From Mesaphorura yosii (Eukaryota > Arthropoda > Collembola > Poduromorpha > Tullbergiidae), in NCBI GenBank assembly GCA_009869945.1, contig WIXG01000171.1, positions 99,683 through 163,682 on the forward strand: a DNA stretch of 64,000 nt. The letters run 5' to 3'. The first letter of the stretch is position 1. Every line of letters begins with the position of its first letter. The position numbers and the translations under genes were made by a program. The notes under the pieces were generated by a model. The model had not been told where the DNA came from and did no database searches. It was given only the letters and a program-made list of their open reading frames with translations. Of the stretch, positions 1 through 64,000 are shown piece after piece.

Positions 1-3000
1 TCCACTCTTCCACAATGAAACGAATCACAGTTTCGGAGCGCAGGTTCCAAAAATAGCAACTTTGGAATTGGACTTTTACTCAGACAGATGAGTTTAATTC
101 AGTTTCCGGCGCTGAAATCGCATAGCCAAGCCTAGCATAACAATTCCTTAAGAAACTTGTGCCATTCTACGATTTCGTCCTTCCCTCGGGACTGTGAATT
201 GCAGGAGGTTATTCAAATATTTACAATTTACAGAAAAAGACCTGAATTTACATAAGGTCGAGCAAAGAGTCACATTCAAGACGCTACGCTGACGCTGGGC
301 TCCTGGCTGAAGGCAATAACGGCTCCATTCAGGCTAAGAAAGGCCTGAGTCACATTCACAAAGAGACTGATTACCTTTTTGATGGCACATGATATAAATT
401 ATGTACGTAGACCCGTATCAGGGCAACACACGGCGCGGGCAGAGAAAATTATTATGTAGTAACTCTGAATTCTCCCTGGATTGACTTCTCTTGAATGAGG
501 GAATTCAGCTCAATTCGATTCTCGTTAAAAAGCTCGCACTCGTAGGATTTCGAAATTGCGGCGCAGAAACCCGACTCGACTTCAATTCCTTCCTTTTCCA
601 GAACTCAGGATTTCAGTTCCAATAATCAATTCTATTTTTAGTCATCGTTTCATTACTATCTCATCAGATCTGCCATACTTTTAGTTGTATATGGGAAGCT
701 TAGACGCTTAGATGATTTTCGCCCTTGCCTTGCCTGAGAGCCCATCCATTAAATTAAGTGATACGTTCGTCGTCAATGCAATTCTGCTCTGCGGTTAAAC
801 AGATTATTTGTGTAGTCGTGAATTCCGAACTCCAGGCAGATGGGCAGGCTGTCTTTTCGATATAATTTCAGTACAGCAGCAGCCCGCAGCCGCTGCCATG
901 TTGAAAAGCAGGAGGCAGCCGCCCAGAGAAAAAAAATCTGTTTATTTAACCGAAAGAACCACTCTAGACCTCATCAATCCATGTGTATGTGTATCTGTAC
1001 ACATTTGCTAAATGGATTACGGAATGGCAACATCGGGAGCGCACGCAAAATGGAAGAACTGCGCTCAGAATCCTATTTCCGACCGCTTTACTGTGACTAT
1101 GGCGCATATGGCAAGATCGAACGTTTTTGGTGGAATCACGAATTGTGAGCTGCTGTAGTTTTAGTTTATTTCGCCCGTCTGTCTTTCTGATTAAAATTCT
1201 CCTCTTGCTGTATGCTGTGTATGCTGCGGCTTTGTGTACTTTATTTAGCCCGTCTGCCCTGCCGGAATGATGAAGCTTTCGAGAGTGAGATCCTGCATTT
1301 AATTGTCTTTACTTTGCCAAATCTCAAGATCCATTTCACGAAAAGCGAAAATTCTCGACGACGACGAAAAATGTGTGTTGTTAATAAAGCCCTGTGTATT
1401 TTCCCACTCACTCGTCACTCACTGGTGTAAACTAGCAGAGCAACAACGATTTTATAACCCTTTGCATGCCTCTGCCCTGCTCGATTCTGCCTGCCCGGCC
1501 TACATCGTGAATTTGTGAAGGAGTTGATCATAAATCTTATAATAAAAAAAAAACAAATCCAATCCCAGTCGTGATATGCCCATGCCGATAAGATGTGAAT
1601 CAGCGATTCTATCTTTGGATTTCGCCCAACACATGGTGACGGTGACGGTAAATAATAAATCTCGACACGAGAGTTAAATTAAACGCCTTCAGCTTTAATC
1701 TTTACTGTAGGTGTGTTTAGTGAAGAATACATAAAGAGGGATCGGTAAATGAATTCGTTTCATAAGAATATGGCTCAGTTTCGTGTCTTGCCAGCCGCAG
1801 CTGCAGCCCCCGTGGCTGGAAACTGGAAGCTTTAGATTGAGTTTCATTCATCAAGGAATTGTAATTCCTTTCCGGTCTGAACGAACTGCCTATATCTTCC
1901 GAAGAAGAAGAAAAACAACACCGCAGACTGCAGATTCCATGCGCCACGATAATTTGAAGATTTCGGCAAACTCTTCCAGAATCACGCTTCACGTGCGCAG
2001 TGCCCAGCGCTCGTGACATGTCATGCCAAAATGATATACTCTGCCGCTGTTGAAAGGAATTAATCGCAATCTTGCTGCATCGTGCAATCAAGGAGAAAAT
2101 TTTTCAATTTCCGGAAACGAAAGTTATTGCATTATTTATACGAAATGGACGGTAGAAGCTAAGGTTAGCTCGCATTGGCAAATGACAGGGCGAGGAGAAG
2201 AGAGTGGCGTGCGTTTGGAATTGTCATTGTGTCTCGCACAAAGCGACAAAACTTTTCTTTTCCTTATTTCTTTCCATACAGTTTCGTTTGAAATCATAAA
2301 CAGTTTCGCCACGCCATCGACCGCGCTCAACTCTCAAAGAAAGCGAGGACGGAAACGAGACACATTTGTTTTCATGCCTCAAAGGTAAGATTAAGATAAA
2401 CTGAAGACGACGAAGAGTAAAGAAAGGAAAGTGCGGAAGACAGGACAAAGTAAGGATCTCGAGCCAGAAAGCGTCTAGCGTTCGCTAGACGATTGCAGTC
2501 CCATGCCTCAAGATTTAAAGTCTTCGAATGACAAAAGCACAGAGCCTGCAGCCTGATGCTGCCTAGTCTTGTCTGTCTTATTCGAGATTCCTTATAAATA
2601 GCATTTCTTATCTTGTCAACAGCAGACGATTGACAATTTTCGCACTATGCTGATTTCGAAAGAAATTGAAAAGACCTCCAAAACCAATCTTTGCGAAATA
2701 CAAGATTTGTAGAAAGAAAATTGATTACATCACGACAACATCAATTACTATCTTCTGCTCAGTCGAGGCTGGAAGTCGAGCTTTGAACTGGTGCTCTGCT
2801 CTGCTAAAAATATAACGTTGAAGATGAAGCCACAGAATCCAATAACCAATTTCATCATCATCATCTTTTCCTTGGCTGGTGGCTGTGGCTTGAAGGTCTT
2901 GATCATCTGAACTTTGAAATCCCGTCCCCGTCTTTAATTATCGGCACATGCCAAGATGTACAAGTCAAAAATATTCGCTTAACTCTAAACAACTTGCCAA

Positions 3001-6000
3001 TACGCATGCGTATTGAATTCAAATCCAGTCAGCCTTGATCTTTCGTCTGCATTGCTAAAATTTAAACGAACAACGAATCACACGCATGCACGTGTAAATT
3101 CAATCTTATCCCAAAGCGAATAAAAGTAATATTAAAATTTCGACCTTTCGGGCCTTTCAGCCTTTGACTTGGACCGCTCTCCTCGAGTCATTCCCATATA
3201 AGACACTTTATCATCCTTTTCTGTATCAAAGAGTTTCTAGTTTCTACGTACAACGTACATTTTATTGCCTCGAGTGATCTCACATCTGACTTCTTTCAGT
3301 GATCTTCACTTCACCTTTTCTCTCTTTCTTTCATGAGTATCCAAGAATCCCAACTATTTCTTGTACTTGCAATACCGACACATGCCATGGCATTCAAATG
3401 CATTTATCTGAACTGCTCATTTTAGCTAGCATGCCTTGCCCAGCAACTACCGAAGTAGAATTTGACAAATGATTCTTCATGTCAGTGAAGTTGTCTAGTT
3501 TCCTATTCCTGGCCATAGCCAGTTGCTAGCTCATTTATCGTCGGGTAGTTAAATGGCTGGTTCTGGAATCGCAATAGCTGCGGAGTAGAGCTGGCAAAGA
3601 AGAAAGAGCCAAGAAAGAAGAAGCATAGCAACTAGCAACCATTTATGTAACCCGAGTGGAGTCGTAAGACTTGAACCTCAAAACACATTTTATCATTTCA
3701 TTACGCAGTTTAGCTAAACCGCAAGATTACTGTTACTGCCCTGCCCACGCTTTACTGGCCTAGTTTAAACGTTCTAGTACTGCTAAGTGCTAAAGTTCCA
3801 GGCTGCAGTTGCAGGACCCGAGCACGGTTTTCAGCACCACGCCAGGCCAGCCCATTAATTTGGAGTCAATGAAAACAATCAACGTGGAACGCGGAGAGGG
3901 AATGGCTTCTGAGCCTGAGCCATGTCCTGTACGGAAATTAAATAGGCGATTACCGAGTTTATAGTCTGTAATAAAAATATTTTTATAACACCAATTCGCC
4001 ATTCCAATGGACAGGACCAGCATTCTGAGTGAGTCTTGCGTTGCAGTACAGTGAAACAGAGTGCCGAGATGAAATTGGGCAATTCTACGGGTTTACCGGT
4101 CTGTGCTGATGAACGGACTCAAATTACGGCTTTGGACTACGATTCTGTACCGCCCTGGCCCTGACTTTGTTATTTCCATTTATGAGATCCTGGAAAGGAA
4201 GTTTCGCGCCCGACGTTCACACGCTGACGCAGTTCGCATTCGCTTTAGCTTCATTTGCAAATTGTTATCCACAACCCGACTTGTAACTGAAACTTACAAC
4301 TTGCAGAATAATATCATATTTTGCTTTTTTTGCATATGCGCGTGGAATAGAAAGCAATTTTAATTCATGAAACATGCAGCATGTAACATGGTCACCTTAC
4401 AAAGGCCTTTTTAAGTTTCATGTTTAGTGTCTCATATCTGATTTCTATCAACCATGTAAATATTACTGACGACTGACAATGCATGTTTCTAGAACAAGGT
4501 CAGGAGGCAATAACCGTCTTTCGTTAACGTTCTGACTTCGACGTAAGTCGAAGACCGAGACCAATTCGAATTTGCAATATTTCTGTGTACGGATGCCCGA
4601 CGCCTTTTGCACCGTTAAATTCTTTTGCGGAATTCAAAGAAATCTCTCTCACACTCCAAGTTATATTTGTTGATTTCATGAGAGCACCGAGCTTGGCAGA
4701 ATCCCCGCATCGATCATCACACAACAGCAACAGCCCATTAAGTCCGCCCGTTAATTTTCCGCCGTGCCAAATAAAAGTTCGGTTGCATAATCTGGAATTG
4801 TATCATAACACAGATGGTTACACACATCAAAATTATCTGACATCACACGAAATATGAAAAAGAGCTGTAAGTCGTGCGTTGTTCTGCCGCACCGCCGCGT
4901 CTTGTACGGGATTTCGACATTTGGCTCGAATAAATAATATTAACGACAATTTGGAACGATAGAGCGTTCGTTGATTCTCGACTGTCTTCATAAAGGCCAT
5001 TAATAAATTAACAAAATTATAACGCAGTCATAAGTAATAAAACCATGCCTTTCATGCCATTCGCCATTCCATTTCCATTGACTCACATAATAATAAAAGA
5101 TGCGCCACATTGCATTTGACTATGATTACTAGGATACCATGAATGAGCCGAAAGCGAGTCGCGAATGAGATGCGATGCCTTTAGGACGTAATCTGCACAT
5201 AATTATTATGTTCACTCCCGAGCTTGAAATAATAATTCGCACTCTGGTGTTATATGTCACAGAGTCACACTAAATGCCAAAATGGGTCTCGCCTTCAACA
5301 TGTAACTCTGCCCTCGCCCCGCACCCGCCTGCGTCGTGTCTGTCCTACCCGTTTGAGACCTTTATCATTATCTGCATTTGCAATCTTTATACAGTGAAAT
5401 CCGACATCATTCCGCGTACGCATTAAAGAAAGTCACATAAACCGGCAGCCGCGCCGCAACCACTGTCAAAAGTCAGTCGCTGTCACCGTCGCCATGCAGT
5501 GCAGTGCAGTGCTGAACTTTCAATTGAGGTAATGGATTTCCAATGCCTACGCAAACGTACAAGCTACAGGACAAATGAATTATGAATCATGAATATTAAT
5601 CTACGAATACGCGAAAGGCACAGGCAACACTCACATGTGTGTCTGAATGGTTTACTTTTGCAAAAATTGAATAATGGTTGACACATGAACATGAACTCGA
5701 CTCAGGCTCTCTTCATGGCAGGCATGCCTGGCGAAGGATGATATCGCTCACATCGTCTTCGTCGCATGGCGTGATTTCACATACGGCACAGCACATATGT
5801 GCCGCTGGGAAATTATCTCGCTGACTTGACTGCTGACGTTTAATTTCCCATCACAGAGGACCCAACCCGACGCGTCGGGATAATAAATTGCCCGAAATTG
5901 TGTGATGATACATGACGATGACGTGTTAACATTTAAATTGAATATGAACCGAACCGAAGCCGTGCCAGTGCCAGTGTAAACTTTCGATATTAGTATGTGT

Positions 6001-7860
6001 CATTCCAAGCGCCAAGCACGCAGAAGGAGCGAGAAGCACGACGGAGTCAGGCAGGCAGGCAGACAGGCCACGCGCGGCGCGAGCTTTGGTTCGCAGTGTA
6101 TAAACAATTTGCGAAAAACATGAACTATGACTGTGACTGTGAAATAAGCAAGCATCAAGAAGAAAGAGACGCTCTGTTCTATTCTGTAGTCAAGCCATGG
6201 GATAGTCTCAAGAGTGTTGCTGCTCCACCGCGGCTCCTGCGCCCCTGCTGCAGTAATCGATAATAATGTTAGCTCAGTAAAATGTTTACATTAACTTCCT
6301 CTGTGCTATATACGGCCTATTAGCATATTATTCAAATCTCATCTCATCTTTCGCTTTAAATTCCTCACTACTTTCGATTTCACAATTTTAAGTAAAAAAT
6401 TTCTTCATAAATTAATTTCTGCTGGCTCACGACTCGACTCGGCATGGCGCTCGTTGTCTTGTGTCGTCCCTAGTCAAGTCAAGTCAAGCAACAAGAACTG
6501 CTTTGCCATTTGCCAACCGACGAGTAATGAGATAAGATATGATCGCGAAAATATTTCCGTATCTTTACATCATCAACATTTACTCATCTTCACATTCTTT
6601 ATCCGATTATTACTTGAGCGCACGCATCGCGCGTAAAATGACAACGACAAGGAAGATGATGGAAGCTGAATACGGTTAATTAGGATTAATTGAAGTACAT
6701 TATGCATCAGAGCAGGATAGAAAGGATAAGGACAGTCTGTCTAACTTCGAAGAAACTTGTAACAAGCACCATGTACGGATGAAATTGCTATTCGCAAAGT
6801 TAATGCATCTAATAATTACTCACTCTCAATTCAAGTGTCTTTAACTGACAGTTTGGTCGAATAAGATAATACTAACCGATCCATATTGCCGCCTGGTATA
6901 GGTATTGGTACGGATACTGGTGCTCGACCCACACGCACTCAGAATGATAAGAGAACTCGTATTCGTATTGGAAATGCGACTGCTTTGAGATCTGTTGGAT
7001 GTCCATTTTGGACGCTGCGCTGATTCCTGAATAAAGGCTGTTCCAAACACGAAATAATGGAATGTCACAGTCTGACTCGCACCGACTTCGGCACGAAAAT
7101 CAAATCACTCAAAAATTAACTAGAACTCCAAATACTTAAATGTGCCCATGCAAAGACAAACGGCGAAGCCGACGACACGCTCGTGGCTTGTGCGGTACTG
7201 TCAACACGCTAAAATTCTGAAGTGACCAATTTATCGAAACAATGAACTTGTGCTAAATACTAAATGAATTGCGTCCAAAAAGATTTGACGTGATGCGATG
7301 TTGCATTAACATATGGTTATCGGACCTCCAAGCAAGCAACCAAGCTAGGATGCTAGCACGAAAGATAAGGAATAAACAAGATCAAGTTGAGACGGACACG
7401 GAGGTCCCAGATTGGGCTAGACTAGACACTTGGTAGACGGACCACCCACGAATTGCTGCTGGACCGCGACACCGCTAGATTATGGCACTTTCTGTTTCAA
7501 TGCCGTTACGTTTTTGGAAAATGTGAACTCAAACACACTGAACTCTTAAAGATGAAATGCAGATTCTTCGCTTTGTCCTTGCGCGACTATAGTGCAATGC
7601 CGGTAACTTAATTCTGAAATCAAAGACATACGTGCGCTAGTAAGAACAGATATTGTCACAGGAGGCATGAACTTCTTGGATTGATATTCTAGCTAATTGC
7701 TAATTGCTGGAATTGCTAATTTACGAGCAAAGACAGTTGGTCGCCGTGCAATGCCACTGTTAATTGCCAATTGCCATTGACCCTCATGGTGTCATGAACT
7801 GAATTCTAGTCTAGGAGCAGCTAAAGTTAGGGAAAAAAAGAATGAGGAGGGTCTGCTTAC
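1..7860. other. Noncoding DNA, no gene recognised
   Basis: No open reading frame here has protein-like composition, and no exon with recognisable homology was seen on either strand. The stretch holds ordinary AT-rich arthropod-type sequence with short purine/pyrimidine runs and a perfect short inverted repeat at 2472-2491. It may contain introns or 3' exons of the minus-strand gene whose N-terminal exon lies at 7861-8613, because that exon ends in a splice donor pointing this way, but no downstream exon could be identified. Confidence 0.5.
2472..2491. repeat. Perfect 9-bp inverted repeat
   Basis: CGTCTAGCG is followed after 2 bases by its exact reverse complement CGCTAGACG. It could form a small hairpin or be a dyad protein-binding site. 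There is no other support for a function. Confidence 0.35.
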
Positions 7861-8613
7861 TGTGAATGACGGTGACAAATTGTTTGTGACTGTTCCGCCG
7901 GCGGTTCCGCTACTGGCCACGTTACTGCTGTTGATGAGACTACTTGTACTATTGCTCAGACATGAAGAACTACTCACAAGTTCTCCGATAAAACTGTCGC
8001 TGTCACCCGGAGCTACTCCAATCTCAATTTTCGGCGCTAACAAAAGGTTTGACGGTGGCGGCGATGTAGAAGTGCAGCAGGAAGTTGTTGGTATCAGTCC
8101 ATTATTTCCGTTGAATAGGTCAAGATCCGCCGTGGACGTTCCTGTCCCCACACCTACGCCTACACCGTTCACAGCTGACGAACCCATGCTCGTGCCGGTG
8201 CTGCAGGACGTGGACGATGAGTATTTCTGCCCAATCACCCCAAAACTGCTCGGACCATTCAGCAGCGCCATACTGCCGCCGTTGTACTCGTACTCGGTTT
8301 TTATTGGCAGGCAGTTGGTCATCGTCATCGCCATCGCCATTGCTGAGCTCTCATTATTATTCATCATAATGCATTCATTGCTATTGCTGTTGGGATTTGC
8401 GCCACATGAGCTATTATTCAGAAGACTATTTTGGATTTGGTGGTCGTTTGCGTTTGTGCCCACGACTGACATGCTCACTCCGACACCGACACTGCACGTC
8501 ACTGACGCGGCGGCGGCACTGCTGCCATTATTGGTACTATTGTTACCCGACGCTGCTGTTGCGGACGACCCCGTACTGCTTGTCATTGGTGCTGTTATCA
8601 TTGTTGTTAGCAT
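7861..8613 (-). CDS. N-terminal coding exon of a putative transcription factor (partial gene)
   Basis: A 251-codon open exon starts with ATG at 8613 and ends in codon phase 0 at a good donor (TTCACA|GTAAGC, intron from 7860 downward). The predicted peptide is rich in Ser, Asn, Gly, Thr and Ala, with Gly-Val runs and two sumoylation-like motifs (LPIKTE near residue 100; PKIE near residue 195). Such low-complexity N-terminal exons are typical of arthropod transcription factors, including the A/B regions of nuclear receptors, but no DNA-binding domain lies in the window, so the family is not known. Reading through the donor gives only a low-complexity tail and a stop, which supports splicing. 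The opposite strand is also open over most of this stretch because of the simple triplet composition; that reading is hydrophobic and probably a shadow. Later exons must lie in the first 7.8 kb or outside the window. Confidence 0.5.
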
Positions 8614-11600
8614 TTTTGATAAACTGAACTAAAAGTCTCAACTAATCTGTAATCTTTACTGTGCTGTACTGCCGAATTGAATGAACTACATCCCTCCGCA
8701 GAGTAAACCCATAATCCGTAGCCAATAAATGTCGTCATTAATTTCACTGATTTCCAGATAGAGAGACAAGTGCAGTAGAGATGTGGAGTATTGCAGGCAG
8801 AGCAGAGTAGACTAATAATCGTTGTGGTTGAGTTGATTACATATTTCCAGGCGGAGGCGGACGTGTCACCAAACAGTCGTGTATCATTAACGTCAACACT
8901 GCGTGCCGAAGTGTATCGTGTGTCCGTCCTGTCTATCCGTGGAAGAGATTCACTTGTGACAATTTAATGCTCTCCAAAGTCGATGTCGATGCCAACGAAA
9001 GCCGAAGCCGAATCGGAGGAGATTCCACGTGAAGCGTATTTATTGTGTATCGAGTATTCTTATTTGTTATTTACTCGGAAATTACGATAAATGTCCCCAA
9101 CGCGTCTGCGTCCGTGAGACGTAAAGAGATGTAGTGTCAACACTCCAGCTGCATAACACGCAAATGAACTTTCCGCGATACTCCGTAATTCTTGTGCAAA
9201 TATCAATATTAGACAATAAGAATCACTGACACAGACGAGGCGCTACACTACGCTGGTCGCTGGTGGTGGCACACAATTACTAAAATCTTAATATTTGCTT
9301 GTTTGTCACGATTCCAAACAACGCACAAGCATACAGGCTTTCCCACTCGCTCGCGCACAGATCTCGGATGTCGGGATTAGAATTAGCTCGATCGCCTCTT
9401 AGATTTTAACGCGGTTCATCCATTTGGTGCATAAACCCTTTCCAAATTCCATGTACGTGTAACTGAAGAAAGTATCGGTGCAGTTGCTACTTGCTCAGGA
9501 TGAGATCAAATTCGAAGCGATTCAACTTATTTTGTGACAGATAATCACGAAGAGATTTTTTGTGTCGTTTGAAACTTTAACAAGATGACACTGAATGCAG
9601 AATGGAACTATACGTTAACCCAAAGAATCACTTTATCACTGACAATGAGGATCCGTAATCTTGCCAATTAGCTACTCCAAATAATCACCAAAAGCTGCGC
9701 ACTGTTCACACACGTCCGCGTCCCAGTCTGAACTAGTCCTCTTGCAAAATCTTCGTATTCGCCAATTGCGCAATTCTGCACGGCGGCTGCACGGATTTGA
9801 CGGAGCACTGTGCAATGTGCAAAGATTGACTACGACAACACGACTTCTGCCAAGCAGTTTAAATTTGACTCGAAACAAAAGAAGAGGAGTTTTGTTGTGA
9901 ATACCGTCAAGGATAAAAACACCAGAGAGCAACAAACACTGGATGAGCAGAACGCTGGCACTGGAGACTGGATTGACTGCTGGATTAAAAGGAATTATTA
10001 TGTCACTCTTCCCACGATTCTTCGATCATGCCGTGCACGAGTACGCCTGCGACTTGAACTGGATGCGTCACAGTAATCATGATCACGTTAAACCAATAAT
10101 GTTAAATTAACTTCAAGTTTAAACCTACGCCAATGCAGTCCCTGTTTTGGTTTGCCGATGAGTCCGATGATTGTGAAATGCTCCACGAGCATGCAGTTGC
10201 AGAAGAAACAAGACAGATTCAGAAACACAAAGGAGCAAGATCGCAAGATGCAAGAGCCTTCACTTTTACTTTGTGAATGACGGTGTTGTTATTTTCTTTG
10301 TGATGCAGCGTAACAGTGGAGTTGTGGAGTAGTCGAATGTTTAGTGAACGGCCACCTGATTATGTCTGAACCACGGCCACAGCAGCTCCACAACCAGGCA
10401 CAAGCACGGCAAGAAGGCGATGTGCGAGGTACGACTGATCATTGGAGTTGGAGCCCAATATCAAGAACTCTGAAACTGAAATCTTGCTGTTTGCTTGCCT
10501 GCAGAAGGACTCGACTCGACTCAGCTCAGCATTGCCATTGAAGATTGTGTCTTGCGTGAGCTGGCTTAAGAACGAAGGAGATTCTTCTTCGACTTCTTAT
10601 TGCTGTTGCCTATCCTGCAGCTGTACTCAGTATTGTGTTAAATCTATCGTATACGGACTCTTCTCGTCTCGAGTTTATAACACTTCACTACTTACACAGG
10701 CTCAGTCAGACTCGCACTTCAAACTTCTTTTTGTCTTACAGGATTTTAATAATGCGCTGGTATGTTGTACCGTTTATGCAGCAGCAGCACAGTAATGTAA
10801 GTAATGTAATGATCGAAATATTTTTAAATCGAAGATCCGACCGACTCGACACTGCTCCAAGCAAGATCAAGCGAAAGCGAATGCCTTTAATGTAATGAGT
10901 TTTATGCTATGAAGGCTATGATCTTTGCTCTTTATCGCGGAAGCGGATTCAATTCCTCGAAAACTCTTTTACTGGAATGAGTCATGCAATTTCTACTGCA
11001 TCTGCAATCGGATCGGGCATTGTATTGTGTTGCATTGGTTTGGCTTGCCCGCTGCTGCACCCCAGCCAGCATTTTAGCAGTTTTTTTGTTCATTGTGAGC
11101 GAGCGCGAGCAGTAAGCGGTGGACCCACCAAAACACCGAATTACCGAGTGTGGAGTGTGCCGTGCCATGCCATGCCAAATGCACCAAAATTATTGCTATT
11201 CCTGCTCTACTCGCACATCGCATCGCCCTGCTTCCTCTTCGCGTTCCAGTTCCCGTTCCAGTAGTGTTCCAAGTAGTAGTATTATTATCTCTCTTCTGGA
11301 TTCTGTATCTGCTTCTCGTCTGGTCTGCTGTCAGTACCATTTGCCTCCTTGCGCCTGGCCCGCATTGTATTCTTTACTCGTATTCGTACATTGTAGTGCA
11401 CCGCAGCAGAGCAGTACCGAGAAACATAACCGAGTTGGTTGAGTTTGGAGTCTTGTTGGAGACTGGAGACGACCCTGATCTCTCTCACTCACATATCACA
11501 TTCATGTATGGAGAAAAAGAACTTGTCTGTCTGCCCGTCCGTCCGTCGCGGCACGATGAGGCTGCTGTCTCTTTCTTTCTTTCCTTCTTTCTCATACAAT

Positions 11601-14467
11601 GGCAATAGCAATGGCAGTGGCAACGTACGTACGTGTATCAAATCACCAACACCATTGCTGGAAATAAGAGATTCATGCTTCATGTGTTGCGTAACGCAAC
11701 GTAACAATAGAATTACGTGTACACGAGACGCGTACACGCAGCTTGCTGCTGCCAGCATCGCACCCGCACAATCTTAAGTCTTAAGATTATTATGACATGA
11801 GAGCCCTTGTGCCTACCCTTGCGCTTGTGTGTTGTAATACTACTTTTGCCCAACTTAACAAAATTCCCGCAAGCAAGCAGACAGACTGTTGTGTTGTGTA
11901 TTTATCTCGGGCCATGCCGTGGCCCGGCCATGTGTATGGTTCCTTTTCTCTCCTTTCCATATCCATGTCTTTGACTGTAGTGAAATGACGTCAATGAACA
12001 AAACCATGCCATGCCATGCCCGTTTAAAAGTATCATCTGCTACCCTTTCTCAGTTCCGTGCCGTGCGTGTTCCAGAGCCTCGCGTCCCGGTTCTCGGCGC
12101 AGCAGAATGCCAAGCCAAACCAGCAAGACGGAAGAACCCGATTCCCGAACTTGTGAGCTGCTGCGCTGCAGAGTGCGGGAACGCGTACTTATGCGTTAGA
12201 GTTAGAATCAAGATAAGTTAACCAGTCTCTCACGGTCTCGTTTCGATGCGATGCGGTGCAATGCAATGACTTTGGAATTGGAACTAGAACGCGTACTTTG
12301 TTTGGGTTTTGCATCGAACAGGAACTGCACTAAGCTAAGCTGTCGCATGAAGTGCACGTTTCCTACTCATTTTGCTAACTAGCATTTTTTTTTGCACTGA
12401 GGCCCACTTATTTGCGAATTTCAAGTTGTCTATCAGGGGAACCCGGCAATAATTACCCAACCAAATCAATCAACAACCTGATAATGTAAATTGTGTATTT
12501 TGGTGCTTACTTGAGTCTTTCAACGACGTTCTGGCTCCAAGATTCAGGAAACTCTCACAAAATTGCAAAAATCAGGTTCAATTGATTGCTTTCCGACGAA
12601 ATCTCGTTCAAAATGCACTTTAATTCACAAATTCAGTAAAAAAAATTCAAGTTGACCCCACAACAAATTAAAATCGCAGCACATACAAACGTTTCACACA
12701 CAAAAAACAAGTATAAACAAGAAAATTCACGATTGACCAAACGATTTTGATTAGAAACAAACAATTTAAAAATAAACAAACAATTTGGGTGACGGCCAAT
12801 CAGCGTTCGCGCAGCAAACAAATAATGTCGGAGCTGAACGCTGGTTGGTTCGGCGCTTCGGCGGGGTGCTCACGGCCCATGAGGCACCAAATCAAGGCAA
12901 TGCAGTGCGATTCAACGCTGAAGAGCTGTAAAATCGGTTTTTGACTTTCGTATAAAGGAATTATGGCCAAAGATATGCCATTAAACCCCAGCCCTGCCAG
13001 CTCCATTGCCAGTCACTTCAAGCCGAATGCCTAAAAGCATAAAATAACCCGGAAAAATGATTTCCATGTTTGATTTGGACAGGATATGAATGTGATCGGA
13101 TTACAATAATATGAAATTCTCTCCTGCTCGTTTCTCCAACGCAAAGACGCGGCGCATAGTTTTCATACTTCCATACTATTTTGCTCCGGTTGCTCCAGAA
13201 CAGTTGCCCTTTAAAATTGGCATCATTGAATTTTTATTTTCTCGTGACTTTCTACTTCGACTTTCTCTCTTTTGCTTTATGCATTTTACATCTTGCAAAT
13301 CTTGCTCAGGTCTCTCAGGCCCAGCCTAAGCTGAGCTATTTTATTAGCTTATTCTTCCTTATCCGCATTACTTCTTGTCTTAATTAGCTTTTATGCATCA
13401 CACCACAGTCGCAATCTAAATTGAATCACGCGCATTTTGGTTTCCTGTCCCGTTAATGGAAGTTAATAATGCACATTCGTGCGCATGCGCACGTGGCACG
13501 TGCGAACGGAGAAAGTTTGCAATGATAAACGAAGGCTTCGTGTTTGAATGAATAAATAAAAGACGACAGGTTCACTTTGTCTCACTTACACTTAAAACTT
13601 TTTATGCGACACAGGCTTATCTTTGAATTTGAACAAAAATATACTGACGCGAGCACGGAAGGCGCGGGCACGGGCAAAATAGTCATTTCAAGCTTGAATG
13701 AGATTATAAAGAAGTTTGAGTCACACGTAATAAAAGCAGGCTCCACGCCCGGCATTTTTCTGATACGCTCACGCTCGTTGGGCTCGGCTCCTTTTATCAT
13801 ATTTATACATTTGTCATCCATTTAAAGAAAAGTCGAATGAATTCATAATGCAAGACGCAAGACGTGATTTCGAAAAGCGGAAGCAAAGAGTACGATCACG
13901 AGTGTGAGTGAAACTATTATTGGTCTTTGCATTTGCCTTTGATGCTTTCACTCGAGATTCGAGTCAGTCCGTCAGCATCTTGAGTCTCGCATCGCGATCA
14001 CATCTTCACATCACTTTTCTTTTCCGTGTCATATCAAGCATGCAACGGGAGCGGCCTGCTTCCATTTCCAGTGCCAGCGCTGCCAAAGATTTCCACATGA
14101 ATGACATCATTCAATTTGCAATGCAATGCACGCGGACGCGGGCGACAGTCAGCCGGCCGAGGCTCACTGCTGACTGACGCCCGCGTCCGCGTGATCGTGC
14201 CGCAGTCTATTTTTACAGTGCAGATATGAATTGTGAATTGCGATTCTGAATCCAATGCGGGATAAAAACCGAGGACGAGCGCAAACGAACGAGCCGAGTC
14301 ATAAACGAGAATGAGACAAATGAAGAGTGAAGGAATTCGATTTCTCAATCAGCGTCAAAATTGAAAAATTTGGAATTTATACGAGAAACGCCTGACAAAA
14401 TTGCAATACGTATTCGAGAAAGTTCCCAATAGCCCATTGCCAATGTTCCATTACTTCGATAGTTCGA

Positions 14468-14490
14468 ATTTGCAATTTGCAATTTGCAAT
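14468..14490. repeat. Three tandem copies of a TTTGCAA heptamer
   Basis: The heptamer ATTTGCA is repeated three times in direct tandem. It is a very short simple repeat and no function is implied. Confidence 0.45.
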
Positions 14491-14748
14491 TACGCTACTG
14501 TGAAAGTGAATCCATTGCATTGTTACTTTTGACACATGCTTCTCACATTCACCTGATTTACCTACATTATGCAGTATTCTTTTTCAGATGTGTTCAAACG
14601 GATTCGATATTCGACGCTCGACTCGATAAATACAAGGGCCCTGAGATTCTGCCAAATCAGATAAGACAGTTACCGAGCACCTCGTTCAACGATAAACGGA
14701 AACGTAGTACTTTAATTGACATCATCATTTAATGGGCGGTATGTAAAG

Positions 14749-15174
14749 GGTATGCAAAATTAATTCGAAAGATATGCTAAAATAGTTTACCAGCAGGTTA
14801 TAAAAAGGTCTGCTAAATTATTATCCCATATGCTAAATTCTTGAAATTTTTGTTCGAAATTTCGTGTTGTACCCTCCATATGGTACATGAAAAATTATAG
14901 TTGGCACTTCAGTTCTTTGTTTAATGATTACCACCACTGCTTAGTGGCACCAGTTAACCCAACTTGGGACACTGCAAACCCGGGTCTCATTACAACAAAC
15001 CTAACCTTACCCAAAACAAATCAAATAGAGGAAATTGATCGCTTTTACAACAAATTAGGTTCAAATCGGTCAATCAATCACTTTGTGGTCTATTTAAATA
15101 TTTTACATTTAGCATATACGACCCTAATTTAGCATGCTGATTAATTAAAAATGCATATAGGAGTTTAGCATACC
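14749..15174. mobile_element. MITE-like foldback element with imperfect terminal inverted repeats
   Basis: The left arm carries GGTATGC (14749), then TGCTAAATTA (14811-14820) and TGCTAAAT (14831-14838), the last two separated by 10 bases. The right arm carries the reverse complements with the same 10-base spacing (ATTTAGCA 15107-15114; TAATTTAGCA 15125-15134) and ends in GCATACC (15168-15174). The matching words and spacing on opposite strands indicate imperfect inverted repeats of roughly 90 bp around a central segment of about 250 bp with no coding capacity. This is the form of a non-autonomous DNA transposon or foldback element. No target-site duplication was established. Confidence 0.5.
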
Positions 15175-18100
15175 AAATAAATTCTTCCCTCATTTAATCA
15201 GTGCCACTGTCAGGCGAAAAGCGAAAGTAAAAGCGAGTGTTCGTGCCTCTCGTATGAGATGATTGAGTGTTAATAATTGCGAGATTGCGACAGCCAGCAG
15301 CAGTGAATGTTCAACACGCTATAACTAGAACACGGTAAGACATTTAATCTACTTTGGCACGTAACGTGACGTTCTTAATTTGTCTTAATCTAATTTTTAT
15401 GTGAATGGGAGTCCAATTGTGTACGAAGTGTACGAAGTACGTCAATGCCAACGCCAACGCCGCTTTTGTCTTGCCTTGCTGATTGCCCGTCGCCCGTGGT
15501 CTTTGGCCTGGTCCTGACTTTCGAGCTCAGCTGCGGGGTTAACAAACCTGCTTGGCACTGACGGAGATGGATTCAACCCAGCGCAGAATGCAGTGAAGAA
15601 TTCTTGGAAGGCGAGGGCAGCCTTTCAAACGCAACTTGTAAGCCCAAAGCCCATTAATGAGATTTTGCACTGCTTTGTCAGCCAGCCAGCTCGCACTCGG
15701 TTCGTTGAGCGAGGGAGCGAGCAAGCTAGTTAATACAATGAACTCCGGCTGACTTGTAATTAACTGAAAAAAGTTTATACTCATTCATGTTTCAAATTTA
15801 ATTTCAGGAGACACAGCACGCAAGTGGAGGTTCGTCGGTTCGTGCGAGTACACAGAAAAGTATGAGGAAAAGAGAAACCATTTATCTTGGCTTTCTCCGT
15901 CGCAATTCGCTAAAGCAGTGTTGAGTTCCCCGAATCTGAATTTGAATACGGCAGCGACGCAGCAAGCAATGGTAATAAATTGTGTAAATGGATTTTCTAT
16001 ACCATCGAACTGCTGACTTGCAGACTTTGCTGCTTTCTTTCTCTGTACTGTACAGAATTCTGCTGTGACTAACTACCAAAGCACGGCTGGGAACTGGAAC
16101 TCGATTTGGTTTGGTGTGGTGTTTGGTTAGCATAGAAAAGCCAATTAATCTGAGAATACAATTTTTGTACAATGAGAAATGAGAAGAGAGCCAAAACATG
16201 AATAGTACGCAGAAAATCAATGGAGGCAATTATCAGCAATCAAAATCAGCGAATAATCACGCACTGCCGCGCCAGTCACCATTGAACCATGGCCATGGCC
16301 GTCGTATTAGACGGCAAGATATGTAAATTATAGAATCTAGCTTCAAAACTAACAAAAGAACGACGTGATACAAATCAGTTCAGCTCCAGAAGACCGAAGG
16401 TCCTGAGATTTTACGCCACGGCTCTAGCTCCAGAAGTCTGCACTGCGCTCTGCGTACACGTTGGACATCTGCCTTCCCCGTCCCGTGAAAAAGGAATAGC
16501 GAACCTGATAGAAAAAATAAGGTGAAGGTGAAGACGAAGACGAAGAAGAATTTGAATTTGAATATGGTCGTGTTGGGAGAGATCCGATGTCAAAGTGATC
16601 ATTTTGCTTGCATTTGCATTTAAATGCATGCTCCTTAGAGTGTCAGTTGGCGCTTTTACCCACCGCAGCTCAAATCAAATTATGTCATATTTCGAGCACC
16701 ACTGCCTGCTGCTGTTGCTTCTATTTGACATTAATTATAGAATAAACAACCAACCAACCAACCGAGCGAGCGAACGAGGCAAAACCTTTTTGTAAATATT
16801 TCAACATCAAAGGAGAGAGGCAGAACAGGCTTATAGCTGAGGTCTTTGCTTATCAGGAACCATAATGAACTATTCGCATTACTCTTTTGGCATTGTCATT
16901 GCCATTGGCCTGCGATTGCATAATTCAAAACTAATGAACCTATCATCATGAAAAGGTGGAGAAACCAAGTCGGGTGCGGTGCGGTGCATCTTTGAAACAA
17001 GAGAAGATACTCAATGACTACAATGACAATGGCTCGGCTGTTCTCAAGTCTCGAGTCGAGTCTGCCGGCATTATGCAAGATGTTCATTATTTATTCACAT
17101 GTCACCCTTTTGCATTTGCTTTTTGCAGTGCCAAAATTCTCAACGCGAGCCACAGCCATTCTTACTGCAGAGACACTTGTCTTCGCGAAGGCGACGGCGG
17201 TGCTCTAATAATATGATCACTTGAAACTTACAAAGAAGCCTTTTGTCCTTTGTTCTTGTCTTGACGAGGAGACGATTAGCAAAGCCACCCTTTCCCGCAA
17301 CGGCAACGGCACATTGGCACGCATTGTTCGGGTCTTCCTTTGTCAATTCGTCATCTTTCATCTCCAGACAAGACAAGCATCTGGCCCTGGTGTAATGATA
17401 ACGATCTCCTATCGTGTTTCAACATCGTGTTGGCTGATTATGCCATAATGCCCGCCATAAACATTGCATACGGCATATTGAGTCTTCTTCGACTTCCTTT
17501 CGTAGTGTGCCGTGTCGTGCTGTCGATACACCCACTTGGAAACGTGATACCCGTCATATTTCAGCGAAGTGGAGACAAAAGACGGAGACGAGGACGCGGA
17601 TCGCATCGAGGAATGCTGCCAGGCCATTTTCCCTATGCATTAGTGCTCCGCTCAGCAGCGGAAGAGGATGCGGCAGACTAGATTAATGGCTCGTTGAGAT
17701 CGATTCTCAATTTCCGGGACTGAAGTGGACGCGACGCGAGCTTGGAGCTTGGAGCTTCGACCGGAGCCTGACCAGGGCCGGCTATTTTGAAGATGATGGG
17801 TATTGCAACGCAGTGCAATGGACAACAGCAGGAAGGAACTGGAATTGAAACTTGTATTGTACGCACAAGACACAATATTTCAAGTATTATGGAATGCTGA
17901 TTGTGATTGTCCACGTGGAAAGCAAGGCAAAAGCAAAACTGGGATGCGGGTGCGGGCGGAAGAGGACAGGATAAATATTGTCCATTACAAGAATAAATTG
18001 GTCACATTTCGGATGGATGATCCATGAAGCAAACTTTCTTTGATGTCACGGCCTGTTCACCGCACGCTGAGGACTGGAATTCTATTTACAGTTATGACTA

Positions 18101-21100
18101 CAACACAACCAGTACGACTACGAATACAGTTTACAGTTGGCACGATATTCGCACAACGCGCAAATCGGCATGGAGTGCGGACAAAAGAAGTCATGCCCGC
18201 AGCGAGTGGCAATCGTTCATCCGAACGACAACGGCGTAGTACATACGACATAGTTTCCATTCTTTTCTTGGGAAACTCATAACTTTTACTACTCTTGTCT
18301 TGTGAAGTGAATATGATCTTTTCCCCGTACGGACTGAGTGTGACTGCGACTGTGACCTGGCCTCCGAAGTTGGACAAATCTTCAGTGTAAATGGAATGAG
18401 CGGTCCGGTTTACTGAGAAATGCACTTGGACTTTACTTGGACTGAACTGGATTGGATGAAGTCTCGCCTTTCGCTCGACGACGCGGACGAGTCGAGTGTC
18501 GGGCGTCGCGCGTCGCGTCAGAAGAAATGTCCAAAGCCCAGGAGAGTCCGAATTCAAGCAACTTGAGCTGAGAAAAGAAAGGAATGGAACGGAGAAAGCA
18601 GCACGGTGGCGCAGCCCGGGGAAGCGACCAAGAATTTCGTCTATTTCGCCTTTCGCGTTCAAGGGGAAAAGTGCTGCGAAATTTTTGCGCGCGTTTAGGA
18701 AGCCCGGCATTGCATTTCTGCAAAAAGCGCGTCGGTTCGTCCTGGCTGTTGTCCCTCGTGTCGTCGTAACGAATGGGCTGCTGTGCCACGGAGGCCCGAA
18801 ATAATACATGAAACACGAGGACCAACGAAATACGAAATCCTATTAATATTTATTGCGTTTGTATTGAAAATGGCCACGACCAGGCATTCATCCTCCTGTA
18901 CATCCAATCTTCTATTATGATTATGATTATTATTACAGTTGTACACGAAAGACGCGAGCGGAAAGCCATGAAAATGAAAGCGGGTCACCAAACAATTTTT
19001 CTTATTGTTGTTGACTTGCCTTGACTTGCCGTGCTGTGCCGTGACGCGTCGTGGAATCGCTATACGTAGGACATTATGGCAAAATGCTGTGCTGTTGCGT
19101 GGCTGGATGAGGAATTTCCGAATTCCAACCGACGACGACCGTGAGCGAGCCACGAATATGAATAATGACTTGAGCAAATGGCAAATGTGAAATTCGAGAG
19201 CGTTGAGTAATGGCCTTGGCTTCGGCTTCAGCTTTGGATTTGGACTTGGTGTGGTCGAGTCGAGAGTCGAAGCATCCGTGTAGTGGCAACAATACGTGAT
19301 ACGAGCAACGAATAACGAATAGCGAATAACAACTTTATGTCATTTTGATTCCTATTACACGGAAATGCGAAATGTAATGTAACGCTTTCGCTTTCACCGT
19401 TGTTTATCGTGTCCGCGCTGGGCTGCCACGACGGGACGCGTCCCGCATCTTCGACGAGTCACGTCTCGTCGAGCTTGGATTTCGCGTTGGGATTAGATGA
19501 CATGGTTCAATGGTTCATGGAGCATCTCCGTCATGCCTCAAGCAGCCATGCCACTTGGCCGTCTTCTGGTCGCGAAACGCAAATCGCGGCCGTGGCGGCT
19601 GATGGGCTGGCTTTATGGCTCGCCTGCCTTGTCACACCATTTTGTCATTGCCATTTTGCCATTATGCAATTTTCCTATTTTGTCACTTTGGACGGATTAC
19701 ATTTCACTTTAGACAGATTCACTTGGTTTTACGTGCACATTCATCATTGATTTGACTATTGTCACGTCCGCTTTTGCGCCTTCGTCTCCGTCTTCGGCTC
19801 GGCCTTGGCGTTTGTGTAAATGTAAACAAAGCAAACTTGTTATAAATATTACGGGGAGGCTGTCACTTAATCTTACCAGTTCGCCATTTTCCCAGGGCAG
19901 CGGCAGGCTCGTGATCGAGACAGGCGGAGAAAGTGCGACTGTCCCCGTCAAGCGTCAGGCCAATTCACGAACGATGGTTCGAAGGCTTCAGAATAAGAAA
20001 ACAAGTATCACAGAAACAAAAAAGCTTTTAGGAAAATGCGCCTGCAATAGAAGAAAATGTCAATTCCATTATCAGCTTCTGTGGGCGACAAGACAATGCG
20101 GCAGGCAAAAAATAGATTTACAATTACAATCGTAATGAAAATGATGAGGAGTCTCTAGTTGACTCGCTTTTTTGGTGACTGACACATGAATCATCATCAG
20201 CAAATCGTTGATGCCGTGGAAGTCTTTGCACCGGTCTTTGCCTTGTTTTTATTTGGTGGGCGGAATTCTGTTCCATGTTTCAATTAAACAGCGATTCTCG
20301 TGCCCCAGAATAACTAACCATAACCGCAAATATTTCCTGTGGAGATGCCTTTCAAGATTTCCGGGAAACACTTCGCTCGAAGCCTAATTTGCTACCATAC
20401 GTGCGTGTATACATGATTCAATATTCAAGATGCGTGATGCAGGTTTTGCTCGGAATTAAAAGCTTCCGGGAAGCGCTATGTCCATGCGCCAAGACGAGGT
20501 AATGAGGATGCCGAGTACGAGTACGTGTCGTGTACGATGAATCAAGTAAAGCATGTCGAATAAATAAAATGTGGCACAGATTTGAAATTGTTCCCCTCCG
20601 CTTAGAACAATGCGGGCCTTATCAAGTTTGCGTTTGTTTTGTTCAGCTCCCCCTGATTCCTTCCTGAAACCTGTGCCGCTACTTATTGGACATGCTTCAT
20701 TCCTGGACAACCAAGGCACCGTTCCTGGAACCGGCAGCCAAAGTTGCTGGTATCGGGTCCAAGTATCCGGATGCTGATCCTGACTGCTGATTGTGAAATT
20801 ATGGACTACCTCCTGACGAGATGAGTGGAATGCTCATGTCAGAATGATGATTGAAAATGATGCGTGTCTGTGTTTGGCTATAATTTGCTTGGAATTTATA
20901 CGAGGCGATTCTGTGGTTCTCACAGAGTACCGAATTGCCCAAACCCACACCGATCAACACTCAATGCCCATTTGTATCTCAGTTTCATTACTCGATAAGA
21001 TTTCAGAATTGAGTTCGGTTAAACCGCATCAACGGTGGCTGGGCGTCTCATTCACCAAGCAAGGCCGGCCTTTCTGCCGCTTGTAAACTTGTCAAACGAT

Positions 21101-24100
21101 GATTAAACTCAAAACATTGACACCGTTTAACGAATCGAAATTGCTGGTAACGTTGATGAACAAGAATAAGGAGTACGGTGCTGGATTCCGTTATAATAAG
21201 CATGAAACATCATTTGTACCGAGTGCAATTGCGGATCAGACCCATAATCCCGGATTCCTGGTAGGCAAATGGCAAAGGACAAAGGCTCAACCTTATTAAC
21301 GCATTTCCTTCCCGACAATCCGAGATTTTGCAAAAACAAGCGCTTTGCCCGGTTTGCTGTTGCTGTGATTTGTGATTCGTGAGTTCTCATGACGCAGCAG
21401 CGCAAGGCAGAAGAATCTGCCCTCACTTTCCGCATTCATGCATGCCCGCACAATCTGTTTGTGGCATAAAATATTGGTTTAGGGCCCAGGCTTGATTTGG
21501 ATCTGGATGTTCATTTGATCTCTCTGCCGCTCTGCTCTGCCCGACTCGGCTCTTGTCTGGCTGCGAATAACGAAGGAGACAAACAAGGAATCAAAATCAG
21601 CGATTGAATGAAGCTTGTTCGGCTTTAATAAGATTCTTTTTTCTGGATTTTTGGGCTCATTTTGCTATTTTCTGAATAGAAAGCAGATTTTCCGCCGCGG
21701 ACGCGTGCAAATAGAAAAGTGTTTTCTTACATCGAGCTCGACATCAACTTTTTGTGAAAAGAAAACCATAAAAGTTTATTTACATTCTGACGCAACCAAG
21801 TTTAAGTCGTCTTTGTGCTGACTGAACCAGGTTGCTGCGACTAGAATCGAGAGCTCTCCGTGTTCGTCTATCTGCTCTGCTGCTCTCGAGTAAAGCCTCG
21901 TTACTATTCTGAATTCTGTATACAATAAGCATATTATTGTGATTCATTATTCTGCCCGAGTTTTATGCTCGCATCGTGCCGCGTCCCGCATGCTTACCCG
22001 ATTTAATAATGCGGCTAAAATAGAAAAGTTTGCTTTTGCAAAAAAGAATCAAAGACGGGCTTCTACGAGTTTAGAAACGCTATGTTCTGCGCCTGTTTTC
22101 CAAAGTCTGTTATGGTTAACACCAGACGTTTGAAAAAAAAGATTACAACACCTAAAACTTTGCACCTCATTCGTGTTGTTTTCTCGAAATTCTCATTGGC
22201 ATCAAGTAATAGTAATTGAGAATTTTCGCTCATTAATTACCAATGAGGTGTTTTTGAATTATTTTTGCAATTGCCTCAACCTTTTGTGACAACCTTTGTA
22301 TAATTTGCATGTGAAGTGTATCGAATTAATGGTGTTTAGGAAGATGGCATCAAGTAGCATGATGGGCATGGACGATATTCTAGTCGCTTAGCACTTGGTG
22401 TTGGAGTAATGAAAGCAGTAGCATTGGCATTGGCAAGTGTAGTTTTGTATCCAGCTGAGTTTAATACTCGCTACTCATATCACACTTGAGAAAAGCTGGA
22501 AAGCTGTTCCGTTCCAGTCTTCTGCCACTGTTGAGATCAGTCAGATTTACTGCGCTACTTATTTATGTTTTACGTTTAATAATAACAAGCAAAGCACAGG
22601 ACCGCGACGACGAATTCCATGTTTTGGTGAAAGTCGGAGCCATAGAAGCAGCGCAGAGCAGTGAAGTGCAGAGTAGTGAAGTGTAGCGCAGTGGAGTTGT
22701 CTCTCGACTCATGCGGAGCAGGGATAACTTTCCTAAGCCTTCTGCCTCCTGCCTGCTGATACAGCATGGCATGGCATTAGCTTCGATAATCATACACAAA
22801 ACACGTAGAAGCCGCAGTAAGTGTCTATTAAATTCATAAAGTACAAAATAAAAGTTGTTTAGAAATACTTCAAGAGCGGCGCGCCGCGCCGTGCCACGCC
22901 GGCAGTTGCTTAGCCATCCATGGACTCTTGAGGTGAAAGAAACTTCAGACTGGCAGGGCAGAGTAGACTTAAGAAATCGATAGAAATATCGCACAGGTAC
23001 GTGTTGGTGTTTTCTTTGTTCTACTGCAATGAGCAGCTGAGCCGCCCTGTCTGCGCTCCTGGCGAATGGTACAAGAAAGATGAGGACTGGATATTGATAA
23101 CATGGCCTGGCCTGGTCCGCTGCTGGATGCTGAAAGATGCGACTGTGAGACTCTTTTCTTCCTGCACATCTGCACTGTGTTTCTGTGCTTTTCGCTCCAC
23201 AAGATAAAAGAAGCTCCGACCTGCCCACTTTGCAAAACTTCATATGGCTTATTATAAACTCGAAATGTGATGTGAATATTATACAATGTCTGCTTCCCGT
23301 CGCAGCACCGCACGTTCGCGAGCTTGTTTGGGTTCGCATCTTGCGATGTTGCAATTTTGAGCCCTCTTGAAATGAACGAGGTAGAAAGCAAGCAAGAAAG
23401 CGTCAAAGCAGAAGAAAGCTCCAAGCGCCCAAAAGCAAGCCGTTGCTGTTGTTTTCTTATGTTGTGTTGTAGTTTACAGGTTATCTTTTCGACTGTTCTG
23501 CAATTAGCACCCAGCACCAGTTTTTTTCTCTAATGAGTACACGTACACTCACACGTCCACGCATGTTAAGTGCATTTTGTCTTGTTTCCAGCCGCCTGCC
23601 TGTCCGAAAGACGAGACAAGACAGCCCATAGCCGTACCCCGTAGCCCGACGCACGACGCAAGACCCGATCCGACAGCCGACATACATTACAATCCACTTT
23701 ATTTTGATTCTGCTCTCATAAAAGCATGTATTATGTATCACATATTTGGCCAGTCCATTTGCGAAATGGAAGAATTCTTCTTCGTCGTCGCCTGTCTACG
23801 TCGCCATCGCCGTCATGACGCGCGCTTGGCACGTGTCTGTCTTTCACGTTCACTCTTAACTGTGCTGTACTGTATGTACGGCAGGCGAAATGCGGAATGC
23901 AATTTGACAGATTACTGTGGATACAACAATAAACTGTTCCAGCTATCCAGCTTCGGCTTCAGACAGCGATGAGAGCCATGCTGCAGATATGGTCCATTTT
24001 TCTTATTTGCTTGAGAACTGCACGGTGCACATTTTCTTGAGGCTGAAGACTAGGCTGGTCCTTCTTGCACTTTGCACTAAAGATTATGAAATTGTAAATA

Positions 24101-27100
24101 TTTTATAATTTGGATCTTGATTCACATAATTTTTTTCGCACCTCACCAGTTCATAGTTGCCTAATGCATGGAAAATGAATCCAGCGTCAGGAGCCTTAAA
24201 TTTTCATGGCTTTAATGGCTCCAGAGTGACAATGAAATAGGCATCAGCCATTTTTACTGGAGCTGGAAGTTCAGCACGCTGAATCCAATACCCAATGCAA
24301 GATCAGATACAAAGTACAAACAAAGTACTGTTACAAAGGAAAGATTGATCTCGTTGTGAATCTGTGAAAAATCTCATTTTAACTGCCTCATCGAAAACAC
24401 CGCGAACGCAAAGCCAATCGCAGGCACGTTCAATAAAGTCAGATTGGTTTGAAAAGTGAGATGTAATTTAGATGAGGCCCAAGATGACCATCTGCTTCCT
24501 TCCTTCCTTCCTTTCGCGATCCGTGGATTTCTCTTTTCGCATTGCTACGCTACCGTACCCAGTTTGTAAGCTATCATTATAATTTATTGAAAATTGGTCC
24601 ATTGAGACGAACACCGAAGGCAGCTCATGGATGCGCTGCACTCGAATCCGAAATTTATTGCTGGAGTTCGGTTGCAGTTGGATTCTTGGAAAGTTGGTGG
24701 AACGCAGATCGCATCGCACTCAGTTGGAATTCGCAAAAGCGAAATAAAACCGTGAATCGTGAAAAGAAGCAAAACCAATCCAATTGACTCGAATTAAAAC
24801 ACAATCTTCTTTTCCTCGCAAATGCGGACTTGGTCACTTGATTTTGGCTGCAAGCTATACGTAGGAAGCAGCCTAAAATTAAGCTTCTTTACTTTTCATT
24901 CTCTCTCGCCGGCTCTCTTTCACGACTCTCCGTTTAATTTCGGCCAGGCCTCCGTTTTTGTAAAAATGAAATGAAATTACAGGACGATTGAGTTTCCGGT
25001 TCGCTGTAAATCTTGTGTACCCTCTTTTATATACTACTTTGGTTGCAGGTCTCTGAGGAATGAACTTTTGCAGTTACGGTTCATTCGCATCCAGCCGCTA
25101 CTGCTACTTCACTCCATTGCTCCGGATCCAGGCAGGCATTCTCGGAGGCTTAACACGAACGAAAGATGTAAGATTCATGAAGCTTCATGAAGTCGAGCAC
25201 AATGGCCAGCGAAGGCGATGGCCGGTTAATCAATCCACGTTTAACAGTTGTGTAAGCAGGGAAGAAGTAGATGGAAGACGCTGTTGTGGTCTACGGTTGG
25301 AATTGGAAAGGGCAGGTTAGCCAAGAACGGCACGATTCTTGTGTCTTGTCCAGGGTCCAAATATTTACTTTACCTGCACACTGCACGCTCGTCCCAGATG
25401 ACCAATTTGTAAATGGACAATTTTAAAGTTTAACTTTGCCTTTTTTATTACCCTCGTGGTAAATTGAGCCGAGTCGACGGCAACTTCTTCGGTTCCAAAC
25501 TTTACTTTCTAACATGACGTGGTATGATATCATATTGAACTTCGCAATAGCTCTACCAACGGCATACGCGACCTATTCACACCATTAACATTTGTGTTGA
25601 AATAAATACGAATATCAACGGCGAAGAAGAGGAGGCAATGATTACCATGGCCACCTTCATTCATTAAAATCTCAGCAAGGATTCTCCTATCCGAAATGCC
25701 ACAGCGACTGCCAGCTTCCTGACCGTGTAATGTATAAGTATCTGTGTTCTTTTATTACCGTTTGTTATTACGGCACATTTGCGCATTTCCCACATGCTGG
25801 TAGGTAAGGTTTTCTAAGTTTTGTTGCTGTTTCAGCTCGGTTTCGACTTCCAGAAACTCGAAACAAAAACACTGCACTTCACTGCGTGGTGGCCTGGCGA
25901 GGCACTAAAAAGTCTGGATAGACTGGAGCGAGCGGCAACTAGAAAAAGTTGCAAACTTTACCATTGAAATACAAACTCGAAATGCGAATGTGAATGCGAA
26001 TTCTTGAAAACTTAACCAAGCTTAGCACTCGAGACGTACACGTAATCCCACAAAACGAGCGCGAGCGGGCGGGCAAAACTGCGAAATGCAAACTGTTCTA
26101 CTTCACCCTGCCATTAACTGGAAGAGAATCCCATTGAAATTATAATATGAGAACTTTCATCTTCCGGAAGACTGAAAACGAAAACTCACTTCTCTTCACG
26201 TACTCACCACCTCTTAACAACTTTGGAAAGCGCAGCGTGCACGGAAGACGGAAATCTGTACATAATGTGTGTTCTTGTTCGTATTCTTCTTACTTCTTTG
26301 ATGACGAAACACCGTCGCGTCGTCGCGCGCCTGAAAGTTAAAAAGGTTATTATTAACTGCCCTGCCATCTGCGCATTGCAGATTCATGATTTTTACAGTT
26401 TACACCTCAGAGAACGAAAAACTTAGCCAATACCCGCTCGCTTTTGTATTCTGCATCGCTGCGCCGCATCTTTCATAATTATTAATGATGCCGCCGGCGA
26501 AGCTGCTTCTTGAATGAATGTATCCCTTTCAGCAGAAGATCCACTGCACTCCAACGAGCAGCGACTGCGGCTGTCATTTATTACGTTGTCATTATGATGA
26601 TGAAATGATGCTCGTGTTTGTGATGGTGATTTATCGCACGCCGCACGCGTCGAGGGTAGGCAAGAAGTAAGAAGACGATTCTGGCTCCATAATTCGGCTG
26701 GTGCGTAGCGAAAATGAGTCATGGTCTTTAGACAACGTAATTTGGAGTTCCGAACCCCGTGCGCTCATTACGCGTGGGCGCGTGGCGTGCGATGCAAATT
26801 CTTGCCTGCACTGCCTATGATGTGGTGAGGCGACTGTTTTAAGTCAAATTTTTGATTGTTCTCTTAATCCCGAGGAAAAATTGCTGTCATTACTCTCACG
26901 TTGCTGGTTTCATGGTGAAGGTGATAAATGACGAGATCAAGTGCAGATTGCGGGAAGCCAAGCGCAAGCCGGCAAGCTATGCTGCTGGGCGATAATCCAG
27001 TTATGATAGCAGAGATTAATCAAATAAAAGTCCCTGCAAATTGTTCAGCCCGGCGCGGCCTGGAATTCCATTCAATCTGAGTAAACGGCTGAATACAAAC

Positions 27101-27349
27101 ACGAGCACACGACAAACATTCAAGATCACCTGTAAAGTACACGTCATAATTTCAGCAGAAAAAATTTCGGTTAATGACGCCGACTTGAATTACAATGATT
27201 TCCATTTCCAGCGAATGTTGGAGTCTTAAATCTGTCTTTCGTGGGCTTAAATCGAGAAAATTAATGAAAGCAATCCGTAATATTGTTGTGATTGTGCGTA
27301 TAAACGTATGGAAAATTATGAAAATCAACGAAAGTGCAACAATTAACAT

Positions 27350-27355
27350 TTTATT
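27350..27355 (-). terminator. Possible polyadenylation signal of the 526-residue minus-strand gene
   Basis: AATAAA on the minus strand lies about 130 bases past the stop codon at 27483, the expected position for a short 3' UTR. The hexamer is common in AT-rich DNA, so support is only positional. Confidence 0.4.
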
Positions 27356-27482
27356 TTGTTCAGAAAGAGAATAATCTGGCCTAGCAATTTAGGAAGTACA
27401 AACTTTCTAGTCTAGGAAATGAGTTACAACGAGTAAAGGAAAACTTGCAACTTGTGACAAGGATTTTCTCCGCCGTGTAAGA

Positions 27483-30400
27483 TTAAGCCTCAATCGTGTC
27501 AAAGTCCATCGGCCAAGCGCCGGTGACCTCGAGCATTTTTTGAATATTGGATTTCAAGTTTCTGATGATCCTTTTTCGTTCTCCATCGACGTGAGCAGCG
27601 GCAGAAGCACCTCCGCCTGTGCCTGGCCCGGGTTGGCCGCCGTCTCTCTTAAGCAGCTCAAGCCATCCGTCGCATTCGAGCAGGATAATTGTGACCGAAT
27701 TGTGCTTCGAAATACGGGCATTCTGAGCCTTGAAGGAGTCCACTTGCAGAGGCGGTCCGGATAAAGCCTGCAAGAAAGACAGAAGGAAAATAAACCCTCA
27801 GAGTCAAAGCGTCGAATCCAGGGACGAATGCGACGCTTGAATTATCTAAAATTAGTATCAAACTTTCTTTTTACAAAGGCTAGGCTAGGCTTCAGCTTCA
27901 ACCTCCGTCTTTGCTCATGAAAGTAAACAACAAATAAGTCGAGCTTTCCTGTAGTGGATCATTAAAAGGAAGGTGAAAATCAATTTTTTTACTGTACGCA
28001 AGATACAAAATTGGGTGTACAATAGAAACCAGATTCTTAAATTCTGAAGAACTTGACGTTGACACACTTCAACTCAGCCTCCACTCGGCACAGCACAGCA
28101 AAGCAATATCAGTTTGAAAAGAATGAATTCATTTGAACTCTATTCATAGCCGAGAACCGAATAGCGAAAAGGGAATACCTCATCATCATCATAAACGTCG
28201 ACTCCGTGTCTATCCACGGCCGTACCTTAAAATCTAGGACGTATGCATTTTTAAAAAAGGTGCACGCGTGCAGAGGTAAAAAGGAGAAAGGCAAGGCAAG
28301 ACGTGGCATGGCATAATAAATCCCTCAGGCTTTGGCTGCTTCCAAAAAGTTCTTTTCTCTCCTACTCCTTTCATTTTCATCGTTTTACTTTCGTAAACTT
28401 TAAACTGCGAGGCCGTGCCGTGCCGTGCCGTGTCTTGTGCCTTGACTCGAAAGTACATTTATACACCACCAAAATGAATCGAAAATTCTATTTAAATGTA
28501 CTAGCAAGGAACATTCTATTTCATAAACCACCACCACCGACGACGACCCTCAAAAGTTCAAAATCAATATCACCACGCTGCCACGCTACATTTGGCGTTC
28601 GCGGACGCGCTCGCTCGTTGAGTCAAGAATCTATGAATGTGAGTGATGCATAATTTATTGCGGTGAGCACAGGTTCCGAAAATCCAATCCACAAAGCAAG
28701 GATTGTCTATTTATGCGAGAAAAACCACAATCGCAGGCAGAGACAGAAAGAAACGAAAACAGTGTCGCTTTAAAATATGGATGGCAGACGACTGAGTCGA
28801 CCTGCTTTTGTCTTGACGCTGACGCTGAGGTCTGCTTGTTAGTCGGGAAGATTTCATTTGTGATTCGCTTCAAGCCAGTCCGTGTCGCTGTCTCGACGTC
28901 TTCTCCGTCAAGATTGGCAAGTGTTAGTTAATTCCATTCCAAGTGCCAGTATCGTTGTGCCCGTGGCGTGGCGTGTGAGCAGGTACAACGTACAAGCATG
29001 TCAAGCAGTCAGTTTCACTGCTAATTCGAATCTGATTCCTTGCATTTCAAACTCTACTTTGCTTAGCTTTGGTCGAAGCTGAAGCTGCAACGGCAACCTT
29101 CCAAATGCGCTTTGTATGTAGCCCAGACATTTTCGAGTATCCGACAGGCAGGCATGCACACAAGGTAATGCTATTTAAGTTAAATTAAATTACAATGAGA
29201 GTAGAAGAGAAATGAGAAAGCAAAACTAAGTTACGTTACGAGTCACAGAATCCATGACACGGTGCGTGCGTACTGTGAAACGAGAGAAAGGCAGAGCAAA
29301 AGCGAGTCTCAAAGCAGAATGAATGTAAGCCGCACCAACGCGAAGTAACAACAACCAAGCTGAGGTCGGATCAGAGTCTGAGAGTCTGAGTCTGTCAGTT
29401 CTACAAGGTTGCAGTTGGAGTATTAAGTTAGAATTAGAACACTGCAGTAAAATGATACTCGATTGTTTGTTTTCGCCGTGACGTCACAGCATCACAGCAC
29501 AGCGCAGCAAAACAGCTAATTTCGTGCTAATCTGGGTTTACGAGATGAATAAATAAATTCCACCTCAGCCGAAAGACTAATCGAACAGAAAGAATCTTCG
29601 TGTAATTAATTCCATGTCATACAAACTGTTAAATAATGCAAAACATGAACTGCGACAAATGTGGAAGACCCACGACCAGCATGATCTAAAGATACAGAAT
29701 TTCGAATCTTTAAAATGGCGTCCATTCACTCTTCTCGCCTTGTGCTTAATTCCAATAATTCCAATTATGCTGAAAGACAAAATGAACGAGCACTAAATCA
29801 CTTGTATGATCTGGGTGATCTGCCACATCCTTACGTAAATGATGATTTTATTCTCTTCCCATCAACTCTAAACTGGCTAAGCATGTCAAGAATTCGATTT
29901 GTCTACGCCCACGTTGTCTGACAGCTTGATTCGGTTCGTGTCATGACATTTCATCTGGAAGATCAACACGGATCAATTCAGAGTGCAACTCAACCGTTAC
30001 CTTTTCGCTTTAATTTGTATTCAGTATCTCTCCTCTTCCAAAATTCCCAGAAGCAAGCGTTACGTCTCTTCAGTTTCAGGCACTTCAATTAACCACCCGA
30101 CCAGCACAGACTACGATTTTGTATTGAAATTGCCAACGATGTGTTTATGTGAGATTTCGGTATCGAAAATTAAACGCCGAATTCTTTGAGATGTCATTGC
30201 TGAAAGCTCACCGAAACGGTGCCGAACCTTTGGCATGGCGAGTTCCTGCACTCCGCAATTTTGGTTTACCTCATTGCCCCACATGCACGCATGTACTTTA
30301 GACAGTTGTCCGTTGGTTCTCGTGTAGAACAGACAGATATTTACAAGTTGAAGTAACCAATTTTGTAAAAATCTTGCGCCAGTTAATTGCCATTTAAAAA

Positions 30401-33400
30401 AATATATTCGGTGCAAGTACAAATGAAGTTCATTTAAATGTAGTGAAGTGTCCAGTTTACAGTTTTTGAATTAATGTAATTGTGTTTGTCGCCCAAATGA
30501 GCCTCTCGCCATCCATTTACAATTTCTTGCTGCAAGATTGATGCCTCGTTCTATCATTCATTACTGGAATCACTGAATTAATCTTTAATTATGCGGTATA
30601 TGTGCTTTCAATTATCTTTGACAATAAAAATTAATTAAGAAATCGGTTCGCTTGTCTCGCTTAATTTGCACGATTAAACAAGCATCGAAACGACATTGAA
30701 AATTTGACACCTAATCAGCACTGATAGAGAAACGAAAATGCACCGGTTCCAGTATTGAAATGGCACCAGTAAATCAATGCCACTGATTTAACGTCATGAC
30801 GGGACACTATTTCAATGTTATGTTTCGTTAACGTTTCGACGACAAAAAGTGGGACATCTCGACACCAAAACGGCAGTACGAGTTTCGATACCGTTTCGGC
30901 GCTGACTAAGCTGGTCGGGCACAAACTTCTGAACACTGCATTTAATAAAAGTCACGTAGTTTCTTGCCTCGGTGCCTTGCCTGGTGCACTGAAACTAATT
31001 AATTCATGTGGAATCCTGACATGCTGTTAAAGTACCGTACCGGCACGGCGTTTTGTTTCAAATGAAAGTTTTCCCGTGTGTAACTAATTAGAAATAGCAA
31101 AGTTTAGAGTACCTGTCTCACTAATCAATACTGGTCTGGCTTCTTGCTGCTCCTCCAAAAGTCCCAGTCAGGTACCACTTCTGCCCTGCTCTCACTGCTC
31201 TGCCGTATTCCGTCTGCCTTTAACTTTAACCGTTTATAAATAAATTTCAATTTCCAAGCAGAACAGAGCGCAGCAACCAGCAACTAATTTCTTCGAATTT
31301 GCTCATTTCCTTGTCAAATCGAATGAGAATAACCTCATAAAATAATTTAATAGATTGCATTGCTTTGCGTGGCGTGGCCGAGGCAGGAACTTAAGACTGA
31401 ACTTATTTGTGTCTGTCTTGCGCGTGTTTGTCTTTTGCGCCGTGCCAGACGCCAGTTAGTTCAAGTATCAAGTTGTCTCTGTTCTTTTCAAGTTGCTGCA
31501 ATAATTACAAGACAAGTTTGTAAATTCAAGTTGCCTTTCTCCTGCCTGCCTGGCCTGAAGAGGCAGACGGAGAAGTTCTCATTTCCAGGCACTGCCTTGC
31601 CTTGCCTCCTCTAAACTAACTACAACTATCTAGATTTTAGTAGAGCAGAAAATAAAACACTCCAGCAGTTCAAAGCTTTCTCGTCTCTAACTTGTGCCTT
31701 GTGCCTTGGAAATTCGTACAGCTCGGCACGCTGCTAAGACTTGGTTTGCGTTTTGGTGCTTTACTATTGAGTAATGAAGATTTCTACTTTTTTATGAGTT
31801 GGATTCAATCATGTTGACATAATATCTCGAGCACACTGGAACAATTCTCGTTCAAGCGAAAGAAACTAGAAACTACCTGGAACTGAACTAAAATGAGCGT
31901 AACTTTTTTAATTTCCAGCAACATGCACCTTTATTGCTCTCCAGACCAGTGAATACGAAGTGGCAGAAGTGGCTGCTTCCTGCTCATTTGTAAAACCAGC
32001 TTGGAGATACGTACGAGCAGGCAAAGTTGTCAAGTTGAAATTGTAGTCAGTCAAATAATAAAATTATACGCATGAAAGTATTTTCCTTTCCAAGTCAGGT
32101 AAGGTAATTCGAGCCTCGACTGTGAGTGTTGCTTCCAAACTCCAAACCTCACAAACTTTTTAGAATCACAAAAGTAGAGTAAATTGTATAGACAACTTTG
32201 AGGGCTTCAAATTAGACAACGAATGTAAACTTACCATCAGAGTCAAAGCATCTGTCCAGCTGAGCAGGTATTTCATCAGCTCCAAGCACGCGTCTCTCGG
32301 ATGAATCATTTGAAAGACGAATTTGCGAATGGTGAACGTTGTGGTCGAATGCAAAACAATGTGCTTCAAGAAGGTGGCGTAGGGAATGCTGTGCTTATCA
32401 GTCTTGCAGAGACGGAGCAAGTATTCAATGACTTGATGAGAAAGGTCCCAAATGTAATGAATTTGCTCTGGATGCGTAGCCTGAAAAGTGAAAAAGACAT
32501 TTAAGCAAAAACTAGAATAGCCTGCGATTTAAATGGGCATGATTTCTCCAGACTAAATTTCGCTGCAGCTAAAAGGGGGAGTGACGTTCTGTCAAATACA
32601 AATGTAAAACAAGACAAATAACATGGACGGAGGTGGAAAGTTTAGATTTAGTGATATAGCAATTCAAAAGGCAGGCAAAAGGCAAAGTTTGTAAATCAAA
32701 AATGATTGTGAGTTGAGACTGCCTTGCTGCTATTTGCTAACAGTTGCTGATTACAAAATTATATCCCGAAACTTTTCAGAGGGCATGGGCACGATTGCTA
32801 TCTCAGCTGTAGCGCGGTCATAAGTTTAAACGCTTAGCATAAAAATACCGTACGTACAACGTTAAAAAAAACGCTGGTCCTCAGCGATAAATAGTATATT
32901 GTGGGGTCATATGCAGTAAAGTAAAGCAATGCTTTAGATTTAATGATACACATGCGAGTGGCCACGGCAATGCGAGTCTCAGCCAGTACTTTCACTTTTG
33001 CAGTTCGCACAGGTTAAAACGAACGCGATTCCGTCGATTCGCATTCGTGGGTCCATAATGACAATATTGTGTGTCGGGAAAGCTATTTTGCGTCTAGCAC
33101 ATAATAATTCAGGAAGAAAATCCCATTATTATTGTTCTACTGAACCTCCAACGCCAACGCTCACGCCGCCGAACTCGAACTCTGGACAGCCATTAACTTA
33201 AATTCGTGCAGAAGAAAGTAATCTTTAAATCTGCACTGCACTGCGCTGCACAATAAAAACAAATCATGTACACGTACGTACGTACATGCATTAGGACTAT
33301 TGACAGAAGCACTGCACTGCACGGTGGGAACGGTGATACGCTGCCAGGCTGGGGTTTGGGACGGGAAAGTTTTCAAATCACGGACCATGTATAAATTGGT

Positions 33401-36014
33401 AATTCACTGTGAAAACAAACAGAGCCCCATTTCGACGACTCGACAAATGTCTCAACATAACAATTTCTAACTATTACTGTACAATTGTAATGGTTCTTGG
33501 CGCTGGCGTATTTGAACCGATTTCTGGAAACTTTCTGGAATTTCAAAGATAATCAATCACCTTGATTCAGTCGAGCAAAACTAAACTTGTTACAGAAGCA
33601 TTACTTTCTGTCTTGCTTGTTTTCTCCACAAGCGACAGTCAAATCTCTCTGCAATGCGAATTCTTACGACATTGTCTCAGATCAATGCTTTGGAGGGTAT
33701 GCACTTGAAAATTTCAGAAATTGGAAAAGTTTGACTGAAGTTTTTCATAACTCCTTCGCAAAGTCATATGCTGGGAACGACTTTTGTTTTTGATCTATCT
33801 CAGATTTAATCGGTTTCGAATGTGTTTTCGTGACATTTAGATTTAAAAGTCATGCCCAAGACGAGAAGAGTTTCAAGTTTTGGTTATGAAAGTAATCCAA
33901 GAATTGAGTTCATGAAGTTCTTAATGCAAAAATCAATGCACTCATAAGCGACTAACACGAACATACGCGAGACAAAGTCAAGACCGTGACGATCCGAAAT
34001 CCTTACCGAAATCAGCAAATTCTGCAGGCTGAAGCTGAGGCTGTACAGCAAATGCGTTATTTGACTTGTTTCCGCTGGATCGGCCATCCGCTCAAACTCC
34101 GGAATCTGAAAAACGGAACAAAACAAATGGCTAAAACTACATTCGCGTGAAAACAATTTGGTGAGTTTGGCTTCCTAAACGTGTAAAGTTAAAGTCAGTT
34201 TATACGCATTTGCATGTTCACTACACTGCGACACGCTATGGAGATGCAAATAACTCACTGGAAAATGCTAGCATAAATCCTTTCCTCCTGAGGAGTCGCT
34301 CCTAATCCTCGTCCGCTCTGCAAACTAGCTTTTAGCTTGCATGCAGGCACGCAAACGTTTGTTCTCTTGTTTAATATTGACTAATCGTCATAAAATTGTG
34401 TAGTAATGAAAGAGTAATTAGAGCACATAAAACTAATAGAAATGAAAATGTTCATTTTCTAGCTTCCTGTTTCACGCAAAACGAAATGCAAAGCCTAAAA
34501 CGTTCTCGTGCAATAGCAGTGCACGGCAATAAAGTAGGATGTAAATGCGCAAATCGTTTTATGCTATCCTAATAATTAGTTCTCCATCTATGAATCGGAT
34601 GTAAAAGCTAAACGAGGCATCAGCTCGGTGCTCGACTCGTTCCTGGCATGGCAGAATTGCAGAAAACGTGAACGCGCGCTTACGTGCAGAGAAGAGAATT
34701 TGAGATTCTTCTTGAAAAGGTATGCCACGAAGCGAAGGGGGTCCAGATTGGCCATGGCATCGTGGACCATCGAAATTATGCACGGGAATTCCACAGTGAG
34801 CTTTGTTTTGGTGTCCTACAAACAGAGCACAATCTGACAACAGTACCTAAGCATTACTTCCAGCGTAAAGTCGCTACAAACCTGAAGTCCAGTCGGTGTC
34901 TTGCTTTGACACATTTCCATCAAATTCAAGCAATCAATCTTCTGCTCGGCAGTCCACAAATCAGAAGGAAACACTCTTGCCGTAAATATACGAATTTTCT
35001 TCACGAAATCAATTGTAATTTCATTCCTGTGAACGCAGAACAGCAGAAGAAGCATTTTATACCACGCTGCGTCCAGATTCAGAAGAATGTTTAAAATTTA
35101 ACTTACAAAGTCGAAACGGCCCAGGTCAGTAGTTCAAGCGCTGTTGCGCGGTTGAACAAGCCATTATCACATTGCAAGTTGAAGGAAGTAAGCGCATACT
35201 CCAAGAATGGCAATATTCGTTGCGGATTTGGCTTGGGCGTCGAGATGGACCAGAGAGTGTAGAAGAATTCTGCAGTTTTGCTGCGCAAAAATGACAACGT
35301 TGACATTACAGTTATAATTAATCATGTCTCATGCATGGTCGTATATAAGTCAGTCAACCTACTTCACAAGGTCAACTTTGATCGAGCTGTAGAAAGGCTT
35401 GACAAAGTAGTCGAGATCCAGTTCGATTATAGCACGTGGAATATTGTCAAACACATTTCTAGGATAAATGTCTTCACAAGGGTACTCTGTTCGAGCGTTA
35501 TCCACCGTCTTCAGGATACTGATGAGAGCTGTGAGAGCTTTCATCTGCAAACAACGTGCAAAATGCATCGCAATCAACAAAAATCTCAAATCTCTTCTTT
35601 CTCTTCTTCACTTACCTGCAGCTCAGCCAAGCGAGGATGCTGCACTGCGAGCATTTTCTTGAATGCAATGCACAAATTCCTGCCGTTGGCACACCCGAAC
35701 GTGTGTTGGACGCACAAAATCTCCGAGAACATACGGTTTATGAATTCTGTACCAGAAGCAGAAACTTTAAGTGGGTCTCCAATTAAATTAAGAAAAAAAA
35801 GCATCAAATGATGCAATTTTACGTTACCCAGTAAATGCTCAATGTGCCCGACATCAGGTGAACGTAATGCCTGACCACCCTGGAGACGGTTCTCCAGAAT
35901 GTGGACGCATTCTCCCATTACTGAATTGACCCACGTGGAATTGAATTGGTCAGGCTCTGATGCTTCGTTAATCTCATGATCCCAATTAGCAATTTTGCTC
36001 TCTACAGTCTCCAT
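27483..36014 (-). CDS. Unassigned helical protein, 526 residues, nine exons
   Basis: Coding exons in order of transcription are 36014-35828, 35746-35616, 35544-35363, 35280-35107, 35026-34882, 34815-34684, 34105-34007, 32480-32235 and 27767-27483. All junctions are GT-AG, the phases agree, and the sum is 1581 bases (526 residues plus stop). The start METVESKIANW was chosen because it is the first ATG of the open first exon. The protein looks helical throughout, with Leu/Ile-rich amphipathic stretches suggestive of an ARM/HEAT-like solenoid (for example ILPFLEYALTSFNLQ and HYIWDLSHQVIEYLLRLC). It has no transmembrane segment, signal peptide or recognised catalytic motif. A Gly/Pro/Ala-rich linker (GGQPGPGTGGGASAAA) precedes a short basic helical C-terminus. 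The last intron is about 4.5 kb and the penultimate about 1.5 kb; the others are short. I do not recognise the family. It is head-to-head with Mhc. Confidence 0.75.
27768..32234 (-). other. Large last intron of the unassigned minus-strand gene
   Basis: The intron starts at a GTAAGT donor after the exon ending at 32235 and ends at TTTCTTGCAG before 27767. About 4.5 kb of AT-rich sequence contains no recognisable exon or nested gene. Further alternative exons cannot be excluded. Confidence 0.6.
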
Positions 36015-36505
36015 CTTGAATTCATTGACCTATAAACTAAAGAGATAAAAATAAATTCATTGCATAATTGAATAGTAGCAATAAATTGGACTGAATTACA
36101 TTAACGTTAGTAAATCTTAATTCATGAAGTGTCACGATTCTCAATCAGGTATTTAGAGATAAACGCAGGTTAGCTTAGCGTTGTCTTTCTTCAAATACAT
36201 AAACGTCAAGAATCAAGAATTTGTCTGCCCAGTCTTGCCAGCCATCAGAAATACATTACGAGCGTAAGAACCTTGAGTTGCCTTCAGTGCATTGAAGAGA
36301 CGAGGCGATCAGGTATTAAATTTAGTACTCTGACTGCTCATTCGCTTCCGTTCAGGCGTCAATCTATAGAATCATTAACATGTGCGATGTGCATTTGCCG
36401 CACCGACGTTCAATGCCGGGGGCCGGGAGTGATTCCCGATTCGAGTTCGGCTCCGACTATTCGAGCTTTCTTAACCACCACGCAAAGAATTTCGCTATTT
36501 CGCAT

Positions 36506-36513
36506 TATATAAG
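36506..36513 (+). promoter_or_regulatory. Candidate TATA box of Mhc
   Basis: TATATAAG stands in a GC-richer setting (followed by CCGGGG). A TCAG that could serve as initiator lies about 40 bases downstream, slightly far for a classical TATA-to-start spacing. It is the best core-promoter candidate on the Mhc side of the divergent region. Confidence 0.4.
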
Positions 36514-37035
36514 CCGGGGTCTGTTTCCTATTAATCCTTTAACAAATTCAGCATACGTATAATGCTCCAGTTCTTCCCAGTACTATTACGATTACGACTA
36601 CCCGCACGCCACCACCGCTGCCACACGTTCGAAGCACAGCTACTTCGAGCCTAGTTTGAGCCTGAGCCCGATTTGGCACCGATCCGAGTGTCCCAAAAAT
36701 GGCATTCAGTCCGAGAAGAAATTGTATACTGAACCGGAATGCGCTGTACGAAGACGAGCGTGCTCCGAAATACCCGACACGTTATTGGACGAAATGAGGC
36801 GACATGATTTCCACCCTGTCAATTCACTACACCACCAAACCATTATCACCGCTTTACTAGCACGCTGGCACGACACAAGCACAGCTTTTTAACTGGCTGA
36901 TAATCTTGCTCGCCTGCTTTTTTAAAATTCAGTTTCAGTTCTGCTTCGGTCCTTCAGAACAGCTTTCGATCGTGTAAGTTATTCATGTGCTCTGGCGTGC
37001 ATTATTTTGTCTCCGCTTACTGTTGAGCTGCGCTG

Positions 37036-37045
37036 CTATTTTTAA
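37036..37045 (+). promoter_or_regulatory. Candidate MEF2 binding site
   Basis: CTATTTTTAA matches the MEF2 consensus YTAWWWWTAR exactly. It lies about 530 bases upstream of the Mhc start codon. MEF2 is an established direct activator of muscle structural genes in arthropods, so the position is sensible; occupancy is inferred. Confidence 0.45.
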
Positions 37046-37522
37046 CCGGATCCGATCTTTCCTTACAACCTTGCGAATAACACCAGCTAAAGTTGTGATG
37101 AGTGCCCCGTTTTGGGCTAAAAGGCTTCAGCAAACACAAAATATAACAATCGAACAGAACATTGTTGCCGCAAACGCAGCAATTTAGCTTTGTGAAGTGA
37201 AGGCCGTGGCGAGTAAAGTGAAATTCCGCGGGTAAATCCGCCAAGGAGCCGGAAATAGGACACCTGCTGCGCTGTTATTGGCCACGTTGTTAATGTGGAT
37301 GCTGAAGTGCTTGGCTAAAAACGGGAGCTCCTCGCCTCAACTGAGCTGGAACCAGAACGCAGATCATTAAGAAAGGTTGTTATCTCACAAAACCAATTTT
37401 ATCGTTTAGGAAAGCAGAAGAGCTGTTCATCAAGTGCTGATTGTGAATCTACATCCACGTTTCGGCATCTTGAAGCTGCAACCATTTCTACAACGCTGTG
37501 GTCGTATTGAAAGGTCAAAAAG

Positions 37523-37543
37523 GTCGTCGTCGTCGTCGTCGTC
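37523..37543 (+). repeat. (GTC)7 microsatellite in the Mhc 5' UTR
   Basis: Seven uninterrupted GTC triplets lie 18 bases before the Mhc start codon, so they are probably transcribed in the leader. Confidence 0.85.
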
Positions 37544-37561
37544 AAGAATCAATAATTCAAG

Positions 37562-40500
37562 ATGGTCATAGAAAAGAAATCTGAGGGACCGGATCCTGAT
37601 CCAACTGAGTACTTGTTCGTTTCACTTGAGCAGAAGCGAGTGAGTACTTTTATTTTTTTTTAAACCCGTTTAATACTAAGAAACTTAAGTACGAAACATT
37701 TAACTTAAGAACAAAGAGTAGTTACGTTGAGTTGAGTATATGAATCAATTAATGCCCTCCATATCTACTTCCTCATCCTCTGGCTCAAGTTGGAAATTAT
37801 TCACGCAAATTAGGGTAACATTTTTCGCAATGAGCTCTGATGGAATTCCGAGCGTGATCCTGCTTTTGAAATCCTTCAAGCTGGCGATGTAATTACAATT
37901 CTCCTTCTTGCATTTAAAGCTTCCAGACATAGTCTCCAGAAAATGGACTCTTGCCTTTGCTGATTTATGATAATAATCAAGTTATCGTTATATTCCTTCA
38001 GTAAAGTAATTTAACAAGTTTAAGAAGTACAATAAGTTGTCTTATCTCATCAAATGGGTCCGATTTCCACTTCACTTTTCCTGACTTAAATTACGTTGAA
38101 GGTATCAACTGTTAATTGAAGCAATCATATATGGACTACAATAAATGAATTTCAGATCGATCAAACCAAGCCTTACGATGCTAAGAAGGCTTGCTGGGTG
38201 CCTGACGAGAAGGAGGGGTACGTGCTGGGTGAGATTCAGGGTAAGTAATTTAATTCTTCTTACCTTAGTGTTTAGTTTTATTTGCATGAATTTGAACCAA
38301 TGAAGTTAGGGGAAGATAGGTTAAGTACCTTTAACAAACCAACACCCTTGCACTTCTTGCACATGCACAAATATATGCCCAGTTTGACGTAGTGCTTTCC
38401 GAGTTAAGGAGAGAGAAATATTTGTTCATCCTAAAGTCAAACAATTAGAGATAAGTGACTGAACGGTTTCATCAAATCATACCGGTTCAAACAGACTTAT
38501 TTTGGATGGCCCGGGTAGATTTTCTGCGTTCATCTTCTTATCGCTTGAAACTTGTAAATTTATCTGTTTTTGTGTAGGTACCAAAGGTGACCTCGTCACT
38601 GTTGGTATCCCCGGCGGAGAGGTAAGCCGATTTTTAAGAGATTTGCCCAAGACAATCAAGCATTTAGCATTTGCGCGTACCAGCCGACGAATTCTAGCAT
38701 TTCAGCATTGATTCTCGCAAAAGAAATAGAGCACGCGCATTTCCTAACGTAAAATGGCCATAATTTTCTTAATCAAGCTTTAAAGCTTCCAAACAACCCC
38801 CAAAAATATGAGCCCCGCTAATATTCTTGATCTTACTATGCCTTTGCTATAACGCACCAAACTGTGAACTGCCCGTTCGTAGAAGAAAGTATTCAAAAAG
38901 GAACAAGTTTCTCAAGTGAATCCACCGAAATTCGAGAAAATTGAAGACATGGCTGATCTGACGTACTTAAGTGACGCTTCTGTCCTTCACAACTTGAAGC
39001 AACGTTATTACGCGAGGCTAATATACGTGAGTACCCCGAATGAGGACAGCAATGCTTTAAGCGCGTTTTTCTTTTGTTTCTTTTTCGTTAACACTCCGAC
39101 CGTATCCAACAAAAATCTGCATCGTCGCACGCACGGTAAATACGAATACGAATGCGAACACAAAAGGTAAAACACTTCAAAAAAGAGCTTGTAACACAAG
39201 TGAATCCACCAAAATACGAAAAATGTGAGGACATGTCCAACTTGACGTATCTTAACGATGCTTCTGTGCTCCATAACTTGAAACAACGATACTATACTAA
39301 ACTAATCTACGTAAGTGTCATCTTCATGTAGGCCGTTTAATTATTCCTCTTTTTCTCTCTTTCACCTGCTCTTAAGATGTAACCCAGCCATCCTGCGTCG
39401 GCATTTTCCGTTTCTGCCTGTTTTTGCAAAGATGTCCTATTAATTAATTTACACACTTGCCTTTAACAAGTAACATTGTTTGGCATTTCACTTTCTCTGC
39501 TTTTACAGTTAATTCACTGTGACCTATTGGCTAACCTTCAAGTTTCTTGCACTAATTTTTCTAATCCTGCATGATAAAATTGTCAATCGGTCGATCCTCA
39601 CAGATCGATCCAAATTTCATCTATGAAAAGAGACTTTCATAGAAATCACGATTATTCGCGTGAAATATTCACTTGCCAAGTCACAAGTGAAGCTTAGGCT
39701 TTCAGGAAACCGCTACCGCATTGTCATGCAAAGTCTTATGCGAGTGTACTCAAAAATGACACAAAACTCAGTTCTCAACCGAAATAATATCGGATCTCGC
39801 GCAAAGAACGCGATGACCCGACCACCGGCGTGCCCGTGCTCAAATGAAATGCAATGTTATACTGCAGTTGACCGTGACCGTTGTCGAAATACAATTGTGT
39901 CATGCCTCAAGCCTGTGAAATCAAACAACTGATACGGTTGGTTTTGGTGACGTTACGTTACAGCATTGAGCATTGTTGTCCATGTTCAATATTTCTATTT
40001 TAATCATTGTGAATCCCTTTCAACTCCATGCCTTTGCCTATGCCCTTCCAACCTTGAAAGCCGAAACTGAAAGTTGAGATGAAAAGAGAATAGAAAGAAC
40101 GCGTACACAGCTCACGTGCAATGCCAGCAGTTTGGATATTTTGGATCGCGAATGCAAACTGACTGTCAGAAAAAGCAGCGAGCCTCGCGGCTTGCGCTTC
40201 GTGTTTACGTGCTCAATGGACCAGGCAAGCAGGCAAACAGTCGAGACTTGCGTCAGAGAAATATTTTCTCCGTTTTCAAAAATATTATTCATCTTGCAGC
40301 GCATGCACATTTGCCATTTGCGTCTTGGCGTGGTCTTTCCTCAACAAGCAGAAGCAAGCAGAGCAAACACAAACATTAGGCTTCACGTCATATCAGTCAC
40401 TCAGTCAGCCAACAATTTTGCCTTAAAATAACGAGCCAGCGACAGACAGACAAAGCATAACAGCAAAAATCGGTAATCCGAAATCGGGATCGAACGGGAG

Positions 40501-43500
40501 GATTTTTCATTTTCTCCAATAATTCTAAGCAAAGACTAGACTCTACTAGGCGTATGGCTTACTTTTATGCAGCCATTCATTGACATTTCAATTTTCGCAA
40601 CCGCACTACCGCAGATGAGAGACTGCGTGAAACTGAAACAGTGACGTCTCACCAGGACAAAAATGCATATAATTCATACACACAGTCGAAAATGTCCATT
40701 AAGGTTAGTCAAAGTAGAGCAGAGCAGCAAGCAGCTAGTCACAGCCAAGCCAAACCAATGTTAGATTGTTCTAAATCTGTAAACTTTAACGATCTCGCGG
40801 GCAGAACGCGCGAGCATGCTTCCTAGATTTTGAAGTTCGAGTCGCCAAACTGCACATTTTTCTAGCGCTGGCTCTCAGGATGCTGTTGCCAAAAATAACT
40901 CTCAACACACCAACCAGGCAGCCAGGAAGCCAGGCCAGGTCTCTTAATGATAACGAATCACACGAGACAGGAAAGCAAATGCAGCAACTTCAGTTTTTGC
41001 TGCTGGTCCCAAATATTTTCTATGCCGAGCCGAATGAATGTCGAATCGAAGGCATGAAGAAAATGTTATTCTAAAATCTCAACTCAACTTTCAATTTTTG
41101 CGTTGGTTTCCTTTCCCTAAAACCTGATACCTCAATTTATTGCCATCCTCAAATGTTATGTGATGTACGATCATTTCCTGTTCTGTTCAACGGTGAATTT
41201 CAATTATTTTAACCCTTGACGTCCTGGCCCAAAATCTGTTGAATACCATTTAATTAGAACGTATGCTCACGGCAAAATTGAAATTCACTGGAGAATTAAT
41301 CCTTCACCTTGCCTTCACTTCTACCCAAAAATTCATGCCAAAGCCAATTTATGGGTTGCTAATCGAGATTTTATGCGTGCTATGAAATCGTAGACATATT
41401 CGGGTCTTTTCTGCGTCGCCATCAACCCGTACAAAAGGTACCCCATCTACACGAACCGTGTCGTTCAGATCTACAAGGGCAGAAGGCGTAATGAAGTGCC
41501 ACCTCATCTCTTCGCCATTTCTGATGGTGCCTATACGGACATGTTGACAAGTAAGCCAGCGTAAACGTAAATTTTGCTGCTATTCCATTGCTACTACCGA
41601 CTGGGTTCAGAAATCTAAGGAATCCTGTGCTCGTGTTCCATCGCCCGCCCGGCTTGCGGCTTCTCCCAAGCGGATAATATTTCAGAATTCAGAATCATGC
41701 ATCTTGCTAGTTATGCATTTTTCCCTGGGCGAAATGCGAACGCGAAATACCGGTTGCCTTTTGAAATCGAATAATTCATTTTCAGAGAGGTTCATGAGTC
41801 ATGGCTTTCAGACTTTCGCATATTTGCTCGCAAGTCACACGTTGAGCCGAACGAACCTGAGCCATTGCCATTTTTATCAAAAATTCGTATAGCACAGCAG
41901 AGAATGAATCATACAAATAGCCATAGCACATTCCTTAGTCTCCCAATAAATATTACCGATTCGTGTGGGAATTCTTCTACCATGCGCGTACAGTTTTTGT
42001 GTAAATCAAGATGATTGAACTTGGGAAGTGGCCCACATCGTATTTCGTATTACCCATTTGCTTATTTAGAGACCGGCTCCCACCTCGGCTTCCACTTCCC
42101 ACACTACGTCAAGCCAGTGAGCCAGCCACATCCCATCAAAAATCGCATTCAATCGCTCAGGCAAGATAAAGGCAAAGGCAGCGTAATGGTAGAGATCTCA
42201 GAGATTTTCTATCTCGCCCATGTATGATTCTTCAATGAAGTATTCAGCAGGAACACCAGAGCCCAGTAGTAAAATGGAAATAGTGCCATATGTAAAACCA
42301 GTAAAGTGGTAATGAAGATGCTACGGCAAAACTGTAGCCTGCACGTGTCCATAAATGGATCTGCTACTCGGTCTTAAAATAACCTTCCTATATTATACTC
42401 AAGCGAAGCCCTGACTTGCCATCTTTTCTTTAGCGTTTTATTTTGTTTTAGTTTTTGGCAATTTGCCGCTATTCTTGAACGTAAAAGAGAGATTCCACAA
42501 ATCTGATTCAGGAAACTTGCATGCTGGTGTGGCTCTGCTAATGCTGGGCTTTGGACTAGAAGAGGATACAAGAATATTTGAGATCTAACGAGAAAGATTG
42601 AGTTGGAAGATGATGATGACGATTAGACACAGGATCATTTCGTGTATGGTTAAACATCACTGCATGGAGCGACACAGTTCCGAAGCTAAACAAAGAATTC
42701 AAGGCTTTTCTGTTTAGAGTTCCACGACAGCAGGAGCACTAAGCACTATAATGCAGGATATCAGTTCTAAGATCTGTATTAGCATTGAGAACCATGAAAC
42801 CCTTTCATATCAGTCTCTGCTCTCTTAACCTGCCTAATATCCGACATGCAAACTAAAGGGGCCATTAGGGATATCCGGGTATTTCTGCGTTCAATCTCAA
42901 ATCTCAGCCTCAGCTCAGGTGACCGTGACGGGTCTCGTGTCATCGTGACCGTCATCACACGCACACGCGTACGAACACGAGCACATGCTGCATTAAGCCA
43001 GGATTCCATTTCCAGTTCAGCTACTTCAGGACCATGAATTCTAATGCTAACTCAATGTGTCTCATTTACAGATAATGAGAATCAATCCATGTTGATTACG
43101 TAAGTAATTCTTTCTGCTTCCTATCAATCCTAATCATTACCACTAATCAATACCCTTAATATACATGGAAAAGGCTTACCTCAAGATTTAAGCCATACAC
43201 ACACACGGATGATAACAATTATGAGATTATTACGAGTCTTGCTGATAGATGAACTCGAAACCGCAATCAAAGATTCTAGTTTCAAAGATTAACGATAGCA
43301 TTAACTAATTCCCGGTTCTTCGAGGAAATGAAATCTTAAATTAATTCCAGAAATGACTTATCTCAAACAAAATGTGAGCGAAACAGGCTTGTCAGATAAC
43401 AGTCTGGTATAAAGCCTGTACCGATTCAGATGTCTAATGAATTAAGTTATCAGCTGATAAATTAATAATACAGGTCAAGAAAAATTACTTGATCAGCTTG

Positions 43501-46500
43501 AATAAAAGATAGCAAGATTACGCAGAAGTGGAAAGTGGAAGTCAGGTTCTTGCCTGAGAGAACGTCATATAAAGTAATTTTTATTTAGCCACAATAAAAG
43601 TCTCAAGTACAGGTCACAGGCTGCAAGTTAGCAAAGAAAGGTTTCAGTTAATCAGTTAATCGCATCATATTCTTATCAGTTACACTAACTTAAACGTGAT
43701 TACTAATTCCTCATGATGTCCACAGCGGAGAGTCTGGTGCCGGAAAAACTGAGAACACGAAGAAAGTCATTGCGTACTTTGCCAACGTCGGCGCCAGTGG
43801 AAAGAAGGATGATAGCAAAAAGGTGGGGCATTTTTTCAGCAGCTAATTTATCCTGGCTATCCATAATTAATGTATGTTTCGACCTGTCCATGTCCAGGGA
43901 TCCCTTGAAGATCAAGTCGTGCAGACTAACCCTGTACTGGAAGCGTTCGGTAACGCCAAAACAACGCGTAATGATAACTCTTCACGTTTCGTAAGGCTAC
44001 GTCTTGAATCTTTAGTTTTCAGTAAGAATTCCGTGCAGTATTAAGAATCCTATCACTTGCAGGGTAAATTCATCCGTATTCACTTCGGGCCAACTGGTAA
44101 ACTGGCTGGTGCTGACATCGAGTCATGTAAGTCACAATTCACAAGATGGCAATCCAGATTCAAGCACGAGCTACTTACAAATGCGCTTACGCGTATGCGC
44201 TTTCTGAACAGATCTTCTGGAGAAGGCTCGTGTCATTTCGCAACAGCCCCTGGAGCGTTCTTACCACATTTTCTACCAAATGATGTCCAACGCCATCCCC
44301 ACGTTGAAGGGCATGTGCTGCCTCAGCAATGATATCTATGAGTACCATTACGTGTCCCAGGGTAAAACCACCATCCCGAACGTCGATGATGGCGAGGAAA
44401 TGTTGGCCACCGATGTAAGAGCAAGCCAAGTGTCTTTCACCCAACAAAACAGCAAGATCCATCCTCGACTGCGTCGCCTTTAATGTCTAATGCGTGCCCG
44501 TGCCCTCATTTCAGGATGCCTTCAACATCTTGGGTTTCTCGCAAACGGAGAAGGATGAAATCTACAAAGTCACCGCCGCCGTCATGCACATGGGTGAAAT
44601 GAAGTTCAAGCAGAGAGGTCGTGAAGAACAGGCCGAAGCTGATGGCACCGCTGTACGTAACACGCAAGAAACTGCAACTGCCAAACTAATCTAATTGCTC
44701 ATTGCCTTGCTTTTACAGGAGGGCGAGCGTGTCGGCAAGCTGTTGGGTGTTGATGGCCAAGAACTGTACAAGAATTTCTTGAAGCCCAGGATCAAGGTCG
44801 GTAACGAGTTTGTCACCCAAGGTCGTAACAAGGACCAGGTAATTGAATACCACTTGAATACTGGGTCGGGCCATTGTTGATGGATGAATTAAATTGCTGA
44901 CTTGCTGACATGAGATTTGCTCGATTTCAGTGCTACTACTCTGTCGGCGCTATGGGCAAAGCCATGTTTGACAGGCTGTTCAAGTTCCTGGTCAAGGTCT
45001 GTAACAGAACCCTGGACACAAAGCAGAAGCGGTCCCATTTCATTGGTGTGCTGGATATCGCCGGCTTTGAGATCTTCGACGTAATTCTCAGGCTACAGAC
45101 TTATGACATGAATCGTCGTGACAATTTTTAACGAGAGATTTTGGTTTTGTTACGCAGTTCAACGGATTCGAACAGCTTTGCATCAACTTCACCAACGAGA
45201 AGCTGCAGCAATTTTTCAACCATCACATGTTCGTACTCGAACAAGAAGAGTACAAACGTGAAGGAATTGACTGGGTCTTCATGGTACGAGATAAATGTAG
45301 AGAATTACGGTTATAATATGTTTACACGTGATTTGCTTTCTCTTTCAGGATTTCGGTATGGACTTGCAAGCTTGCATTGAGCTGATGGAGAAAGTAAGCT
45401 GATTTTTGATTGGCGAGTCAGTGTCCAGACGCAGTTAAAGTTAATGCTCGCCATTGTTATTGTAGCCTCTGGGCGTCTTCTCCATTCTTGAGGAAGAGTC
45501 TATGTTTCCGAAAGCCACTGACAACACTTTCAACGAGAAGCTGAAGAACAACCACTTGGGCAAGTCACCAAACTTCATCAAGCCCAAGCCAGCCAAGCCT
45601 GGCCAGCAAGAAGCCCACTTTGCCATTGTGCACTACGCCGGCACTGTAAGTGAATCCGTCGATGTCAATTTTGAAGCACACGCACATGACCACGAGTTGG
45701 CCAACACAGCCAGCCAGCCATGGATTCGTATAATTGACTTGTCTCTCAGGTACCATACAATCTGACTGGATGGCTCGAGAAGAACAAGGACCCGCTTAAC
45801 GACACAGTCGTCGATCAGTTCAAGAAGGGTACCAACAGTGTCGTGCTCGAGATTTTCGCTGACCATCCTGGACAGTCTGGCGGTGCTGATGCTGGTGGCA
45901 AGGGTAAGTTTTCCCACTCGCCAGAAACAGGGAAACGCCATCATATGATTAAGAAACAGTTTCAGCAATTAGCAGCATATAAAAGATTTATTCATAGCAG
46001 CCTTTGATTCGATGACAGGACCGTCCTTCCATGTTTACGTTAAATATTAAATAAACTATTATTAAATACAACTGTATGATGCAGGTGCTAAACGTGGGAA
46101 GGGCTCGGCCTTTCAAACAGTGTCAGCCCTCTACAGGGTAATTACATGGATTCTGTCCACCTTTCTCTTCCCAGTAAAAGCTTATCTAATTGTGAATGCG
46201 CAATGGCTGACTGAATCGCTTTGCATTTAGAATCTCTTCTATTCTCTTCTTCTTTGACCTTTAACATTGCAATTGCACAAGGAAATCGTAAGGCGAGTAA
46301 CGAATCGAAGTTACATTTACACATCTCCGAAAATCCGACGTCAGAGACCCGATCCCGAAATCTATTTTAATAATTAAATGAATTATTCATTTACAAACAG
46401 GTGGTAAGAAGAAGGGTTCAGGTTTCGCAACTGTATCATCATCCTACCGGGTTCGTTTAATTTACTTCAGTTTTAAGTCGTGGCCCCCGTTCGTTCTAGT

Positions 46501-49500
46501 TTGACAATCTTACACGGGTGCTACGTACTCGTCCCGACTCAAGCAACTCCTTAAAGAAAGGAACTTGCCACCACCCTCCTACCTTTTGATTATTATATTA
46601 GAAATTAGAACAACTAGAGTTATAGTTCGTAAATTTTTATTCCCGCGTTCAAAATATCGTTCAGTGAACTGAGCTGATCTGTTTTGTTCCCCATTCTCAG
46701 TCCTATCAATCAATTGCAGTAAAACAAGATATTTTAATCACTTACTGCCACGAATATTTCATTAATTACTTGAAACTTAATTTGGCTTTGCTTAGATTTC
46801 GGAGTTGTTTTTGTGCTGTGTGACAAAATAATTAAGAATTAATGAGAATTGTGAATGTTGATTTTAACCAATGACGAATGCAGCATTTCATCGTGTACGT
46901 CGTAATGTCATTCGAATGTTAAGATTTTCTGTAAAATACGCTTTTTGGAATACAGTTTAATTGATCTGTTCCTTCTGTGGTTTGAATGGAGAGTTGTGCT
47001 AATATGCAATCGTACTCATAAACTTCACCTTCACAGGAGCAACTGAACAATCTGATGACCACACTTCAAGCTACATCTCCGCATTTCATCCGTTGCATTA
47101 TCCCCAATGAAGTTAAGACACCCGGTAAGAGCCTGAAACTCGGCTTTCGGTTTCGGTGCAGCATAATCAATAACTTTAATATGCTATTGTGGCTTTTCTT
47201 CGTGACAGGTTTGATTGACTCGCATTTGGTGATGCACCAGCTGACTTGTAACGGTGTGCTTGAGGGTATCCGTATTTGCCGAAAGGGATTTCCCAATAGA
47301 ATGGTCTACCCCGACTTCAGACACAGGTAATTAATCGCAGGCGGAGACTTGAGCCGTGCCGAGCTGGCGCGGCGGTTTCTTCGCAATACTGCAAAAATGA
47401 AGACATCATTTCTCCCAAGACACTGTAACTGTAATTAAGGCAATATCATGGCGAATATTTAGATACAAAATCTTAGCACCCGCCGCCATGGACGCTGAGA
47501 AAGACGAGAAGAAGTGCGCTCAGATCTGTCTCGACTCGATTCAACTGGACGCTGACAAGTACCGATTGGGTCACACAAAGGCAGGTTTAACTTTTAAAGT
47601 GGCATCGTCCCGAGTCTCCCGAGTTCTAATTCTTCGGGTTTCATGGTGGATTAGCACACAGGACATGATCCACGAATACGAACAAACCCATGAAACCCGC
47701 GTTGTAGCGTTTCCCCTTTTTTCGCCGTGCCGTTCCATCCGTTTAATTACTGATTTTAAGGATGCGAGTCACATACAAGTGAACATGAAGAAAATCTTCA
47801 CCCTGTACGGCTCTGCCCTGTGCAAAGTGTAATCAATCAATCAGCAGCGAGTTGATTTGATCTTTTCCGGTGTGTTTCCTTTTGTGTGCCCGACCACTAC
47901 GTACAATAACCATATAAGAATATGGTACTGCCATTGCCACTACTTCTTCTCTGTTCTGGTGTTGATTCGTTGATTGTGATTGATTTGGTAATCCATATCT
48001 GTTGCTCTACGCTGCGCTGCTGCAACACTTGCCAGAAGCTCGGAGATCGTTCTGATTCTGAGGAAAAGCTAAATGAAATTGACTCTCATCTCGCAGCCGT
48101 CGCAGCCGAGGCGCAATCCATGTAAAAGACTAAAGATGCATCTCTCCACGAAAGGATAAAGCAGAACTAAAGAAAGAAAACTCTGTTCTGCGTTACGATG
48201 CGTTGAAGCGTATTTAATTTGTGACGTACTTTTTTCTGTTTCTTGTACTTTCTCTGATGTGCCGCCCTCACCTGACCACCTGACCTGCCCTGGTTTTCGT
48301 TTGTACTTGTACACAAAAAGGTACAAAATCCTCGCCCCACAACAAGTGGCGAAGATCACCGACGAAAAGAAGTGTGCCGAGATTATCCTGGACGCTGTAC
48401 ATCTCGAAGCTGACCAATTTCGATTGGGGCATACAAAGGCAAATACAATTGTCTAATTTGCTGAGTTTTGAGTGGCGTGTCGTTGCTGTGTAGTGTTTCG
48501 TTTTCGTTTATTTGCTTTTACGTTACACAAAAGTAGCAATTTCTTTGCTAATAAGCGTGACACTGTAGCAAAGTTATTTGAGTCACGTCTTTGTATATTT
48601 TATGTAGTTTTGTTGCGTATGATTTTCCAAATTTTGTATCTGCTTACTTGTTTTGTAAGCTTCACCCTGATTTACGTGCTAAAATCGATGCCGATGCACC
48701 CGCAGGTCTTCTTCCGTGCCGGTGTGCTCGGTCAACTTGAAGAAATTCGTGATGACCGTCTGGCCAAGATCATCACCTGGATGCAAGCTCACATTCGCTT
48801 GTTCCTCACCAAGAAGGATTACCAGAGACTTCAAGAACAACGGTAAACACCAGAAAATAGCGCCGTGCGCCATTTTACTGCGTCAACGTCTGCGGTCTTC
48901 ATGTCATTGCGCTTTCCTTTTCAGTATCGCGTTGCAAGTCGTCCAGAGGAACTTGCGTAGATACCTGCAGCTCAGGACCTGGAAGTGGTTCACTCTGTGG
49001 CAGAAAGTCAAGCCTCTCATCCACGCTGGAAGAGCTGAAGATGAGATCAAGGTGAGTGGGTGCATATGCTTGGCCTATTTAATTGTGTACGCAGCAGCAG
49101 TGCCGGTGCCGGTAGTCGTTATTCATAATTAGAAATACCGAATGGCCACTTGCAAAATTACGGCCTATTTAATTATGATTCATTGCCCTCGGGGGACTTT
49201 CTTCTCGGTATAGTCCCAGCTGCATGGCATGGCGGGCACCGCTCTGGCTGAGTGGTCTTAAAATAAAACTTTATTATAATTGAAACTTTTGCCGCTAGTG
49301 TACAGTTGCAGGGCAAATATTTAATGCATAACTTACTTGCCCATGAAGGCCATGAAAGTAAGTTCGCAGTCACGCCATGGCCACGAGTGTGACGAGAATC
49401 CTTGAGAAGGTGTGCAACATTTCTAGCGTCACTGTTTACGAGTTTACGTTTACACTAAAGTCCCGAGCAGGAAAGTTCCGAAACGCGAAACGGTGCCCCG

Positions 49501-52500
49501 AACGAGCCGGAGCGATGTATCATATTTACCTTTGGCATTTCTCGATTTATGCTCCGCGGAAAACGTAAAGTCGTAATCCGTTCTCTTTAATAAACACTTC
49601 CTCAAGCAAGCGCCCGCAGCATCAGCTCAGGATGTCAAGCGTGAAAAAATATTTCTTTTTCCTTTTCATTTGCATTCGTCTAAAATAATCATTCCATTCC
49701 TGCTTGCTCCCGAGCTCCAAGTACAAAGTGTAGGTGGATTTTCTCTACGTGTTTGCCTTGCGAATACGACGGAAATAAAGATGTAGCCTTCTAGAAATGT
49801 TTTGAAAAAGTATACGTAAGAGTAATATTTCAGTATTTCACCTGCTCCTTCATCTTTCTTCCTTCACTTCACTGCTCACTCCATTCTCGTGGGGCACCAT
49901 CGAAGGATGGGCCCATGACGAAGACAGTCTTTTACGCATACATACGACGAATTTCAGTCCAGTTTTCGCTTTTAACGTGCCGTAATCTATTCTGCTTATG
50001 CGCTTAAAGTTAAGAATTCATACCGACTGTATTTACGAAACGAATCGAGTTACAACTAATTAATTTAATTAAAATAGCAGTTAAAGCGAAAAATGATAAG
50101 AAGTTAATACTTACTTAATAGAAAAATGCACACGTGCATGAAGTTTTGTGATTCTGCGTAATTCACGCAATTTGAGGGCAGTCTTTAATAAGCCACGCCA
50201 GAATGGTCGCTGCTGCAGACGACTTCCAGCACTCCGCTGGCCTGGCTAGCGCCGACTTCTTTACTAAAGATGACCTTCTAAAACAGAAAATGGAGGAGAA
50301 GGCCATCAAGGCCGAGGAGGCACTGGCGAAGGAGGAGCTGCGGCGCAAGGAGACCGAGGAGAAGAACGCCAAGTTGGCACAGGAGAAGCTGGAGCTTGCT
50401 GCCCAGCTCGAGAAGGAGAAGGGAAGTCTGGGTGACATCCAGGAGAAGATCTCCAAGATCTCCGCACAGAAGGCCGACCTCGAGTCACAGCTGGGCGTAA
50501 GTCACGCTAATCATTTCCAGACTGTTTTCAACAATTCAGCTGACCCACTTTGATTGACGATTGACGACTTTGAATTTGAATTCGGGAATGACGTCAGATG
50601 CAAATGCCAATAATAGCACGACACTTGCCCTACGTAACTCGCAGCTGTATCTTTTTTTCGCATTTCGCAACATTCCACTCCACTTAAAAATGGACAGAAA
50701 TAGTAATAGGCTAAATATAACGTTGAGAAGTCTGTAGTGTTTACAAATCTTCGAATGTAAGCCACTCAAATTTCCAACTTGTACGATGGCGATGGATCCT
50801 TGCGTGGGATTCGGCAGGTTTACGATTACGTTTTCGTACGAAAGAAGATGAATTACATGCTGACTGTAAGCAGTACCGAAAGAAACCCTTCCGAAATGAA
50901 GAGACCGTCTTGTCCCGTCTAAATAAGTAATCTCCTTATAAAAATATGACAGGTGTGTATGAATGCACGTCCATAAATTATATAATTCAGGCTACGCGTG
51001 CTTTTGCTGATTTTGCTAACGAATCTCAAGTCTCGATATTAAGAATGAGTTCAAATTCCTTACAAAGTTCAGTGAATGCTGTTCAATTACGAAAATGCAA
51101 AAATGCACGGGAAATGAACAAAATTCTTAAATTCCTCTTCAAAAATTTGACGAAGTGTACTTGACTTGAATTTTCTGACACAGAATTGACGTTAGCACGG
51201 ACGTGAACGTAAAGCTAAAATTATTCGAGAGATAAGTGGAAACAACAAAATTTTGACTTTACTTGACTGAAATTCAATGTCAGACTGAGCTGGCGACTTT
51301 TTGTAATGCATTTTTATGCTTTCACGTGCACAGGACACCACCGAGCGCCTGCAACAAGAGGAGGATGCCCGCAATCAGCTCTTCACCTCAAAGAAGAAGC
51401 TCGAGCAAGAGCTCCAAGGACTCAAGAAAGAAATTGAGGACATGGAACTCAACCTGCAGAAGGCTGACGGTGACAAAAACACGAAAGACCACCAGATCCG
51501 TACTTTGAACGATGAGATCGCTCACCAGGACGAACTCATCAACAAGTTGAACAAGGAAAAGAAGCACATGCAAGAGAGTAGCGCAAAGACTGCTGAAGAT
51601 TTACAGGTAAATTCGTACATTGCATTGTGCATGCACTGAAGAATTCCGGCGAATTGCATTGCTAAGCATTGCTGAATTTCTGATTTGTGCGCTGACAGGC
51701 GGCAGAAGACAAAGTCAACCATTTGAACAAAGTAAAGGCAAAACTGGAACAAACCTTAGACGAATTAGAGGACTCGCTTGAACGCGAGAAGAAGCTTCGC
51801 GGAGACATTGAGAAGGCCAAGAGGAAGGCAGAAGGTGATCTGAAGATCACCCAAGAAGCTGTGAACGATCTCGAACGAAACAAGAAGGAATTCGAACAGG
51901 CCATTCAACGAAAGGATAAGGAAATCTCTTCACTCACGGCTAAGCTTGAGGAAGAGCAGTCTCTTGTTGGAAAACTCCAGAAGCAAGTCAAGGAACTTCA
52001 GGTAAGCGAAGCTATTATGCGAGGTAGGTCGATTTTTCAAGATACAGAAGCAGAAACGTGAATTTTTACACGTCTTCAGGCACGCATTGAGGAGCTTGAG
52101 GAAGAACTTGAAGCCGAGAGACAAGCACGTGCCAAAGCAGAGAAACAGCGATCTGACCTCGCACGAGAACTCGAAGAATTGAGCGAACGCCTGGAGGAGG
52201 CCGGTGGCGCGACTGCCGCACAAAGTACACGCACGCTTTAAGCCAAATTCTTTAAGAGGCGTGGCATGTTGACATTAATGTGACAATTTGCTCAATTGCA
52301 GTCGAATTGAACAAGAAACGCGAGTCTGAATTGACGAAACTCCGTCGCGATGTCGAGGAAGCGAATATTCAGCACGAGTCGTCGATGGTCAACCTCCGCA
52401 AGAAGCACAACGATGCTGTTGCTGAAATGGCCGAACAAATTGACACCCTCAACAAACTGAAGGCCAAGGCTGAGAAGGACCGATCACAAATGGCTGGAGA

Positions 52501-55500
52501 ATTGAACGATGTCCGAGCTGCGATGGACCACCTGAGTAAGTTAAACAGGCGCTGAAGCTTCGGGGACCCTTGAAGAATTTTATTGAATGTGACGATTTCC
52601 GAATAAAATTCATGGCGTCAATTGAACGTGCTTATTTGTGAATAGGCAACGAAAAATCTGCCCAGGAGAAACTGAACAAAACGATGCAGCAAAACTTGAA
52701 TGATCTGCAAACCAAGCACGAAGAGGCTTCAAGGACACTTTCCGATCTTGACAACTCCAAAAAGAAGCTCGCAAACGAGAACTCGGACCTTTCACGCCAG
52801 CTTGAGGATGTTGAGTCTCAAGTGTCGCAGTTGAACGCTCTGAAGGTGCAGCTCGCCCAACAGCTGGAGGACACCAAGCGACACGCCGATGAGGAAGCAC
52901 GCGAACGCGCCACACTCCTCGGCAAATTCCGCAACGTTGAGCACGATCTGGACGGGCTCCGAGAACAGGTAAGCCAAGTTTAGGCAGTTATTATTGACAC
53001 TGAATAAGTGAAGAAGTCATGAAAGAATGACATAAGGTTGAGTAAACTGAGAACAAATATACTAAGTTAGTAATTAGGCTTTATAATTTGATGAGTATAA
53101 TGAACTATAATTACTAAATTTCAATTCGAACAGCTTGACGAAGAGTCCGAGGCCAAGGCAGATCTCCAGAGACAGCTCGCCAAGGCCAACGCTGATGCTC
53201 AGTTGTGGCGTGCCAAGTACGAGTCTGAGGGAATTGCACGCGTCGAAGAGCTGGAAGAATCCAAGTAAGTAGCCATATCATTTGATTACCGCAGCAGAAG
53301 TCATGGGACAATTCTCATTTGACATTTTTTCTATTTTCTAGGCGCAAACTGCAAGCCCGCCTCACGGAGGCTGAGGAGACGATCGAATCCCTCAACCAAC
53401 GGGTCATCGCCTTGGAGAAGACGAAGCAGAGACTGTCTGCCGAGCTGGAGGACATGCAGCTTGAGGTCGAGCGCGCCCAATCGATGGCGGCGCAAATGGA
53501 GAAGAAACAAAAGTACTTCGACAAAATCATCGCCGAATGGAAGACCAAGGTCGACGATCTTGCTGCTGAACTGGACGCTTCTCAGAAGGAGTGCCGCAAC
53601 TATTCCACCGAACTCTTCCGCCTCAAGGCTGTCTTCGAGGAGGGACAAGAACAACTTGACGCAGTTCGACGTGAGAATAAGAACTTGGCTGATGAAATCA
53701 AGGACCTCATGGACCAGATCGGAGAAGGTGGACGAAATATCCACGAGATTGAGAAGGCAAGAAAGCGACTGGAGGCTGAGAAGGAGGAGCTCACCGCCGC
53801 CCTCGAAGAGGCCGAGTCCGCTCTGGAACAGGAAGAAAACAAGGTCCTTCGTGGCCAGCTTGAACTTTCTCAAGTTAGGCAAGAAATCGACAGAAGAATC
53901 CAGGAGAAGGAAGAAGAGTTTGAAAACACACGTAAGAATCATCAACGCGCACTGGACTCCATGCAAGCTAGTTTGGAAGCTGAAGCTAAAGGAAAGGCCG
54001 AGGCACTTCGCATGAAGAAGAAGCTCGAGTCTGACATCAATGAACTTGAAATTGCTCTTGACCACTCGAACAAGGCGAATGCAGAGGCGCAAAAGAGCAT
54101 CAAGAGGTAGTGTTTAATGCAATTCTACGCAACTGACATTCTTGACAATTTCATTTTCTTTAATTCTGGCAATTTATCGTTTCAGATATCAGCAACAACT
54201 CAAGGAGCTCCAACAACAGCTTGAGGAAGAACAACGTGCTCGCGATGAGACGCGTGAACAGCTCCAACTCGCCGAACGACGAGCAAATGCTCTGGCTAAT
54301 GAACTGGAGGAATCAAGAACACTCTTGGAACAGGCCGACCGCGCCAGGAGAACCGCAGAACAAGAACTCACCGACGCTCACGAACAACTCAATGAATTGT
54401 CTGCTCAAACCGGTTCGCTGGCAGCCGCCAAGAGGAAGCTTGAAGGAGAACTTCAAACTCTTCACGTAAGTGAACTTAATTTCAATATGCCATTAAAATT
54501 AGTGGACTAATAATCCAATGATGATGATTCTTCAGGCCGATCTTGAAGAAATCCTCAATGAAGCCAAGAACTCTGAGGAGAAGGCGAAGAAGGCCATGGT
54601 TGATGCCGCCCGACTGGCCGACGAGCTCCGTGCCGAGCAAGAGCACGCGCAAGCCCAGGAGAAGATGCGCAAGGCGATTGAGACCCAGATCAAGGACTTG
54701 CAAGGTAAGACATATCCTCACTGGATTTTAGTGTTACAGTATTTTGTTGCTGTATTAATGATATCGAGAACGTATCACTAGATATTAACAGATGGAAGAT
54801 CTTTGTATTAAGAAATTTGTAAAGTGGAACATTCATCATGAAAGAGAAAGAAATAACGAATGTATGCAAGGGGACTAAGCTGTTACTTAACATCAAGGCG
54901 ATTTCATATATTAAAATTGTAGTGTGAGATCCATCTTCTTCTTCTTTGATTCTAGCAGAACGAAATCTTCATCCTTGCAATGCCATTTTGTAAAGTTCGA
55001 TCGCTTACGGGTGTGGTGATCTTTACGCAATTTTCCGTGGCACAAATCAGGGGCATGTTCATCTCAGCTAAATTAATTGCTTCATGTTTCTCCTTGTTGG
55101 TCATTAGTGATAGGAAGTTGCCAACTTCAATTCTTTTATTTTAACATTTTCCACTGCGGTCTGTCTTCCAAATCAATAACAAACTCCCGATATCGACCAT
55201 AAGCCTATGACTTCATAATTGCAGTGCGCCTTGACGAAGCCGAGCGTGAAGCGCTGAAGGGAGGCAGGAAGATTATCGCCAAGCTGGAAGAGCGTGTCCG
55301 TGCAATTGAGCAAGAACTTGATGGCGAGCAACGGCGACATGCTGATGCCCAGAAGAACCTGCGCAAGGGAGAAAGACGCATTAAGGAACTCACGTTCCAG
55401 GCTGAGGTAAGTTTGATTAAAACATTTTAATAACTATTCAACTACAACATTAGATGTGATTATAAGAGGAGTAGGTGGTTAAGTAAGTGATAAGTCGGAA

Positions 55501-56958
55501 GAAACCGTAAATTAACAGAACATAAATTAACATGGCGCATCTCTAAAAAAAAGAGAATATCTTCCTGAGACTCTTCTTGCTGGCTTCGTCAGCCATGTTT
55601 TGAAATCGAAGAATCGAAGTTATTCGACTCTTTTGACTGAACTCTTTCGTTGCTCTTTCCGGCTTCTTTTTTCTGCTTTCTGATTGGTGGAAACCAAAGG
55701 AGTTAAGGAAAGAGAAAGAGGACCGAGAGAGAAAGAAAAAAAACGAACGGAAAGCAAATGTTGTTTGCGCTGTGCAGTGCAGCATCCATGATTGATAACA
55801 TTCACGTTCTTCATTCATTTTGCAGGAAGACCGAAAGAATCACGAGAGAATGCAAGACCTGGTCGACAAGCTCCAACAGAAGATCAAGACTTACAAGAGG
55901 CAGATTGAGGAGGCCGTAAGTTGAATATTTTCTTTATCCCGTCGTGGCAAACTTGTGAAATGCTAAATTAATATCAAATTAAATCGGGTTGACTTTTTCA
56001 GGAGGAAATCGCTGCCTTGAATTTGGGTAAGTTTCGATTAGTAATAATTTATTATCCGTTTGTCATAGTATATATACTATTTATATCTTACTATATCTCA
56101 TTTATTATATTAAAGCTAAATTCCGCAAAGCACAGCAAGAACTTGAGGAGACGGAAGAGGTAAGCCTGTTGCTTTATTTGCATAATTAGAAATGCAATTT
56201 AGCAATTCGAAACAATCCTCACATCCAATTCTAAAATAGCGCGCCGATATGGCGGAGCAGGCGATGACGAAACTTAGAGCAAAGGGACGTGCTAGCTCAG
56301 CTGCACGTGGATTGAGTCCACCGGTAAGATGATAAAACGCATTTATGCTAAAACTTAGATCCTTATCATTAATCATTCTTTACTCTGTAAATCAATGCAT
56401 CTTGATTGTTGAGTAACTTGCAAATTCATGTCTCTACTTATGTATCTCTCTTTGTTTCTTTCTTTCCGCTCTGTCGTATTCTGTCGTAATCTTCAACCTT
56501 TTCTCGTCGCACGTCGTCGGCCATCATGAATCCGAATCTGGTCACAGCCAAATCCAAGAAGACAAATCGCCTTTGAATAAACTTTCTATTACAAAATAAT
56601 TTACTTGCAATATAACGTCAACAGAGTAAGTACTCAAGTACGATTTGTGTGGAAGTGGAGCGTGTGCTAGAGAAAATGAGTGAATTTGAATTTAAATTGA
56701 ATTCCTGCTCGTTGATTTACCCCAAAATTTGCAAAACTGAATCTTCATTGGTTTGAGTTTATTTTCCTCGATCTTCCATTCCTTTGAACGGATTTCAGTT
56801 GATCTACCTTTTAATTCAAGATTTTGTGTTTTCTAGCCTACAAAACCGTTACGATTCTTGGAATTAACTTTTGTATTTGAATTTTTCAGTATCGACCACC
56901 AAGATATGCTGACGCCAGATCCTACGATCCCTATCAGAACTCGGACGGCTTCTTCTAA
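37562..56958 (+). CDS. Mhc: Muscle myosin heavy chain (class II), complete, with alternative exons
   Basis: This is the thick-filament motor of muscle. Coding exons: 37562-37639, 38156-38240, 38578-38621, [38883-39026 or 39167-39310], 41394-41550, 43072-43099, 43726-43822, 43898-43990, 44063-44126, 44212-44414, 44515-44652, 44719-44838, 44931-45080, 45158-45283, 45349-45393, 45466-45645, 45750-45903, [46085-46137 or 46401-46450], 47037-47124, 47209-47326, [47463-47580 or 48321-48438], 48706-48842, 48925-49051, 50287-50496, 51334-51606, 51699-52001, 52080-52224, 52302-52535, 52646-52968, 53134-53264, 53342-54106, 54186-54465, 54536-54704, 55225-55406, 55826-55915, 56002-56026, 56116-56159, 56240-56323, [56548-56580 or 56890-56958]. 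Phases close at every junction, giving 1957 residues. Visible motifs are the P-loop GESGAGKT, switch I NDNSSRFGK, switch II DIAGFE, the reactive-thiol helix [12 protein letters not shown], and an unbroken heptad-repeat rod from about residue 850 to 1930. No frame break was found. Confidence 0.97.
37745..37930 (-). CDS. Small antisense ORF (61 codons) inside the first Mhc coding intron
   Basis: The frame runs from ATG at 37930 to a stop at 37745, opposite to Mhc, between its first two coding exons. The peptide begins [12 protein letters not shown] and ends with an acidic stretch ([11 protein letters not shown]), a more protein-like composition than most chance frames nearby. No family was recognised, and no polyadenylation signal or intron is evident. 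It may be a chance ORF, a nested small gene or a retrocopy fragment. Confidence 0.2.
   Translation of the reverse strand: MSGSFKCKKENCNYIASLKDFKSRITLGIPSELIAKNVTLICVNNFQLEPEDEEVDMEGIN
38883..39026 (+). CDS. Mhc: Mhc alternative motor exon, version a (equivalent to fly exon 3)
   Basis: The exon has 48 codons in phase 0, AG before and GTGAGT after. It encodes the segment with [17 protein letters not shown] and ends RYYARLIY. It aligns without gaps to version b, which begins 140 bases downstream. In Drosophila the equivalent exon pair lies near the N-terminal motor region around the nucleotide pocket and changes motor kinetics. Confidence 0.93.
39167..39310 (+). CDS. Mhc: Mhc alternative motor exon, version b (equivalent to fly exon 3)
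   Basis: The exon has 48 codons in phase 0, the same length as version a, with [17 protein letters not shown] and ending RYYTKLIY, followed by GTAAGT. The two versions differ mostly in the first ten residues and at positions 17-30. Because both are 144 bases, inclusion of both would keep the frame, so mutual exclusion must be enforced by splicing rather than by frame. Confidence 0.93.
39311..41393 (+). other. Mhc intron after the alternative exon pair
   Basis: The 2.1-kb intron shows no third copy of the NPPK-type exon and no other recognisable exon. It runs from GTAAGT to an ATCGTAG acceptor. Long introns beside mutually exclusive exons often hold splicing control elements, but none can be named here. 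Confidence 0.5.
41551..43071 (+). other. Mhc intron before the 28-base exon
   Basis: About 1.5 kb between the exon ending ...AYTDMLT and the 28-base exon. No further coding exon was seen. Confidence 0.5.
43072..43099 (+). CDS. Mhc: Mhc 28-base microexon before the P-loop
   Basis: The acceptor TTTACAG and donor GTAAGT enclose 28 bases encoding the core of NENQSMLIT, directly N-terminal to GESGAGKT. It enters in phase 1 and leaves in phase 2, so skipping it would shift the frame ahead of the ATP-binding loop. Confidence 0.92.
46085..46137 (+). CDS. Mhc: Mhc alternative loop-2 exon, version a
   Basis: The 53-base exon enters in phase 1 and leaves in phase 0. It encodes [18 protein letters not shown], the actin-binding loop 2 at the 50/20-kDa junction, followed by GTAATT. 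Because 53 is not a multiple of three, joining versions a and b in one mRNA would shift the frame, so the pair must be used one at a time. Confidence 0.9.
46401..46450 (+). CDS. Mhc: Mhc alternative loop-2 exon, version b
   Basis: The 50-base exon has the same entry and exit phases as version a and encodes [17 protein letters not shown], one residue shorter. Its sequence is nearer to the constitutive loop 2 of fly Mhc (GKKGGGFATVSSAYK). The donor CGG|GTTCGT is weak compared with that of version a, so regulated use is likely. Confidence 0.9.
46451..47036 (+). other. Mhc intron after the loop-2 pair
   Basis: About 590 bases of AT-rich sequence between loop-2 version b and the exon beginning [11 protein letters not shown]. 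No third loop-2-like exon was seen. Confidence 0.5.
47463..47580 (+). CDS. Mhc: Mhc alternative converter exon, version a (equivalent to fly exon 11)
   Basis: The 118-base exon enters in phase 2 and leaves in phase 0. It encodes [18 protein letters not shown]...RLGHTK, part of the converter that transmits motion to the lever arm. The donor is AAG|GCAGGT: a GC donor, since the only nearby GT, 4 bases downstream, would break the frame with the next exon. Inclusion together with version b would also break the frame. Confidence 0.92.
47581..48320 (+). other. Mhc sequence between the two converter exons
   Basis: The 740 bases begin with the GC donor GCAGGT and end at the ACACAAAAAG acceptor of converter version b. 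No third converter-like exon was seen. Confidence 0.5.
48321..48438 (+). CDS. Mhc: Mhc alternative converter exon, version b (equivalent to fly exon 11)
   Basis: The 118-base exon has the same phases as version a and encodes [18 protein letters not shown]...RLGHTK. The two versions share the start, KKCA and the last residues and differ between. The donor AAG|GCAAAT is again GC, with no usable GT nearby. The next exon begins [10 protein letters not shown] at 48706. Confidence 0.92.
49052..50286 (+). other. Mhc intron between lever arm and rod, containing the candidate internal promoter
   Basis: The 1.2-kb intron separates the motor/lever-arm part (ending AEDEIK) from the first rod exon. Its last 84 bases are open and in frame with that exon from an ATG at 50203. 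A CACGTG E-box lies at 50131-50136, and the AT-rich word ATTAAAATAG, one mismatch from a MEF2 site, at about 50069-50078. It corresponds to fly intron 12, which holds the myosin rod protein promoter. Confidence 0.5.
50203..50496 (+). CDS. Alternative first coding exon for a myosin rod protein-like isoform
   Basis: An ATG at 50203 opens 28 codons ([14 protein letters not shown]... ending TKDDLLKQ) that run in frame straight through the rod exon's acceptor (CTAAAACAG|AAAATGGAG at 50286/50287) into [14 protein letters not shown] stop codon at 50173-50175 precedes the ATG in the same frame. Within the 28 codons a TACTAA word (branch-point-like) and the acceptor still serve full-length Mhc. A transcript starting in the intron would make a motorless rod of about 1136 residues with a short unique N-terminus. 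Drosophila Mhc makes such a product (myosin rod protein, MRP) from a promoter in the equivalent intron; its unique N-terminus is longer. Transcription here is inferred, not shown. Confidence 0.6.
50497..51333 (+). other. Mhc intron within the rod
   Basis: About 840 bases with no recognisable exon, between the rod exons ending QLG and starting [11 protein letters not shown]. Confidence 0.5.
54705..55224 (+). other. Mhc intron within the distal rod
   Basis: The 520-base intron runs from GTAAGA to AATTGCAG. No exon-like sequence was seen. Confidence 0.5.
55407..55825 (+). other. Mhc intron before the KNHERMQDL exon
   Basis: The 419-base intron contains a purine-rich AG/AAG tract around 55640-55760. 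No exon was recognised. Confidence 0.5.
56002..56026 (+). CDS. Mhc: Mhc 25-base microexon near the rod C-terminus
   Basis: TTTTTCAG and GTAAGT enclose 25 bases encoding EEIAALNL, in phase between KRQIEEA and [12 protein letters not shown]. Skipping it would break the frame. Confidence 0.9.
56324..56332 (+). CDS. Mhc: Mhc C-terminus by retention of the last intron (adds Val-Arg, then stop)
   Basis: If the donor after ...ARGLSPP is not used, translation continues for two codons (GTA AGA) and stops at TGA 56330-56332. This gives the shortest of three possible C-termini. Whether it is made depends on a polyadenylation site in this intron, which was not identified. Confidence 0.3.
   Translation, partial: VR
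56548..56580 (+). CDS. Mhc: Mhc alternative C-terminal exon, short version
   Basis: After the acceptor GGTCACAG, ten codons ([10 protein letters not shown]) and TAA follow in the correct phase. An AATAAA at 56576-56581 overlaps the stop codon and could support an early poly(A) site. It parallels fly exon 18, which provides a short alternative tailpiece. The acceptor has a moderate pyrimidine tract, so the call is less certain than the terminal exon. Confidence 0.5.
   Translation, partial: PNPRRQIAFE
56581..56889 (+). other. Region between the two alternative Mhc C-terminal exons
   Basis: About 310 bases that are 3' UTR of the short-tail form or intron of the long-tail form. They end in a T-rich tract and TTTTTCAG. 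Nothing else was seen. Confidence 0.5.
56890..56958 (+). CDS. Mhc: Mhc terminal exon, long C-terminal tailpiece
   Basis: After a strong acceptor (ATTTTTCAG), 22 codons rich in Tyr, Pro, Asp and Arg ([15 protein letters not shown]... ending GFF) lead to TAA. It follows ARGLSPP in phase 0. It corresponds in position to the fly exon 19 nonhelical tailpiece, though the sequence differs. Confidence 0.85.
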   Translation, partial: YRPPRYADARSYDPYQNSDGFF

Positions 56959-57807
56959 ATCAGAAGCACCAAAATTTCGGACAGCGAAAGCAATTTGATT
57001 CGACACGAACGCCAAATTGGGCCGAGACAAGAACTCTACGTTTCTGACAGTTTTTCTAGTTTACGACGACGCGACGACCAGAAATTGAAATTCAGAGCGA
57101 CGAGGACAAGAAATTAAATTATACATTAGCTTAACGTTTGTCTCTTCTAATCTGTACTGTACTCTTTATCTTCTAATTATATACTACTTGGTGGATAGGA
57201 TTCTTCCCCACGGAAGTTTTCTCCACATATATGTGAGCTATCTAGTCAACTTTAAATTATCGACCTTCGGGTTTCTTCACTTTAGATGAATTCGGCTTAC
57301 GATAAGTTAAATTAGTGTAGTGAGGTAATTAAGCGTGCAGTGCGATAACAATGATTCAAACAATATCTCTTGACCGTTTGCAATGGAAAGAATGGCAAGC
57401 GAGCACTCAGTGCAGTTAATGTTTAGAGTCGGAATGATTTCTTTCATAACATGATGACGACCTTTTTGACTTCAGCAAGAACACAAACATGCATTTGACG
57501 ACACGACGACGACCACGAAATCAGTGGAAGAAGTCGATTCTGAACCGGACTAGACTGCAATTAAAATCTTCTGGCGCTGAATCGCCATTTTAACATTGCA
57601 GATTGGTCAGAGATTCGATCGTGGATGCTAAGATTATACGATTAGATTATTTGAAGTAGCTGACTTGACTTTCAAAATTGTTACCAAATATGTTAATTAG
57701 AATTATTGGGACCTTGCCATGTCATGCAGAGCGGAGTGCCTCCACCTGCGCCTTTAATCTTTGCCTTTCTGTGCTGTGTTTAAAATTGAGCAAAATTGAT
57801 GAATAAA
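56959..57807 (+). terminator. Mhc 3' UTR and candidate polyadenylation signal
   Basis: No further coding sequence follows the stop at 56958. The best AATAAA on this strand is at 57802-57807, which would give a 3' UTR of about 0.85 kb. The exact cleavage site is not visible. Confidence 0.4.
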
Positions 57808-58666
57808 TTAAGGTATTGTATGTAAGTGCAGATGAACCAAACGCGAGCCCGAGCCGTTGAGTTCTTATGCATGTATACTTTTTTGGTACACCAGTTGCTG
57901 GAACCGTTGGCTCAAGTGCAGTTGCTTGCGTATAATTTCCATGCCTGCTTGCTTTTATTGTTTTGATTGCTCCAATGTAATTAAATTCTATCATTTGATC
58001 TAGCCCAGTCGAATCCGGTGGTATTTTCATCAGTTGCACTGTCGCTCCTCGCTGGAATGAAAATTTTACAAACATCGACATTGCATTTATTTTTTATTAT
58101 TCGACGACGGTTGGTGCGAACCAAATCCATGCCACAAGGAAATGCTTTTTGATTTGTATTCGGTAAGTTTTATGTGTCTAAAGTTTAAGTTGTGATTCGA
58201 AAGTGAATCCGTCAACAGCCTCCAGAACGTGGCTCCGTAATTCGTCGCACAGAAACAGCACAAGCACCAGCACATTCGTTCCGGTTGCTTCCCTTTGTTT
58301 TGTTTCTCCTCATCCGCATCCTTGAATTGAGTTGCAGGATTGCCGGTAATCGAACCAAGGAGCGACACAAAAGCTTGAGTCTGTTCTCTTTGGCAGTTGG
58401 GACTTCGACTTCGTCGCTTCCACTTCTCGACGCCTCCACGCCACGAACGGATGAACCAACGAGGGTAACCAGTAACCAGATAAGGTAACTAATTTTGGAA
58501 CCGAATGCATGCAAACCGACATTCTCAAAGGTGAAGAGTGCAGTGCGCTAATGAATTCTGCCGTAATTTTTTCTGAAGTTGGCTTGGCTATCACGAGAAC
58601 AAGGCTTGAATTGGAAATATCCTTCGCGTTTGCATCTATCTGATCAGTCCACCTGAGTGGGTAACA
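57808..58666. other. Intergenic region upstream of the survivin-like gene
   Basis: About 860 bases. Open frames on both strands overlap each other and show no recognisable domain. The region presumably holds the promoter of the gene starting at 58667; no TATA box was identified with confidence. Confidence 0.45.
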
Positions 58667-59475
58667 ATGGCATCCTGGAAGGCGAAACTAAACTTTCCAA
58701 AGGCTTCTTCAAAAGCGACAGCTACAACCTCCTCAGAAATTCCCGTCGATAATGCCAATGAGCCTCAGCCATCGACGTCACGAGCCATGGCTCTGGAATG
58801 CAGCTTAGGGTTGGGCACTAGCGAGCAAGCGACTGGGCTCGCTCCACCGCCAAGTAAGTTGACCGGTACCGGTGATCCTTGCGAATGAGTCAACTGGGAT
58901 TGAAATATTTATGACTTCTAATTTCTACAGACATAAAAGACGTACCCGCAGTTCGCGACTGGTTGAATAAAAAGATGGTCTCAAATCCCGAGGTGGCTGA
59001 TCAAGAGTTTGTGGGCTTCTTGTATGCTGAAAGGATCAAAACATTTATTGACAACAAATGGCCAACTTGGTTGGATGATGCCAAGACCAACGATTCCAGC
59101 GGCAGGAGAAGCAGCAGGAAGAGGAGCGCTGCAATTACCGAGCCGGGCCCAGACCTCTGCATGGCGTATGCACTGGCAATGGCTGGATTTATGTATTGCA
59201 CCGAAGAAAAGGAGGTCAAGTGCTTCGTCTGCCATCGGCGCAAAAATGTAAATGAATTTTCCAACATCACTGACCCCTGGGAAGCTCACAAAGAAATGTT
59301 TTCCGAGTGTCCCTTAATCAAATTGGGGAAGCGTGCCAAACCGGACGAGTACAATTTGAACACTGTTCTAATGCTGATGGGTGAATGTGAAGCTCTGCGG
59401 CTAGAATATGAATACCTTCAGCTTGAGAAGAGAACACAAGAAATGCTGGAGGAGTTGGACCAAGAAGAAGAATGA
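58667..59475 (+). CDS. Survivin/deterin-like BIR-domain protein, 243 residues, two exons
   Basis: Exons 58667-58853 and 58931-59475 join in phase 1 across a 77-base GTAAGT...CTACAG intron. Survivin-family proteins act in the chromosomal passenger complex at mitosis and can restrain apoptosis. Residues about 97-194 form one BIR domain: RIKTFIDNKWPTW, then AMAGFMYCTEEKEVKCFVC, then DPWEAHKEMFSECPLIK. The zinc ligands are C160, C163, H182 and C189. A C-terminal charged helix (about 215-243) matches the long survivin helix. The 60-residue N-terminus is Ser/Thr/Ala-rich and disordered, making the protein longer than human survivin (142 residues). A basic insertion (GRRSSRKR) sits before the first zinc ligand, and the C-to-H spacing is 18 rather than 16. 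A single BIR without RING or CARD favours survivin over other IAPs. Confidence 0.8.
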
Positions 59476-60541
59476 ATTAACTGCCTTTACGACGCTTCCG
59501 GTCTTTTGACTGCCCACTATTATTTTAATAATTCCGCTTTCAGCTTGTAATTTTAAAACATAAGTTTGTACTTTTAATTTTCTTCGTGCTCTTATGTCGT
59601 ATTTTAGGTCGTATTTAGATAGTTTCGTATTTTTGTATTTTCGTATTAAGAGGCGAAGAAATAGAATGGAGTTCGGTTTTAACTTTAGCAATTGAAGTCG
59701 AATGTCGAATGTCCAAGGATTGTCCTGCCGAACACTGAATTGAGTAGTAGTGATCCCCAAGTAGGTAAAGGAATAAATACGTAGATCAACGAGGAACATT
59801 CCATATATCCAGCCCAAATATTAATGTTTGCTTCTTAGGCCGTGTCTACCGCTGAAAACGACTTTGCAGTCATCCGAGCAAAGCGATAAGGTTTCTAAGA
59901 ATTGCATTTCCGTTGCACAAATAGTCACTACGAGTTTCCAAACTTTGATTGCACCTTCATTTTGCACAATCTAAGTGGATGCCGCATTGCAGTTGATGTT
60001 ACCTTCCCCTAAAGTTATCCCGACAAGGCACACATTTTCCGCCGGCATAGCGGAAAGGCACACTTGACGGTTGAATTTCTGCAAAATCATATGGCATCAC
60101 CGGCGGACTCTCATCTCTCTCCCGTGCGCAGTTTAGCGGTGCATTCCCGAGTTGTTTTCAAGCCTCTCGCCATTCCACTAGCGCTGGCATGTACACTGCG
60201 CGAAGTTTTGTCTGGACTGCGGTGTCCCGTACTCGCGTGGAGCTACTCAGCAGCAACTCTCTTAACCGTGCGTAAAGCTAAAAACTGATGTGCACGAGTT
60301 AACTCCCTCAAATGGACTGCCTCTTTTGTTTTTGTTTTGTTTTGTTATGTTTTGAGAAAAGGAATGATTCCGTAAGAAATCATTTGCATTCTCAAAATAG
60401 GAGTTTCGAGAATAAGTCGATTGCATATTTTCATGTTTTGAGAATTCGCGTATCTACGCTTTTATCGCTAAAAAATTGGAAAAATGCGAACTTTGCCAAA
60501 TTTTGAGAATTTGTTTTTTAAAATGGACGGTGGAATCCTTT
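59476..60541. other. 3' flank of the survivin-like gene and intergenic DNA
   Basis: AATAAA at 59772-59777 lies about 300 bases past the stop and is the likely poly(A) signal. Beyond it no gene was seen. T-rich runs of the TTTTGTTTTG type occur near 60328-60350. Confidence 0.5.
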
Positions 60542-61648
60542 TGAGAGGCTTGAGACCCTCTTGAGCACCACCTCAACCGTCTCAAACTGGTCGATTCAGT
60601 AAACTCCCTCACCGGGTCTCACTGCTCTCACATTTCTGAGACGGTATCAGAGGGTCTCAGTTGCAATTTGCCCCTTGTTCTCCCATTTCGTGGCGCATTG
60701 GTTCCATTTAGTATTCAAGTATATTGAGAATTTTTTTTGAAAGTGCAACAATTACATTTCGTAAAAATTAAAAGAGCATTAAAATTAAAACGCTTAGTGC
60801 AATGAACGTGTTTTCTTAAAATTCGAAAATTATCTGGTCATTTTTATTTGGGCAGTCTCCGTTTATTGAACAAAATATTTTGACTTCGCTGTGTTGAATA
60901 TTTGGGCTCTGGCTCAAAAACAAGAGCACTGACTCGAATATTTCTCCAGATAGAACTGGGATATTATATCACAAATCTTTGATTGATTAGAACTTCTAAT
61001 GTAACTACAAATTCAGCTATATTTCAGTGAGAGCTGAGCAGTAGACGGTCAGTGCAATTATTGTCGGTGCCGCTACTGCTCATTCATTAATTCTATTGGA
61101 AAAACGAGTGGAAAAATCAAAAATTCATCTCTGGCTCGTGAAACAAAATTTGTTCACTTATTTAAATTATATGATTGGTTTATTTCTATGCGCAATAAAC
61201 TTTCTACCATATCCATTCGAAGGGCACTGACTGTGACAGCACTAACCCTTCAGTTCTTCCCGATTAACTAAGTCGATGCACAATTGACACAGAATCGCCC
61301 TAAAGAATTTGAAAAATTTAATTAAATGACCCCGATTAACTAATTAAATATATGAAACACAGTATGTTTTCAATTTCATATTCAGTGGATGCCAATAACT
61401 TTGTCATTGCGGTCTAGATATAAGAAAAGCATATGTGAGACCGTGTTTAACCTACGCTTAAGATTTCTGGCTCAGTGAGGCTGTTTTTCGGTCTTAACTT
61501 GAGGCTGAGAAGAGTACGAAATCGACTGATTCCGGAACTCCACCAATGACACAGTTTTTAGTCTCAGCATCAGTGAGATCAGTTTCAGTCTTACCGATAC
61601 CAAATTACTGAATCGATTCTGAGCCTAAGAGTCAGTTGAGGCCTCTCA
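60542..61648. mobile_element. Possible non-autonomous transposon with imperfect inverted ends
   Basis: TGAGAGGC (60542) and CGATTCAGTAA (60592-60602) on the left recur as reverse complements on the right in the mirrored order (TTACTGAATCG 61605-61615; GCCTCTCA 61641-61648). Both ends are also rich in CTGAGAC/GTCTCA words. The spacing between the two words differs (50 and 33 bases), so the arms are imperfect. The roughly 1.1-kb interval has no coding capacity. It could be a degenerate DNA transposon or two unrelated low-complexity patches. Confidence 0.3.
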
Positions 61649-61749
61649 GAATGAGTTAGTGAATTCACCTACAGGGCCTAGTTGATTACTATCAGAATCT
61701 AGTCTAGTAACTTTTTCAATTTTCTATTTTCAGCAGCCATATGCAGCGA
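61649..61749. other. Short gap before the ankyrin ORF stop codon
   Basis: This is 3' flanking sequence of the minus-strand ankyrin ORF. Nothing was recognised in it. Confidence 0.5.
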
Positions 61750-63996
61750 TCAACTGTCATAATTGCTCCCAGCATTAACTGATTCCTCTTTTTCGACTAA
61801 GTATTTTACTACCTCCAAATTCCCGTTGTTAGTAGCAATGTGCAGCGGTGTACCCTCATACTTGCTCTTAGCATTGACATCTGCCCCTTTTTCGACTAGG
61901 TATTTTACTACCTCCAAATTCCCGTTGTTAGTAGCAATGTGCAGCGGTGTACTCTCACTCGTGTTCTTAGCATTGACATCTGCCCCTTTTTCGACTAGGT
62001 ATTTTACTACCTCCAATTTCCCATTTATAGCAGCAATGTGCAAAGGGGTATAGTGACAGGTGTCTTCAGCATTAACCTCTCCCCCTTTTTCGACTAAGTA
62101 TTTTAATATTTCGAATTTCCCATTGTTGGTAGCAATGTGTAGCGGTGTATCCTCATACGTGCTTTTAGTATTGACATCTGCCCCATTTTCGACTAAGTAT
62201 TTTAATATTTCCAATTTCCCGTTGTTAGTAGCAATGTGCAGCGGTGTACCCTCATACCTGCCCTTAGCATTGACATCTACCCCTTTTTCGACTAAGTATT
62301 TTACTACCTCCAATTTCCCATTTATAGCAGCAATGTGCAAGGGCGTATAGTGACAGGTGTCTTCAGCATTAACCTCTCCCCCTTTTTCCACTAAGTATTT
62401 TAATATTTCCAATTTCCCGTTGTTAGAAGCAATGTGCAGCGGTGTACTGTCACTTGTGTTCTTAGCATTAACTTCTGCACCATCTTCGACTAAGTATTTT
62501 ACTACCTCCAATTTCCCGATTTTAGTAGCAATGTGCAGCGGTGTTCCCTCATCCGTGTTCTTAGCATTGACATCTGCCCCTTTTTCGACTAAGTATTTTA
62601 CTACCTCCAATTTCCCGTTGTTAGAAGCAATGTGCACCGGTGTACTCTCACTCGTGTTCTTAGCATTGACATCTGCCCCTTTTTCCACAAAGTATTTTAC
62701 TACCTCCAATTTCCCGTTCTTAGTAGCAATATGCAGCGGTGTGTTGTGATATTTGTTCATATTATTAACATCTACCCCTTTCTCGACAAAGTATTTTACT
62801 ACCTCGAATTTCCCGTTCTTTATAGCAATGTGCAGCGGGGTATCCTCAAACTTGCCCTTAGCATTGACATCTGCCCCATGTTCGACTAAGTATTTTACTA
62901 CATCCGATTTCCCATTTACAGCAGCAATGTGCAAGGGGGTATAGTGACCAGTGTCTTCAGCATTAACATCTGCCCCTACTTCAACTAAGTATTTTACTAC
63001 CTCCAATTTCCCATGGTTAGTAGCAATGTGCAGCGGTGAGTCCTCATACGTGCTCTTAGCATTGACATCTGCCCCATTTTTGACTAAGCATTTTAATATT
63101 TCCAATTTCCCGGTTTTAGTAGCAATGTGCATTGGTGTACCCTCGTACTTGCTTATTGCATTGACATTTGCTTCTTTTTCGATTAAGTATTTTACTACCT
63201 CCAATTTCCCGTTGTTAGTTGCAATGTGCAGCGTTGTACCCTCATACGTGCTCTTAGCATTAACTTCTGCACCATCTTCGACTAAGTATTTTACTACCTC
63301 CAATTTCCCGGTTTTAGTAGCAATGTGCAGCGGTAAACCCTCATACGTGCTTTTAGAATTGACGTCTGCCTCTCTTTCGATTAAATATTTAACTATTTCC
63401 CATTCCCCCTTTTTTATGGCAATGTGCAGCGGTGTGCTCACATCAAAGTGTTTATGGTCAACATCTGCCCCATTTTCGACTAAGTATTTTAGCACTTTAA
63501 GATGCCCAAATACTACTGCAATGTGCAGTAGTGCGTTGTGATATTTGTTCCTATCATTAACATCTACCCCTTTCTCGACAAAGTATTTTACTACCTCGAA
63601 TTTCCCGTTTTTTGTAGCAATGTGCAGCGGGGTATCCTCTAACTTGCCCTTAGCATAGACATCTGCCCCATGTGCGACTAAGTATTTTACTACATCCGAT
63701 TTCCCATTTACAGCAGCAATGTGCAAGGGGGTATAGTGACCAGTGTCTTCAGCATTAACATCTGCCCCTTTTTCGACTAAGTATTTTAATATTTCCAATT
63801 TCCCATTCTTAGTAACAATGTGCAACGGTGTACCCTCATACGTGCTCTTAGCATTGACATCTGCTCCATTTTGGAGTAGGTATTTTAATATTTCCAATTT
63901 CCCGTTGTTAGAAGCAATGTGCAGCGGTGTACTCTCACTTGTGTTCTTAGCATTGATATCTGCCCCTTTTTCGACTAAGTATTTTACTACCTTCAA
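61750..63996 (-). CDS. Ankyrin-repeat protein, 3' part only, at least 748 residues, no intron
   Basis: A continuous minus-strand frame enters from beyond the window edge and ends at TGA 61750. It consists of about 22-23 ankyrin repeats of exactly 33 residues (99 bases) with consensus TPLHIATNNGKLEVVKYLV followed by EKGADVNAK. The canonical TPLHIA helix start and GADVNA loop are kept in nearly every unit. Ankyrin arrays are protein-binding scaffolds; no other domain is visible, so the partner and location are unknown. The final half-repeat decays (EKEESVNAGSNYDS) before the stop. Repeats are unusually alike at the DNA level, with 297-bp and 792-bp higher-order periods. The true start is outside the window; the first in-frame methionine seen is near the edge and should not be taken as the start. 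It could belong to an arthropod lineage-specific expansion, to a laterally acquired gene or to a mobile-element passenger. Confidence 0.85.
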   Translation of the reverse strand: MKVVKYLVEKGADINAKNTSESTPLHIASNNGKLEILKYLLQNGADVNAKSTYEGTPLHIVTKNGKLEILKYLVEKGADVNAEDTGHYTPLHIAAVNGKSDVVKYLVAHGADVYAKGKLEDTPLHIATKNGKFEVVKYFVEKGVDVNDRNKYHNALLHIAVVFGHLKVLKYLVENGADVDHKHFDVSTPLHIAIKKGEWEIVKYLIEREADVNSKSTYEGLPLHIATKTGKLEVVKYLVEDGAEVNAKSTYEGTTLHIATNNGKLEVVKYLIEKEANVNAISKYEGTPMHIATKTGKLEILKCLVKNGADVNAKSTYEDSPLHIATNHGKLEVVKYLVEVGADVNAEDTGHYTPLHIAAVNGKSDVVKYLVEHGADVNAKGKFEDTPLHIAIKNGKFEVVKYFVEKGVDVNNMNKYHNTPLHIATKNGKLEVVKYFVEKGADVNAKNTSESTPVHIASNNGKLEVVKYLVEKGADVNAKNTDEGTPLHIATKIGKLEVVKYLVEDGAEVNAKNTSDSTPLHIASNNGKLEILKYLVEKGGEVNAEDTCHYTPLHIAAINGKLEVVKYLVEKGVDVNAKGRYEGTPLHIATNNGKLEILKYLVENGADVNTKSTYEDTPLHIATNNGKFEILKYLVEKGGEVNAEDTCHYTPLHIAAINGKLEVVKYLVEKGADVNAKNTSESTPLHIATNNGNLEVVKYLVEKGADVNAKSKYEGTPLHIATNNGNLEVVKYLVEKEESVNAGSNYDS
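61760..63996 (-). repeat. Tandem 99-bp repeat array with 3-unit and 8-unit higher-order periods
   Basis: The DNA of the ankyrin ORF is a tandem array of 99-bp units. The marker word TGTCTTCAGCATTAACCTCT occurs at 62061 and 62358 (297 bp apart, three units). The related TGTCTTCAGCATTAACATCT occurs at 62952 and 63744 (792 bp apart, eight units), followed in each case by the same order of distinctive units. Confidence 0.85.
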
Positions 63997-64000
63997 ATTC

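Follow-up and report, generated by a model that had tools for sequence, protein, structure and literature searches.

The muscle myosin heavy chain (Mhc) gene of the collembolan Mesaphorura yosii may well have a second product, a motorless rod that carries a leader of 28 residues and is made from a start within an intron; judged from the sequence, we hold this reading with moderate confidence. A second transcription start would lie within the intron preceding the first S2 exon. RNA starting there would have no upstream donor, so that the acceptor ending at 50286 would stay idle and 84 bases would be retained and translated. The first coding exon of the rod mRNA would run from upstream of 50203 through 50496, and translation from the ATG at 50203 would fuse the leader to the myosin rod. 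In the full-length Mhc pre-mRNA, 49051 would be spliced to 50287 and the same 84 bases would be removed. The predicted product is a rod of 1,136 residues, 28 of them unique, given the last exon used here. The start site, expression, protein and function of this motorless rod are presumed. The headless product would co-assemble through its rod into thick filaments, and by analogy with the myosin rod protein of Drosophila it may lower the number of heads in them.

The Mhc gene and its rod exons

The Mhc gene lies in a stretch of 64,000 nucleotides, analysed as a whole and called the window below, from an assembly of 93 Mb in 1,127 contigs. The light-chain-binding exon ends at 49051 after ...EDEIK with the donor GTGAGT, and is followed by:

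49052..50286, + strand: Mhc intron of 1,235 bases, with the light-chain-binding and S2 exons on either side
50287..50496, + strand: Mhc exon that opens the rod (S2); 70 codons, both ends in phase 0, followed by the donor GTAAGT
51334..56959, + strand: later rod exons together with the last exon, as predicted by reading frame, homology and splice words
Later rod exons, first set, + strand: 51334-51606, 51699-52001, 52080-52224, 52302-52535, 52646-52968, 53134-53264, 53342-54106, 54186-54465
Later rod exons, second set with the last exon, + strand: 54536-54704, 55225-55406, 55826-55915, 56002-56026, 56116-56159, 56240-56323, 56890-56959

This rod exon structure is consistent with homologues. The muscle Mhc chains 7kog, 8u95 and 3jbh, which we take to be those of Lethocerus, Drosophila and tarantula, respectively, were the best matches for each of the three tail stretches searched. 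Bit scores of 3jbh were below those of the two other chains (393 vs 433 and 424 in one tail stretch, 141 vs 150 and 144 in another). In phmmer searches with the 99-residue ORF 50203-50499, matches to the three chains started at residues 28, 29 and 24. Of the 28 upstream codons, nearly all thus lack a counterpart in these myosins, and homology supports 50287 as the true exon start.

Inspection by eye also revealed pairs of similar exons in the motor region, at 38883-39315, 46055-46470 and 47440-48440 (N-terminal, loop-2-like and converter-like, respectively), which look like mutually exclusive exons. Together with the similarity of the myosin, these pairs point to an arthropod, and the lower scores of the tarantula chain perhaps to a pancrustacean. 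COX1 was not found in the assembly. Elsewhere in the window, an unbroken frame of 749 codons, open at the window edge, occupies 61750-63999 of the - strand and holds 22 Ank stretches; these ankyrin repeats look strikingly alike. A frame with one BIR domain, presumably survivin-like, is found at 58915-59475.

The leader frame and the putative splice signals within it

The features at the 3' end of the intron are:

50173..50175, + strand: TGA, nearest in-frame stop upstream of the ATG
50203..50286, + strand: 28-codon in-frame leader, the predicted unique N-terminus of the motorless rod protein; overlaps the intron 3' end
50262..50267, + strand: TACTAA within the leader, branch-point-like, with a presumed splicing function
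50281..50286, + strand: AAACAG, the last two leader codons and, by homology, the putative acceptor of the full-length Mhc transcript

The original prediction placed 28 open codons from the ATG at 50203 exactly in frame with the rod exon, and translation confirms this: the 84 bases from the ATG (50203-50205) up to 50286 are stop-free and the frame continues into the exon at 50287. The predicted intron 3' end containing TACTAA and AAACAG was likewise found, at 50262 and 50281, within the open frame. An in-frame stop had been said to stand just before the ATG; the stop exists, at a distance of nine codons, and between this TGA and the acceptor 37 codons are open. The ATG lies in the context CCAGAATGG, with A at -3 and G at +4. 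Six ATGs are present within 49900-50202, which counts against an intronic start. The leader together with the exon matched no Pfam family at E 0.001, and the leader queried alone matched only itself in its own genome.

With 7 pyrimidines in 14 positions, the 50286 acceptor has the lowest value found, shared by three of the other 17 acceptors; though weak, it is not out of the ordinary within this Mhc gene. The survey of acceptors covered 18 sites, from 48706 to 56890. At five of the 18 an in-frame ATG is met upstream before any stop, in three cases at a distance of 28 codons or more (28, 29 and 58). The extensions and their coding scores in bits are:

Acceptor 48706: ATG extensions of 29, 6 and 4 codons, -11.6, +3.9 and +2.5
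Acceptor 48925: ATG extension of 58 codons, -13.3
Acceptor 50287: ATG extension of 28 codons, +5.7
Acceptor 51334: ATG extension of 6 codons, +0.2
Acceptor 54536: ATG extensions of 6, 5 and 4 codons, +1.5 to +0.7

An ATG-started extension is therefore not rare in itself; a coding-like one of such length occurs only at 50287 among the 18.

Coding signal of the leader

The scoring set 1,054 codons from the neck and tail exons of this same gene, with 50287-50496 excluded, against introns. The intron set comprised 7.8 kb of stretches chosen by eye, and the amino acid frequencies were general averages; one intron interval ends at 50100 for the base composition in the 28-codon window test and at 50150 in the other tests. 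Scores are -9.3 bits for the nine codons preceding the ATG, +15.7 for codons 1-19 of the leader and about -10 for codons 20-28. GC contents at codon positions 1, 2 and 3 are 0.68, 0.36 and 0.57 in the leader and 0.66, 0.30 and 0.60 in the Mhc neck and tail exons.

A somewhat unlikely alternative is that a GC-rich patch at the 3' end of the intron happens to be open and ATG-started, and gives no protein. The openness of the frame is by itself unremarkable, since about a quarter of the intronic 28-codon windows are open (1,710 of 6,990 on the + strand; 1,578 of 6,990 on the - strand) and three of the 18 acceptors, 50287 among them, have long ATG extensions. The last nine leader codons, which hold the acceptor and branch-point-like motifs, appear non-coding. 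Over all 28 codons the score of +5.7 is accompanied by a synonymous score of -3.1, both below those of 32 of the 33 exonic comparison windows, which are mostly training sequence. This full score was reached by 10 of the 1,710 open intronic windows on the + strand, by 26 of the 1,578 on the - strand and by 221 of 4,848 open shuffles; against open GC-matched windows (26 of 659) it is only modestly unusual, a point in favour of chance.

The best-prefix score, however, speaks against chance. The introns gave, on both strands and with nested ATGs taken separately, 156 frames that start with ATG and span 15 codons or more; none reached this score, and the top value among them was 11.5. Of 8,434 simulated ATG frames spanning 28 codons or more, none reached it either. 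Because the 19-codon cut was itself picked by the data as a maximum, the same maximum was applied to 40,000 dinucleotide-shuffled versions of the 84 bases; 9,663 of these were open and two reached the score. None of 100 open GC-matched 19-codon windows reached the 19-codon score. The onset of the signal, moreover, coincides with the ATG. The frame reads as coding from the ATG onward, strongly so in codons 1-19 and not in codons 20-28. Splicing may constrain the last leader codons, and coding the first 19.

Two other ways of using the same bases were considered. The full-length Mhc transcript might sometimes use an alternative 3' splice site, the in-frame AG at 50181 or at 50229, so that the myosin would be longer by 35 or 19 residues where head and rod meet. 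The open stretch leading up to the 50286 acceptor holds seven AGs, of which these two are in frame. Neither matches the edge of the coding signal, which lies at the ATG: codons 1-9 precede the 50229 site and score +8.4, against the negative score of the nine codons before the ATG. An intron-free Mhc sequence (see below) also has no insert at the junction, and we consider this alternative very unlikely. Highly improbable, too, is an intronic start with translation from the ATG at 50290, the second codon of the rod exon, by which the leader would be 5' UTR. The exon opens with the codons AAA ATG GAG, so this ATG has A at -3 and G at +4, but the context of the upstream ATG at 50203 is equally good and the coding composition of 50203-50259 would be left unexplained.

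Search for a promoter

An intronic promoter is presumed for the rod transcript of the preferred reading, translated from 50203. Ten consensus patterns were scanned over 49702-50202. TATA (two forms), MEF2, CArG and a shortened MTE gave zero matches in this interval. The TCAKTY Inr matched once per strand (0.78 expected), the looser Inr YYANWYY eight times per strand (6.0 expected) and the DPE once per strand (2.37 expected); the E-box matched twice (1.39 expected). One site stands out:

50131..50136, + strand: CACGTG, E-box-like, separated from the ATG by 66 bases; found once against 0.08 expected

Among the ten motifs only CACGTG is conspicuous, a weak regulatory hint, and none makes a convincing promoter motif in the scanned interval. 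A scan for bacterial-type promoters was near chance. The sole MEF2 match in L002 maps to window position 50711, downstream.

Relatives and a paralogous Mhc gene

Searches of viral contigs and genome contigs confirmed no relative that covers the intron; the latter gave one locus, L001 (NZ_JACYXE010000029.1). This is a low-coverage 4-kb contig in the assembly of Agilicoccus flavus that carries an intron-free, insect-like Mhc, and its presence in a bacterial assembly is probably contamination. It reads ...EDEIAKLEEK straight across the junction position. Being intron-free, it agrees with the 49051/50287 junction and is uninformative on the leader.

The same genome contains a second, divergent muscle-type Mhc gene (L003; G000:C8:590943-594164). 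By eye, its intron is at the same S2 position, with 4 open codons before the acceptor; of the two genes, only the main Mhc gene has the leader extension. Two to four Mhc genes occur in some chelicerates, according to Kollmar and Hatje (2014; PMC3912159).

Comparison with known motorless myosins

The myosin rod protein (MRP) of Drosophila is made from an intronic promoter and has a leader of 77 residues, in contrast to the 28 residues predicted here. It was reportedly found in Drosophila melanogaster by Standiford et al. in 1997, and is said to occur in the thick filaments of some muscles. Kollmar and Hatje (2014) present the Drosophila MRP as a muscle Mhc product without the motor and light-chain-binding regions, which arises by an alternative start to the first exon beyond them (PMC3912159). 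The geometry is the same in M. yosii: the gene is a muscle Mhc gene by the matches of its three tail stretches, and a contiguous open ATG frame, with a predicted start, lengthens the first exon that follows the motor and light-chain-binding regions. The corresponding exon has non-conserved in-frame 5' extensions in Tribolium and Dendroctonus, of 16 and 101 residues vs 28 here, which were likewise deduced from sequence alone (PMC3912159). Such widely differing lengths in two beetles would be expected if some of these extensions were accidental, which favours chance. The molluscan catchin or myorod is likewise a headless rod that the Mhc gene encodes and that has an N-terminus of its own; it differs in having a separate unique N-terminal exon and a start ~260 residues further into the rod (PMC3912159). 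The M. yosii leader, contiguous with the first S2 exon, does not have this layout.

To the original prediction, the arrangement looked like a conserved trick. The analysis gave no support for this: according to Kollmar and Hatje (2014), the N-termini of MRPs lack conservation even when Drosophila is compared with mosquitoes (PMC3912159), and the searches gave no relative covering the intron. Conservation, like the promoter, is presumed. A broader proposal is that the 84 bases are doubly selected, as coding sequence and as branch point and acceptor, and also that rods starting from this exact exon are ancient in arthropods while their leaders are rewritten in each lineage. Splicing would then limit the last few codons only, so that the remainder of a leader could be rewritten. 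We consider this combined proposal unlikely.

The rod predicted from the M. yosii gene is probably a further MRP-type case, of a kind already known, and the support for it is statistical rather than experimental. What is new is the statistical case for a coding role of this one extension. Kollmar and Hatje (2014) cautioned that without transcripts such isoforms cannot be predicted reliably (PMC3912159). If real, the M. yosii rod would bear on this caution over prediction from genomes only and would provide, outside Drosophila, an MRP candidate supported by sequence. Arthropod genomes may then be tested simply, by looking for an in-frame ATG ahead of the S2 exon at which the codon signal turns on.
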